Program-made: the position numbers and the translations under genes
DNA from: Treponema sp.
GTDB lineage: Bacteria > Spirochaetota > Spirochaetia > Treponematales > Breznakiellaceae
NCBI GenBank assembly: GCA_031286205.1
Contig: JAITUR010000069.1
Coordinates: 1 to 51,779 of the forward strand
Length of the DNA: 51,779 bases
Reading direction: 5' to 3'
Shown here: in pieces, positions 1 through 51,779 of the stretch
How the letters are laid out: each line of letters starts with the position of its first letter
Numbering within the stretch: the stretch's first letter is position 1
The notes under the pieces: generated by a model
The model's input: only the letters and a program-made list of their open reading frames with translations
Told to the model about the DNA's origin: nothing
Databases searched by the model: none

Positions 1-455
1 ATGCTGGAAAAAAGCAAAACCCTTGAAGGCTACAGCATATTTATAGGTAAAATTAAAGAGCTAAAGGCGAATAGCTTTACACTTGACCCGCAGTCCGCTT
101 TCAGCGGACATTTAATCCATTCCTTAAGAGAGCCAACACCGAAGGTGTTGATGAATCGATAAGATCCGCTGTAAGATATTGTTTAGAGAACGATATTTTA
201 ACAAATTTTTTAAGAGCCCACGAAGGAGAGGTGGTAGATATGATATTAGAAGATTTAACTATGGACGAATGGATGGACTTGCGCTACGAGGAAGGTTTGG
301 AACAGGGAATAGCCACAGGGCGTGAAGAAGGTATGGAGCGAGGTATAGAGCAAAGCTCCAAGCAAATTGCTCGTAATTTGTTAGCAGAAGGCTCTACGAT
401 TGAATTTGTCCAAAAAACAACCGGGCTTCCCATAGAAACAATACAAACATTATAA
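1..455 (+). pseudogene. Rpn/PDDEXK-type transposase-like protein, C-terminal remnant
   Basis: This is the C-terminal part of a gene of the Rpn family (recombination-promoting nuclease, PD-(D/E)XK transposase-like). The N-terminal catalytic part would lie left of the window. Bases 1-72 read in one frame (a YSIFIGKIKELK-like stretch). The family's conserved continuation (SIRSAVRYCLENDIL, then NFLRAHEGEV) is in another frame from about 132. The two are separated by about 60 inserted bases that include a 7-bp hairpin at 93-109. The tail from about residue 20 of the 231-455 segment carries the short charged EEG..GIATGREEG repeats typical of these proteins. The frame break makes it a pseudogene. 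Family assignment rests on remembered motifs and is fairly secure for the tail. Confidence 0.6.
93..109. repeat. Small perfect hairpin inside the Rpn remnant
   Basis: Seven bases (GTCCGCT) and their exact reverse complement surround a 3-base loop. The hairpin lies in the segment that interrupts the Rpn reading frame, so it may be part of a small inserted repeat. Confidence 0.5.
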
Positions 456-463
456 AGTTGTCC

Positions 464-495
464 AGCCCAACACCTAAGAATTTATGTGCTGGGCT
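464..495. repeat. Inverted repeat after the Rpn remnant
   Basis: The arms AGCCCAACAC and GTGCTGGGCT pair over 10 bases with one G-T pair, around a 12-base loop, starting 9 bases after the Rpn stop codon. Neither strand has a clear T-run after the stem, so a terminator role is possible but weak. Confidence 0.4.
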
Positions 496-499
496 AAAA

Positions 500-667
500 A
501 TGCGGAATCTAAAGCAGAACGACAAGCGTGTAAACGATATTATTATAGCCCTGAACAATCTTATAGAACATCCAAACCAACCAAACGGATCGGCTTTGGC
601 ACTAATTAGCGCGCTAGGTCGTGATCATGCATGGTATAAAACATTCGATTATTTGCTGAAAATGTAG
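500..667 (+). CDS. Possible small hypothetical protein
   Basis: An ATG at 500 opens 55 codons ending just before the DUF2804 gene; a TTG at 458 in the same frame is an alternative start. No Shine-Dalgarno sequence or recognisable domain is visible. It could be a real short gene or the tail of a decayed one belonging to the neighbouring Rpn remnant. Confidence 0.22.
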   Translation: MRNLKQNDKRVNDIIIALNNLIEHPNQPNGSALALISALGRDHAWYKTFDYLLKM

Positions 668-682
668 TAAACTTAAGTAAAG

Positions 683-1735
683 ATGTATACTAGAGAAATA
701 CAGGCTCCCAGAGCTTCGCCAATAGAAGACGGAAACCCTCTTATAGGCACTTGGGATAGGGCATTTGACAAGGTTGACCTCTTGGAAATCCGTAAACCCT
801 TTTCCTTGCCGCTTCCCCGCTGGGCAATAAATACCAGAATTAAAGAATGGCAGAGTTTTAGCGCCAGAAACGACAATATAATGCTGGAAGCCCTTTTTTG
901 CGATCTTAAACTATACAGAATGGCACAGGTTTTGGTTTACGATACTCAAAGCGGAGAAAAACATCTATATAGAAAAATCAAACCGGGTACGGGCTGGACT
1001 TTGTCGCAAAGCCTTGCAAATACATCCATAGATAGCCATTCTTACAACTTTTATTTTCGTATTCACAGCTGGCTGGAAGCCAATACGGTAATACTGGATA
1101 TTAATATTGCTGCATCCCGCCGCAAACCTTCGCTTACAGCTCATCTTGCGTACAATGTTAATAATCAAAATACTACCCCTCTGGCGGTTTCTTTGGGAAT
1201 AGCCGAACGGCGCACAATGTACGCTTACAAGACTTTTTCTCCTGTCCAGCACGGAGATATAGTTTGGGGGGGGCGGCATATCAGCTTAAAACAGGAAAAT
1301 TCTTCGGGGTTTTTCTGTGATTATAAAGGGTTTTTCCCCTACCGTATGCAGGCAGTAATTTGCAGCGCAATTGGTTATAAGAAAGGAAGCAAGCGATTTG
1401 GCTTTCATATTGCCGAAAATCAAACAAAGGAGCAAAACAGGAACAACGAAAATGCCTTATGGGTAGACGGTAAACTTACGCCCTTGCCGCCTGTGCGTAT
1501 AACCATGCCCAATGGCCCGGACGGCGTATGGGTTATTCAGGATGTCGAAGGAATGATCGACCTAACCTTTACGCCAAAAGAGCTAAACAGAAGCGGTATG
1601 CAGCTTGTCTTTACAAATGCTGATTATAATGCGCCTATAGGTTATTATAATGGTATGTTATTAACATCGGAAGGCGAACAAATAGAAATAAAAAATTTAT
1701 TGGGAATTGGAGAAAAACTTGTTTTACGGGTATAA
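683..1735 (+). CDS. DUF2804 family protein
   Basis: This 350-residue protein matches, from memory, the DUF2804 family: an N-terminal region rich in R, W and F (LPLPRWAINTRIKEWQSF near residue 45), beta-rich sequence throughout, and a C-terminal half with W/G/D motifs. No biochemical role is known to me. There is no signal peptide or membrane segment, so it is probably cytosolic. The stop is followed after 2 bases by the start of the next gene, so the two are almost certainly co-transcribed. No strong ribosome-binding site is visible before the ATG. Confidence 0.65.
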   Translation: MYTREIQAPRASPIEDGNPLIGTWDRAFDKVDLLEIRKPFSLPLPRWAINTRIKEWQSFSARNDNIMLEALFCDLKLYRMAQVLVYDTQSGEKHLYRKIKPGTGWTLSQSLANTSIDSHSYNFYFRIHSWLEANTVILDINIAASRRKPSLTAHLAYNVNNQNTTPLAVSLGIAERRTMYAYKTFSPVQHGDIVWGGRHISLKQENSSGFFCDYKGFFPYRMQAVICSAIGYKKGSKRFGFHIAENQTKEQNRNNENALWVDGKLTPLPPVRITMPNGPDGVWVIQDVEGMIDLTFTPKELNRSGMQLVFTNADYNAPIGYYNGMLLTSEGEQIEIKNLLGIGEKLVLRV

Positions 1736-1737
1736 CT

Positions 1738-3837
1738 ATGGCAAAGAAGAATAACGCAATTTATGCGCCGGGAGAACTAAGCAAAGTTCGAGAAAAACTG
1801 GGTGTTACAGACGAAAGCGAAGCAAAAAGAATGATGCAGCTTCTTGGCGGAGAAGTAGGTTTTGAACGAGCCGAAGAAGCTCAGGCAGCAAAAAACACAA
1901 GATCCGGCAAGCGCGGATCCCCTATCGAAACAGCCGACGGCAAAAGACAAGGCCGCAGGATTGATCTTGCAGGCGACGACGAAAATAGAAGCAGAAGTAA
2001 AACAAAACATACAGGGCCGTATCCCGGAGATGATCCCTCTACTCCTGTAAAGCTAAGTTATGCGGAAAGAATTAAAATGGATCAATATGCGGGTCAGATG
2101 TTGTTCGAAATTAAAAGCTCCATGCAGGTTGTTACTTCGATATTTTCTTTTTTTAAAGAACCGGTAGATTATGTAAATCCTCGTTTTGTAACCAAGCGCA
2201 TGAATGAATATTACAACAAAATAGAAAAACTTGTTAATGCTACAAGAAATCTTTTTCCAAAAACCAGTAAAAGAAGAAATAATCATTTAAAAAGAGCGTC
2301 TCCTTTTGTTTATAAAATTATAGAGACCATACGCAGTTGGAATATAGAAGATCTAGCAAAAAGTATTGCGGAACTTCAGGCTCATCCGCGTGCAATAAAA
2401 GTTTCCGATTTCTCCGAAGTTTTAAAATATATTTATAAACCCCTTTTTGTTTTGGACGATCTAAGCATAGAAAATGTTAAATCCGCGTTTAAATTGGTTT
2501 ATAAAATTCTTTACATAGAAAGTCCGATAGAAGCAAAAGATAAATATCAGGTTGTTATACGCAATATTATAGCATCATTAATGGATATAAGGCGAAATGT
2601 TCATTTTGGAATGTATCCGTTTTTAATGAAGCTTATTTCGGATCGTTTTATTCCTTACGAAAGATTTTTTATAGAAAGACGCAGGCGTTTTTTGGCTCTT
2701 ATGGATATCGCAGAAACAGAACAGTTAAACGCTGCCGATTTAAGTCCGAACCAGATAGAAAGCATCGATGTAGAAGCGCTCCAGCAAGAATTAGGCTCCG
2801 AAGATGATACAGAAGAACAGCCTGATGAAGTTTCCGAAGAAGAAGGCCAGGCAAAAGAAGACCCCAACGATCCAAAAACTATAGAACGCAAGGCAAAAGA
2901 AGAAGCCGATAGAATCGAGCAAAAAGCCCTTGAACAGGGGCGTAACGCACTGGAAGCTATCTTCCCGCAAGCAGGCTGGAGAAGTCTGCACGAGTTTCCG
3001 GATCTTTACCCGTATTTTGCAAATGTTTACAGCATGAGACATGGTTACGAACTGATTGCGCCTACAGATCCATTGCAGCAAGTTTCCGTATTAATGAATA
3101 TTCTGGACGATCTTTTTATTGGACTGCGTTATATAAGTTTTGGCGTTGTTACAGGTCCCGACGGAAATTCTGTAAGAGTAGGCGATGAACTTGGCGAAAC
3201 TTTAAATAACTGGAGACGATACATAGAAGACAGTTTTTCCAAAGATTATCTTCCGCGTTTGTCGGAATATTGCCGTATTTTGGAAAATTCAAACGAATCA
3301 AGGTCGTCAGCTTATGCCAAAAAAATTCTAAACGAGCTTCACTGGATAAAGCGGCTTTATTTTCTTCCGTACTACAAGTTCGAATCTATTGGGCCGCCGC
3401 CATTTACAAAAAAAGATATTATTCCCATTTACAGTTTAATAAGAAAAATAAGAAAAATTCTTACAGGGGTTGCAATAGGTATTGAACAAGGAATACGCGC
3501 CGGCGGCGCTTCTGCAAAAGCATCCTGCAATGGAATTAACAACCCGTGGGAAAATTATAATTTTCAGGTTCCTAACCCTGCTTCCAAAAGACTGGACTTG
3601 CTTTTACCGCCGGAAAGAAGAATTAACGCATCTATTATTTTCTTTACATTATCTGCGGTAACTTTATTGGATCATATTATTAATAACGAGAGCAGTTGGG
3701 CTTATGGAGGCCGTCCGGGTCCGTTGTTCAGAAGCCAAAAAGGCGAAGGTATTATTCCTGTATTTGGCGTAGACGAAAAATTGGACGCAGACCAAATTTT
3801 TAAAGAAACCTTAAAAAAAGCAAGGCAGCAGGGCTAA
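1738..3837 (+). CDS. Large conserved-type protein of unknown function
   Basis: The product has 699 residues and I recognise no named domain. The first 100 residues are charged and low in complexity (lysine, arginine, aspartate), which suggests a disordered head. From about residue 115 the sequence is helical, with many aromatic and basic residues. A very acidic stretch near residues 350-400 is followed by a short predicted coiled coil. The C-terminal third is again ordered. No signal peptide or membrane helix is seen. The style resembles large conserved treponeme proteins, but that is an impression. It follows the DUF2804 gene after 2 bases and converges on the M16 peptidase gene. Confidence 0.55.
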   Translation: MAKKNNAIYAPGELSKVREKLGVTDESEAKRMMQLLGGEVGFERAEEAQAAKNTRSGKRGSPIETADGKRQGRRIDLAGDDENRSRSKTKHTGPYPGDDPSTPVKLSYAERIKMDQYAGQMLFEIKSSMQVVTSIFSFFKEPVDYVNPRFVTKRMNEYYNKIEKLVNATRNLFPKTSKRRNNHLKRASPFVYKIIETIRSWNIEDLAKSIAELQAHPRAIKVSDFSEVLKYIYKPLFVLDDLSIENVKSAFKLVYKILYIESPIEAKDKYQVVIRNIIASLMDIRRNVHFGMYPFLMKLISDRFIPYERFFIERRRRFLALMDIAETEQLNAADLSPNQIESIDVEALQQELGSEDDTEEQPDEVSEEEGQAKEDPNDPKTIERKAKEEADRIEQKALEQGRNALEAIFPQAGWRSLHEFPDLYPYFANVYSMRHGYELIAPTDPLQQVSVLMNILDDLFIGLRYISFGVVTGPDGNSVRVGDELGETLNNWRRYIEDSFSKDYLPRLSEYCRILENSNESRSSAYAKKILNELHWIKRLYFLPYYKFESIGPPPFTKKDIIPIYSLIRKIRKILTGVAIGIEQGIRAGGASAKASCNGINNPWENYNFQVPNPASKRLDLLLPPERRINASIIFFTLSAVTLLDHIINNESSWAYGGRPGPLFRSQKGEGIIPVFGVDEKLDADQIFKETLKKARQQG

Positions 3838-3850
3838 CAAGCTTTTTTCT

Positions 3851-6772
3851 TTACACCGGTAAAATCTTTACATCTGTGCCCAGCGACTTTGCCGCCTGTT
3901 CCGCAATTTTTGTGCCGGCAATAATAACTGTCCCTGTCGGCTTTCTTGCGCTAAGGGAGTCAAACGCATTTGCAATATCATTGGTTGTTAAAGAAACAAG
4001 GTTTTCCAATTTTCTTTTACGGTAACTGTCTTCTATGCCGTAGAGGTAACGGTAAAAATCTATTAGTCCGTTTTCTGCGGCAGTGCGCGGGCGGGTTTCT
4101 TTTGCATAACAGCCAATTATGGATTTAACAAGAAAATCGTTATCGCATTTGCCGTAAGAATTATCTTTTAATATTGCGTTAATAGATTCCAGAGAACGCA
4201 TGGGGGTTGGGTCGCGGTAGGTGGCAAAAGATACGCAGTTTTCTACACTGTCGCTGTTTACCATTGCGCCATAAGCGCCGCCTTTCATGCGGATAGTTTC
4301 CCACAATACCCCGGTAGAAAATTGATGCGCCAATACAGATTCCGCAAGCTGTTCTTTTGTATCGAATGGCGCGGCATTCAGCGAATATCCGGCAAAACCC
4401 ACCTGCAAAGACGGAGAAGCAAAGACTTCTTTTTGTCCGCCCTCTTTTACTTCGCTGTCTGCAAAACCGGAAGCCGAACGGGAAACAGGCGCGCCAAAAC
4501 GGCTGAATCTTTGCGCTATTTGCGTGCCTGCATTGTCAAAAGAAGCTCCCGTAATATTAACAATAAGCCCCGAACATAGAATTTTTTCGCGCAAGTTATT
4601 TAATTTTGCGGCAATTTCCGGGGCGGAAATATTCTCCAGTTTATGGATAAACTCGATCTGAGACAAACCATTCCACATTTCTTCTGTCATTCTGGGACGG
4701 GAATTAAACCTTCCTGCCCTGCCTGCCGCATGCATATGACCCATAGGCGCAAGACTGGAATCGATCTCGTTTTTCATCTCCAATACAAGATCGTTTAACC
4801 GGCGATGATCCTTAAAATCTGCTTCGTTTATTAACCTAAGAGCCAAATCCAGCGATTGCGGTATTTTTTCGTCCAGACATTTTAGGCGGAAAACAATCCA
4901 GTCTCTTCCCAGCAAATCCGGTTTATCGTGTTTTTTATCTGTACTGGTTCCGGTATGAAGCAGCGCAATAAAACCGCCCACTGTTCTGGCAAGCAAGCTG
5001 GATACTTCGCCGTAATCCATGCCGGGAAGCCCTGTAGAAATAATAGCTCTTGTAAAAAACGGCAGCCACAAATAATCTTCCAATGACAAAATATCGACGG
5101 GGAAAGCAAGGTCTATGTATGTAATTCCGTTGGTGTAAAGATCATGGTAAAGAGCCGGTACTCCGTTTAAATCTTCGTGACGGCGGTGAATTATATCCGC
5201 ATCTGCAGAAAGATCGCTGCGTTCCAAGTGCGGAATGGATGCAAGCGCTTCCGGGCTGTCGGGTTCGTTTTGAATTTTTTCCAGAATTTTATTTTTTTCT
5301 AAAATACTCTTTCGTTCTTCCGCTGTCATGTTTTTTTCGATTAAAGCAAGATCGGCGGCTAGCTTCTCTTCCTGTTTTGGCAGGAAATCTTCTTTGGGTT
5401 CGATAATAACAAGAGCCCGATGCTGATTATCCAAAAAGTATTTTTTTATAAGATTTTCGAAATATCTTTTATCCTTTGCAAGATTATCTTTTATTTTTGC
5501 CAAAAGCGGATCCAAAAGCAGGCTTTCCCACGGCTTACAGCCATGCAGCCATGTTCTGAGCGAACGGCGCATCCAGATTAAGGAAAAAGGTCCGCCAGAA
5601 CGGCGTATTTCCCGCTGTGAAAATTCCATAGACAAAAGCGCAGCTTCTATATCTTCGCCGGGAATACCGTCGTCATAGAGTTTTTGAAAAAGCCCCATAA
5701 TAAGTTTTTCTATTTCTTTGCTTTTTTGTTCCGGGCTGCCGTCCACTCCTCTAAGACCGGCAACAAATAATGTTTCGCGGATTTCGCCTTCCAAACCGGA
5801 TACCGGAGTTATATCCTCTCCAAGACCGGATTCTATCAGTGTTCGTGTCAAAGGAGAACCGTCGTGCCCTAAAAGAATTTCTGTAAGTGCCGCAAGAGCG
5901 ATATTTTCGTACATATCCGTAACATCATTGCAAAGCCAGGAAAGAAAAACTGTAGATTTACATTCGCTCCCCGCAGGACACGGAATATGGTAATTTCTGG
6001 GCGAGTCCCATTTTTTAGTTAATTTGATTGGATCGGACGCTTTACCGGACTCCAGTTTGGAAAAGAATTCTTCGTTTAAAAAGTCCAACTGTTTTTCTGT
6101 GGGAATATTGCCTGCCAAAAAAATCCGGCAGTTGGCTGGAGAGTATCGTGTACGATGAAACTCCTTAAATTGTTCCCATGTTAAATCTGTAATATGTTCG
6201 GGAGCGCCGCCGGATTCAAAAGAATAGGGAGTGTCCGGCATAATCGATTTAATAGACCAGTGTCCGGCATAAGTATCCAGCGAAGAATACGCGCCTTTCA
6301 TTTCGTTATAAACAACACCGGTAATGGACAATTTACCGTTATCTGCAAACTCCAGTCTGTGCCCTTCCTGCATAAAAGTCCATTCAGGCAAAAGAGGACG
6401 GAATACGGCATTGCCGTAAACAGACATTAAATTAAAATAGTCGTGTTCATTTATGGAGCTTGCAGGATACACGGTTTTGTCGGGGAAAGTCATTGCATTT
6501 AAAAAAGTTTGCAGGCTCCCCTGTGCAAGAACAATAAACGCTTCTTTTAAGGGATAACGCTCAGAGCCGCAAAGAACCGAATGTTCCAATATATGCGGGA
6601 CTCCCGTATCATCGTCTACAGTTGTGGTAAATGTAAACGAAAAAAGATTTTCGATGTCATCATTTAAAACATGGAAAACTTCTGCTCCGGTTTTTTTGTG
6701 TTTTGCCCAAATACCTTTAGCTTTAAGTTCGGGTAAATCGACTTCTTCTAAAATTACAAATCCGTTGTTCAT
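3851..6772 (-). CDS. M16C family metallopeptidase (presequence-protease type)
   Basis: This 973-residue zinc peptidase resembles PreP/Cym1, which fold a clam-shell chamber and degrade short unstructured peptides. The inverted zinc motif HILEH occurs near residue 60, in the typical context TGVPHILEHSVLCGS. The downstream glutamate ligand is in NEMKGAYSS near residue 155. The length matches the fused, single-chain M16C subfamily. No signal peptide is present, so it probably clears peptides in the cytosol. The start codon overlaps the fliG1 stop by 4 bases (ATGA), indicating translational coupling with fliG1. Confidence 0.88.
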   Translation of the reverse strand: MNNGFVILEEVDLPELKAKGIWAKHKKTGAEVFHVLNDDIENLFSFTFTTTVDDDTGVPHILEHSVLCGSERYPLKEAFIVLAQGSLQTFLNAMTFPDKTVYPASSINEHDYFNLMSVYGNAVFRPLLPEWTFMQEGHRLEFADNGKLSITGVVYNEMKGAYSSLDTYAGHWSIKSIMPDTPYSFESGGAPEHITDLTWEQFKEFHRTRYSPANCRIFLAGNIPTEKQLDFLNEEFFSKLESGKASDPIKLTKKWDSPRNYHIPCPAGSECKSTVFLSWLCNDVTDMYENIALAALTEILLGHDGSPLTRTLIESGLGEDITPVSGLEGEIRETLFVAGLRGVDGSPEQKSKEIEKLIMGLFQKLYDDGIPGEDIEAALLSMEFSQREIRRSGGPFSLIWMRRSLRTWLHGCKPWESLLLDPLLAKIKDNLAKDKRYFENLIKKYFLDNQHRALVIIEPKEDFLPKQEEKLAADLALIEKNMTAEERKSILEKNKILEKIQNEPDSPEALASIPHLERSDLSADADIIHRRHEDLNGVPALYHDLYTNGITYIDLAFPVDILSLEDYLWLPFFTRAIISTGLPGMDYGEVSSLLARTVGGFIALLHTGTSTDKKHDKPDLLGRDWIVFRLKCLDEKIPQSLDLALRLINEADFKDHRRLNDLVLEMKNEIDSSLAPMGHMHAAGRAGRFNSRPRMTEEMWNGLSQIEFIHKLENISAPEIAAKLNNLREKILCSGLIVNITGASFDNAGTQIAQRFSRFGAPVSRSASGFADSEVKEGGQKEVFASPSLQVGFAGYSLNAAPFDTKEQLAESVLAHQFSTGVLWETIRMKGGAYGAMVNSDSVENCVSFATYRDPTPMRSLESINAILKDNSYGKCDNDFLVKSIIGCYAKETRPRTAAENGLIDFYRYLYGIEDSYRKRKLENLVSLTTNDIANAFDSLSARKPTGTVIIAGTKIAEQAAKSLGTDVKILPV

Positions 6773-7938
6773 ACAAATACATCCTCGTCGCTTAAAAGTA
6801 TAATATCGCCCTTTTCCCGGGCATCTCTAAACCAAAAAAGGAATTCGCCGGCTGCAGTATCGCAATCTTTTTTTGGAACTGCGCCCATTATTTCGTATTC
6901 TTCGCGAATCAATTTTCTACGGCCGGCAGACATACAAGAAAGAATTTTGTCGGTAAAATCTTTTCCTCTGCCTTTTAATAAAATTGCAATTTCCGTATCT
7001 GACATTAATTTTAACTTATCCTGAATAGGACGATCAATAGTGTAAATAACATCATCCAGGGTGTAGAGTTTTTCTTTTAAATCTTTGCCGACTAACGGAT
7101 CGTCCTTTTCTATTTCTTCTATAATTTTGTCGCCAAAAGCAAAGTCGCCCTGTTTAAGAATTGCAGCCAAAGCCTGCATACCGTCTATTTGAATATCGTT
7201 GGAATTGCCGGCAATGTGCCTGACTTTTTCTTTTAATACCGCAGATATTTGCTCCAGCACTTCCGGGGATATTTCTTTTTGATACGCCATGCGTTTTAGA
7301 ATTTCCGGCTTTTTGTCCGCCGGCAGCTTGCTTATAGTTTCTGCAGAAACTTTTGGCGACATTCTGGAAAGAATTACCGCTGTTGTTTGGGCATTCTCCG
7401 ATTTTAAAAGCATTAAAAGTTGATCTGCGGAAAAATCTTCCAAAAACGCAAAAAGGTTTTCTTTGGAAGCTGGGATTGCCTTGTTAAGAATTTCTTCGCC
7501 TTTGTCCGGACCCTTTGCCGCATAAAGAATACGCCTGGCTGCCTCTATGCCGCCGCGCGACGAACCATGAAACCGGTATGGGCGGGAAAACAGCTCTGTA
7601 AACTCGGCAAAGATTTCTTCTCTTTCTTCCGGTTTTATTACATGAGTAAGCGCAATTTCTTTGGAAATTTCATCGACCTGTTCGGGATCAAGTTCTGCAA
7701 GGATTTCCGCCGCTTGCTCGCTGCCAATTAAAATAAGGAATTTGGCAACTTTGCGGTATTTTGATTCCTCGCCTGAAGAAGTTTTTTGCCGGAAATTATT
7801 GCTTACAGGTATTGTCCTTGGGGTTATAGTCTTTTTTTCGAAAAACACGCCTTTAGGATCGTTGGGGGTCTGCGGCATTTCTTTAAGATTGAGTGTTTTT
7901 TTATACATATCAGCACCATGCCGAAAAAGGTTTCCCAT
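6769..7938 (-). CDS. fliG1: FliG1-type flagellar motor switch protein
   Basis: FliG forms part of the flagellar C-ring and couples the MS-ring to stator torque. This 389-residue protein shows the FliG N-domain (KFLILIGSEQAAEILAELDP), a middle domain and a C-terminal torque helix region (LDDVIYTIDRPIQDKL, then GRRKLIREEYEIMG). The usual EHPQ motif of the middle domain reads ENAQ. Spirochaetes commonly have two FliG copies; the divergence and the location outside a flagellar operon suggest this is FliG1. An alternative start 10 codons in (MYKKTL) exists; the upstream one is kept because a -10-like box lies 8 bases before it. It is coupled to the M16 gene. Confidence 0.8.
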   Translation of the reverse strand: MGNLFRHGADMYKKTLNLKEMPQTPNDPKGVFFEKKTITPRTIPVSNNFRQKTSSGEESKYRKVAKFLILIGSEQAAEILAELDPEQVDEISKEIALTHVIKPEEREEIFAEFTELFSRPYRFHGSSRGGIEAARRILYAAKGPDKGEEILNKAIPASKENLFAFLEDFSADQLLMLLKSENAQTTAVILSRMSPKVSAETISKLPADKKPEILKRMAYQKEISPEVLEQISAVLKEKVRHIAGNSNDIQIDGMQALAAILKQGDFAFGDKIIEEIEKDDPLVGKDLKEKLYTLDDVIYTIDRPIQDKLKLMSDTEIAILLKGRGKDFTDKILSCMSAGRRKLIREEYEIMGAVPKKDCDTAAGEFLFWFRDAREKGDIILLSDEDVFV

Positions 7939-7959
7939 ATCAATTTATTATGGCATACT
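7931..7959 (+). promoter_or_regulatory. Possible promoter of the M15 peptidase gene
   Basis: TTTCCC and CATACT are separated by 17 bases, with CATACT ending 8 bases before the ATG at 7968. It overlaps the divergent fliG1 promoter candidate. The -35 match is weak. Confidence 0.3.
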
Positions 7960-7975
7960 TTAAGAGTATGAACAA
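7947..7975 (-). promoter_or_regulatory. Possible fliG1 promoter, close to the start codon
   Basis: On the minus strand TTGTTC and CATAAT are separated by 17 bases, and CATAAT ends 8 bases before the ATG at 7938. The -35 box is poor. It would give a leaderless or nearly leaderless mRNA. Confidence 0.35.
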
Positions 7976-8906
7976 GTTAAAACTTTTAGCGGGCATAATT
8001 TTTATTATTAACACAGGAAACCTTTTTGCAATGGGAGGCAATGAAGTAACTCCCGGCAGCGAGGGAATGGCAATTTCTCAGACGCAGTCTGCCGCTCAAG
8101 CAGCAAGAGCGGAACAGGTAATGAAGGCGCTTGCCGAGGCATATCCGTACCAGATAGACAGGGTGGAACTTCGCAATGGCGACTGGGCAGTTTTATTAAG
8201 GGGAACCTGGTACTATTTTGCGGGAGGCAAGATGCTGCCGGAAAATCTTTTATCGAGTGCATCAAGCTATACTCCTCATGGTTTTTATAGTTATCAGGCG
8301 GAATTGCCTGAATGGAAAATTCCAAACGCCGAAGAACAGGAGCGTCTTCGCAGTATGTCCGCTGCAAGGAATCAAACTCAAATAAGAAGATCGCCGCATT
8401 TTTTTGATAATCTTTGGCGGACGCGCAACCGCAGCGAATCTTATGACAGAGTAAAAACCATGCGGTTTCTTGGAAAATCTGTAACTGTTCATTTTATGAT
8501 TATGGAAAAACTTGCGTTGGTAGAAGAAACCATCCTAACGGCGGCAAAAACAAATTCGCAGGTTCAAACATGGATAAACAATATTTCAGAATTGGCAGGA
8601 TGGCAATGGCGCAACATTGCAGAAACAGATACGCGGTCGTATCATGCGTATGGACTTGCAATTGACATTATTCCAAGATCTTACAGCGGCAGAGAAACCT
8701 ACTGGTTATGGACACAACGACACAAACCCGACTGGTGGAATGTTCCGTATACATCAAGGTATCATCCGCCGGATGCCGTTATAAAAGCATTTGAAAAATA
8801 CGGTTTTATTTGGGGCGGCAAATGGTTGTTTTACGACACTATGCATTTCGAATACCGTCCGGAAATATTAATATTAGGCGGAATGCCGCCGGAAATTCGC
8901 AGATAA
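7968..8906 (+). CDS. M15 family D-alanyl-D-alanine carboxypeptidase-like protein, exported
   Basis: The product is 312 residues long from the ATG at 7968. The start is chosen because it opens directly onto a signal peptide (MNKLKLLAGIIFIINTGNLFA); the longer open frame upstream runs back through the fliG1 start. The C-terminal half carries the M15 zinc and catalytic motifs: SYHAYGLAIDI near residue 225 (the SxHxxGxAxD pattern) and MHFEY near residue 295. M15 enzymes cleave peptidoglycan peptide bonds, so it probably trims cell wall in the periplasm. It is divergent from fliG1 and appears to be monocistronic. Confidence 0.82.
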   Translation: MNKLKLLAGIIFIINTGNLFAMGGNEVTPGSEGMAISQTQSAAQAARAEQVMKALAEAYPYQIDRVELRNGDWAVLLRGTWYYFAGGKMLPENLLSSASSYTPHGFYSYQAELPEWKIPNAEEQERLRSMSAARNQTQIRRSPHFFDNLWRTRNRSESYDRVKTMRFLGKSVTVHFMIMEKLALVEETILTAAKTNSQVQTWINNISELAGWQWRNIAETDTRSYHAYGLAIDIIPRSYSGRETYWLWTQRHKPDWWNVPYTSRYHPPDAVIKAFEKYGFIWGGKWLFYDTMHFEYRPEILILGGMPPEIRR

Positions 8907-9019
8907 TTTTTTTGTGTTAATTAAATTTTTCTTATATTGCAAGCAAATACACTCACATTGTTAGGTGAAAATCAATTATTTTTAAGTAAAAACTATAAGT
9001 GTGTAAATTACAACTGTCA

Positions 9020-9035
9020 GTTATTTGCAAATAAC
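9020..9035. promoter_or_regulatory. Perfect 16-bp palindrome, candidate operator of the XRE gene
   Basis: GTTATTTGCAAATAAC is its own reverse complement. It lies 25 bases before the XRE start codon and covers the predicted -35 box (TTGCAA, 9025-9030), as expected for autorepression. Confidence 0.6.
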
Positions 9036-9053
9036 GCAGAATAAATTGACAAT
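9025..9053 (+). promoter_or_regulatory. Predicted promoter of the XRE gene (leaderless)
   Basis: TTGCAA and GACAAT are separated by 17 bases; GACAAT ends 6 bases before the ATG at 9060. No Shine-Dalgarno sequence fits, so transcription would begin at or next to the start codon. Confidence 0.5.
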
Positions 9054-9059
9054 TAAGAA

Positions 9060-9401
9060 ATGGGAAATAAAATAAACGAACAGTATATTTACAAGCTGAT
9101 CAGCCGCAACATTAAACGATTAAGATCTCTGCAAAATATATCGCAATTAAACTTGGCTCTTAGCACCGGACTTACTCACAACTTTATTAATGACATCGAA
9201 AATTGTAAGAAAGGAGTTTCTGCAAAAACACTTGCAAAACTTTCGGTTGCGTTAAATGTAGAACCGTATCAATTTTTTCTGCCGGAATCATTATCTAACA
9301 ATGATATGATGATCTATGTAAAAGATTTTAACGATTCTTTGCAAAAAGTAGTTGCAGATCTTACACAGCAATATACAGGAAAAAGCAGCTTTACGAAGTA
9401 A
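9060..9401 (+). CDS. XRE family HTH transcriptional regulator
   Basis: This 113-residue protein is a single-domain Cro/CI-type DNA-binding protein. Residues 10-75 form the helix-turn-helix (IKRLRSLQNISQLNLALSTG, then FINDIENCKKGVSAKTLAKL), followed by a short tail that may mediate dimerisation. A perfect palindrome covers its -35 box, so it probably represses itself. Its targets are unknown. The gene converges on ftsH, and its end lies in a tandem 13-bp repeat. Confidence 0.82.
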   Translation: MGNKINEQYIYKLISRNIKRLRSLQNISQLNLALSTGLTHNFINDIENCKKGVSAKTLAKLSVALNVEPYQFFLPESLSNNDMMIYVKDFNDSLQKVVADLTQQYTGKSSFTK

Positions 9402-9416
9402 ATTTTACGAAGTAAA
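9390..9416. repeat. Tandem 13-bp direct repeat
   Basis: TTTACGAAGTAAA occurs twice, at 9390-9402 and 9404-9416. The first copy contains the XRE stop codon and the second lies just before the end of ftsH. A small slip duplication is the simplest explanation. Confidence 0.7.
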
Positions 9417-9418
9417 AC

Positions 9419-11374
9419 CTACACCTGATAGACACGACCGGAAAGCAAAGCCTTAAACTCTCTTTCGTCCAGGGTTTCTTTTTCCAAAAGCGCACTAGCA
9501 ACATTGTCCAGAACCGCTCGCTGTTCTTCCAGAATTTTTTGCGCTTTAGCGTATTCTGTCTCTATAATGCGTGCAATCTCCTCGTCTACATACTGCTGGG
9601 TGCTTTCTGCATATTCACGCTGGAAAGAGGGTTCTTGTCTTTCCTGCCCTGTCATGCTTATACCCCGCGATGTCAGCGCCACATTGCGGAAACGGTCACT
9701 CATGCCGTAATCCAGAATCATCTTGCGGGCAATGTCTGTTGCCTTGGTAAGATCGCTTGCCGCCCCGGTGGAGTACTCGCCGGAGACCATCTCTTCTGCA
9801 ATGCGTCCGCCAAGCAGAATGTCTATTCTTCCCAAAAGATCGGATTTTGTTATAGTGTATCTGTCTTCGAGCGGAAGCTGCAATGTATAACCAAGCGCAT
9901 AACCGCGCGGAATTATCGAAATTTTCTGAACAGGGTCGGCGTTAGGTGTAAAGGCGGCAATAAGGGCGTGCCCTGCTTCGTGGTAAGCGGTAAGTCTTCT
10001 TTCTGCTTCTTTAAGCACACGGGTCTTTTTCTGCAAACCGGCAACGGTTTTTTCTATTGCTTCGTCAAAATCCCGCTGAGTTACCAATTTACGGCCTGCA
10101 CGAACCGCCAAAAGCGCGGCTTCGTTTACAATATTTGCAAGGTCGGCTCCGGAAAAACCGGATGTAACACGGGCAACAATTTCCAGATCTACGACAGGAT
10201 CAAGTTTTACGGGCTTGGAATGAATTCGCAGAATAGCCTCGCGTCCTTTTAGATCGGGTTTGTCCACAAGCACCTGCCTGTCAAAACGCCCCGGACGAAG
10301 AAGAGCTGGATCCAAAACATCAGGGCGGTTTGTAGCAGCCAGAAGAATAAGTCCGCTGGTACCGTCAAACCCGTCCATTTCTACAAGCAACTGGTTTAGC
10401 GTTTGTTCGCGTTCATCGTTTCCGCCGGAGATATTATTAATACGGCTTTTACCGATAGCGTCTAGTTCATCAATAAAAATAATACAAGGAACTTTACTTC
10501 TTGCCTGTTTAAAAAGATCGCGTACACGGGCTGCGCCAACACCGACAAACATTTCTACAAAGTCTGCGCCGCTCATGCGAAAAAACGAAACCCCTGCTTC
10601 TCCTGCAACTGCGCGGGCAAGCAAAGTTTTACCGGTTCCGGGAGGACCTACAAGAAGCACGCCTTTTGGAATCTTGCCGCCAATATCTTTATATTTTTGC
10701 GAGCTCTTTAAAAAATCGACAACTTCTACAAGCTCTTCCTTGGCTTCATCCACTCCGGCAACATCGCCAAAGCGTGTGGAAACATCGCCCTCGGCAACAA
10801 TCACCGCGCGGTTTTGTCCGACAGAAAGAATTCCGCCTCCCATATTACCAAGTCTTCTAAAAAGAAAACGCCACAAAAAGATAAAAAATACAATAGGCAG
10901 TATCCAGCCGATAATTCCATTAATAATAGAATTGCCGTCCCGCGAAACCGCGCTATACGCAACTCCTTTTTCGTCCATTAAATCCAAAAGACGGCCGTCG
11001 TCCCATACTGCAACAGTGCGGTAAACCCGTTCTCTTTCGTGCAGTTCGGTATTGTTTGTCCGTGTAATTAAAGAATTTCCCTGTTGTTTTACAGGATTTG
11101 TGTAACCAACAAAAAAAGACTCTGACATTTCCACACGCTTAATGACCCCTGAATTTACAAGCTGCTTAAATTCGGAAAAATCGACAGCGGGATTCATTTT
11201 ATTTGAAACATAATTATGAAAAAAACTTATTCCTATAAAAAGAATTACAATATAAACAAGAAACAATTTCCATCCGCCAAAAGGCTTTAAATCCGGCAGT
11301 TTGGGGCCGCCCTCACCGCCAAATGGAAATTGAGGTTTTTCATCGTTTTTTTTGTCGTCAAAGTTATCGCTCAT
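9419..11374 (-). CDS. ftsH: ATP-dependent zinc metalloprotease FtsH
   Basis: FtsH is a membrane-anchored AAA+ protease that removes misfolded membrane proteins and short-lived regulators. The 651-residue protein has two N-terminal membrane segments (near residues 35-55 and 150-170) flanking a periplasmic domain. The AAA domain follows, with Walker A GPPGTGKT near 240 and Walker [10 protein letters not shown] near 300. The zinc motif HEAGH lies near residue 460. Length and order match the family. No clear Shine-Dalgarno sequence precedes the ATG; a TATACT box ends 6 bases upstream. It is divergent from polA, with only 44 bases between the two starts. Confidence 0.97.
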
Positions 11375-11380
11375 GCTTAA

Positions 11381-11386
11381 AGTATA
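11381..11386 (-). promoter_or_regulatory. ftsH -10 box near the start codon
   Basis: TATACT on the minus strand ends 6 bases before the ftsH ATG. No convincing -35 box is seen 17 bases upstream (TAGCAT). No Shine-Dalgarno sequence is present, which fits a leaderless transcript. Confidence 0.4.
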
Positions 11387-11418
11387 TCAATTTTATATAA
11401 AATATGCTACCATAGGTC

Positions 11419-14226
11419 ATGAGTTTTAGCCCTCCCCCCCTATATTTAATAGACGCTTATGGTCTTATATATCGTTCTTACTTTGCTTTTATACGAGAAC
11501 CTTTACGGAATAAAAACGGAAAAAATACTTCCGCCTTGTTTGGTTTTGCCCGTACCGTTGTTTCACTTATCGATGACGGCGCTCCGGCAGTAAATGACAA
11601 CGATATTCCAAAAAAAATTTCTAATGTTAAACCCCTTCGCCTTGCCGCCATTTTCGATTCACGCACTCCCACTTTTCGCCATAAAATGTATCCTGAATAT
11701 AAAGCGAACAGGCAAAAAACTCCGGACGATCTGCACGAACAGGTTCCGTTGGTAGAAGAATTTTTAACCGCTCTTGGTGTTAAATGTATAAAAATAGACG
11801 GCTTCGAAGCAGACGATATAATTGCAACTCTTGCAGAAAAATGCCGTGCAGAAAACCGGCAATGTTACATACTTTCTTCCGATAAAGATTTACTGCAGCT
11901 TGTAGGCAATGGAATATACGAATTTCATTCTTCTAAATCTGCTAAAGCGGACGCTGCTTGGGAAATAATTGGCACAGAAGAAGTAAGGGCGGAATGGAGC
12001 GTTGCTCCGGACAGAGTGCTGGATTTGCTTTCTTTAATTGGCGATACTTCCGACAATATTCCGGGCGTTAAAGGAATAGGCGAAAAAACAGCGGTAAAAT
12101 TAATGGCTCGTTACGGTTCTTTGGACGAGATTTACAAAAACATTGCCGCCATAGAAGGCTCTGTCGGAAAAAAAATTGCGGAAGGAAAAGAAAGCGCGTA
12201 TTTTTCCCAAAAACTAATTCGTCTAAAAAACGATGTAGAGCTTCCTATTGCCGGCATCGACGATTTATCGGTAGAAAACCTTAACCGCAGTACGGCGGCG
12301 GAAATACTTTTACGCGAAAATTGTTTACAGATTGCAAGAAAATTGGATCAAAATGCAAAGATAGATATTTCGCAGAGCATGGCAAGCTCTATCGAAAGCG
12401 TCAGCTTCTACAAAGCAGATTCTTCCCTTCTTGGAGAAGGAGTTTACAAAACAATTTTTAATACAGACGAATTAAAATTCGTTTTAGAACAGGCTAAAAT
12501 TCAAAAATATATTGCTCTGGATTTTGAAACCGATTCCTTAAACACATTGAATTCAAACCCGGTTGGTATTTCGCTTGCAATAAAACCAAAAGAAGCTTTT
12601 TATATTCCTGTAGCATCGCATGGCAGCGGCAGCGAATTTATCGAGCCTGACAAAGTCCGTGCCGAGCTTGCGCCGCTTTTTTCGGACAGTACAATGACAA
12701 TAATCGCACACAATGCCAAGTTCGATTACAAGGTAAGCCGGAGCTGGGGTATAGAACGCTGGCAATGCAAAATTATAGATACAATGGTTTGCGCATGGCT
12801 TGTGGATCCGGATCGGGGTAAATATACCCTGGATACGCTTGTTAAATATTTTTTTTATTACACCCCAATACAATACAAAGACATTGTCTCCAAGAACAGC
12901 TCGTTTGCATCTGTACCATTAGAAACTGCCGCCCGCTATTCTGGAGAAGATGCGGATTTTTGCCTTAGATTAAAAATATATCTGGAACCTCTGCTAGAAA
13001 AAACAGAAGCCTCCAAACTTTTAGAAAATATAGAAATGCCGCTGCTTCCTGTTCTTGCGGAAATGGAAGACGAAGGCATCTTAATTGAACCAAAAACACT
13101 CGAAGAATTCGGTGTAGAATTGGATATAGAACTTAATAATATTCAAAACGAAACATGGAAGATTGCGGGACACGAGTTTAATCTTTCTTCTCCCAAACAA
13201 TTACAAGAAGTCCTTTTTGTAGAAAGAAAATTAACTCCCGGTAAAAAAATAAAAACCGGTTACTCCACCGATGTAGAGGTACTGGAAGAACTTGCCCGCG
13301 AAGATCCAATTCCCGCCTTAATTTTGCGTCACCGGACATTATCAAAATTAAAATCGAACTATGCCGATACTCTTGCCGACATGACCGACACTAATGGACG
13401 GTTACATACAAACTTTATACAAACCGGAACCGCTACCGGGCGGCTTTCTTCCAGAGAACCCAATTTGCAAAATATTCCCATCCGAACAGAAGAAGGAAGA
13501 CATATCCGCAAAGCATTTGTCGCTAAGCCCGGCAGCTTGTTAATTTCTGCAGACTACAGCCAGATAGAGTTGGTTATACTTGCTCATTTTTCGCAGGATA
13601 AAAATCTTATTACCGCTTTTAAAGAAGAAAAGGATGTTCATGCAAGAACTGCTGCTCTTATTTTTGGAGTAGATGAAAAACAAGTAAGCGGCGATCAAAG
13701 GCGTATGGCAAAGACAATAAATTTTGGCGTTATGTATGGTATGAGCGCATTCCGTCTTGCCAACGAGCTGAATATAAGCCGTACCGAAGCAAATAATTTT
13801 ATAGCCGCTTATTTTGAAACATACTCGGATGTCCGTAAATATATAGAAGACCTGATTCATAAAACAGAACAAACCGGTTATGTTACCACAATTTTTGGCA
13901 GACGCCGCTATATTCCCACGATTAATTCTCCCAATAAAACGGAAAAATCCGCCGCCGAGCGTATTACGGTTAACACTCCTATTCAGGGGTCGGCGGCAGA
14001 CATTGTAAAAACGGCGATGCTTAATTTGGACAAAAATCTTTTAACAAAACAAAGCTCCGTCCGTCTTTTATTACAAGTACACGACGAACTAATTTTTGAA
14101 TGTCCGGAAAACGAAGCTGAGCAGATCTCTAAACTTATTAAAACGGAAATGGAGAATGCCATAACTTTAAGTATTCCGTTACGGGCAAATGTGGAAATCG
14201 GTAAAAGATGGGGCGATTTTCATTAA
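11419..14226 (+). CDS. polA: DNA polymerase I
   Basis: DNA polymerase I fills repair gaps and removes RNA primers. The 935-residue protein has all three parts. The 5'-nuclease domain occupies residues 1-300. A 3'-5' proofreading domain with intact acidic residues follows (DFETD near 375, HNAKFD near 435, YSGEDAD near 510). The family A polymerase domain includes SADYSQIEL near residue 713, the finger motif RRMAKTINFGVMYG near 760 and QVHDELIFE near 890. The length is close to E. coli PolA. The start is the first ATG, with only a weak AGG before it. It shares a short divergent promoter region with ftsH. Confidence 0.97.
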   Translation: MSFSPPPLYLIDAYGLIYRSYFAFIREPLRNKNGKNTSALFGFARTVVSLIDDGAPAVNDNDIPKKISNVKPLRLAAIFDSRTPTFRHKMYPEYKANRQKTPDDLHEQVPLVEEFLTALGVKCIKIDGFEADDIIATLAEKCRAENRQCYILSSDKDLLQLVGNGIYEFHSSKSAKADAAWEIIGTEEVRAEWSVAPDRVLDLLSLIGDTSDNIPGVKGIGEKTAVKLMARYGSLDEIYKNIAAIEGSVGKKIAEGKESAYFSQKLIRLKNDVELPIAGIDDLSVENLNRSTAAEILLRENCLQIARKLDQNAKIDISQSMASSIESVSFYKADSSLLGEGVYKTIFNTDELKFVLEQAKIQKYIALDFETDSLNTLNSNPVGISLAIKPKEAFYIPVASHGSGSEFIEPDKVRAELAPLFSDSTMTIIAHNAKFDYKVSRSWGIERWQCKIIDTMVCAWLVDPDRGKYTLDTLVKYFFYYTPIQYKDIVSKNSSFASVPLETAARYSGEDADFCLRLKIYLEPLLEKTEASKLLENIEMPLLPVLAEMEDEGILIEPKTLEEFGVELDIELNNIQNETWKIAGHEFNLSSPKQLQEVLFVERKLTPGKKIKTGYSTDVEVLEELAREDPIPALILRHRTLSKLKSNYADTLADMTDTNGRLHTNFIQTGTATGRLSSREPNLQNIPIRTEEGRHIRKAFVAKPGSLLISADYSQIELVILAHFSQDKNLITAFKEEKDVHARTAALIFGVDEKQVSGDQRRMAKTINFGVMYGMSAFRLANELNISRTEANNFIAAYFETYSDVRKYIEDLIHKTEQTGYVTTIFGRRRYIPTINSPNKTEKSAAERITVNTPIQGSAADIVKTAMLNLDKNLLTKQSSVRLLLQVHDELIFECPENEAEQISKLIKTEMENAITLSIPLRANVEIGKRWGDFH

Positions 14227-14253
14227 TTGTTTTTAAATTTTAATAAATTTTTA

Positions 14254-15957
14254 TTATCTTCGGTAAACAACAGCCCCGTAAGGACTTAAGTTTACACAGG
14301 GTTTGGGTCTGTAACCTTGCGAACTTAATTCTGTAGTGTATGTTCTGTGGGTATCATCATTCGCAATTAGTATATTTTTGCCGGTAAAACCGGGAGGCAG
14401 CAGGAAGGTTCTTTCTTCGTTGGAAAAATTGCAAACTACAAGCAGTTTTTTATTTTGATACCCTCTAGTGTAAACAAATAAATCGGAATGTTCTGCCAGC
14501 AATAATTCAAAATCGCCGTAGGTTATTATATCCATTTCTTTGCGAAGCTGAATTAATTTTTGATAATACTTAAAAACAGATCCCGGACGGTTCCTTTGTT
14601 CTTCGGCATTAATTTCTGTGTAATTGGGGTTTACCATAATCCACGGTTCGTTTTTGGAAAATCCGGCATAAGATTCGCTGTTCCATTGCATGGGAGTGCG
14701 GGCATTGTCGCGGCTTTTTAACTGCATAAACCGCAGCATATCTTCTTTTGAAAAATGATTCGACTCTTCCACAAAGATTTTATACGCGTTAATGCTTTCT
14801 ATATCGCGGTAATCGTTAATATCTGCAAATGGCGCATTTGTCATGCCAAGTTCTTCGCCCTGATAAATAAATGGTGTGCCTTGCATAAAGTGCAGACAAG
14901 TTGCCAGCATGGTTGCGGATTTTTCCCGGTGTTCGTAATTATCGCCAAGACGCGAAACAATACGCGGTTGATCATGATTACACCAGTACAATGCGCTCCA
15001 TGCACGGCCATGAAGACCCATTTGCCATTTCTCGAATACATATTTAAGATCTAATAAATTAATTTTATTGTCTGTCCATTTAAAATCGCCGTCCAGATCC
15101 ATATGTTCAAAACCAATTACCATGCTAAGCTCGGTGCCGTCTGAATTGGCGTACTTTACCGTATCTTCTACCGTAGCGCCGACTGTCTCGCCTATCGTTA
15201 CAATATTGTACTTGGAAAAAACTTCGCGGTTCATCTCCTGCAAATACTCGTGAACACGGGGGCCGTTTGGAACAAGCAATCTTTCATTGCCGTCCGGAAA
15301 AACAAGTTCGCCTTTTGAATTTAAAGGTTTGGAAATATGACCTATAACATCCAGGCGGAAACCGTCTATTCCCCTGCCCAGCCAAAAACGCATAATGCAA
15401 TAAATCTCTTCGCGCATTACGGGATTTTCCCAGTTAAGATCCGGCTGATGCGGAGAAAAAAGATGTAAAAAATACTCGCCGGTTTTTTCATCATAAGTCC
15501 ATGCCGGTCCGCCAAACCATGCAATCCAATCATTGGGGGGAACAAGGTTTTTGCCTTCTTTTTTTGGTTTACGCCAAATATAGAAATCCCGCAGTTGACT
15601 ATCAATCTGGGAACGGCTTTCTTTAAACCACGAATGTTCTATGGATGTATGATTGGCTACAAAGTCCATGACAACTTTTATTCCCAAGCTATGCGCTTTT
15701 TTTATCATACGATCGAATTCCGGCATGGTTCCAAATTGCGGGTTAATGGAGCGGTAATTGCTGACATCATAGCCATTGTCTTTCATTGGGCTTTTGTTGA
15801 CAGGGGAAAGCCAAATTACATTTGCGCCAAGCTCTTTGATATAGTTAAGTTTGGTATAAATGCCGTTTATATCTCCAATTCCATCTCCGTTGGAGTCGCA
15901 AAAACTGGGGACATAAATTTGATACACAACAGCATTTTTCCACCAGTCTCTTGTCAT
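14254..15957 (-). CDS. GH13 alpha-glucosidase (oligo-1,6-glucosidase/trehalose-6-phosphate hydrolase type)
   Basis: This 567-residue protein is a family GH13 enzyme that releases glucose from short alpha-glucosides. The four conserved regions are clear: DFVANHT near residue 98; GFRLDVIG near 200 with the nucleophile aspartate; GETVG near 258 with the acid/base glutamate; and NHDQPR near 330. The valine after the nucleophile (RLDV) favours alpha-1,6 bonds over alpha-1,4 bonds in this group. No signal peptide is present, so it acts in the cytosol on imported sugars. Substrate identity is not certain; TreC-like activity is possible. It follows the LEA14-type lipoprotein gene by 7 bases and is probably co-transcribed with it. 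Confidence 0.88.
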   Translation of the reverse strand: MTRDWWKNAVVYQIYVPSFCDSNGDGIGDINGIYTKLNYIKELGANVIWLSPVNKSPMKDNGYDVSNYRSINPQFGTMPEFDRMIKKAHSLGIKVVMDFVANHTSIEHSWFKESRSQIDSQLRDFYIWRKPKKEGKNLVPPNDWIAWFGGPAWTYDEKTGEYFLHLFSPHQPDLNWENPVMREEIYCIMRFWLGRGIDGFRLDVIGHISKPLNSKGELVFPDGNERLLVPNGPRVHEYLQEMNREVFSKYNIVTIGETVGATVEDTVKYANSDGTELSMVIGFEHMDLDGDFKWTDNKINLLDLKYVFEKWQMGLHGRAWSALYWCNHDQPRIVSRLGDNYEHREKSATMLATCLHFMQGTPFIYQGEELGMTNAPFADINDYRDIESINAYKIFVEESNHFSKEDMLRFMQLKSRDNARTPMQWNSESYAGFSKNEPWIMVNPNYTEINAEEQRNRPGSVFKYYQKLIQLRKEMDIITYGDFELLLAEHSDLFVYTRGYQNKKLLVVCNFSNEERTFLLPPGFTGKNILIANDDTHRTYTTELSSQGYRPKPCVNLSPYGAVVYRR

Positions 15958-15964
15958 GTTTTTC

Positions 15965-16810
15965 CTACCTTAACGGCAGTGTTCCCGGAACTTGTAAATT
16001 AACGGCATCACTGCCAAAAGCAGGTATTCCAAAATCGAACGAAGTATTTAAATTACAGGCAATCGAACTGGCTGTTAATAAATTTGATGCCAGAACACGG
16101 ACAATATCCGCCTGACGCACAGTAAACCGCATGGAAACAGGTGTTGTGGAATTCGGTGTTAACGCGCTGTCGGATGATGTCGAGCTGTTAACAACAGAAG
16201 TTCTGTTCACCTGAAAATCAAAATTAATTTTTGGAGCCGGTAATTCAAAGGGATTGGGATTTTGCACATTTACGGTAAAAACAATGGTGGTGCTGGATAA
16301 ATCGGCTTTTTCGAATCTTAATGACGGAGCGCTTAATCTTGGCATTTGCGGCAGGGGGAGATTTCCCTCGTATTCCAGGTTCCATACTTTGTCTCTAATA
16401 ACAGGAATGGGGAATTTTACCGCTAACGCAGCTTTGTAATTTGCCGTATTTTGTCCCTTTAACGAGGCAGCAGCATTAAATACTTCCAGATAATCCACTC
16501 TTACGGGCACTTCTACAATGGTTGCATTTTTTGCTTTAAGACGCTGATTATTTTTAATGGTTCCGTTTATTAATGAATTTGAATTTAGGAAAAGCTGCCA
16601 CCCAATTTCCGGAAAGGGAATATCAAACGCATTGGGGTTTTCTATCTGCACCTTGCACAATAATTGCACTCCGTTAAAAGTAATGCCTGTAACCTCCGCA
16701 GAATGAAACGATACTACCGGCTCGTCCACTGCCGACATAAGGGTCTGGCAAGTGGCTAAACCCAACAGGGCGCAGAGTGATAAAATAGCGAAAAAGATTG
16801 GTTTTTTCAT
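15965..16810 (-). CDS. LEA14-type (WHy domain) lipoprotein with two repeats
   Basis: The 281-residue product begins with a signal peptide and a lipobox-like LLGLATC, so it should be a lipoprotein. Two similar domains follow, each with the LEA type 2/WHy pattern (VQIENPNAFDIPFPEI near residue 55; VNVQNPNPFELPAPKI near 180). These domains are linked to desiccation and stress tolerance in other organisms; the role here is unknown. A single-domain relative is transcribed divergently 52 bases away. Downstream lies the GH13 gene. Confidence 0.75.
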   Translation of the reverse strand: MKKPIFFAILSLCALLGLATCQTLMSAVDEPVVSFHSAEVTGITFNGVQLLCKVQIENPNAFDIPFPEIGWQLFLNSNSLINGTIKNNQRLKAKNATIVEVPVRVDYLEVFNAAASLKGQNTANYKAALAVKFPIPVIRDKVWNLEYEGNLPLPQMPRLSAPSLRFEKADLSSTTIVFTVNVQNPNPFELPAPKINFDFQVNRTSVVNSSTSSDSALTPNSTTPVSMRFTVRQADIVRVLASNLLTASSIACNLNTSFDFGIPAFGSDAVNLQVPGTLPLR

Positions 16811-16848
16811 GTATAAATCTCCTTGTTTAAAGATTATACCATATTTTT

Positions 16849-16856
16849 GCCGATAA
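16849..16856 (+). promoter_or_regulatory. GCCGATAA box, possible sigma-28 -10 element
   Basis: GCCGATAA exactly matches the sigma-28 -10 consensus and ends 6 bases before the ATG at 16863. The nearest TAAA lies 17 bases upstream rather than the usual 15, so the full promoter is doubtful. Confidence 0.25.
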
Positions 16857-16862
16857 ATATAT

Positions 16863-17372
16863 ATGAAAACAATTATTCTCAGAGGTTTTTTGGTTATTGC
16901 CGGAATTTACATTATTCTTTCTTTTACATCCTGTAAATCGCCGCCGCCCCCCCCTGAACCGGAGCCCGTTGTAGAGCTGCCGCAGGCTCCTGTATTTACA
17001 CTCCAGGATATGAGGGTGGAAAGTATCAATAAAAACATGGTGGAATTGTATATTTCTGTAGATTTGGTAAACCCCAATGGGTTCGAGCTGCCGCAGCCCA
17101 GATTGGCTTTTGATTATCAGGTTCACGAAACATCGATAATTAGAAGCAGGCTTAGGAATCAGGGAACGCTTCCCGCTTATTCTACCACAAATGTTGTTTT
17201 TGGAATAATTGTTTATTACAGGGATCTTTATTTTGTTTTCCCGGAATTGCAAAGATTAAGGTTTAGGGAAGCTCCAAGCACGCTTAAACTAACCTGCGAT
17301 TTAGGAGTACCTGTAAAAGATGATGAATTAACAAATCTGCAAGTTTCATACACATTGCCTTTACAGTGGTAG
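16863..17372 (+). CDS. LEA14-type lipoprotein, single domain
   Basis: The 169-residue product has a signal peptide ending in a lipobox (SFTSC), a proline- and glutamate-rich linker, and one LEA14/WHy domain (VDLVNPNGFELPQPRLAF near residue 62). It is clearly related to the divergent two-domain lipoprotein. It probably sits on the periplasmic side of a membrane. Function is unknown. There is no clear Shine-Dalgarno sequence before the ATG. Confidence 0.72.
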   Translation: MKTIILRGFLVIAGIYIILSFTSCKSPPPPPEPEPVVELPQAPVFTLQDMRVESINKNMVELYISVDLVNPNGFELPQPRLAFDYQVHETSIIRSRLRNQGTLPAYSTTNVVFGIIVYYRDLYFVFPELQRLRFREAPSTLKLTCDLGVPVKDDELTNLQVSYTLPLQW

Positions 17373-17699
17373 CCTGGTTTATGGAAAAGAAATTCCATAT
17401 TTATCTGTACGGAAATTATATTGATACTTTCGCCTGTGGTGTGTAAAGAAAGACATGATCCTTAATATACTTCTTCCTTTACTCGCTAAATCTTAGCCGC
17501 CGGGGTGGGATTTGTGCCGCCAAAAACTCAGGGGGAATCCGCTTACGAGCCCCGCTTTTTCCAAAGGAAATAGCGAGGTCTCTCCAGCGGGGAACCCCTG
17601 AAAATGTTTTTGTCGACCCAAATCCCGCCCCGGTAGAACTATGCGCTTAGTATATAACGGTAATAATTTTCTTTGCGGTTTCTTTTTGAAAACCTTCTA
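17373..17699. other. Intergenic region with a large palindrome
   Basis: No gene is seen in these 327 bases. The main content is the imperfect palindrome at 17497-17633; the rest is AT-rich and without recognisable features. Confidence 0.6.
17497..17633. repeat. 137-bp imperfect palindrome, possible MITE or structured element
   Basis: The outer arms CCGGGGTGGGATTTG and CAAATCCCGCCCCGG are nearly perfect complements. The pairing continues inward through an AAAAAC tract and a CAGGGG/CCCCTG block, so most of the element could fold into one long hairpin. The element is GC-rich compared with its flanks. No coding sequence or clear target duplication is visible. Confidence 0.6.
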
Positions 17700-17728
17700 T
17701 TGTCTAATGTGAGTTTTTGCGCTATATT
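17700..17728 (+). promoter_or_regulatory. Predicted vapB promoter (leaderless)
   Basis: TTGTCT and TATATT are separated by 17 bases. TATATT ends 6 bases before the ATG at 17735. No Shine-Dalgarno sequence fits. Confidence 0.6.
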
Positions 17729-17734
17729 TAATAT

Positions 17735-18010
17735 ATGACTATTACACAAACAGTAAAAGTACCGGAAAATCGGTGGATATCTTTTGAGTTGTCTCGTACT
17801 GTTCCTAGCGGTATTATGGCGAACATAAATATTAATATCCCTTTCACTGCAAAAGATGCTCAGGTGCTCGCTCCGCAAATGCCGAATAAAATCGATGAAA
17901 TAAGGCAGCTTATTCAAAAAGAAATGGCAGAAAAAAACACTACTTCTATTAGAGTTGAATCCGGCGATGGGTGGGGAGCCCATGTTATGGAGCAATATGC
18001 CCAGTCTTGA
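17735..18010 (+). CDS. VapB-like antitoxin
   Basis: This 91-residue protein is the antitoxin of a VapBC-type module. Its N-terminus (MTITQTVKVPENRWISFEL) closely resembles that of the MazE-like antitoxin at 35504, so both probably use the same DNA-binding fold. The C-terminal part, which would wrap the toxin, differs. The reading frame is intact, and its last bases overlap the start of a vapC gene that has lost its middle. It appears to be transcribed without a leader. It may now repress only itself or act on related toxins elsewhere. Confidence 0.68.
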   Translation: MTITQTVKVPENRWISFELSRTVPSGIMANININIPFTAKDAQVLAPQMPNKIDEIRQLIQKEMAEKNTTSIRVESGDGWGAHVMEQYAQS

Positions 18011-18168
18011 TACTAACTGTCTTTATTTATACCAATCATCCAAAACTGTCTTTTGTCGATTGTTATCTTGATGTTGTTGCCCGAAAAACCGGAGCAATTC
18101 CGCTTCTGACTTTTGACAAAAAAATGAGTAATCAACTTTCCAGTACAAAGTTGCTTGCTCCTTCCTAA
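17997..18168 (+). pseudogene. VapC-like PIN toxin with internal deletion
   Basis: The ATG at 17997 overlaps the antitoxin stop by 14 bases and opens MPSLDTNCLYLY, the typical PIN-domain start with its first catalytic aspartate. After about 12 codons the frame goes wrong. The normal PIN C-terminus (SFVDCYLDVVARKTGAIPLL, then TFDKK) then appears in another frame and ends at 18168. About 75 codons of the core, including the central acidic residues, are missing. The protein cannot be an active ribonuclease. Confidence 0.75.
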
Positions 18169-18178
18169 AAAAACAGAT

Positions 18179-18505
18179 CTATACAGACTTAGAGTTAATT
18201 CTCTTTGCGGCTTCTTGAATCTCTGTGGCAAGGGTTGATATTTTTATAGCGGCTTGTTTGTCGGCGAGTTGTTTTAATCGTTGGTTTTTTACTTCTTTGT
18301 CGCTGCCTGTAGCAAGATATTCTATTGTTACTCCTAAGGTCTTTGCCATGTCCAGGGCAAGGCTTAGTATGGGTTCGCGGTTGTGGTGCATCATGCCTTG
18401 TAAGGAGCCCAAGGGGATATTAATGTATTGTGCAAATTGGCTTTGGGTTATTTTATGTGCCTTAATTAGTTTTTTTACTCTGTTCCAAAATGCTTTTATT
18501 GTCAT
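18179..18505 (-). CDS. XRE/CI-like repressor
   Basis: From the ATG at 18505 the product has 108 residues. This start is chosen because AAAGG lies 6 bases before it. Residues 8-65 form a helix-turn-helix (KKLIKAHKITQSQFAQYINI, then GSLQGMMHHNREPIL) of the phage-repressor type. The rest is a charged helix, probably for dimerisation. Two identical-pattern operator sites lie just upstream. The surrounding phage-like ORFs suggest it is what remains of a prophage control region. Confidence 0.75.
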   Translation of the reverse strand: MTIKAFWNRVKKLIKAHKITQSQFAQYINIPLGSLQGMMHHNREPILSLALDMAKTLGVTIEYLATGSDKEVKNQRLKQLADKQAAIKISTLATEIQEAAKRINSKSV

Positions 18506-18519
18506 ATATGCCTTTGTAA

Positions 18520-18537
18520 ACTTGCTGGATAACAAGT
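18520..18537. promoter_or_regulatory. Operator-like site 1 (ACTTG-N8-CAAGT)
   Basis: An inverted repeat of 5 bases around 8 unrelated bases lies just before the ribosome-binding site of the XRE gene. It has the same pattern as the site at 18553. Confidence 0.55.
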
Positions 18538-18552
18538 AGATCTGTTTTATAA

Positions 18553-18570
18553 ACTTGTCATTTAGCAAGT
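18553..18570. promoter_or_regulatory. Operator-like site 2 (ACTTG-N8-CAAGT)
   Basis: This is the second copy of the pattern, starting 33 bases from the first (about three helical turns). The two probably bind repressor dimers on the same DNA face. Confidence 0.55.
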
Positions 18571-18599
18571 GTTAATTTACTGCCCAAACAATTAATCCG

Positions 18600-18899
18600 C
18601 TAATCAGTGCCGCTGTCGGAATCCCAATTATCGTAGTAAGTTTCCAGAATTTTAACCTTTGATCGTATCTCGCTGATAAGTTGGACTGCATCCTTTAGGT
18701 TTCTGACATTGCTTGTAGTTGTGCTTGCAAGTCCTTTAGTAATTTCTCTTGCTCGGTTATTATGCTCTCGTAATTGTCTATTAATATCTCGCTCTCGCTC
18801 AAGCTCTCCTTCAAGTTGTCCAATAATTTCTGTTGCTCTTCCGTGTTGCTGATCGTATCTTTTATTGGAAGGCGGGGGTATCCCCGCCAGTATAATAAA
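18600..18899 (-). CDS. Phage-like coiled-coil ORF without ATG
   Basis: This frame is open for 99 codons and clearly reads as protein: a basic start (KRYDQQHGRATEII), then a long coiled coil rich in E, R and L, ending in YYDNWDSDSGTD. It contains no ATG near its beginning. It overlaps the 3' end of the exported small protein in a +1 frame, and a strong GC hairpin (18871-18888) sits in the overlap. It could be made by frameshifting, by a rare start codon, or be a decayed gene. It resembles small proteins of phage lysis or tail regions, but I cannot name a family. Confidence 0.4.
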   Translation of the reverse strand, partial: FIILAGIPPPSNKRYDQQHGRATEIIGQLEGELERERDINRQLREHNNRAREITKGLASTTTSNVRNLKDAVQLISEIRSKVKILETYYDNWDSDSGTD

Positions 18900-19077
18900 T
18901 TACCTTACCAACGAAGAACCGCAGGTCCTTCATCAAGTTTTCCAGCTCTTGCAGATCGGTGTCCAGTGAGGAAAAGTCCTGTGACCAGGCAGCCGACGAG
19001 GAAAGCGAGAATAAGATAAATAGCAAAACGACGACGATTGATCGCGCTAAGTATTTTTTGCAGTAGTTGTTTTTCAT
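18862..19077 (-). CDS. Small exported protein, phage-like context
   Basis: The 71-residue product has a basic start, one hydrophobic segment (SIVVVLLFILFSLSSSAAWS, residues 13-32) that looks like a signal peptide, then a short acidic helix. AGGAG lies 9 bases before the ATG, a good ribosome-binding site. Its end overlaps the coiled-coil ORF. A lysis-type protein such as a small spanin or holin partner is possible, but nothing identifies it firmly. Confidence 0.5.
   Translation of the reverse strand: MKNNYCKKYLARSIVVVLLFILFSLSSSAAWSQDFSSLDTDLQELENLMKDLRFFVGKVIYYTGGDTPAFQ
18871..18888. repeat. GC-rich hairpin in the ORF overlap
   Basis: GGCGGGG and CCCCGCC pair perfectly around a 4-base loop. 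The hairpin lies where the exported-protein frame ends and the coiled-coil frame begins. No T-run follows, so it is not a standard terminator. Confidence 0.6.
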
Positions 19078-19179
19078 TCAAAATTTACTCCTTGTAAATA
19101 ATAAAAACACTTTCCGGTTTTCTTTGGTTTGATTTCCTAATACTAACAGGTCTCCCTTCGGTCGACGAGCGAGCAGAAC

Positions 19180-19287
19180 TCAAGGGCAAACCACCCGAAA
19201 ACCAATGCTGTCGTACCGGTAGCCTGGGTAGCTGTAGCTCCGAAACGCAGAACGGAGGTACTGCCCGAAGTTGATCCAGTAACCGCC
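19180..19287 (-). pseudogene. Orphan variable-region-like fragment of a DGR target (C-type lectin/FGE fold)
   Basis: The minus strand encodes a 35-residue C-terminal fragment that starts GGYWINFGQYLRSAFRS and ends DSIGFRVVCP, matching the end of the formylglycine-generating-enzyme/C-type lectin fold used by diversity-generating retroelements (DGRs). Twelve codons at the positions that vary in such proteins are all NNC (TAC, ATC, AAC, TTC, AGC), plus one TTT. That is the signature of adenine mutagenesis of AAC/AAT template codons. The flanking framework codons are not NNC-biased. No upstream part of the target gene, template repeat or reverse transcriptase is in the window, so it is a remnant. 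Confidence 0.6.
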
Positions 19288-19334
19288 GCATTTACATTGC
19301 AAGGTTCGGGCAGTAAGAGCAGAGATTTTTTTTG

Positions 19335-19539
19335 CTCTTTTAGGATTTTGTTTTGTTTAGGAAACTCATCCGCCTTGCTTTTGCCTTATATGCGGTTTCT
19401 GTTCGTCGGCTCGGGACTTTGCCTCCAGCTTCCTTCAGATTCCACCTCACGATGGACACCCTTGCCTTTGGCTAACACTTCCTACTGCCAAGCGTGTAGC
19501 GGACTTCCACCGCCAAGTTATTGCCCATGTCGGGCACAC
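19335..19539 (-). mobile_element. Group II intron, 5' fragment of domain I
   Basis: On the minus strand the sequence opens with GTGTGCCC, the group II intron 5' end (GUGYG). It then shows familiar domain I blocks such as GTGAGGTGG, CTGAAGGAAGC, GGAGGCAAA and CGACGAACAG. It is cut off after about 205 bases; no reverse transcriptase or domain V/VI follows. The 5' end comes directly after a terminator stem and its T-run, the preferred site of class C introns. The class is inferred from that position. Confidence 0.6.
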
Positions 19540-19540
19540 T

Positions 19541-19574
19541 AAAAAACCCTGATTACTCTAAAATAATCAGGGTT
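19541..19574 (-). terminator. Rho-independent terminator of the polyglycine lipoprotein gene
   Basis: A perfect 11-bp stem (arms 19545-19555 and 19564-19574, loop of 8) is followed on the minus strand by six T residues. It lies 39 bases after the lipoprotein stop codon. Confidence 0.85.
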
Positions 19575-19612
19575 AATTGTTAAACTACTAATTCAGCAGT
19601 CAAATCGGGTTC

Positions 19613-20866
19613 TTATTCACTTTCAGCTTCTGCAACTGTGAATGTAACAAGTTGTGAAAAGTCTGCATTTTTGCCGTTGCCGTCTGTAATGGTTGCTCTA
19701 ATGCTGATTGTTCCGGGATTAGCGATGTTTTCAATTTTGGTAGGAGTTCCTACATTATCGAGAGATGCGCCGGTTGATCCTGCATCAAATTCACTCCATA
19801 CAATGGTTTTAAAGCTTGCTTGTATATTGCTCACTGCTACAGTGTTCAACATAATATCATCACCTGTAAATACTTCTGCTTCATAACTCAAGCCGCTTAC
19901 TGCGACAAAAGGATCGATGATAGAAAAGAATGAACCCGCACCATAAAATTCTGTAGTATTCAGGTCTGCATGCTTTAAGGCTACTATGTAGAGACCTGTT
20001 AATGAGGGAGAATATTTTATTGATCCCGCACCTTCTGTGATTGTAAAAGTGCCTGTTGCTCCGGGTATGGGTGTGCTATCACGATACCATTGATAAGTAA
20101 CACCTGTTGTAGGATCGTCATTATCTGCTGTATATGTTGCTGTAAGCTCGGTAAAGTTGGCAAGTGCGCCTTTATCGGCAGTCACTTCCATTTCTCCTGC
20201 AAAGAAATCAAGCTCACTATCCCAAACTTCTATAGGATAACTTTTAGTTTCTGAGTATTTACCAACAATCCATGCTCCTACTTCATAGATTCCTCTGGTA
20301 CTTGTTGTATAGGTTTTTTCATCTGCACCGGCAATAGCGGCTCCGTCTCTGTACCACTGATAGGTGAAATCATCTTCATCTTCACTTCCATTATATCTAG
20401 CTGAAAGTTCTACTTCACCGGGGTCATCTGCACCGTCTTCACTCAAGTTATAGGTAACCGGATCACCATCAATACCTAATATACCGGGTAAAGCCGGCCA
20501 AATAACGGTTACAGCATCGCTGGTTTTGGTATTATAGCCGGATTTGCTGATTTTTACACGATATTCTCCGGCTAACACTGTTACAAATGTTGTTTCATCT
20601 GCATCTGGAATATCTGTTCCGTTAAGAGTCCACTGATAGTCGAAATCTTCTTCGGAACCATCGTAATTAGCAGTGAGCGTACCACCAACTATTATAGGAT
20701 TATTACTCGCTGAAATGCTTAATATTCCTGCGAAATTGAGATTACCGCCGCCGCCGCCACCACCACCACCACCAGGGGGACAAGCGCTCAGAATGAGGGC
20801 AAAAACTGCCAGGAAGGATACTAATAACATTCCTGCGATTTTTATTTTTTTCTTGGTAGATTTCAT
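19613..20866 (-). CDS. Lipoprotein with polyglycine tract and Ig-like repeats
   Basis: The 417-residue product has a signal peptide and lipobox (LILSAC), then CPP and a run of ten glycines encoded by GGN triplets. After that come at least three beta-rich repeats with the motif YQWxxxGxxIxxA and a final Ig-like domain. Such proteins are surface or periplasmic lipoproteins that may bind polymers or other cells; the role is unknown. AAGGAG precedes the ATG. The glycine tract is encoded by near-repeats of GGT/GGC and could vary in length by slippage. The gene ends in a strong terminator. Confidence 0.75.
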   Translation of the reverse strand: MKSTKKKIKIAGMLLVSFLAVFALILSACPPGGGGGGGGGGNLNFAGILSISASNNPIIVGGTLTANYDGSEEDFDYQWTLNGTDIPDADETTFVTVLAGEYRVKISKSGYNTKTSDAVTVIWPALPGILGIDGDPVTYNLSEDGADDPGEVELSARYNGSEDEDDFTYQWYRDGAAIAGADEKTYTTSTRGIYEVGAWIVGKYSETKSYPIEVWDSELDFFAGEMEVTADKGALANFTELTATYTADNDDPTTGVTYQWYRDSTPIPGATGTFTITEGAGSIKYSPSLTGLYIVALKHADLNTTEFYGAGSFFSIIDPFVAVSGLSYEAEVFTGDDIMLNTVAVSNIQASFKTIVWSEFDAGSTGASLDNVGTPTKIENIANPGTISIRATITDGNGKNADFSQLVTFTVAEAESE

Positions 20867-21022
20867 TACTACACTCCTTTAAATTTGCTCTGAATCTTCC
20901 AAATGATCCAGATTGCTTTTGGTCCAAAAAATCCGAATAACATCCGGAGGACTTTTAATCCCATTTTTGATCCCAAGTATTTACGGTTATTCGGTTCAAA
21001 AAGCCCCTGATAACCTGTATTT

Positions 21023-21055
21023 AATATTTCCAACCGCCTTCGGCGGTAGAATATT
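21023..21055. repeat. Hairpin in the intergenic region
   Basis: ACCGCC and GGCGGT pair around a 3-base loop, and outer arms AATATT extend the stem. Confidence 0.55.
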
Positions 21056-21255
21056 TGCATATTCGTATCCCGCAGGAATACACCGCAGCCAACAAATCTT
21101 TTCCTTGCTTACCCTTCGGAAATGCCCGAACTTACGGTTCGAGCCAGTCGAACGGATCGAGGTATTTTCACAAAATAATGGAGAGTATATTGTTCTGTGG
21201 ACAGATCTGTCTCTTGAAAAAAGAAAATATTGGTAAATTGCAAAGTTTCTTCTAT

Positions 21256-21299
<44 letters not shown>

Positions 21300-21428
21300 T
21301 GAATTCACATAGTGAGTACGCGTAAAAGCGGGATTTCCTTTCATTGTGTTATTTTGGACTATTTTAGGTAATTTTGTCAATAGTTTTATGACAGTTTTTT
21401 CCCTTTTTAACTTCTTTGGAATCTGCCG

Positions 21429-22157
21429 CTACGCTACATACGCTTTAAGTTTATTATTCCTTTTAAGATTGCGAAGCCTGGAAAGCGCCTTCTCTTCTAT
21501 CTGCCTAATGCGTTCTTTGCTAAGGTTGTAATGCATTCCAATTTCTTTTAGCGACATTGGGGTTCGCCCCAGACCAAAATGGTAGCGGAGTATTTCCGCC
21601 TCGTCTTTTTTTAGAGTGTTTAGCGCGTTATCTATATCAATTTCCATCATTTTATATTCTGCCGCCTGATCCGGAGATATATATTGATCATCCTGCAAAC
21701 AATCTGCCAGGGTTGCTTCCTTATCGCTGGAAACCAAATTATCCAACGAAACTACTTCATACCTCGATGCCTCGGCAAAACGATTTGCCGGCAGCCGAAT
21801 CATTTTCGATTTCTCGTTAATAGCGCTTAAAATTGCCTGCCGTATCCACCAAACAGCATACGATATAAAATGATACCCTTTTTTAACATCAAAGCGGTCT
21901 ACTGCATTTACAAGACCCGTATTGCCCTCGCTAATAAGGTCTTCCAGCGGCAGCCCAAGCCCCTGATATTTTTTGGCTACATTAACCACAAAACGCAGGT
22001 TAGCGCTTACAAGCTTGTCCCTGGCTCTTTGGTCTCCGGAAGCCGCTTTATGGGCTGTTTTTTCTTCTTCGTCGCGAGTCATTAAAGGAACCCGATTAAT
22101 CTCTTTAAGATAAACTGCAAGATTATTATCCATCGCCATTTGTTTTCTCTTTTTCAT
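21429..22157 (-). CDS. Sigma-70 family alternative sigma factor (RpoS/RpoD-like)
   Basis: From the ATG at 22157 the product has 242 residues. The start is set by GAGAGGG 7 bases upstream; a longer open frame continues upstream but crosses the promoter. Region 1.2 (NNLAVYLKEINRVPLMTRDEEE), region 2 (NLRFVVNVAKKYQGLGLPLE, then YAVWWIRQAI), a short region 3 and region 4 (SLKEIGMHYNLSKERIRQIE) are present. It lacks the long N-terminus of the primary sigma factor, so it is an RpoS-like group 2/3 factor. A near-perfect sigma-54 promoter lies just upstream, as with rpoS in Borrelia. Confidence 0.88.
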   Translation of the reverse strand: MKKRKQMAMDNNLAVYLKEINRVPLMTRDEEEKTAHKAASGDQRARDKLVSANLRFVVNVAKKYQGLGLPLEDLISEGNTGLVNAVDRFDVKKGYHFISYAVWWIRQAILSAINEKSKMIRLPANRFAEASRYEVVSLDNLVSSDKEATLADCLQDDQYISPDQAAEYKMMEIDIDNALNTLKKDEAEILRYHFGLGRTPMSLKEIGMHYNLSKERIRQIEEKALSRLRNLKRNNKLKAYVA

Positions 22158-22186
22158 TTTATTACCCTCTCTTTTACTTATTACAT

Positions 22187-22203
22187 AGCAAGATGCGTGC
22201 CAA
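22187..22203 (-). promoter_or_regulatory. Sigma-54 promoter of the sigma-factor gene
   Basis: The minus strand reads TTGGCACGCATCTTGCT, matching the sigma-54 consensus (TGGCAC-N5-TTGCW) at every conserved position. The start of transcription would be near 22176, leaving a leader of about 20 bases that contains the ribosome-binding site. Confidence 0.85.
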
Positions 22204-22276
22204 CTCCAATTTATGGGTAAAAATCGGGGTTTTAAGGTAAAATTTGAATAAAATACCCCCGTATCATCTCCAATTT

Positions 22277-22289
22277 GACACAGACTGTC
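22277..22289. promoter_or_regulatory. Candidate enhancer site, GACA-N5-TGTC
   Basis: This inverted repeat is centred about 107 bases upstream of the predicted sigma-54 transcription start. It shares the TGACACAG core with the palindrome at 22307. Confidence 0.5.
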
Positions 22290-22306
22290 GAAATTTGCAG
22301 AAAAGC

Positions 22307-22321
22307 GTGTCAAAATGACAC
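22307..22321. promoter_or_regulatory. Candidate enhancer site, GTGTCA-AAA-TGACAC
   Basis: A perfect inverted repeat centred about 138 bases upstream of the sigma-54 start and 31 bases (three turns) from the first site. This spacing is typical of upstream sites for sigma-54 activators. It also lies close to the HDOD gene promoter. Confidence 0.55.
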
Positions 22322-22333
22322 AGTAAAAAAGCC

Positions 22334-22362
22334 TTGATTAACTTATATAATATCGATATCAT
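22334..22362 (+). promoter_or_regulatory. Predicted promoter of the ATPase-HDOD gene
   Basis: TTGATT and TATCAT are separated by 17 bases, about 50 bases before the ATG at 22413, which has GAGGTGG as ribosome-binding site. Confidence 0.45.
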
Positions 22363-22412
22363 TAAAAATATGTCGATAATCAAGATAAGGAAAAGAGAAG
22401 AGGTGGTATAAA

Positions 22413-23909
22413 ATGAATCCTGCTCCAGAACTGGTCGTTGACGAAAATAAAATAAAAAAAGCCATACAGTCCGGGCTTCCGCTGACTATTACAACATACA
22501 CTCTCCCCAAAGAAATAGAAATTTATATAGAACAAGTTATAGATGTTTTCTTAAAACAAATGGATCAATACAGGCTAAAAGATTATATCGTTTACTGTGT
22601 TCAGGAACTTGTTATAAATGCAAAAAAAGCAAATACCAAACGCGTTTATTTTGCCGAACGCGGACTAAATATAAACGAACCAAGCGATTACAAAGAAGGT
22701 ATGGGAAAATTCAAGGAAGATACCCTTGGTAATATTGCACATTATCTTCAGCTGCAAAAAGAAAAAGGTTTGTATATAAAAATAAGTTTAAAAGTAAAAA
22801 GAGACACAATTAATATAGAAGTACGCAATAATGTTACGGCTACAAAAACAGAACAGCTTCGTATTCACGACAAACTTGCGCGCTCCAGACAATACGACAC
22901 GCTGGAAGATGCCCTGTCTCAGCTTTTGGACGATTCAGAAGGCGCAGGTCTTGGTCTTGTTATTCTTGTATTGATGCTTAAAAAAATCGGTCTTGACGAT
23001 GATTGTTTTACAATTAAAACAACAGAAAAAGAAACAATTGCAAGTATATCAATTCCTCTGGATCAGGCCGTAGTAGAAAATATTTCCGAACTTTCTAAAC
23101 AAATTGTAGGACACATTAATAGTCTTCCGCAGTTTCCGGAAAATATCATGATGATTCAAAAACTTATTGCTGATCCTACTTCAGATATGCCGGTTATCGC
23201 AAGACAAATATCCATGGATCCGGCTCTTACTGCCGATTTGCTAAAAATTGTTAACTCTGCGCAGTATATGCTTTCCAAAAAAGTAGATAATATTTCCGAA
23301 GCGGTAAAAATGGTGGGAATAAAAGGAATTAAAAATCTGTTGTATTCCTATGGCACGCATAAAATTCTTGGCGACGACACCATAGACAAAAAACGGCTTT
23401 GGGAACATTCTTACAAAACCGCTTTTTACGCCTATAACATTGTAAAAAACTTTAAACACGATGCAAACCTTTTGGACGATGTTTATGTCGGCGGTATTTT
23501 GCACGACATGGGAAAAATTATTTTCTCCAGCGTGCACCCGGAATTGTTGGAAAAAATAAAAGGGTTCTGTACAGATAAAAAACTGCCTGCATCCACATTC
23601 GAAAATCTTTCTGCCGGCATGAACCATGCGGAGCTTGGCGCTCTTATTGCGGAAAAATGGAATTTCCCGGAAAGCCTTGTTTCGGCAATCAGGTTTCATC
23701 ATGATCCCGGAAGCGCTCCTGCAGACTGCAAAGACCTTGTAGACGCTGTTTACATTGCCAATATGTTCTGCGTATACGAAAATAAAAATATAATTTTTGA
23801 TCAAATAGAAACAGTCCCGCTGGAAAACTTTGGGCTGAAAAGCCAAAAACAGGTTGATGCTTTAATGCTTAAACTTGCCGCCGGCTTCCAGAAAGAAGGC
23901 CAGTTGTAA
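22413..23909 (+). CDS. HATPase-HDOD fusion signalling protein
   Basis: The 498-residue product joins two signalling modules. The N-terminal half (residues 1-225) resembles a GHKL/histidine-kinase ATPase, with an N-box-like ELVINAKKAN near 70 and a G-box EGAGLGL near 175, but it has no dimerisation/phosphoacceptor histidine domain. The C-terminal half is an HDOD domain (residues 230-430), beginning with LPQFPENIMMIQKLI. It retains HD-type residues (HDMGK near 370, HAELG, RFHHDP). HDOD proteins usually act in signalling without known catalysis. It is followed 7 bases later by smc, so the two may be co-transcribed. Confidence 0.75.
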   Translation: MNPAPELVVDENKIKKAIQSGLPLTITTYTLPKEIEIYIEQVIDVFLKQMDQYRLKDYIVYCVQELVINAKKANTKRVYFAERGLNINEPSDYKEGMGKFKEDTLGNIAHYLQLQKEKGLYIKISLKVKRDTINIEVRNNVTATKTEQLRIHDKLARSRQYDTLEDALSQLLDDSEGAGLGLVILVLMLKKIGLDDDCFTIKTTEKETIASISIPLDQAVVENISELSKQIVGHINSLPQFPENIMMIQKLIADPTSDMPVIARQISMDPALTADLLKIVNSAQYMLSKKVDNISEAVKMVGIKGIKNLLYSYGTHKILGDDTIDKKRLWEHSYKTAFYAYNIVKNFKHDANLLDDVYVGGILHDMGKIIFSSVHPELLEKIKGFCTDKKLPASTFENLSAGMNHAELGALIAEKWNFPESLVSAIRFHHDPGSAPADCKDLVDAVYIANMFCVYENKNIIFDQIETVPLENFGLKSQKQVDALMLKLAAGFQKEGQL

Positions 23910-23916
23910 ATTATTT

Positions 23917-26889
23917 ATGTTTTTAAAAAGACTTACAATTCTAGGATTTAAATCATTCGCTGAGCGTACAGAAATTGAATTCAACAGCGGCATTACCGCC
24001 TTGCTTGGACCCAATGGCTGCGGAAAATCCAATGTTGTAGATGCCGTTAAATGGGTTTTGGGCGAGCACGCCATTAAATCCTTGCGCGCGGAAAAAATGG
24101 AAGATGTTATTTTTGGTGGTACGGAAGTCCGCAAACCCTTAAATGTGGCGGAAGTAACTCTTGCAATTGCAAACGAAACCGGCTTGCTTCCAATGGAGAT
24201 GCCGGAAATAGAAATAAAAAGACGGCTCTACCGCTCCGGCGAAAGCGAATACTTTATAAACAATACACTGTGCCGCTTAAAAGATATTCGCGAGCTTTTT
24301 TGGGATACAGGTATCGGCAAAACAGCCTACTCTGTAATGGAACAAGGTAAAATAGACCAAATACTTTCCGCAAAAGCGGAAGAACGCCGCTATTTATTCG
24401 AAGAAGCTGCCGGTATTACCCGTTACAAGGAACGCGGCGCGGAAGCAGAACGCAATCTTGCCAAAACAGAAGAAAATGTAAAACAGGTAGAGCTAATTCT
24501 TAGCGAAGTAAGAAGAAGCCACGACAGCCTTAAAGTCCAGTCAGAAAAAACGCTTAAATACCGTTCCTTGCGAGACGAAATTTTTAATTACGAACTTGAT
24601 ATTCAGCTTTTACGCCTAAAACAATTCCGTTACGAGCGCGAAGAAAGAAACGAAACCTTAAAACGCAGAACCGCAGACCGCGACAGAATCCGTTCGGAAA
24701 TGGAAGACGAAAACAAAGCACTGGAAGCTAACATGGACGAAGTAAACTCTATGGCAGCCCGCCTTGTAGAGCTTCAGAAAAATATTTACGGACTTGCTCT
24801 GGAAAAAAATGCACGCGAAAACGAAATCCGTCTTTTTAACGAACAACGCAGCGAAAATAAACTAAAAATTGGGCAGAACGAAGAAAAAGAAAACCAAGCT
24901 GTCCAAAAAACAACCGAATTAAATAACGATGCTTCCGCACAAGATGCTGTTGTTGCCGACCTGCGTAAACAGTGCGAAAGTATAGAAGAAAATATCCGTT
25001 CCTTCGAAGAAAATATCCAGCTTGCCGCCTTGCGCATTGGCGAAAACGAAAAAGAAATACGCAGGGCAGAAGATGAAATTCTTAAAATAGAAAAAGAAAT
25101 TACGGAGCTGGAAAAAGAACTTGCCAAAATAACGGACGACATTGTTGCAGAATTGGACGCAGGTTTAAAAAAAGACGGGTACTCAGCTTCCGAACGAAAA
25201 AACGCAGAAGTGTCATTACAGGAAACTCTTGCCCGTTTACGCACAATACTAAGCGGAAGAGAAGCGCTTATTCGGGATCTGTCTACGGCGGCGGCAGGCG
25301 GGGTTGATGTAGCCGATCTTAAAAACATAGCCGCATCTCTTGCCGCAGGATTATCGGAAGCTGCCGCAGATGCGGAAAAAGCAACAGCCCTTTTTGACAG
25401 TTACCGCAAACATTCCCCGACATTTATCGACGACTTCCTTGCACCGGAAGGTATTATTACAAAAAAGCGTGCATTGGATTTACAAATAAGAACTGCAAAA
25501 GACAATATAGAAGAACGGCGGCAGCGCATAAAAACACTGCGCGAAGATAATATAAATTTAACTGCCAAAACAGAAGAATACCGCGCAACTTTAGAAGATA
25601 TGAAAGTTAACCGCGCCCAGATGAACGCCCGTGCAGAAGCTGCCGAAGAACAGGCAAGGCTTATCCGCCGCGAACTTTCCGGACAGGAAGCTTTACTAAA
25701 AAATATCCGCGACGAACTTGCCCTTAACAGAAAAAGACTGGAAGACATTGATGGACGCATTGCGGGCGTTCATGCCGAAATTGCCGGCATAGATGAAAGA
25801 ACTTCCGCTTTTAATGCCGAACTGGAAAGACTGGAAAAAGATATTCGCAAGCGAAACGACAATGTTGCAAGCAAGCGGGAAGTAATAAACAAACGAATGA
25901 CGGAATTAAACAAAGTACAGGAAGCTTTAGAAAAAATCCATTTGGAGCTTGTACAATCCGACATGGAAATAAAAAATATTCAGGAAAATTTCCGGGAAAC
26001 CCACTCCAGAGATTTAATGGAGTTCGAAGAACGAATTTTTACAATTACAGAAGCTCCTGCCATTCTGCGGGATAAACTTGCAAAATCGCGCGCTCAAATG
26101 AAAGAGCTTGGTTCGGTAAACCTTATGGCTCCCGAAGAATTTGCGGAAACCAAACAACGCTACGATTTTCTTAATAATCAGATGACAGACCTGGAAAAAG
26201 CGCGCAAAGATTTGGAAGATCTTACACTGGAAATACGCCAGGAATCTTCGGCTCTCTTTTTGGAAACATACAACAGAATAAAAAAGAATTTTCATAATAT
26301 GTTCAGGCGGCTTTTTGGCGGCGGACGGGCAGAGCTTCGTCTTTCTGATCCAAACCACATACTGGAATCCGGTATAGAGATTCTTGCCCAGCCGCCCGGA
26401 AAAAAACTTGAACATTTAAGCCTTCTTTCCGGCGGTGAATGTTCTATGACAGCGGTAGCGCTTTTATTTGCTACCTATATGGTAAAACCCAGCCCATTCT
26501 GTTTATTGGACGAAATTGATGCCGCGCTGGACGAACAAAATGTCGGGCGATTTGTACATCTTCTAAAAGAGTTTAGCGATACAAGCCAGTTTATTATTAT
26601 TACACATAACAAAAAAACAGTTACCGGAGCCGGCACTTTAATTGGCGTTACAATGGAAGAATCCGGCGTTACAAAACTAATTGCCGTACGACTGGAAAAT
26701 GACGAGCTTGCGCTTGCCGAAGGTCCTCCGCCGCAAACCGAATTGTGGGACACCGACGGCACTTTCGAAGAAGAAGATGTTCCGCCGGAAGAAGGCAGAC
26801 AGCTTCCCCCGGGCATAAACGACCCGCGCAAAGTTACCCCCGAGCAGCTACGGCCCATTATTTCGAGATCTGCAAAAAATCCAACTTGA
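23917..26889 (+). CDS. smc: SMC chromosome-segregation ATPase, short form
   Basis: SMC dimers condense and separate chromosomes. The 990-residue protein (start at the ATG at 23917, opening MFLKRLTILGFKSFAERTE) has a normal N-terminal head with Walker A GPNGCGKSN near residue 33 and a C-terminal head with the signature LLSGGECSMTA and Walker B CLLDEIDAALD. Coiled coils fill the space between. It is about 180 residues shorter than typical SMC. The middle, near residues 400-540, has no recognisable hinge domain; instead there is a short linker containing SPTFIDDFLAPEG. The scpA and scpB partners are not nearby. Confidence 0.9.
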   Translation: MFLKRLTILGFKSFAERTEIEFNSGITALLGPNGCGKSNVVDAVKWVLGEHAIKSLRAEKMEDVIFGGTEVRKPLNVAEVTLAIANETGLLPMEMPEIEIKRRLYRSGESEYFINNTLCRLKDIRELFWDTGIGKTAYSVMEQGKIDQILSAKAEERRYLFEEAAGITRYKERGAEAERNLAKTEENVKQVELILSEVRRSHDSLKVQSEKTLKYRSLRDEIFNYELDIQLLRLKQFRYEREERNETLKRRTADRDRIRSEMEDENKALEANMDEVNSMAARLVELQKNIYGLALEKNARENEIRLFNEQRSENKLKIGQNEEKENQAVQKTTELNNDASAQDAVVADLRKQCESIEENIRSFEENIQLAALRIGENEKEIRRAEDEILKIEKEITELEKELAKITDDIVAELDAGLKKDGYSASERKNAEVSLQETLARLRTILSGREALIRDLSTAAAGGVDVADLKNIAASLAAGLSEAAADAEKATALFDSYRKHSPTFIDDFLAPEGIITKKRALDLQIRTAKDNIEERRQRIKTLREDNINLTAKTEEYRATLEDMKVNRAQMNARAEAAEEQARLIRRELSGQEALLKNIRDELALNRKRLEDIDGRIAGVHAEIAGIDERTSAFNAELERLEKDIRKRNDNVASKREVINKRMTELNKVQEALEKIHLELVQSDMEIKNIQENFRETHSRDLMEFEERIFTITEAPAILRDKLAKSRAQMKELGSVNLMAPEEFAETKQRYDFLNNQMTDLEKARKDLEDLTLEIRQESSALFLETYNRIKKNFHNMFRRLFGGGRAELRLSDPNHILESGIEILAQPPGKKLEHLSLLSGGECSMTAVALLFATYMVKPSPFCLLDEIDAALDEQNVGRFVHLLKEFSDTSQFIIITHNKKTVTGAGTLIGVTMEESGVTKLIAVRLENDELALAEGPPPQTELWDTDGTFEEEDVPPEEGRQLPPGINDPRKVTPEQLRPIISRSAKNPT

Positions 26890-26911
26890 TTTTCTTGATA
26901 TTTAGTTTTTA

Positions 26912-27385
26912 CTATTCGCCCATTTTAAGACGGCCTTCTTCCAAAAACCGTCTAAGCTCTTCTTCGGTTACCGATATACCTTCCACTCTGTCGACATCGG
27001 CATAGTTAAGGCTTCTGTTTTGCTCTCTGTATGTAGTTTCCACTTCCTGATTAAAACCTTTTCCGGCCATGGCGGTTTCCCTTGCAGATACTGTGGCTGT
27101 GTCCCCGGATACAACAGGTCTTGGAGAAAGATTGGCAGTTGCTATCCAGCCGGTTAACGAAGAATTTTCCGCACATCTTACTTCTACAAATCTGCCGTCT
27201 GCGCGTATAACAGTAACGCGGGCACCATAATTTAAGGTTCCCGTACTGCTTGAAAGAAGACCTGTGCCGGATTTAAGATCGGCTGTTCTTGTAGCTACAT
27301 ACATAGTCCCGCCTGCACGAGCCTGCGCCATTGCAAAAGCAACCGTAAACATCAATAAGAAAAATACAATAAATAATCTTTTCAT
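26912..27385 (-). CDS. Exported bacterial SH3-domain protein
   Basis: The 157-residue product has a signal peptide (MKRLFIVFFLLMFTVAFAMA) and one bacterial SH3 domain (residues 27-95: MYVATRTADLKSGTGLLSS, later WIATANLSP). The C-terminal part is charged and helical. Such domains bind cell-wall peptides or act as extracellular adaptors. It follows the cyclase gene by 24 bases on the same strand, so the two probably form an operon. GAGG precedes the ATG. Confidence 0.72.
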   Translation of the reverse strand: MKRLFIVFFLLMFTVAFAMAQARAGGTMYVATRTADLKSGTGLLSSSTGTLNYGARVTVIRADGRFVEVRCAENSSLTGWIATANLSPRPVVSGDTATVSARETAMAGKGFNQEVETTYREQNRSLNYADVDRVEGISVTEEELRRFLEEGRLKMGE

Positions 27386-27409
27386 TTTATTAACCTCGTT
27401 ACTATTATA

Positions 27410-29884
27410 TCACTTTTGGGTTAAATTATCAACCCCATTATCCCATGCTTTTTCGTCCGGCGGAGCAGAAATATACTTTACACATCTATTAAAGTACATT
27501 TTAGCAGCAAGATCGCTGGGATTTTTTAAAGATATCGATTCGAACATATCTCTTGCGGTTGCAAATTCTTGCTTTTCGTACAGATCAAACGCCTTTTCCC
27601 AATTTTTAACCATTTCCAAAAGTTCCGGGGCTGCTTCGGAAGCAATGTCCAAAAGCTCGTAAAGACGCAAGGGGGTGTTAATTCCTACAACACGCACACG
27701 GCTAAGCGGCCGCAGAACAAATTCATCTCCAATATGAGTACGGGTATATTCGCTTATCATAATACCGCCGGTTTCATATTGATCGTTTACTCCTTCCAGT
27801 CTTGCTGCCAAATTTACAGCATTACCCATAATGGTATAGTTCATTTTATTTGGGGTTCCCATGTTGCCAACAACCATGTCGCCGGTGTTAAGTCCAAGTC
27901 TTGTATATAATGGTCTGGGCTCACCGTCAACATAACCCAATTTTCCTTTTGCGTCTAAAGCTTCCAGCACTTTTGGAGTTAGAATTCCGTTTGCCAGAGC
28001 TTCTATATTAAGCTCCTTTTCCAGCTTTTTCATATAAACGGCAGACCGGCAGGCAAGCAAAGCATGATTTTCCATGTGAACAGGCGCACCCCAAAAACCG
28101 ATGATCGCGTCTCCCACATATTTATCTATGGTTCCCTGATTTTCCAAAATAATATCGCACATCTTTGTCAGATAAAAATTAAGAAGCTCTACAAGTTTTG
28201 CGGGATCTCCAAGCGCTTCGGAAAATGTGGAGAAGGCGCGAAGGTCGGTAAATATCGCGGTCATTTCGCGTTTTTCGCCGCCAAGTTTTAATTGGGAAGG
28301 ATCAAGCATAATTTGATCTATAACTTTAGGCGAAAGATACTGCGAAAAAGCGGATTTAATAAATCTTTTCTGGCTGCCCTCTGTAGCATAGTTGTAAAGC
28401 GTAACGGTAAGAAAAGAAGCAAGAGTGCCGGCAAGATAAGTTACCATTGGAACCCAAAGATTGCCAAACTGATACGATGTAAAAGCAATTATAACTATTC
28501 CTGTAACTACAACCGACAACCCAATTAAAGATACAGAAATTCTTGGAGAGAACATTGCAAGAAATACTATTGCTGCTACTACAATAATTAAAATAAGCAG
28601 GTTAAACCATTCGCTGCTTTCGTGGATAAAATCTCCCTGAAGACAATTATCCAACATGGTTATATGGGCTCCTACGCCGGGATACATAGAAGAAATCGGT
28701 GTGGGAAAAATATCAAAAAAGCCCTGTCCGTAAACGCCGACAAAAACAAAAGTGTCTCTAAAATAATCCCTAAACTCCAATAAGCTTTGCTGTTCTTCTT
28801 CGCTGAATTCTTCTAAATTTTTTAATGCTTCCGCATTGCGTAAAACCGCACTTGCTCTAATTGGTTTGTATTTTTCTTCTATATCTCCACGGAAGCGAAG
28901 CAGGGTAAAGCCGTTTTTATCGACGGGAATATTTATATGTTCCCATTGTATAGATTTTGATTTTTCGTCGTAGAAAATTTGCGGCTCGTATCCGGAAACA
29001 ATAAGCGAAGCGGTAGAAAGACCGGGGACTGCCTTTCCATCAAACAAGGTAAATGGTCTAAGACGGCGGTAAACTCCATCGGAGTCCGGTATGCCTGTTA
29101 CGCTCCCCAGCGCTCCTGCAGATTCAATTAACCCGGGAATTGGAAATTGACCCTTTTCGTTTTCTCCTATGCTAAACTTCTCCAGATATGATCCGAAATT
29201 TTCCGGCTGAAACAAAGGTAAATCATATTCGGAGGGCCATGTTGTAGAGGTTCCGCTCTGAGTGCTAAACATAACTGCCTGCACCACACGGCCAAACTTT
29301 TCGCTAGATTCAATAAAAGTAGTATCATCCTGTCTTGCGCTTAGGCTGCGCAGAGCTTCCCTTACTAACGCATTTCTTCCGGAACCTGCCTCTCTGGATT
29401 CCGGCGACCTTGCCGATCCTGCCGGACCTCTTGTTTCTCTTTCTCTTTCAAGTTCTTCCAGAGCAATAATTGCATTATCTATAATTTCATCCTGCTTGGC
29501 ATTACGATAAACCGAAGGTTCTGTATAAAGTATATCGAATGCAACGGAGTTTGCACCGGCATCGTTTAGAAAATCGATTATTTCGGAATATGCCTGTCTG
29601 GGCCAGGGCCAGCCCCATCCTCGTTCTTGCTGTGCCCAATTAACGCTTTCGTCGTCCAGCACAACTGCAAGAATTTCATAGGATGCCGGAATATAACCTC
29701 CGGTTAAATCCACGGTAAACCAGTTGCGTTCCGCCCAAAATCGTACCCGCATATCATAGGATTTATATTCCAAAAAATGAAAAACTCCCAATAAATGCAA
29801 GCCGGAAATAACAATAAACACCAAAGCCGCAATAATTACTGCAACCAACGGTTTTCCCAATTTTATTTTTTTATCTGTACCCAT
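27410..29884 (-). CDS. CHASE2-domain class III adenylate cyclase
   Basis: The 824-residue protein makes cyclic AMP from ATP in response to an extracellular or periplasmic signal. It has an N-terminal membrane anchor (residues 10-35), a large CHASE2 sensor domain (about 40-410) and three further membrane segments (near 420-500). A class III cyclase domain follows, with FTDLRAF and DKYVGDAI carrying the metal-binding aspartates. The lysine of DKYVGD and the threonine of NYTIMGN favour adenine, and NLAARLE holds the transition-state residues. It is transcribed with the SH3 gene and divergently from ctpA. AAGGG precedes the ATG. Confidence 0.9.
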   Translation of the reverse strand: MGTDKKIKLGKPLVAVIIAALVFIVISGLHLLGVFHFLEYKSYDMRVRFWAERNWFTVDLTGGYIPASYEILAVVLDDESVNWAQQERGWGWPWPRQAYSEIIDFLNDAGANSVAFDILYTEPSVYRNAKQDEIIDNAIIALEELERERETRGPAGSARSPESREAGSGRNALVREALRSLSARQDDTTFIESSEKFGRVVQAVMFSTQSGTSTTWPSEYDLPLFQPENFGSYLEKFSIGENEKGQFPIPGLIESAGALGSVTGIPDSDGVYRRLRPFTLFDGKAVPGLSTASLIVSGYEPQIFYDEKSKSIQWEHINIPVDKNGFTLLRFRGDIEEKYKPIRASAVLRNAEALKNLEEFSEEEQQSLLEFRDYFRDTFVFVGVYGQGFFDIFPTPISSMYPGVGAHITMLDNCLQGDFIHESSEWFNLLILIIVVAAIVFLAMFSPRISVSLIGLSVVVTGIVIIAFTSYQFGNLWVPMVTYLAGTLASFLTVTLYNYATEGSQKRFIKSAFSQYLSPKVIDQIMLDPSQLKLGGEKREMTAIFTDLRAFSTFSEALGDPAKLVELLNFYLTKMCDIILENQGTIDKYVGDAIIGFWGAPVHMENHALLACRSAVYMKKLEKELNIEALANGILTPKVLEALDAKGKLGYVDGEPRPLYTRLGLNTGDMVVGNMGTPNKMNYTIMGNAVNLAARLEGVNDQYETGGIMISEYTRTHIGDEFVLRPLSRVRVVGINTPLRLYELLDIASEAAPELLEMVKNWEKAFDLYEKQEFATARDMFESISLKNPSDLAAKMYFNRCVKYISAPPDEKAWDNGVDNLTQK

Positions 29885-29935
29885 GTTACTACCCTTTTTG
29901 TTTAATATATATCATAATAATAATAGGAGTATATC

Positions 29936-31420
29936 ATGGATTGTAAAATTAATAAATCCTACTATAAATGGATATGGATTGCGGCAACTGTCATTTTTTG
30001 CTTGTTATTTACTTTTGCGTTAATTCCGGGCGTTGGAGCGCAGGGGTCTCAGGAAGGCGGTTTAGGAAGGCGTTCTTATCCCGGCATGATGGAAGAGGTC
30101 TTTAACTTTATCTTGCGTAATTATGTTGACGAAGTTGATCCGCAGGTGCTTTTTGAAGGCGCTATGAACGGAATGTTTGGCGCTTTAGATGATCCTTATT
30201 CCGCTTTTTTATCGGAATCTGATCTTGGCGATTTACGCCATACAACCGAGGGCGCTTTTGGCGGAGTAGGTTTAAATATTACCAAGGCAACAAGCCCAAG
30301 ACCGGACGGAAAACCAATGTGGGTAGAAGTTGCTTCTCCAATAGAAGATACTCCGGGCTGGCGTGCCGGCATAAATCCGGGCGATTTCATTGTAGAAATA
30401 AATGATCAACCCACAGAAAATATGAGCATGGACGAGGTATTGGGAATATTGCGCGGCACTCCCGGAGAACAGGTTAAACTTCTTATAAGACGCGGAGAAA
30501 GACTGGAGTTCCCTGTAACAATTACCAGAGCCGTTATAGAAGTTCCTACTGTTAAACACGCAATGATTGGCGACATTGGCTATCTAAAGTTGATTTCCTT
30601 TACCCCAATGACAACGGCAAGAGCGCGAGAAGCCATAAATGAATTCAAAGAAAATAATTATAAGAGTCTTGTTCTGGATTTAAGATACAATTACGGCGGC
30701 CGTCTGGATTCTGCAATTGAAATTGCCGGTCTTTTCCTTGACGGCGGACTTGTTGTAAGCACAAGATCCAGAATACGATCTGAAAACCGGGAGTTTAATA
30801 CAAGAAGAGGAACCACTGTTCCCGCAAATATTCCTGTTATTGTTTTAATTAACAGAGCATCCGCTTCTGCTTCGGAAATTGTTGCCGGCGCGCTAAAGGA
30901 TCGCGGCAGGGCATATCTTGTCGGAGAAAACACATTTGGAAAAGGATCTGTTCAGCAGGTGTTTCCTGTTACAGACGGCACAGGTTTTAGAATAACAACT
31001 GCCCGTTATTTTACGCCAAGCGATGCAAATATAGATAAAATAGGCATTCCGCCGGATCGCGAAGTAAAATTTCCTGAATATACAGAAGAAGATGCAGAAC
31101 ACTTAAACGCGCTTATTAACTCGAACAAAATTCCGCAGTTTGCCGCACAGAGTCCGCAGGCAACAAGCGCCCAGATAGAAGCATTTGCAGTTTCTTTAAG
31201 AAGGGAGTATCAGCTGGATCTTGTATTGCTTAGACGGCTTATCAGAAACGAGCTGCGCAGAACGGAAATTGCACCGGTTTACGATTTAGAATATGACATT
31301 CAATTACAGGAAGCAATTAATATTCTAAAAAGCGGCAATTACCAGCAATTAATGCGCGATTCTAAACCGCTAAAGGCATTGCTGGAAGACACGGTAGACG
31401 ATTTTGCACAAGCTTCGTAA
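29936..31420 (+). CDS. ctpA: S41 family C-terminal processing protease
   Basis: This 494-residue protease cleaves exported proteins near their C-terminus in the periplasm. A signal anchor (residues 12-35) is followed by a PDZ domain (about 100-190, with GVGLNITKA) and the S41 catalytic domain. The serine is in NRASASASE near residue 308 and the lysine in GENTFGKGSVQ near 333. The length fits CtpA/Prc-like enzymes. AGGAG precedes the ATG. Its end lies 6 bases from the convergent carB-dapF gene. Confidence 0.92.
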   Translation: MDCKINKSYYKWIWIAATVIFCLLFTFALIPGVGAQGSQEGGLGRRSYPGMMEEVFNFILRNYVDEVDPQVLFEGAMNGMFGALDDPYSAFLSESDLGDLRHTTEGAFGGVGLNITKATSPRPDGKPMWVEVASPIEDTPGWRAGINPGDFIVEINDQPTENMSMDEVLGILRGTPGEQVKLLIRRGERLEFPVTITRAVIEVPTVKHAMIGDIGYLKLISFTPMTTARAREAINEFKENNYKSLVLDLRYNYGGRLDSAIEIAGLFLDGGLVVSTRSRIRSENREFNTRRGTTVPANIPVIVLINRASASASEIVAGALKDRGRAYLVGENTFGKGSVQQVFPVTDGTGFRITTARYFTPSDANIDKIGIPPDREVKFPEYTEEDAEHLNALINSNKIPQFAAQSPQATSAQIEAFAVSLRREYQLDLVLLRRLIRNELRRTEIAPVYDLEYDIQLQEAINILKSGNYQQLMRDSKPLKALLEDTVDDFAQAS

Positions 31421-31426
31421 CAGTAA

Positions 31427-34400
31427 CTATATCTCTACCACGCCGTCGAAAACTTTAACGCTGTCGCCTGTCATAAAAACGCGTTCGTCTGTGTAGTTAA
31501 TAACAAGTTCGCCGCCGGGGAGCTTTACCCTAATGTCCACGCCTTTGTCGCAGTGACCGTTAAGGACACCGGCAACGGCGGCGGCGCATGCGCCTGTACC
31601 ACAGCCCTGGGTTTCTCCGCTTCCGCGTTCCCAAATACGCATCTTTAAATAATTTCTGTCCATAACTTCGACAAACTCGGTATGTACTCTTTGCGGAAAT
31701 AGCGGGTCGTTTTCAAATTGCGGACCTATTTTATTAAGTTCGATTTTATTGATATCTTTGCCAAAAACAACAGCGTGCGGGTTACCCATAGACACGCAGG
31801 TAATCTCGTATTCATTGCCGCCGATATTAACTTTCTGGGCAACAATTTTGTCGCCGCTTAGGTTTACGGGGATTTTCTCCGGCCGCAATTCCGCTTGTCC
31901 CATGTCAACCTTAACCAAAGAAACAAGTCCGTTCCTTGTCGATAAATACAAGTCGCGTATTCCGCTCATTGTTTCTATCTTCATCTGTTTCTTTTTTACA
32001 ATATTGTTGTCGTAAAGATATTTTGCAACACAGCGGATCGAGTTGCCGCCGATAGAATCTTCGCTGCCGTCAAGATCGAACACCCTCATTTTTGCATCGG
32101 CGGTTTCTGAAGATAAAATTAGTACAACACCGTCGCCGCCTATTCCCCTGTGTCTGTCCGACAAAAATGCAGACAGGGACTCCGGAGAGTTAATGTCTAA
32201 ATCCAGACAGTTAATGTAAATGTGGTCGTTGCTGCATCCGTGCATTTTTGTAAACGGTAATTGTAAACGGCTGGTTCGCAGATTATTAATATCTATTAGC
32301 TCGGTGTTAATTTCGCTGTAGTCGGAAAGCAGAGAGTCCGCAAGAGCATTGGCTGTATCTATCGATGTCAGGCATGGCACGCCCAGCGCGCACGCTTTCC
32401 TGCGAAGCTTGACATCATCAAGGGCGGGGTCGCGTCCTTTTTCCGATGTCGAAACTATATACGCTATCTTCCCCGATGCCAAAAGTGTCTGCGTATTAAC
32501 ATCCGGATTGTCGAAAATTTTATCTATTGGTTCGCAAGAGAAGCCCTTTGCATTTAGGAAGCGCGCTGTTCCCCTTGTGCCATGCAGAGAAAATCCCAGC
32601 TTGGCAAACTTTTCCGCAACGCCAAGTATTTCTGCTTTGTCACCGTCACGCAGGGTAAGAAGTATTCCGCCCTTTCTTTCCATTTTATAATTGGCGGCAA
32701 CAAGTCCTTTGTAAAGCGCTTCTTCCAGACTTTTTCCAAGACCAAGAACTTCGCCCGTGGATTTCATCTCCGGTCCAAGGTGAGTATCAAGGCCGGTAAG
32801 TTTTTCAAAGGAGAATACCGGTACTTTAACAGCAATATATGGAGGAATGCTGCCAATGCCGGAAGAATACCCAAGGTCTGCAAGTTTTTCGCCAACGCTA
32901 ACCTTTGTAGCAATCTCGCACATTTGAATATCCGTTACCTTGCTGATATACGGAACAGTACGCGATGCGCGCGGGTTAACCTCTATTACATAAATATCGT
33001 TTTCATAATACACATATTGAATATTAATTAGACCTTTAACCTTTAAAGCCATACATAATTTTTCTGTTATCTCGAAAATATTATCTGCAAGGGCATCATC
33101 TATATTAATTGCGGGATACACGGCAATGCTGTCGCCGGAGTGAACACCCGTGCGTTCGATATGTTCCATAATACCGGGGATAAGTACATCGTTGCCGTCG
33201 CAGATTGCATCGACTTCTATTTCGCGTCCGCTTAGGTATTTATCTATAAGGATGGGGTTCTCCTGTTTCGAGCGCAGGATAATCTCCATATACTCGCGAA
33301 TATCATCGGGCGAAAAAGCGATAATCATATTCTGCCCGCCAAGTACATACGAAGGACGCATTAATACGGGGTAGCCGAGTTTGTCGGCAGCTTCCAGCGC
33401 TTCTGCCTCTGTCATTACGCCAAAACCCCGCGGGCGTTTAATTTGCAGGCTTTCCAGCAAGATGTCAAAGCGTTCCCTGTCTTCGCTAATATCGATACTG
33501 TCCGCAGGCGTGCCAATTATGTTAACGCCCCGTTCATGCAATTTTCTTGTCAGCTTAATTGCCGTGCCGCCGCCGAACGCAACAATAACGCCTATCGGCT
33601 TTTCGATGTTAATAATATTCATTACATCGTCGATATTTAATGGTTCAAAGTACAATCTGTCTGCGATGTCAAAGTCGGTGGAGACAGTTTCAGGATTATT
33701 ATTGATAACAATTACTTCGTAGCCCATCTTACGCAATGTCCACACACAATGAACACAGGCATAATCAAATTCGATTCCCTGCCCTATTCGTATAGGACCT
33801 GATCCAAGTACGATAATTCGTTCTTTGGTGCTTTTTTGAATAAATGGGAGTGCTTCGTTTTCTGTTCCATTTTTTATGGAGTAAAAGTACGGTGTCTTTG
33901 CTTCGAATTCAGCGGCGCAGGTGTCTACCATTTTGTAAATTAGCAAGCTGCTTGCAGGTGCTGAACTGCCGTTATTGTCCGCAATATTTTTTAGGCAGTA
34001 CAAGAACCAACGATCTACCTTTGTTGTATTAAACAATTCCTCTATTGCAAACCCTCGCTTGATTGCTTCGTACAATACAAATAATCGTTCGTCAGTTACG
34101 GTTAATAAAAGCTCCCTAATTTCCGCATCTGTCTTTGCTGCCATTCTTGGCATATCCAAACTTGTTAGCCCCAGCTCTGCGCCGCGTACCGCTTTAAGGA
34201 TTGCTTCTTCGAAGGTGTCCGCTATAGACATGACTTCGCCGGTGGCTTTCATTTGAGTGCCAAGCTCATTGTTGGCATAGACGAATTTGTCAAAAGGCCA
34301 TTTTGGAAACTTGACGGCAACATAGTCTAATGCGGGTTCGAAGGCGGCAAAGGTGGTACCGGTTACCGCATTTTTTATTTCGTCCAGTGTGTATCCAATG

Positions 34401-35377
34401 GCGATCTTTGTCGAAACTTTGGCAATAGGGTAGCCGGTTGCCTTGCTTGCAAGAGCGGAAGAACGCGACACACGAGGGTTTACTTCTATAACGGCATATT
34501 CGAAGCTAGTTGGTTCAAGGGCAAGCTGGACATTGCAGCCGCCTTCTACTCCAAGCGATTTTACAATGTTAAGCGAGGCAGAACGCAGCATTTGATATTC
34601 TTTGTCGGCAAGAGTAACACAAGGCGCTATAACAATACTGTCACCTGTGTGTATGCCGACTGGATCAAAATTCTCCATAGAACAAATTGTAATGGCATTA
34701 CCGGCACGGTCGCGCATAACTTCAAACTCTATCTCTTTCCAGCCGGCAATTGATCTTTCTACAAGCACCTGATTAATAGGGGACAGTGCAAGACCATTTG
34801 TTGTAATTTCGCGCAGCTTTGCTTCGTTTACCGCATTACCGCCGCCGGATCCTCCCAGGGTAAATGCAGGGCGTACAATAACAGGATAGCCGATTTCGTC
34901 GGCAAACTTTACAGCAGTTTCTACATCTGTGGCTATTACCGAAGGAACACATGGCTGCCCGATACTTTGCATTGTATCTTTAAAGATTTTTCGATCCTCG
35001 GCCTTGTCGATTGTTTCCGGCGAAGATCCAAGAAGGCGAACCCCCATTTTATCTAGGAAGCCGTCTTTGGCAAGCTGCATACACAGTGTAAGCCCTGTCT
35101 GCCCGCCAAGCCCGGAAAGTATACTATCCGGCCGTTCTTTTTCTATAATGCGTTTGACAGTGGTAAGCGTCAGCGGCTCGATATAAATCTTATCCGCAAT
35201 ATTTTTATCTGTCATGATAGTTGCGGGGTTGGAATTTACAAGAACGATCTCTATACCGTCTTCCCGCAGAACATGGCACGCTTGAGTGCCGGCATAATCA
35301 AATTCGGCGGCCTGCCCAATTACAATGGGTCCGGAGCCTATAACTAAAACTTTTTTAATATCTTTATTAAGCGGCAT
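31427..35377 (-). CDS. carB: CarB-DapF fusion: carbamoyl-phosphate synthase large chain with a diaminopimelate-epimerase domain
   Basis: The 1316-residue product starts as a complete CarB: two ATP-grasp halves (GSGPIVIGQAAEFDYAG near residue 15, GSGPIRIGQGIEFDYA near 520), then the regulatory MGS domain near 900-1035. From about residue 1040 a DapF-type epimerase follows without a break. The second catalytic cysteine, C1259, is present in ETQGCGTGACA, but the first is replaced by glycine (G1110 in SIGGNSIRC; usually MCGNG.RC). The fusion would link pyrimidine/arginine and lysine/DAP metabolism. A DapF lacking this cysteine may not epimerise. It is followed upstream by a MazEF module and carA. 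GAAGGAAA precedes the ATG. Confidence 0.92.
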   Translation of the reverse strand: MPLNKDIKKVLVIGSGPIVIGQAAEFDYAGTQACHVLREDGIEIVLVNSNPATIMTDKNIADKIYIEPLTLTTVKRIIEKERPDSILSGLGGQTGLTLCMQLAKDGFLDKMGVRLLGSSPETIDKAEDRKIFKDTMQSIGQPCVPSVIATDVETAVKFADEIGYPVIVRPAFTLGGSGGGNAVNEAKLREITTNGLALSPINQVLVERSIAGWKEIEFEVMRDRAGNAITICSMENFDPVGIHTGDSIVIAPCVTLADKEYQMLRSASLNIVKSLGVEGGCNVQLALEPTSFEYAVIEVNPRVSRSSALASKATGYPIAKVSTKIAIGYTLDEIKNAVTGTTFAAFEPALDYVAVKFPKWPFDKFVYANNELGTQMKATGEVMSIADTFEEAILKAVRGAELGLTSLDMPRMAAKTDAEIRELLLTVTDERLFVLYEAIKRGFAIEELFNTTKVDRWFLYCLKNIADNNGSSAPASSLLIYKMVDTCAAEFEAKTPYFYSIKNGTENEALPFIQKSTKERIIVLGSGPIRIGQGIEFDYACVHCVWTLRKMGYEVIVINNNPETVSTDFDIADRLYFEPLNIDDVMNIINIEKPIGVIVAFGGGTAIKLTRKLHERGVNIIGTPADSIDISEDRERFDILLESLQIKRPRGFGVMTEAEALEAADKLGYPVLMRPSYVLGGQNMIIAFSPDDIREYMEIILRSKQENPILIDKYLSGREIEVDAICDGNDVLIPGIMEHIERTGVHSGDSIAVYPAINIDDALADNIFEITEKLCMALKVKGLINIQYVYYENDIYVIEVNPRASRTVPYISKVTDIQMCEIATKVSVGEKLADLGYSSGIGSIPPYIAVKVPVFSFEKLTGLDTHLGPEMKSTGEVLGLGKSLEEALYKGLVAANYKMERKGGILLTLRDGDKAEILGVAEKFAKLGFSLHGTRGTARFLNAKGFSCEPIDKIFDNPDVNTQTLLASGKIAYIVSTSEKGRDPALDDVKLRRKACALGVPCLTSIDTANALADSLLSDYSEINTELIDINNLRTSRLQLPFTKMHGCSNDHIYINCLDLDINSPESLSAFLSDRHRGIGGDGVVLILSSETADAKMRVFDLDGSEDSIGGNSIRCVAKYLYDNNIVKKKQMKIETMSGIRDLYLSTRNGLVSLVKVDMGQAELRPEKIPVNLSGDKIVAQKVNIGGNEYEITCVSMGNPHAVVFGKDINKIELNKIGPQFENDPLFPQRVHTEFVEVMDRNYLKMRIWERGSGETQGCGTGACAAAVAGVLNGHCDKGVDIRVKLPGGELVINYTDERVFMTGDSVKVFDGVVEI

Positions 35378-35402
35378 AGATTTCCTTCTTTAGCTTGCCG
35401 TT

Positions 35403-35430
35403 AGTATGAAGAAAAAAAGGGGTAATGTCA
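35403..35430 (-). promoter_or_regulatory. carB promoter
   Basis: On the minus strand TTGACA and CATACT are separated by 16 bases, giving a leader of about 19 bases that contains the ribosome-binding site. Confidence 0.7.
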
Positions 35431-35468
35431 ATATATGTTTATTTACCGAATTTTGCTGTTAAAACCCC

Positions 35469-35497
35469 TTGAAAATTGAACTTTATAATGCTATCTT
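35469..35497 (+). promoter_or_regulatory. Predicted mazEF promoter (leaderless)
   Basis: TTGAAA and TATCTT are separated by 17 bases; TATCTT ends 6 bases before the ATG at 35504, the same geometry as at vapB. No Shine-Dalgarno sequence fits. Confidence 0.55.
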
Positions 35498-35503
35498 TAT
35501 TGT

Positions 35504-35725
35504 ATGACAATAACACAAACCGTTGAAATTCCTTCTAGCCGCCGCATTACCCTTGAAGTTCCTCGGGAAATTCCAACAGGGGCTGTAATTCTTTCTTTTA
35601 CTCCTGCAAATACGACAGAATCCATAACAGAAAAACTTAATAGTTATTATAAAAATCATGATTCTTGCCTTGCTAACGATATTAAAGCAGCAAACTATCG
35701 CCTGCTTAAAGAAGAAGATTGGTAA
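35504..35725 (+). CDS. MazE-like antitoxin
   Basis: The 73-residue product precedes and abuts a MazF-type toxin, as antitoxins do. Its N-terminus (MTITQTVEIPSSRRITLEVP) is nearly the same as that of the VapB-like antitoxin at 17735, implying a shared DNA-binding domain. The C-terminus (YYKNHDSCLAND, ANYRLLKEEDW) is acidic and probably binds the toxin. The gene appears to be leaderless. The pair sits on the strand opposite to carA and carB. Confidence 0.72.
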   Translation: MTITQTVEIPSSRRITLEVPREIPTGAVILSFTPANTTESITEKLNSYYKNHDSCLANDIKAANYRLLKEEDW

Positions 35726-36067
35726 ATGATTCGTGGTGAAATATGGTGGGCAAATTTGCCTGATCCTGGTGGCTCAGCTCCCGCCAAACGCCGGCCGGTA
35801 TTAATTATCCAAAGCAATGAATTTAATCGAAGTAAAATAAATACTATAATCTGCGCAGCCATCACATCCAACACAGAGTTGTCTTCTCTGCCAGGAAATT
35901 TGTTGTTAGAAAAATCGGTTTCTGGTTTAGACAAAACATCGGTTGTAAATTTTTCTCAAATTGTAACTGTTGATAAACACGATCTAACGGATCATGTAGC
36001 CATGTTACCAAAACTCATACTAGAAAAAATTAATAATTGCCTTATAACAGTTTTAGAAATTACATGA
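35726..36067 (+). CDS. MazF/PemK-type toxin endoribonuclease
   Basis: This 113-residue protein is a PemK/MazF family toxin, which cuts mRNA and arrests growth when its antitoxin is lost. The conserved start IRGEIWWANLPDPGGSAPAK, the RRPVLIIQ strand and the SSLPGNLLLE stretch are typical. The length matches the family and the gene is intact. The start codon directly follows the antitoxin stop, so it is translationally coupled. It is the second gene of a module that separates carA from carB. Confidence 0.88.
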   Translation: MIRGEIWWANLPDPGGSAPAKRRPVLIIQSNEFNRSKINTIICAAITSNTELSSLPGNLLLEKSVSGLDKTSVVNFSQIVTVDKHDLTDHVAMLPKLILEKINNCLITVLEIT

Positions 36068-36097
36068 TTTTCTTCATATATGTTTATAAAAGAAAAA

Positions 36098-37141
36098 TTA
36101 ATTTATCCTGCTGATAATTTCATCAAATAAGAATCCGGTGTCTAAGGGGCCGCTGCAGGCTTCAGGGTGGAACTGAACAGAGAATGATTTGCCGTAGTCC
36201 AGACCTTCGTTACTGCCGTCATTAACATTAATAAACAAACTGTCGTTTGCAATTACTTCATAACCGTGGTTTTGACTGGTGATATAAACATTTCCTGTTC
36301 GCGTATCTTTTACAGGCTGATTCACGCCCCGATGACCAAACTTAAGTTTTCTGGTCTTGTATCCCTTTGCAAGCGCAAGAAGCAGGTGTCCTGTACAAAT
36401 GCCAAAAATTGGCAGCCCGTGTTTATCAAGTTCTTTGATAGTTTCTATAATTGGTTTGTTTGCAGAATCTGCCGGATCGCCCGGGCCATTACTAAGCATA
36501 ATGCCGTTTGGCTCGATTTTTAGAATTTCTTTTGCACTTGTAAAACAGGGGAACGACCATACCTCACAGCCGCGGGCTGCAAGAGCATTCGCTATTCCGC
36601 GTTTTGCTCCAAAATCCATAAGAGCTATTCGCCGGTTTCCGCTGCTTAGTTTTTCTATACTCTTCGATGTAACAGAGCCAATGGCATTTTTTACAACATA
36701 CGCCTTTGCTTCGGAACGATCTTTGTTCGTTGGAGGGGCAGTGCAGATCTTCCCGTTCATTACGCCGTTTTCCCTTATTATTTTTGTCAGGCGGCGGGTA
36801 TCAATACCATGAAGCCCAATAATGTTTTGTTCTTTTAAAAAATTATCCAGGGATTTTTCGTTTCTAAAGTTGGAAGGGTTTGTGCAGGGGTACTTGGCTA
36901 TATACGCCCTTGCTCTAATACCGGCACTTTCAAAATCGGAGGAGATAACGCCATAGTTACCAATAAGGGGAAAGGTTTGAAAAACAATTTGTCCGTAATA
37001 ACTGGGATCTGTAAGGGTTTCCAGGTAGCCTGTCATTCCGGTTGTAAAAACAATTTCGCCGGTAATATCGCCCGCAGCGCCAAAGGACTTGCCCTCGAAC
37101 ACTTCGCCGTTTTCCAAAATTAGATATGCTTTATCGTTCAT
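36098..37141 (-). CDS. carA: Carbamoyl-phosphate synthase small chain
   Basis: CarA releases ammonia from glutamine and feeds it to CarB for carbamoyl phosphate, a precursor of pyrimidines and arginine. The 347-residue protein has the N-terminal CPSase domain (AYLILENGEVFEGKSFGA). A class I glutamine amidotransferase domain follows: the nucleophile cysteine is in GICTGHLLLA near residue 243, and the histidine-glutamate pair in QFHPEA near 325. The length is slightly below E. coli CarA. It is separated from carB by a toxin-antitoxin pair on the other strand and has its own promoter. Confidence 0.95.
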   Translation of the reverse strand: MNDKAYLILENGEVFEGKSFGAAGDITGEIVFTTGMTGYLETLTDPSYYGQIVFQTFPLIGNYGVISSDFESAGIRARAYIAKYPCTNPSNFRNEKSLDNFLKEQNIIGLHGIDTRRLTKIIRENGVMNGKICTAPPTNKDRSEAKAYVVKNAIGSVTSKSIEKLSSGNRRIALMDFGAKRGIANALAARGCEVWSFPCFTSAKEILKIEPNGIMLSNGPGDPADSANKPIIETIKELDKHGLPIFGICTGHLLLALAKGYKTRKLKFGHRGVNQPVKDTRTGNVYITSQNHGYEVIANDSLFINVNDGSNEGLDYGKSFSVQFHPEACSGPLDTGFLFDEIISRIN

Positions 37142-37156
37142 TAATAACCCCTTATT

Positions 37157-37185
37157 AATATGAAGAAAAAAGCGGGATTAGTCAA
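37157..37185 (-). promoter_or_regulatory. carA promoter
   Basis: On the minus strand TTGACT and CATATT are separated by 17 bases. CATATT ends 15 bases before the ATG, so the leader is very short and partly overlaps the AAGGGG ribosome-binding site. Confidence 0.65.
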
Positions 37186-37194
37186 TATAAAATA

Positions 37195-38583
37195 CTATGT
37201 GCCGAAAAAGCAGGTGGTGCAGAAAGGCAGAAAACATTCTGAACAGGCGGCTTTAAGTCCGTCTATGCTAATGTAACCCAAGCTGTCTGCGCCTATTTTA
37301 CGGCAGATATCGTCATGACTCATTTTGTTGGCAATAAGGTTTTCTTCGCTGTCAATGTCTGTTCCGTAGTGGCAGGTAAAACGAAACGGCGGGGAAGAAA
37401 TCATCATGTGGACTTCTTTTGCTCCCGCGTTTTTTAGGCTTTTTATAATTTTTTGACTCGTTGTTCCGCGTACGATAGAATCGTCTACAAGCACAATGCG
37501 TTTTCCCTTAATGCTTGCTGCCAGCGGATTAAGTTTAAGCAATACCACACTGTCTCTTTGTGTCTGCGTGGGATAAATAAAACTTCGTCCAATGTAGCGG
37601 TTTTTTACAAACCCTGTAACAAGCGGAAGTCCGCTCTGAGCGCTGTAACCGTATGCCGCATCAAGGCCGGAGTCCGGAACACCGCAGACAACATCCGCTT
37701 CTACAGGATATTCCTTTGCCAATGCAACACCCATGTTGTATCGTGCATTGTAAACACTTAGACCATCAATTACAGAGTCCGGGCGCGCAAAATAAACATA
37801 TTCAAAAATACAGAGACCTTTATTTTCTTCTTTATTTTCCAGCTTTACACCTTCGAGTATAATTTCTCCGTTTCTTATTACTACTACTTCGCCGGGAAGA
37901 ACATCGCGGACAAATTCAAAACCGCATGTATCAAGGGCGCAGCTTTCGGAAGATACGGCATATCCAATGGCGCTTTTTCCTATACAAAGCGGACGGAAAC
38001 CGTTTGGATCACGGACGGCTATTAATTTATTTTTACTTGTTGCAATAATAAAAGAAAATGCTCCACGAAGAAGGTCAGATGCTTTTATAACCCCCTGTAT
38101 CGAACTTTTTTCCATAGTTATATGAAAGGCAATTAATGACGAGATAACTTCACTGTCGCTGGTTGCATTAAAATGAATACCGTGTTCTTTTAATTCGTCG
38201 CGGAATTGTTTGACATTTGTAATATTACCATTGTGCGCTGTCGCAATTCGTCCTGTAAGATATTCCGTAATAAAAGGTCCAACATTTTCCCTGGAGCTGT
38301 TGCCTTTTGTGGAATAGCGGGTATGCCCAACGGCGGTATTACCCTTTGGAAGACTGGTAAGCCCTCCTTCGCCAAACACTTCGCTTACAAGACCGCTGTC
38401 TTTATAACATACAATGCTTCGGTTGTTGGAAACAGCTATGCCGGCTCCTTCCTGCCCCCGATGCTGCAGGGAAAGCAAACCATTGTAAGTAATGCCGGCA
38501 GCTTCATCCGTGTTTAAACTAAGTCCAAAAATGGCACATTCTTCTTTTAGTTTATCCTCATCATATCCAATATCACTGCACAC
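37195..38583 (-). CDS. purF: Amidophosphoribosyltransferase (Fe-S type)
   Basis: PurF makes phosphoribosylamine, the first step of purine synthesis. The 462-residue protein begins at a GTG at 38583, chosen because GGGAGG lies 6 bases upstream. A short propeptide precedes the catalytic cysteine (KEECAIFGL, residue 16). The N-terminal glutaminase domain is followed by a phosphoribosyltransferase domain with the PRPP motif VLVDDSIVRGTTS near residue 355. C-terminal cysteines (FCTTCFFG) match those that bind the 4Fe-4S cluster in the Bacillus-type enzyme. It lies upstream of carA on the same strand, with its own promoter. Confidence 0.95.
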   Translation of the reverse strand: MCSDIGYDEDKLKEECAIFGLSLNTDEAAGITYNGLLSLQHRGQEGAGIAVSNNRSIVCYKDSGLVSEVFGEGGLTSLPKGNTAVGHTRYSTKGNSSRENVGPFITEYLTGRIATAHNGNITNVKQFRDELKEHGIHFNATSDSEVISSLIAFHITMEKSSIQGVIKASDLLRGAFSFIIATSKNKLIAVRDPNGFRPLCIGKSAIGYAVSSESCALDTCGFEFVRDVLPGEVVVIRNGEIILEGVKLENKEENKGLCIFEYVYFARPDSVIDGLSVYNARYNMGVALAKEYPVEADVVCGVPDSGLDAAYGYSAQSGLPLVTGFVKNRYIGRSFIYPTQTQRDSVVLLKLNPLAASIKGKRIVLVDDSIVRGTTSQKIIKSLKNAGAKEVHMMISSPPFRFTCHYGTDIDSEENLIANKMSHDDICRKIGADSLGYISIDGLKAACSECFLPFCTTCFFGT

Positions 38584-38627
38584 AGTCTTCCTCCCTAAGA
38601 AGATTAAACGCCATTGCTCATTATAAT

Positions 38628-38656
38628 AATATGAATAATTACCGAAAAAATGTCAA
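38628..38656 (-). promoter_or_regulatory. purF promoter
   Basis: On the minus strand TTGACA and CATATT are separated by 17 bases. The transcription start would be about 38 bases before the GTG. It closely resembles the carA and carB promoters. Confidence 0.72.
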
Positions 38657-38686
38657 TAATGTATCGATATTAATATATCAATATTG

Positions 38687-38715
38687 TTTACAAAATAAGC
38701 CTTATATGCTATTAT
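38687..38715 (+). promoter_or_regulatory. Predicted promoter of the FIST kinase gene (leaderless)
   Basis: TTTACA and TATTAT are separated by 17 bases; TATTAT ends 5 bases before the ATG at 38721. No Shine-Dalgarno sequence fits this start. Confidence 0.6.
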
Positions 38716-38720
38716 TATTT

Positions 38721-41700
38721 ATGGCTATAAAAGTAACCTCTTTGCACAATTGGGATATTGACAGGATTGTTCAAGAAATTGAACAGCCTAATATAAAAGT
38801 TGTAATATACTTTTTCTCGCCATCCTTTGAAAAATATCATCCACAAAAGGAAATTTCCCGGGCTTTTCCGGGAGCTGTATGTATTGGCTCTTCCATGTGC
38901 GGCGGCTGGGCAAGCACCGGGGCTGTCGAAAAAGGCATTTCAATTATGTCTTTGTCTTCGGACGAAGTAGCGGAAGTTTATGTTACCTTCCAGGAAGGAG
39001 TAAAGAAAGAACCAATAGATGCCGCACATGCCGCCATTGACGATTTAAAATATAAAACAACCGGTAATATTATTAACCCGGACGAATATCTTGGATTGAT
39101 TTTTTTTGACGGACTTTGTTTAGGCGAACTTATAATGAAAGAGTTCTCCATGGAACAAAGCCTTAACATGGCTTTTGTCGGCGGAGCTGCCGCAGACGAG
39201 ATGACTTTTACCAAAACTTTAGTATGTTACGAAGATACACTTTCCTCTGACGGACTTGTTGTCGCTATTTTAAAAATGAAAATCCCGTTCTTTTTTAATC
39301 ATTATGTGCATTATCTTCCCACACATAATTCTTTTACCATTACCAGAGTGGAGATAATGAAAAGGATTGCATGGGAAATAAACGGCGAGCCTGCGGCAGA
39401 CTTTTATGCGCGTCAGGTTGGAGTAGACGATACAAAAAAACTTACCGCAAAAATATTTGCAAAAAACCCGCTAGGACTTATTCTGGGAGAAAGTATTTAT
39501 ATACGAAGCCCCAATCTTGTTGTCGACGGTAAAGGTTTGCAATTCTACTGTTACATAGAAGCGGGTACAAGGGTATTTCTTTTAAAACAAGGAGACATTA
39601 TAACTCATGCGCAAAACAGTATTGCGGGGGTTTCGCAGTTTCTTCCCGGCATACAGGGCTGTCTTATTTTTAATTGTATACAACGCCATTTGGAATTAAT
39701 AGAAAATAAAAAAATCGATGCTTTTAACGAAGTATTCAGCAAATACCCAATGATTGGTTTTAATACTTATGGAGAAGAATTATTTACACATCATAATCAA
39801 ACATTAACAGCGGTGTTTTTTGGCACTTTGCCGGAAAAGGGAATGGCAGACCCGTATAAAACCAAACGATTATTCCATTACACGGACAGCAAGTTAAAAT
39901 CTTTGGTGTTTGATATTGTAAGCCGAAGCGAGCTTTTAAATATTACAATTTCATATCTTAAAGGAACAATGGATGCGGAAAGTACGGACAATTTATCTTT
40001 CGAAACCATTAAAAAAAGCCTTGGAGCAATGATAGAACAGTCCAATATTTCCAAAAAAGATATAGAAAAAATGCTTATTGTGTATCAAAACAATGTGGAA
40101 AAAACAGGAGAGTTCGTTTTTAACATTGTAGACGAAATCAGGGCGCAAAATCGTCAGCTTATAGAGCTCCGCGAAGAAGCAGAAACAGCAAACCGCACCA
40201 AGAGTAATTTTCTTGCAAGCATGAGCCACGAAATTCGTACGCCAATGAACGCAATTACCGGTATGGCGGAACTGTTATTGCGCGGAGATTTAACCGAAGA
40301 AGCAAGAGGTTATGCGCAGGATATTAAACAGGCAGGAAATAATCTTGTATCCATTATTAATGACATTCTGGATTTCTCCAAAATAGAAGCGGGCAAAATG
40401 GAAATTGTTCCTGTAAAATATCTTCTTACCTCTCTTATAAATGACACAATAAATATTATTCGCATGAGGTTAAAAGAAAAACCCATCCGTTTCTACACAA
40501 ACATAGACTCCAGGATTCCCAACATTCTTTTTGGAGACGAAGTAAGAATGCGGCAGGTGCTTATTAATTTGTTATCTAATGCCGCAAAGTTTACGGAAAG
40601 AGGATATGTCAGTTTAACCATTACCGTTCAGGATAAAACTTCTAGCCAGGTGTGGCTGCGTTTTTCCGTATCCGATACCGGAAAAGGCATTAAGCTTGAT
40701 GATCAAAAAAAATTATTCAGCGACTTTGTTCAGGTAGATCTAAAACGAAACAGAAGTATAGAAGGCACAGGTCTTGGACTTGCAATTACAAAACGCCTGT
40801 GTGCAATTATGAACGGCAGTATCAGTATGTCAAGCGAATACGGCAAGGGCAGTACATTTACTGTAACAATTCCGCAGGGTATAGAATCTTCCGAACCATT
40901 TGCATCTGTAGAAGATCCTGCAAGCAAGAAAGTGCTTATTTACGATGGACGCGTTATTTATGCTAAAAGTGTATGTTGGTCGCTGGAAAACATGGGTGTC
41001 CCATATAAAGTGGTATCTAACATAGACGAATTTACAAAAGAGCTGTTTAGAGAAGAATGGACGCTTGTATTATCGGGTTATGGGATTCACGAAAAAGTTA
41101 TACAGATAATGAAAAAACCGCTGGATCATTACCCAAATAATAAAAAACCGCCGCTGGCATTAATGATAGAATGGGGAACCGAAGCATATATACCCAATGT
41201 TCGCTTTGTTTCTCTGCCCGTGCAGTCTTTGGCTATTGCAAATGTGCTAAACGGTAAAGTCGACAGCAAAGGCTATTCAATGTCTTCGGATACTGCTTCC
41301 GGCATTATTCGTTATGCCTTCCCCAGCGCAAAATTATTGGTTGTCGATGATATTCCAACCAACATAAAAGTTGCGGAAGGACTTATGGCTCCTTATCAAT
41401 GTAATATAGATTCTTGTCTTTCTGGGCAGGAAGCAATCGAGCTTGTTAAACATAATATTTACGATATTGTTTTTATGGATCATATGATGCCGGATATGGA
41501 CGGAATAGAAGCAACAACAATAATACGAGAATGGGAAAAAGAACAATTACAGAAAGATCATTCCTTTAGACAAGTTCCCGTAATAGCGTTAACTGCAAAT
41601 GCTGTTTCCGGAGTCCGTGATATGTTTATAGAAAAAGGTTTTAACGATTTTCTTGCAAAACCAATTGATGTTGCCGGACTTGACGAAATTTTAAACCGTT

Positions 41701-42362
41701 GGATATCAAAAGAAAAAAGAGAAAGCGCTTCCGTAAAAAGCAATGCCGAAAAAATAGATGTAAAACTCCCGCGCATAAATAATATTGATGTTCAAAAAGG
41801 CATTGCTATGACGGGCGGCACGATAGAAGGTTATTTTTCTGTGTTGGATACATTTCATAAAGATGCAAAAGAACGCCTGGAGATTATACAACAGGCGCTG
41901 GAATCGGACAAATTACCTGTATTTGTTTTACATATTCATGCACTTAAGAGTGCATCGGCGGCAATTGGAGCAACAAAGCTGTCGGTAGAAGCTCAAAAAC
42001 TGGAAGCTGCGGGTAAAAGTCAGGATATAATCTATATCCGCGACAATATTAATATTTTTACGGAAAATCTTGTAAAACTAATTAATGATATTTATAATGC
42101 TGTAATTTCCAATAAAGATGAAACCGATAAAGAAATGCCGGCAAGCAGCAATGTAAATGTAATTGTTTTGCTTGGCAATTTAAAAAAAGCTTTAACCCAG
42201 CAAAAGGCAGACGAAATAGATCGTATTTTAAACGAAATTAACAGAAAACAAATGGATGCAAAAACAAAAGAAATTGTGGATAGTATTTCTGACGACATCC
42301 TTATAACAGAATATGAAGATGCCTTAATAACTATAGAAGAATTTATTAAGGAGAATGCATAA
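38721..42362 (+). CDS. FIST-domain hybrid histidine kinase with receiver and Hpt domains
   Basis: From the ATG at 38721 the product has 1213 residues. This start is favoured over the ATG at 38631 because FIST homology begins here and a promoter runs through the upstream part. Domains in order: FIST sensor with FIST_C (about 1-430), coiled linker, HisKA (SHEIRTPMN near 505), HATPase (NLLSNAAKF and GTGLGLAI), a degenerate receiver-like stretch, a true receiver (VVDDIPTNIK near 875, MDHMMPDMDG) and an Hpt domain (HIHALKSASAA near 1075). FIST domains sense small molecules such as amino acids. The stop overlaps the next start (TAATG), so it probably signals to the HD-GYP protein. Confidence 0.87.
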   Translation: MAIKVTSLHNWDIDRIVQEIEQPNIKVVIYFFSPSFEKYHPQKEISRAFPGAVCIGSSMCGGWASTGAVEKGISIMSLSSDEVAEVYVTFQEGVKKEPIDAAHAAIDDLKYKTTGNIINPDEYLGLIFFDGLCLGELIMKEFSMEQSLNMAFVGGAAADEMTFTKTLVCYEDTLSSDGLVVAILKMKIPFFFNHYVHYLPTHNSFTITRVEIMKRIAWEINGEPAADFYARQVGVDDTKKLTAKIFAKNPLGLILGESIYIRSPNLVVDGKGLQFYCYIEAGTRVFLLKQGDIITHAQNSIAGVSQFLPGIQGCLIFNCIQRHLELIENKKIDAFNEVFSKYPMIGFNTYGEELFTHHNQTLTAVFFGTLPEKGMADPYKTKRLFHYTDSKLKSLVFDIVSRSELLNITISYLKGTMDAESTDNLSFETIKKSLGAMIEQSNISKKDIEKMLIVYQNNVEKTGEFVFNIVDEIRAQNRQLIELREEAETANRTKSNFLASMSHEIRTPMNAITGMAELLLRGDLTEEARGYAQDIKQAGNNLVSIINDILDFSKIEAGKMEIVPVKYLLTSLINDTINIIRMRLKEKPIRFYTNIDSRIPNILFGDEVRMRQVLINLLSNAAKFTERGYVSLTITVQDKTSSQVWLRFSVSDTGKGIKLDDQKKLFSDFVQVDLKRNRSIEGTGLGLAITKRLCAIMNGSISMSSEYGKGSTFTVTIPQGIESSEPFASVEDPASKKVLIYDGRVIYAKSVCWSLENMGVPYKVVSNIDEFTKELFREEWTLVLSGYGIHEKVIQIMKKPLDHYPNNKKPPLALMIEWGTEAYIPNVRFVSLPVQSLAIANVLNGKVDSKGYSMSSDTASGIIRYAFPSAKLLVVDDIPTNIKVAEGLMAPYQCNIDSCLSGQEAIELVKHNIYDIVFMDHMMPDMDGIEATTIIREWEKEQLQKDHSFRQVPVIALTANAVSGVRDMFIEKGFNDFLAKPIDVAGLDEILNRWISKEKRESASVKSNAEKIDVKLPRINNIDVQKGIAMTGGTIEGYFSVLDTFHKDAKERLEIIQQALESDKLPVFVLHIHALKSASAAIGATKLSVEAQKLEAAGKSQDIIYIRDNINIFTENLVKLINDIYNAVISNKDETDKEMPASSNVNVIVLLGNLKKALTQQKADEIDRILNEINRKQMDAKTKEIVDSISDDILITEYEDALITIEEFIKENA

Positions 42363-43453
42363 TGGCGGAAAAATTCAGAGAAGAAAGAGATTTAATATTT
42401 ATTGTAGACGATAACCCGTCTAATCTTCGTATTGTAAAAAACATATTGGCAGATAAATATTCCGTTGCTACAGCGCCTTCTGCAGACAAGCTTTTTAACC
42501 TTTTGGAAAATAACAGGCCTTCTTTAATTCTTCTGGATATAGAAATGCCGGAAATTGACGGCTACGAAACAATAAAAGTTCTAAAATCCAAACCGGAAAC
42601 AAGGGATGTTCCTGTTATTTTTCTGACAGGCCGCACAGAAATCGACGATGAAATTATGGGGTTTTCTCTTGGAGCCGTAGATTACATTACCAAACCCATT
42701 CAGCCAATTTTACTTTTAAAGCGCGTAGAAATTCAACTTTTGGTAGAAAAGCAAAAAATTATCTTAAAACAACAAGCTGCCGAATTAAAGTTTTTTAACG
42801 ATAATCTTCGCAAATTGGTCGATGAAAAAACACAAAGCGTTTTGCAGCTTCAAAATGTTCTGTTAAAAACAATGGCGGAGCTTGTCGAGTACCGCGATGA
42901 TATTACGGGCAGACATATAGAGCGTACACAAAAAGGAATACGATTATTGCTGATAGAGATAAAAAACGACAGCATTTACATGGAAGAAGCCGAGGAATGG
43001 GATATAGATTTATTGGTTCAGTCCTGTCAGCTTCATGATGTAGGTAAAATATTTATCAGCGACAGCATACTAAGAAAACCGGGGGAATTAAACTACGATG
43101 AGTTCGAGGATATAAAAGTCCATACACATGTTGGAAAACAAATCGTAGAAAAAGTGGAAATACTGGCTGAGGAAAGCGAATTTTTAAGATATGCAAAGAT
43201 TTTTGCGGAAAGCCACCACGAAAAATGGGACGGCTCCGGGTATCCTAACGGTTTAAAAGGTACCGATATACCTCTTTTGGGACGCGTAATGGCAATAGCA
43301 GATGTTTACGATGCTCTTGTATCGGTACGCCCTTACAAAAACTCATACACCCACGAAGAAGCTGTAGATATAATTAAAGAAGGCAGCGGCACTCAATTCG
43401 ATCCGGAGCTTGTAAAAATATTTTTAAGAGTTTCGGATCAATTTAAAGATTAG
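42362..43453 (+). CDS. Receiver-HD-GYP cyclic-di-GMP phosphodiesterase
   Basis: The 363-residue protein has an N-terminal receiver domain (FIVDDNPSN, with the phosphoacceptor aspartate in LLDIEMPEIDG near residue 60 and the lysine in YITKPI). A short coiled linker is followed by an HD-GYP domain. HDVGK, HTHVGK, SHHEKWDGSGYPNGLKG and ADVYDAL are all intact, so it should hydrolyse cyclic-di-GMP. Its start overlaps the FIST kinase stop by one base, which strongly suggests that kinase phosphorylates it. A pantothenate kinase gene follows 21 bases later. Confidence 0.92.
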   Translation: MAEKFREERDLIFIVDDNPSNLRIVKNILADKYSVATAPSADKLFNLLENNRPSLILLDIEMPEIDGYETIKVLKSKPETRDVPVIFLTGRTEIDDEIMGFSLGAVDYITKPIQPILLLKRVEIQLLVEKQKIILKQQAAELKFFNDNLRKLVDEKTQSVLQLQNVLLKTMAELVEYRDDITGRHIERTQKGIRLLLIEIKNDSIYMEEAEEWDIDLLVQSCQLHDVGKIFISDSILRKPGELNYDEFEDIKVHTHVGKQIVEKVEILAEESEFLRYAKIFAESHHEKWDGSGYPNGLKGTDIPLLGRVMAIADVYDALVSVRPYKNSYTHEEAVDIIKEGSGTQFDPELVKIFLRVSDQFKD

Positions 43454-43474
43454 GATAAAAACCAGGAGCTAATT

Positions 43475-44281
43475 GTGATTATTGGGATAGATATTGGCAG
43501 CACTACCACAAAAGCTGTATCCATAGAAAATAAAAAACTTGTAAGTAAAATTAAAACAAGGGCGCAGGATGCGGTAACTGCCGCAACGGGAGCATTTGGA
43601 AAAATTGTTTCCGAAAACGATATTAAAATTGATGCTGTAGAAAAAATATTTATTACAGGCGCCGGTTCTTCCAAAATAAAAAACGACATTTTTGGTATTC
43701 CGACAAAAAGGGTAAACGAAATAGATGCTATCGGCATTGGCGGAATGTATCTTTCCAAAATGAACAATATAATTATTGCAAATATAGGTACAGGCACTGT
43801 TATTTTAGAAGCCGGCGATAATGGAATTATTCACTTTGGGGGTTCCGGCGTAGGCGGCGGCACTATTCTTGGGCTTGGAAAAAAATTGCTGCAAATAGCC
43901 GAGTTTGCCGATATTATGGAACTTGCAAAAACAGGCGTTTTAAACCATGTAGATCTTCTTCTTGGCGATATAACAGATACAAGTATAAGTTTTTTAAATC
44001 CGGAAAGCACTGCGGCTAACTTTGGAAAAATGCTGGATACTGCTGCCCCTGCGGACATAGCTCTTGCAATTATAAATATGGTGTATCAGGTAATTGGGGT
44101 GCTTTCTGTTTTTGCGGCACGCGCCCGCAATACCCGCCAGGTAGTAGTTACCGGCAATGGCAGTAAAAACCCGATAGGAAAAAAAATTTTTACAGGTATT
44201 ACAGAAATGTATGGAATAGAGTTTATTTATCCTGAATATGCGGAATATACAACAGCTATTGGGGCTGGTCTTTCTGATTAA
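43475..44281 (+). CDS. coaW: Type II pantothenate kinase
   Basis: This 268-residue protein phosphorylates pantothenate in the first step of coenzyme A synthesis. The actin-like fold shows a phosphate loop (GIDIGSTTTKA near residue 4), the IANIGTGTV motif near 105, the GSGVGGGTILGLG loop near 125 and TAANFGKM near 175, all as in type II kinases. Start is a GTG with AGGAG 7 bases upstream. It is the third gene after the FIST kinase. Its last 26 bases overlap the end of the convergent sensor-kinase gene. Confidence 0.85.
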   Translation: MIIGIDIGSTTTKAVSIENKKLVSKIKTRAQDAVTAATGAFGKIVSENDIKIDAVEKIFITGAGSSKIKNDIFGIPTKRVNEIDAIGIGGMYLSKMNNIIIANIGTGTVILEAGDNGIIHFGGSGVGGGTILGLGKKLLQIAEFADIMELAKTGVLNHVDLLLGDITDTSISFLNPESTAANFGKMLDTAAPADIALAIINMVYQVIGVLSVFAARARNTRQVVVTGNGSKNPIGKKIFTGITEMYGIEFIYPEYAEYTTAIGAGLSD

Positions 44282-46535
44282 TCGGAATTGTTACAAAGAA
44301 GATAGTACCCTTATCTATTTCCGATTTTATCTTGATATTTCCGTTTGCTTCTTTTATACGATCTCTTACAAGGTTTAAGCCAATACCGCGTCCGCCATGA
44401 ACACCTTCTGTTTCTGCAGTGCTAAAGCCCGGCGAGAAAATCGCTTTTATAAGATTATCCTTATTGGTTGCTTCTTCCGGTTTTAATACACCGTTTTTAA
44501 TGGCTCTTTCCGCAATTTTCTTGTAGTCCAGACCTTTTCCGTCGTCAGTTAATCTCATGTTAATAATCTGATTATCCGGTGACATAGAAACAGAAAGTTT
44601 AATAACGCCGGTTTCATTCTTTCCTTTTGCCGCACGAACATCCGGAGATTCAATTCCATGAACAACAGAGTTACGGACAAGCTGCATAAGAATTTCTTTT
44701 ATGGTACGCCTTGGACCATTATTAATGGCATTTTTATCTATTTCGCCGGCAACAAACTTTATCTTTTTTTCCAAATCTTCCGCGCCTTTGGCGGCAGCTT
44801 TGTTAAGAGAATCTATAAGTACATTTATATTTTGATTCTCTGCGGTATCTGCGGCGGCAGTGCCGGTTCCTACATAAGATTCAAGTTTTTTAATAATATC
44901 TTTAAATCCGTCTTTTTCGATGGACAATTTATCTATATCCATAGTAAGTTTTAACATATCGTTAAATGGAACTTCGCCCTGGAACTCGCGGAGTTTTTTA
45001 ATTTTAGATTCCAGGTTATGAACCTTATTTCCAAAAACATTTAATCCTAAAATTACGGCGTTGGATTTTACGGCATGAACAGACTGATACACTTTTACTA
45101 AAGCTTCGTGTGTGCTTAAACTTTCGTCCTTAAATGTTTTGTTTATAGTAGCGAACTCATGCTCTGTGTCCTGCATAAAGTCTTTAAAGACATCCGGGGA
45201 AACCTGGATAAGCTCGAATACGGACTGCATTTCTTCCTGCCGCCTGGCTTCTTCTTCTTCCAGTCTTTGTTGTAATTCTACCCTTACGGTAATATCATAA
45301 ACGGTTGCAAGGATAAAGACATTTTGTCCGCGTTCTACGGTATTAAATTCAAACTGAAAAACTTTTTTAATTCCGGTATTTGGGTTTTCGTAATGAAGCT
45401 CGGTTAACGGGTTAATATCATCCAGCATATCCTGATCGTAGGAACGCTCGAAAACCATTTTAAAATAATCTTTTATGGCTTCCATTTCGCTGGGGGTAAC
45501 GGAATCGTTTATAATATCTGTAAAAGTTTTACCAAAAAGACGGGTATCTGAAAGCATTTCTTCCAAATAGCGCGAATAGTGGTCTTGTATAATATGATCT
45601 TTATCCATAAAGAAAAGACCAATCTTCATGCTGTCTTTCATTGCGGCAATTTCATCGCGTTCCGCAAGATGAGTCATGTCATATAAAGAGATAAGAGTGC
45701 CTTCGCTTCCGCCCAGCAATGAGTGCGAAACAGCTTTAAAGAATCTTTTTTGGCCATCCAGAGAAAATTCCCAGTCGTCTGTGTAATCTTCTTTTTGTTT
45801 TAATAATTTACCTGCCAGAATTTTTAAACTTTTCCCCGGAAAAAGGTCTATAAGCGGACGGCCTTCTGCAAGTGCAGGATCGCCCAAATTTCCCAGACTG
45901 GAAAGGGTTCTGCTGGAGTAAACTACTTCGTTATTGCTGTTTACCATTGCAATAAAATTTTCTGTAGTATCCAAGAGGTCTCTAAACGAATCTCTGTTTT
46001 CTATTGCTTTAGATAAAACTATTGTTGCAGACCTTGTAAGCTGCAGCATGATAATACTGCCAAATAAACACAACCCCCAGCTAACTAGTACAACATTTAA
46101 CGATACATCTTGTCCGGCAATTGGATGCCCTCTTATTACCAACACCGCAATTAAAACATTCTGCGCAAAAATATACGCTGCGGTTCTATAAAAACTGGAA
46201 TATAAGCAGCTAATTGCAAACAAAGCAACACAAACCAGCAAATAATGAGACGAATGCCAATTATCCAAAAACATAATAGCGGTGTAGTACAACTGAATAA
46301 AAAGCGGAACATTAAATGCCAATTTATAATAATTAATGGTATTTCTAATAATTGCGACAGTTATTGCCAAAGATATAACAAATATCAGCCCTGCAAGGCT
46401 ATAGTTTATTCTTATACCTGCAAAAAGAATTTCAAAAACATACACAGCACTCATAAAAAGAAAAAGTAAGATAGAAGAAACATTTGCAATTCTTCTGGAT
46501 CTTGTATTTTCAATGTTTTTCTTATCCATTGCCAT
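44256..46535 (-). CDS. Membrane sensor kinase with PAS, Hpt and CheA-type ATPase domains
   Basis: The 759-residue product has six or so N-terminal membrane segments (residues 15-175), two PAS-like regions (about 185-290 and 300-425), a coiled linker, and an Hpt-like helical domain with the likely phosphorylated histidine in VHAVKSNA near residue 490. A CheA-type ATPase follows (LVRNSVVHGIE near 640, GRGIGLNLV near 725). There is no CheW-like domain, so it does not assemble like normal CheA. It ends the cheY-cheX operon and may phosphorylate that CheY. Its 3' end overlaps coaW by 26 bases. Confidence 0.8.
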   Translation of the reverse strand: MAMDKKNIENTRSRRIANVSSILLFLFMSAVYVFEILFAGIRINYSLAGLIFVISLAITVAIIRNTINYYKLAFNVPLFIQLYYTAIMFLDNWHSSHYLLVCVALFAISCLYSSFYRTAAYIFAQNVLIAVLVIRGHPIAGQDVSLNVVLVSWGLCLFGSIIMLQLTRSATIVLSKAIENRDSFRDLLDTTENFIAMVNSNNEVVYSSRTLSSLGNLGDPALAEGRPLIDLFPGKSLKILAGKLLKQKEDYTDDWEFSLDGQKRFFKAVSHSLLGGSEGTLISLYDMTHLAERDEIAAMKDSMKIGLFFMDKDHIIQDHYSRYLEEMLSDTRLFGKTFTDIINDSVTPSEMEAIKDYFKMVFERSYDQDMLDDINPLTELHYENPNTGIKKVFQFEFNTVERGQNVFILATVYDITVRVELQQRLEEEEARRQEEMQSVFELIQVSPDVFKDFMQDTEHEFATINKTFKDESLSTHEALVKVYQSVHAVKSNAVILGLNVFGNKVHNLESKIKKLREFQGEVPFNDMLKLTMDIDKLSIEKDGFKDIIKKLESYVGTGTAAADTAENQNINVLIDSLNKAAAKGAEDLEKKIKFVAGEIDKNAINNGPRRTIKEILMQLVRNSVVHGIESPDVRAAKGKNETGVIKLSVSMSPDNQIINMRLTDDGKGLDYKKIAERAIKNGVLKPEEATNKDNLIKAIFSPGFSTAETEGVHGGRGIGLNLVRDRIKEANGNIKIKSEIDKGTIFFVTIPINQKDQPQ

Positions 46536-46547
46536 ACACTACCTTCC

Positions 46548-47513
46548 TTAAAGTGCCGAGATAGAAGGCATTGGGTAGGCTAAACCTTCTGCCGCTACTA
46601 TCTGAATTGCATGATTAATTAAGGATAAATTTATATTAGTATCCAGAAAATACTCATTATCCATTTGAATCCACATTGGGGTATCTGATTGTACAGATAC
46701 TTTTTTTGCCTGAACAATAACACAGTTTTTTGGGCGCTTTCCGCGGGAATATCGCCTCATGGAAAATAATGTTTTTAAAGGGTGTGCGGATTTAATTAGC
46801 GCAATATCCAAAATACCGTCGTCCGGGGTTGCGTCCCGAGAACCTGTCATTCTTTTGTTTAAATACGGAGCGTTTGCCACATGAATAAGGCTGTAGTGCC
46901 CCGAATAATCTTCGTCGTCGATAAATATTTTGTATTGCTTTCTTACTGCATGTTTATCGAATGCTGTAAGGATATTGCTTAAAAAAGATGATATTTTAGA
47001 AATAACAATAACAATACCCTTGTTTAACTTTGCCTTTCTGTCTTTAATTCTTTTTGAAATTGCGGAGTTCATTCCAATATAACACGAATTTAATGCGTAG
47101 TTTACACCCCATCTTATTACATCTGTAGGAAGCGCTTCCGACTGAACAAGAGACGGAATATCTTTAAAGATTTCGTCTTTGCCTTCGCCAAATACTTTTA
47201 AGAAATCATTGGATTCGACATAGGGAACTATTGCAAGCTGCATATTCGGGAAATGTGTAACGGCGTTCATGCAGTCAAAAAGGATTTCTTCTCCGCCTAT
47301 TGCGTAGATTCTTATGATAGCCTCGTTCGATTTTGCTTTTTCCGCTTCTTCCTGAACAATTGCCATGGCGTTTCTGCGATAACGAGAAAACTGAACAGAG
47401 AAATCGGAGTTTTCCTGTGTTCTAAAAAACTGTCCAATACCATCCAGGATATTATCCATTTTCCACTGTTGGTTGTAGAAAGCTTTGGGATCGAACACGA
47501 AAACATGTTTCAT
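46548..47513 (-). CDS. Diacylglycerol kinase-like protein with degenerate active site
   Basis: The 321-residue product has the DAGK/LCB5 lipid-kinase fold: a nucleotide-binding N-terminal half and a beta-sandwich C-terminal half with DDGILDIALI near residue 235. The catalytic loop that is normally GGDGT reads GGEEI (near residue 75), and the usual GTGND reads VESND. Loss of these residues suggests it no longer phosphorylates lipids, and may instead be a scaffold or ligand-binding protein. It lies between cheX and the sensor kinase, 12-16 bases from each, so it is part of that operon. Confidence 0.72.
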   Translation of the reverse strand: MKHVFVFDPKAFYNQQWKMDNILDGIGQFFRTQENSDFSVQFSRYRRNAMAIVQEEAEKAKSNEAIIRIYAIGGEEILFDCMNAVTHFPNMQLAIVPYVESNDFLKVFGEGKDEIFKDIPSLVQSEALPTDVIRWGVNYALNSCYIGMNSAISKRIKDRKAKLNKGIVIVISKISSFLSNILTAFDKHAVRKQYKIFIDDEDYSGHYSLIHVANAPYLNKRMTGSRDATPDDGILDIALIKSAHPLKTLFSMRRYSRGKRPKNCVIVQAKKVSVQSDTPMWIQMDNEYFLDTNINLSLINHAIQIVAAEGLAYPMPSISAL

Positions 47514-47529
47514 ATATGCTCCCTAAAAA

Positions 47530-48018
47530 TCAATTATCCGGTTCAATTTCTATCGCTACCATTAAATGGAATATGTCATTCTCGAAAACCTTATGAGGAA
47601 TACAAAGTATGCGGGTTTGCTTGCTTGGCCATGCAATTGAATGTTCCTTTCCCTTAATAATTGTAGGTATGGAAATTACAATTTTATCTCCATTGGGAAC
47701 TTTGGGTTTAATGTTTCCCGCTATGATATTGTTAATTTCGCCAATAGCATCGACTACATCCGCATCGATTTCTGTATGACCTTCTCCTGCAAGCAGATCT
47801 GTAAGCCTTACTGCCAATTCAGCTTTCATGGAGATTATAACCGCGCCTTTTACCGCGCCGGAAAGTCCGATTACCGCAGAGATGTCCCATTCAAATTCCT
47901 TGTCCGGATCTAAAAAATGAGGGTGTCTTGGCTGAATATCAATTCCGACAAATTCCTTAAATGTGTTTATGGTAACCTCTACAAATGGTTCAACATAATT
48001 TTGCAATTCTACAAACAT
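47530..48018 (-). CDS. cheX: CheX-family chemotaxis phosphatase
   Basis: CheX dephosphorylates CheY-P and terminates the chemotaxis signal; spirochaetes use it instead of CheZ. The 162-residue protein has the conserved motif with the acidic and asparagine residues, DAIGEINNIIAGN (near residue 93). The length and the beta-rich core (SAVIGLSGAVKGAVIISM) match the family. It follows cheY by 2 bases, so the two are translationally linked. Confidence 0.87.
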   Translation of the reverse strand: MFVELQNYVEPFVEVTINTFKEFVGIDIQPRHPHFLDPDKEFEWDISAVIGLSGAVKGAVIISMKAELAVRLTDLLAGEGHTEIDADVVDAIGEINNIIAGNIKPKVPNGDKIVISIPTIIKGKEHSIAWPSKQTRILCIPHKVFENDIFHLMVAIEIEPDN

Positions 48019-48020
48019 AT

Positions 48021-48407
48021 CTACATCCTAAATAAACGAAGTTTTGCCAATTTTTTCTTTAATAGATCAAGTTTAATTGGTTTAGTGATATAATCAGTGG
48101 CGCCGTGCTTTAAAGCTTCAATAACATTGAACTTTGCAGCCTCACTGGTTACCATAATAATAGGCAGATCTTTGTACTGATCCATAGCTCTTACTTGTTT
48201 CAGGAAATCAATCCCGGACAACCTTGGCATGTTCCAATCAAGTAAAATCAAATCCACAGTTTGGGTATCCATTAGGGCAAGAGCCTCTTCCCCGTCTTTT
48301 GCTTCAATGAAATTACAGGTGGTCTCTACCCCAGAGAAAACACCCTTGACAGTGTTTCTCATAATCTTTGAGTCGTCAACAATCATTATTGTTACACCGG
48401 CAGGCAT
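48021..48407 (-). CDS. cheY: CheY-type response regulator
   Basis: CheY carries the phosphoryl signal from the kinase to the flagellar switch. The 128-residue single receiver domain has the acidic pocket (IVDDS), the phosphoacceptor aspartate in ILLDWNMP near residue 59, the conserved threonine/serine (VTSEA) and lysine (TKPIK). Length is standard. GGAGGT precedes the ATG. It is the first gene of the operon cheY-cheX-lipid kinase-like-sensor kinase and has a clear promoter. Confidence 0.93.
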   Translation of the reverse strand: MPAGVTIMIVDDSKIMRNTVKGVFSGVETTCNFIEAKDGEEALALMDTQTVDLILLDWNMPRLSGIDFLKQVRAMDQYKDLPIIMVTSEAAKFNVIEALKHGATDYITKPIKLDLLKKKLAKLRLFRM

Positions 48408-48440
48408 AATACCTCCTTTATTAATTTTCTATCTCTATAG

Positions 48441-48469
48441 ATTATACTATATAATCAATAAATATTCAA
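48441..48469 (-). promoter_or_regulatory. cheY operon promoter
   Basis: On the minus strand TTGAAT and TATAAT are separated by 17 bases. TATAAT ends 33 bases before the cheY ATG, leaving room for the GGAGGT ribosome-binding site. Confidence 0.72.
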
Positions 48470-48501
48470 ATAAATTATCGCAAAATTCGATCTTTTTTTC
48501 T

Positions 48502-50091
48502 CTATTTTACCTCTATTCGCCACGAAATATTTAAGTTCCAAAGGTCGGGGAGTCTGGGGGATGATGCTTTTATGCTTAATCGCCCTTGCTTAAAACGCCT
48601 TGCTCCGCTGATAGAAAAATCCCAAATTTCGTCGTTTTTAGAGTTTTTTTCGTATCCAAACCTTGTTTTAAATTGATATTTCGACGGAAAAAAGGAAATT
48701 TCGCCGTAAAATACAAAATTATTAAAATCCCAGGGCTGTGTTGGGACAGGATATGCATAAATTACCCCATCTGAAGCCGTTATTCCCCTTATCGAACCGT
48801 TAAAAAGGATGCCAATAGGCGTATTTAATCCAAATTGCGATAAATTCAGGGAAAATCCAATATATCCATAAAGTCTGTCGGTAATTTTTAGGGGATTATC
48901 CGCATTTCTATCTATAGAGATTGATACTCTCGTTAATTTAAGAAGGTTGTTGTCCGATCTTGCGGCAGGGAATCTATAATAAAAATTAGTTGATGAACGG
49001 CTAAAACCTTCGCCCAAAGGCATCAATGTAATATCAGGACTGCGTAATACTGTATTAAATCTAAAAAGAGAATTATACCTGCCTTTATTTTCGATTCTTG
49101 CGGCAGCTCTAAAAGCGGTTCCCGGGTTTGTGCCGTCTCTGGCTGTAAAATATTTTCCGGCTCCGTCGGCGGCAAGCGAAATTGTTAATGGACGCGGCAT
49201 TCTTGCAGTGCCCCAGGGAACCAGGGGGGAAACGGAAATTCCCAAATTGGCGTAAATATCGGTGCCCCATATAAAGGTTTCCGATAATGCAAAATCGGAA
49301 CTAATGCCAATAAGCGGGCTGTCGAATAAAATACCGGCAGCGTAAAGATTAAAATCCCTTTCCGGCAAAGACGGCGGGTTAGAAAACCATGTTCCGGCAT
49401 TTTTGGGTTTAAGCAATGCCCAGGTATAAAAGGTTTCTATGGATAAATTTGATTTATTTGGCAGATCAAAGTCTGCGCCTGCAGCTACTGCCGTTTGCCT
49501 GTATTTTTCTGTCGATGAAGGTAAAATTTCTGTCTGAGCGGAAATAAAACCGCTTATACTTTTTAACGGAGGAGTAGAAAGGAACAAATAAACTTCTTCG
49601 TTTTTTGTACTGGATGCGGCAGTTTTTAGGTCGGCAATTATTGGTTTATAATTTACCGCATAAGGCGGCGAACGAATCCACGGATTACGGATTCTTGCAG
49701 AAAGCCCCCATTCGTCCAATACTCCAAAAAGCAGTCTGGAATCTGTTTTATTATGATAAAGACCGCCCTGAAAATGGGTTACTGCTCTGGCAGAATCCTG
49801 AGCGGAAAACCAATCGACCCCGGGTTCTACTTCGAAGTTAAGAGGCCGCCTGTCCAGTGCCTGCCCTCGCAGGGTTAACCCCAACGGAAGAAAATTCAGT
49901 TTAAGATCTGCCCTGTTATGAAGATTGCCGCTTGTAAGCGTTTTCCCGTCCCACAACCCGCTCCAGATTAGGCTCCAATCAAAGAGGGGTTTCTGTGCAG
50001 GTGCCTCCGCAGATACTTCTGCCGCAGATACTTCTGCGAACACCCCCAGACCGCACAAAAGCACGGCCAAAAAAAGAGTTAAGTTTTTCAT
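48502..50091 (-). CDS. Probable outer-membrane beta-barrel protein
   Basis: The 529-residue product has a signal peptide (MKNLTLFLAVLLCGLGVFA), a short duplicated stretch (AEVSAAEVSAEAPA), then a long region of alternating polar and aromatic residues typical of membrane beta strands. No catalytic motif is seen. Function could be transport or adhesion; I cannot name the family. Its end lies 94 bases from the cheY start on the same strand. Confidence 0.6.
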   Translation of the reverse strand: MKNLTLFLAVLLCGLGVFAEVSAAEVSAEAPAQKPLFDWSLIWSGLWDGKTLTSGNLHNRADLKLNFLPLGLTLRGQALDRRPLNFEVEPGVDWFSAQDSARAVTHFQGGLYHNKTDSRLLFGVLDEWGLSARIRNPWIRSPPYAVNYKPIIADLKTAASSTKNEEVYLFLSTPPLKSISGFISAQTEILPSSTEKYRQTAVAAGADFDLPNKSNLSIETFYTWALLKPKNAGTWFSNPPSLPERDFNLYAAGILFDSPLIGISSDFALSETFIWGTDIYANLGISVSPLVPWGTARMPRPLTISLAADGAGKYFTARDGTNPGTAFRAAARIENKGRYNSLFRFNTVLRSPDITLMPLGEGFSRSSTNFYYRFPAARSDNNLLKLTRVSISIDRNADNPLKITDRLYGYIGFSLNLSQFGLNTPIGILFNGSIRGITASDGVIYAYPVPTQPWDFNNFVFYGEISFFPSKYQFKTRFGYEKNSKNDEIWDFSISGARRFKQGRLSIKASSPRLPDLWNLNISWRIEVK

Positions 50092-50175
50092 GTATATATA
50101 TGGCGCGAACTAGCCGTTTTGCTTGACTGTTGGAGAAAGTTTTTTGCAAATTTGTAAAAAAGATCGGTTTTTTAA

Positions 50176-50358
50176 CGCGGATCGCTTGCGTGGCGCAGCC
50201 AAGGCACGGAAAATGTAATTTCTAAGCATATCCATATCGGTAAAAAAACAAACAATAAATCAAAGGCAAGGGGCGTTATCGCAATAGGGAATAATGCAAA
50301 AGGACTTGTTAGTATAGGTTTAATCAACACTGGTCTAATAAGTTTAGGGTTGTATTAA
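50176..50358 (+). pseudogene. Remnant of a glycine-rich IG-repeat protein
   Basis: A frame open for 60 codons without a start ends in GVIAIGNNAKGLVSIG, then LINTGLISLGLY, the pattern of proteins with repeated AIG-xx-A-G units. Upstream it becomes featureless and meets a stop at 50173. It overlaps the end of the radical SAM gene by 15 bases. Most likely the tail of a lost gene. Confidence 0.35.
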
Positions 50359-51234
50359 ATCTCTGAAAATACCATACCCACGACTGATACTTTCATTAAC
50401 AGAGTGCATATCGTAGTTTATGCCTTCTTTTACACAACTTTCTACAAATATATTCCATAGTTTTTTATAATGTGGTGAGCGGCAACGGTAATATTGCTTA
50501 AATCTTTCTTTGTATTTTTGTGAAATTCCGGGGAAATGTTTTTCCGCTTCCTGTAAAAAATAATCCCGTTGAATGTCAGCCATTGTAACAAGAGTGGAAA
50601 TGTATATATATTTAGCGCCATGATCTTTTGCTTTTTTTACCATTTCCTGAACATTTTCTATAGTATCCGTTATGTATGGAATAACCGGATCCATTAAAAC
50701 ACCTGTAATAATTCCTTTACCGGATAAATATTCTATTGCCTTAAATCTTTCGCCTGATGTTGAAACAAATGGTTCTACTTTCTTGCAAGTTTCATCGTCA
50801 GAACATATAATTGAAAAATTGACAGTAGCGGGTAAATGTTCTTTTATATCCAGTAAAATATCAGCATCCCTTTTAACCAAATCGCTTTTTGTAATAATAC
50901 AGATTCCAAATCTGTAGGCGTTTATTAATTCTAAAGCATTTCTTGTTAGTTTACTTTCTTTTTCTTCAGGATTATACGGATCAGATACGCCTCCTGTTAA
51001 TATAACGCCTGTTTTTCTTTTTTTGAGGAGATCGTCACGGATTATTCGAAGCGCGTCTTTTTTAGCCCTTACACAATCGAAATTATCAGTTTTTTCATAA
51101 TAGTTGCTTCTGGCATAACAATATATACACCCATGATTACAGCCGCGGTATATATTCATGACATAATTAAATTTCACATAATTATTGTTGGGAACAGCGT
51201 TTGTTACAATCGTTTTTGCGTCAATAAGTTCCAT
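50344..51234 (-). CDS. SPL-like radical SAM protein
   Basis: The product has 296 residues from the ATG at 51234 (opening MELIDAKTIV). A GTG start 12 bases upstream is possible, but AAGTGG lies well placed before the ATG. The radical SAM cluster motif is CNHGCIYC (CX3CX2C) near residue 31. It is followed by GVSDPYNPEE and ITKSDLV motifs seen in the SplB-like subfamily (related to spore photoproduct lyase). The true substrate in non-spore formers is unknown. No clear partners are adjacent. Confidence 0.82.
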   Translation of the reverse strand: MELIDAKTIVTNAVPNNNYVKFNYVMNIYRGCNHGCIYCYARSNYYEKTDNFDCVRAKKDALRIIRDDLLKKRKTGVILTGGVSDPYNPEEKESKLTRNALELINAYRFGICIITKSDLVKRDADILLDIKEHLPATVNFSIICSDDETCKKVEPFVSTSGERFKAIEYLSGKGIITGVLMDPVIPYITDTIENVQEMVKKAKDHGAKYIYISTLVTMADIQRDYFLQEAEKHFPGISQKYKERFKQYYRCRSPHYKKLWNIFVESCVKEGINYDMHSVNESISRGYGIFRDLIQP

Positions 51235-51255
51235 AATATATACCACTTGTCCGTA

Positions 51256-51423
51256 TTAGAAAACTCCGCCGTCCGCATAATATGCGTCTACATCACGCAC
51301 TACAGGCTGCGGGCTTCCGTCTGCGTTAGGTTCACGAGCGATAGTCGAAAGCGAGATAACATTGTCCTTCCCATTGCCAAACTTTTCTTCAAGTAATTTT
51401 AGTCCTTCTTCATACAAACTCAT
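51256..51423 (-). pseudogene. Truncated pyridoxamine-5'-phosphate-oxidase-like gene
   Basis: From the ATG at 51423 (GGAGG 7 bases upstream) the product has 55 residues: the start of a flavin-binding PPOX-family protein (LLEEKFGNGKDNVISL, later RDVDAYYADGGVF). It stops where the family's next strand should begin, so about two thirds of the protein is missing. A longer open frame upstream has no ribosome-binding site. Confidence 0.55.
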
Positions 51424-51521
51424 TTGTAATTCCTCCAAATCGTTAAAAATTGATAATCCATAAAGGCGTTTATTATATAACAATAACAGTTTATTTTATC
51501 TTTTTTTGATATTTTTGGACA

Positions 51522-51719
51522 TTACAATTCAGAAACAGGAAACCACAAGGTATATCCCGTCTCTTTATTTAATGTCTCAAAATAGGGAATTTTATCAAAA
51601 GCCCATTTTAAGCCATTAGAAGCTGCATCATAATCTTTTTGCGCATTCCATGCGCTTTTTACAACTTCATCGTGATTGTCGCATGAATTTATTTTACAAT
51701 TAAATACAACATATTTAAA
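51522..51719 (-). pseudogene. Partial or frameshifted gene at the right edge
   Basis: The frame reads FKYVVFNCKINSCDNHDEVV, then a helix, then ETGYTLWFPVSEL. It runs from a stop at 51720-51722 to its end at 51522. The upstream continuation appears in another frame (SQSMEWLQKTFSII), so the gene seems to be broken. No family is recognised. Confidence 0.4.
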
Positions 51720-51779
51720 TTATAGAAAATGTTTTTTGCAGCCACTCCATACTTTGACTTTCTGAATTTACCCGGATTT

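Follow-up and report, generated by a model that had tools for sequence, protein, structure and literature searches.

A DapF-type domain lacking its first catalytic cysteine, fused to carbamoyl-phosphate synthase in Treponema, as a candidate ligand-binding domain

The window, by which we mean the whole 51,779-nucleotide stretch analysed (Treponema sp., assembly GCA_031286205.1, contig JAITUR010000069.1), carries on its minus strand a carB::dapF fusion gene (31427..35377), which ORF analysis of the window resolved as a single uninterrupted frame of 1316 amino acids. Pfam and NCBIfam recognised both halves of carbamoyl-phosphate synthase (CPSase), an MGS domain and DapF within this one protein, bearing out the original prediction of a complete CarB that continues into a full-length DapF domain. 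The CarB part (residues 1–1040; 32258..35377, minus strand) comprises a pair of ATP-grasp halves together with the allosteric MGS domain (residues 916–1004); domain comparison revealed the oligomerisation domain as well, and the CarB part is predicted to synthesise carbamoyl phosphate. Both pyrimidine and arginine synthesis depend on CPSase as a key enzyme. The DapF-type domain (residues 1041–1316; 31430..32257, minus strand) was delineated by Pfam, NCBIfam and the fit of an AlphaFold model; TIGR00652 matched residues 1042–1314 at 258.8 bits (cut-off, 114.65) and covered model positions 3–268 of 270. Upstream on the same strand lie carA, encoding the glutaminase subunit (36098..37141) and separated from the fusion by two small ORFs, and purF (37195..38583). 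Of 26 related loci, 23 have carA beside the fusion (24 when L052, read by eye, is counted), and six show the order purF-carA-carB::dapF. No Rfam family matched at the car genes when the window was scanned with gathering thresholds.

Alignment with H. influenzae DapF placed Gly1110 (codon GGC, 32048..32050, minus strand) at the catalytic Cys73 and the retained Cys1259 (31601..31603, minus strand) at the second catalytic cysteine, Cys217, so that codon and alignment agree with the predicted loss of one cysteine and integrity of the other. A search for the glycine variant in other genomes, which had been proposed as a check, was positive (G014, G021, G024, G025, L029, L030 and L031); because the same glycine recurs, as do other non-cysteine residues at this position, a sequencing or assembly error at 32048–32050 can be ruled out. 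General compensation by the nearby Cys1048 (in the motif MHGCSND) was also ruled out, as other cysteine-less copies have Thr there, and several copies with both catalytic cysteines (Cys/Cys) have Cys. The accompanying claim that all other core motifs are kept is not fully accurate: among the nine DAP-contact positions tested (N11, N64, G74, N75, N157, N190, E208, R209 and G218), seven are kept in the window copy, but Asn64 is replaced by Asp1101 (32075..32077, minus strand) and Asn190 by His1232 (31682..31684, minus strand). As these are two distal-carboxylate contacts, the ligand of the window's DapF domain may have shifted. The AlphaFold model matched DAP-analogue-bound DapF at 1.4 Å over 271 residues (9mro) and 1.6 Å over 273 residues (3ejx), and H. 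influenzae DapF, which is also more distant in sequence, more poorly (1gqz; 2.6 Å over 270 residues). As modelled, the tail has the two-lobed, closed, DAP-binding fold of DapF. Proline-racemase-type dehydratases, whose catalytic pair is Cys/Thr, gave fold matches to the model at 13–17% identity only.

Sixteen of 35 genus-mates carry the fusion, and one more has a DapF fragment. Among 299 genomes sampled from the phylum of the Bacillota genome G063, at least 15 have it as well (G063 itself included, among matches listed down to E 1.5e-73), so that the fusion occurs well beyond the spirochaetes in which the original prediction had proposed to look for it. The native CarB of the genus lacks a DapF domain and is 47–51% identical to the fused CarB, which suggests that the genus probably obtained the fused gene by horizontal transfer. 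The trees, which contain no unfused Bacillota CarB and in which one standalone DapF (L063) groups among the fused DapFs, do not establish a single origin of the fusion. We found no description of a CarB::DapF fusion or of a DapF pseudoenzyme among titles and abstract openings of the open-licence PubMed Central literature; one report describes a PLP-type replacement for DapF, which is not this fusion (PMC9026213).

Of the 47 fused copies that could be read at the position of the first cysteine, 35 lack it (26 of 33 in one set and 9 of 14 in another) and have G, A, S or V instead. The 47 leave out the decayed G051 copy (Y/S), L035, which comes from a separate genome but has a DapF domain identical to that of L034, and a G005 fragment without the position (L018/L048); the set of standalone proteins comprised 45 DapFs, excluding L026 (decayed, with neither cysteine) and weak matches. 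While the second cysteine is retained in 28 of the 35 first-cysteine-less copies, the other seven lack both (three S/S, three S/A and one G/S), and the remaining 12 fused copies are Cys/Cys and, judging by these residues, may have epimerase activity. A tree of 39 of the 47 copies, rooted on native CarB, gave about six losses of the first cysteine if cysteine is taken as ancestral and never regained, whereas parsimony on a CarB-only tree needs just two changes between Cys and non-Cys if regain is permitted. Across the 35 first-cysteine-less copies, 299 of 314 DAP-contact cells are canonical (221 of 233 in the 26 copies, 78 of 81 in the nine further ones). In the 26, Asp replaces Asn64 in six copies and Asn11 in three. 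Another 48 core columns, defined by at least 90% identity in Cys/Cys enzymes, show an average retention of 93%; there is some loosening as well, with further core columns kept in only 54–81% of first-cysteine-less copies.

Standalone Cys/Cys DapFs were found in 14 of 15 non-Treponema genomes carrying a first-cysteine-less fused copy. A second DapF is present in nine of the 12 Cys/Cys carriers too, however, and therefore does not separate the cysteine states. In treponemes, 20 genomes carry a first-cysteine-less copy, and just one of them, a MAG (G060, the source of L030), holds another DapF, a standalone Cys/Cys protein whose 3.9-kb contig may be a contaminant. In the window's own genome (94.5% complete), we found neither the second, normal dapF that had been suggested as a check, nor Ddh, nor any alanine racemase beyond a single one, and LysC, Asd, DapA, DapB, DapL and a LysA-type enzyme are present. 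MurE of this genome, looked at as a possible pointer to the wall's third residue, reads DEDPR rather than DNPR. In treponeme cell walls, the reported diamino acid is ornithine. These genomes pose a gap, in that there are treponemes with a DapL-type lysine pathway in which no recognisable two-cysteine DAP epimerase was found.

Since the tail is the sole DapF domain of this genome, in which neither Ddh nor another recognised epimerase was found, it could be an unusual enzyme that still serves as the cell's DAP epimerase, using one cysteine together with water or another residue and supplying meso-DAP for lysine. Retention of most pocket residues would fit this explanation, as would two 99% complete genomes (G048 and G054) in which the only DapF is likewise a fused copy, in the A/C state. 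We nevertheless consider it unlikely, because little or no activity is left in published cysteine mutants: E. coli DapF C73A/C217A did not convert LL-DAP, although it still bound and activated RppH (PMC4227774), and the DapF-like racemase PddB kept less than 0.1% activity when a single cysteine was changed to serine (PMC8225329). By analogy with these mutants, DAP epimerase activity of the tail is presumably lost, and the S/A copies dispense with both cysteines. Moreover, 18 genus-mates have no DapF match, and in 12 of these both DapB and LysA-type matches were found. G012 (94% complete), the genome among them that was examined closely, carries asd-lysA-dapL and lysC-dapB-dapA, the same genes as the window's genome, which argues that the genus has another way past the epimerase step or does without it.

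The DapF domain of first-cysteine-less copies is under purifying selection, as judged from dN/dS values of 0.04–0.16 in 12 pairs, compared with 0.19 in the sole Cys/Cys pair. Values for the DapF domain exceed those for the CarB half in nine of the ten pairs computable for both, and the G051 copy is strongly decayed, as might be expected if the domain were a ligand-free scaffold or passenger kept for CarB folding or oligomerisation; that DapF can act through protein contact alone, as reported for RppH (PMC4227774), would also accord with such a role. We give this explanation little credence as well, since the contact residues are about as well conserved as other core columns, which is not required of a mere scaffold, and native CarBs of the same genus manage without a DapF domain. 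A different one-base reaction through Cys1259 (elimination, dehydration or one-way deprotonation) would agree with the frequent retention of this cysteine and with the eliminations of which DapF and Cys-to-Ser glutamate racemases are reportedly capable (PMC8142540), but is improbable given that the second cysteine is also gone in seven of 35 copies, that the replacement at the first position is variable and that no acid/base residue accompanies the loss at the threshold applied (at least 80% in cysteine-less and at most 30% in Cys/Cys copies). Three columns do shift with cysteine loss at this threshold, 1132 to Met, 1147 to Thr and 1282 to Ile.

Among the options raised originally, a sensor, a different racemase or a dehydratase-like enzyme, the sensor is best supported by the sequences, because the first cysteine was lost repeatedly, the DAP pocket was mostly kept and a separate Cys/Cys DapF accompanies the fusion in nearly all of the non-Treponema genomes with a first-cysteine-less copy; the catalytic options are less likely, no new acid/base residue having emerged at the threshold applied. 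Loss of the cysteine alongside a largely preserved binding pocket suggests a catalyst turned into a metabolite sensor. We thus favour, with a probability of about 0.58, the view that the tail is a non-epimerising DapF domain, brought in with a horizontally acquired carA-carB::dapF unit, that most likely acts as an allosteric ligand-binding domain. Such a domain would no longer epimerise DAP but would still have the closed fold that binds DAP, with most of the pocket intact, and would sit directly after the MGS domain, CPSase's own regulatory domain. When DAP or a related diamino acid binds, the two lobes would close, closure might be passed on to the synthetase domains, and carbamoyl-phosphate output would thereby be tied to the aspartate-derived DAP/lysine branch.

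More tentatively, and at less than even odds in our estimate, the fusions may constitute a distinct class of CPSase that captured an active epimerase of lysine and cell-wall synthesis. The Cys/Cys state persists in G284, where the fused copy is the only DapF of the genome and adjoins dapL. The epimerase would then have been disarmed about six times, its DAP pocket largely surviving, as a receptor for the DAP branch, which the supply of carbamoyl phosphate, UTP and UDP-sugars would follow. In the window lineage, the Asn64-to-Asp change, together with His1232 in the window itself, could have shifted the receptor's preference to lysine, ornithine or another ligand that has no distal carboxylate. 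A receptor role for the tail would mean that a textbook allosteric enzyme acquired an additional input by taking over an entire metabolic enzyme, and that pyrimidine and arginine supply is linked to the DAP/lysine branch; we know of no such control for E. coli or Bacillus CPSase. Since this one fusion occurs naturally in Cys/Cys, one-cysteine and no-cysteine forms, it would then offer a test series for the transition from catalyst to sensor.

Glu892 and Tyr1040 of CPSase, which we take to be ornithine-pocket residues, are Val and Cys in the window protein, which further differs from E. coli CarB in its 276-residue DapF tail. The two proteins share the two ATP-grasp halves, the MGS domain and a nearby carA, and the UMP-site residues Thr977 and Lys993 and the ornithine-contact residue Thr1042 of E. 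coli CarB (PDB 1bxr) are retained. With DapF (TIGR00652, PF01678), the tail has in common the full-length fold, a score above the cut-off, seven of nine DAP contacts and the second cysteine; unlike DapF, it has Gly for the first cysteine and two altered Asn contacts (Asp for Asn64, His for Asn190), and sits behind CarB. The PddB diaminobutyrate racemase (PMC8225329) and the F. nucleatum histidine racemase (PMC11602996) are likewise DapF-like proteins with altered ligands, and distal-carboxylate contacts are replaced in PddB as well, but both employ two catalytic cysteines. Human CPS1, which is switched by N-acetylglutamate (PMC4655335), provides a precedent for control of a CPSase by an amino-acid derivative, yet it has its own single ligand and no recruited epimerase domain. 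In the E. coli DapF-RppH system (PMC4227774; PDB 6d13), DapF is a separate protein with RppH as its partner and no CPSase fusion; as proposed here for the fused tail, a regulatory role survives there in an epimerase-dead DapF.

An uninterrupted frame of 1316 residues (31427..35377, minus strand) encodes a complete carbamoyl-phosphate synthase (CPSase) large chain, CarB (residues 1–1040), including the enzyme's own allosteric MGS domain (916–1004; Pfam, NCBIfam), followed by a full DapF domain (residues 1041–1316; TIGR00652, 258.8 bits vs. a cut-off of 114.65). Gly1110 (codon ggc, 32048-32050) aligned to the catalytic Cys73 of H. influenzae DapF, and Cys1259 is the equivalent of Cys217. Single frame, profiles and alignment thus bear out the original prediction of a CarB::DapF fusion with Gly1110 and an intact Cys1259. 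The accompanying claim that all other core motifs are kept stands for seven of nine residues contacting diaminopimelate (DAP; N11, N64, G74, N75, N157, N190, E208, R209 and G218, selected from PMC8225329), but not for Asn64 and Asn190, which are replaced by Asp1101 and His1232, respectively.

In an AlphaFold model of residues 541–1316 (mean pLDDT 86.9, pTM 0.84), the best fits were to two DapFs with bound DAP analogues, 9mro (1.4 Å over 271 residues) and 3ejx (1.6 Å over 273 residues), with 1gqz fitting at 2.6 Å over 270 residues; the better-fitting pair also has the higher sequence identity (44% and 41% vs. 33%). For E. coli CarB, PMC6245113 names Thr977, Lys993 (UMP) and Thr1042 (ornithine). 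The window CarB keeps the equivalents of all three. Glu892 and Tyr1040, which we take to be further ornithine contacts of the E. coli enzyme, are replaced by Val and Cys, respectively.

Among 47 fused copies readable at both catalytic positions (a set of 33 plus a set of 14), the Cys73/Cys217 pair was C/C in 12, A/C in 15, G/C in 12, S/S and S/A in three each, and V/C and G/S in one each. Of the 45 standalone DapFs tabulated alongside them, 41 were C/C and four, from one treponeme family, S/S; these 45 are best matches or partners rather than a random sample and exclude degenerate DapF-like proteins from the same order (L026 and other weak matches). A tree built from 39 of the fused copies and rooted on native CarB (without DapF tail, from the same genus) implies six losses of the first cysteine if regain is disallowed, and nine residue changes at that position. 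A 55-row DapF tree also gave six Cys/non-Cys changes, one within the standalone S/S family; a CarB-only tree needed two such changes when regain was permitted, with seven residue changes. As several forks are unresolved, the figure of six losses is an estimate only. In another treponeme family, standalone Ser/Ser proteins resembling DapF (L152 10223-11263, L214 6348-7328, L215 4987-5976) keep the tested DAP contacts and have lysA within about 3 kb. Other genomes of the same order (L026, L210, L211, L212, L213) carry ORFs of about 286–337 residues with a weak DapF match and catalytic motifs largely gone.

The same fusion, for which a search in other spirochaetes had been proposed, was present in genus-mates, other Treponema MAGs and Bacillota. 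DapF matches were found in 17 of 35 other genomes of the genus and in none of the remaining 18; in 16 of the 17, DapF and CarB sequence share a frame, and G005 shows only a fragment at a contig end. Fourteen of the 18 carry a different CarB, encoded by frames of about 1,025–1,171 residues (split in G007) that leave no room for a DapF tail; within the portion aligning to residues 1–616 of the window's CarB, identity is 47–51%. The other four had no CarB match at E 1e-100. Both CarB kinds occur in G006, G013 and G018, and G005 combines the native kind with its DapF fragment. A named-genome scan found the fusion in Treponema MAGs, presumably from termite gut judging by isolate names, and in Bacillota MAGs; in a sample of 299 genomes from G063's phylum (Bacillota by record title), at least 15 have it, G063 counted. 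In a CarB tree that lacks unfused Bacillota CarB, 32 fused copies separated from five native-type ones (support 100/99). In the 39-copy tree rooted on native CarB, the copies of G048 and G054 clustered with Bacillota copies (98/97). We infer that the fused CarB was acquired by horizontal transfer, most likely from a Bacillota donor, and displaced the native CarB; a second transfer probably reached the family of G048 and G054.

carA adjoins the fusion in 23 of 26 related loci, being adjacent or overlapping in all 23, where both genes were called; it is absent beside it in L137 and L138, and present in L052, outside the 23, where frame picking masked the fused gene. The order purF-carA-carB::dapF is shared by the window and six of the 26 (L033, L034, L036, L038, L130, L203). 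Between carA and carB::dapF the window holds, on the opposite strand, a toxin-antitoxin-like pair (35504-36067, plus strand), a 73-residue ORF without Pfam match followed by a PemK/MazF-family ORF (PF02452). Elsewhere lie a group II intron family match (19260-19456, minus strand; RF02001, 126 bits) and, about 0.7 kb from it, a CI-repressor-like HTH ORF (18182-18568). In G015 (L142/L143) and G009 (L144/L145), CarB is divided into halves on separate contigs, with DapF attached to the second half; this may be a natural split near residue 470. In G051 (L138, L139) a decayed fused copy coexists with a native-type CarB and Ddh; this genome also has an N-terminal CarB half on its own, next to a standalone Cys/Cys DapF.

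Among non-Treponema genomes with a first-cysteine-less fused copy, 14 of 15 also hold a standalone Cys/Cys DapF (9/9 in the survey set, 5/6 in the first set; the exception, the genome of L052, has none). Nine of 12 Cys/Cys fused carriers likewise have a second DapF above the cut-off, G065 has a weak partial match only, and G015 and G284 have none; a second DapF is not tied to cysteine loss. The sole DapF of G284 is its fused Cys/Cys copy, with dapL directly after it, an arrangement that looks like the ancestral, active state; G184 has standalone dapF, nadE and dapL within 10 kb of the fusion. A DapF search of the 20 treponeme genomes with a first-cysteine-less copy (the window's own, 15 genus-mates, G048, G054, G059 and G060) found another DapF in G060 only, and hence no second, normal dapF in the window's genome. 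This genome has LysC, Asd, DapA, DapB, DapL, one alanine racemase and a LysA-type enzyme below cut-off (271.8 vs. 297.9 bits); a search for Ddh found none. Both it (L147, L148) and G012 (L150, L151) encode a DapL-type lysine pathway, and a two-cysteine DAP epimerase was found in neither. Since 12 of the 18 DapF-less genus-mates match both DapB and LysA-type enzymes, and G012, the only one examined closely, has the same two lysine gene clusters, the genus meets or avoids the epimerisation step without DapF. That the fused domain is an unusual but working epimerase, as the absence of another DapF might suggest, is therefore unlikely. Treponeme peptidoglycan reportedly contains ornithine instead of DAP (PMC5104382), so meso-DAP may be required there solely for lysine.

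Across 26 first-cysteine-less copies, conservation of the other 48 core columns (at least 90% identical in Cys/Cys enzymes) averaged 93%. Of 233 cells at the nine contacts, 221 were canonical; the remaining 12 were Asn64 to Asp (six), Asn11 to Asp (three), and changes at Asn157, Asn190 and Arg209 (one each). Nine further such copies were canonical in 78 of 81 cells, and the S/A copies of G258, G283 and G332 have neither cysteine, yet 9/9 contacts. For 12 first-cysteine-less pairs, DapF-domain dN/dS (Nei-Gojobori) lay at 0.04–0.16, and for the single Cys/Cys pair at 0.19. It exceeded that of the CarB half in nine of ten pairs computable for both, with several dS values high or saturated. Conserved columns, contacts and low dN/dS together indicate loss of the catalytic group from a pocket most of which stayed under selection. 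A scaffold would have no need of the kept contacts, and is improbable; other chemistry in the preserved pocket, with the catalytic residue variously Ala, Gly, Ser or Val, is more doubtful still. The window has Asn64 to Asp in common with five related G/C copies (G014, G021, G025, L029, L030), and His at the Asn190 position otherwise occurs, among tabulated fused copies, in G217 only. As residues at these two positions contact DAP's distal carboxylate, the ligand in the window's lineage may differ.

By sequence comparison, the protein is a CPSase that recruited a DapF domain, and the fused domain has lost its catalytic cysteine more than once; the original interpretation of the domain is supported in part. 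We favour, at a probability of roughly 0.58, a tail that is a non-epimerising, ligand-binding regulatory domain. Lying directly after MGS, it could, by closing on a diamino acid, add an amino-acid input to CPSase, perhaps keeping carbamoyl phosphate and UTP in step with the DAP branch, itself another pathway from aspartate. In published work, the lobes of DapF close around its substrate (PMC11602996), Cys-to-Ser mutants of the DapF-like PddB retain <0.1% activity (PMC8225329), and a DapF double mutant with alanine at each cysteine position fails to convert LL-DAP, yet still binds and activates RppH (PMC4227774).
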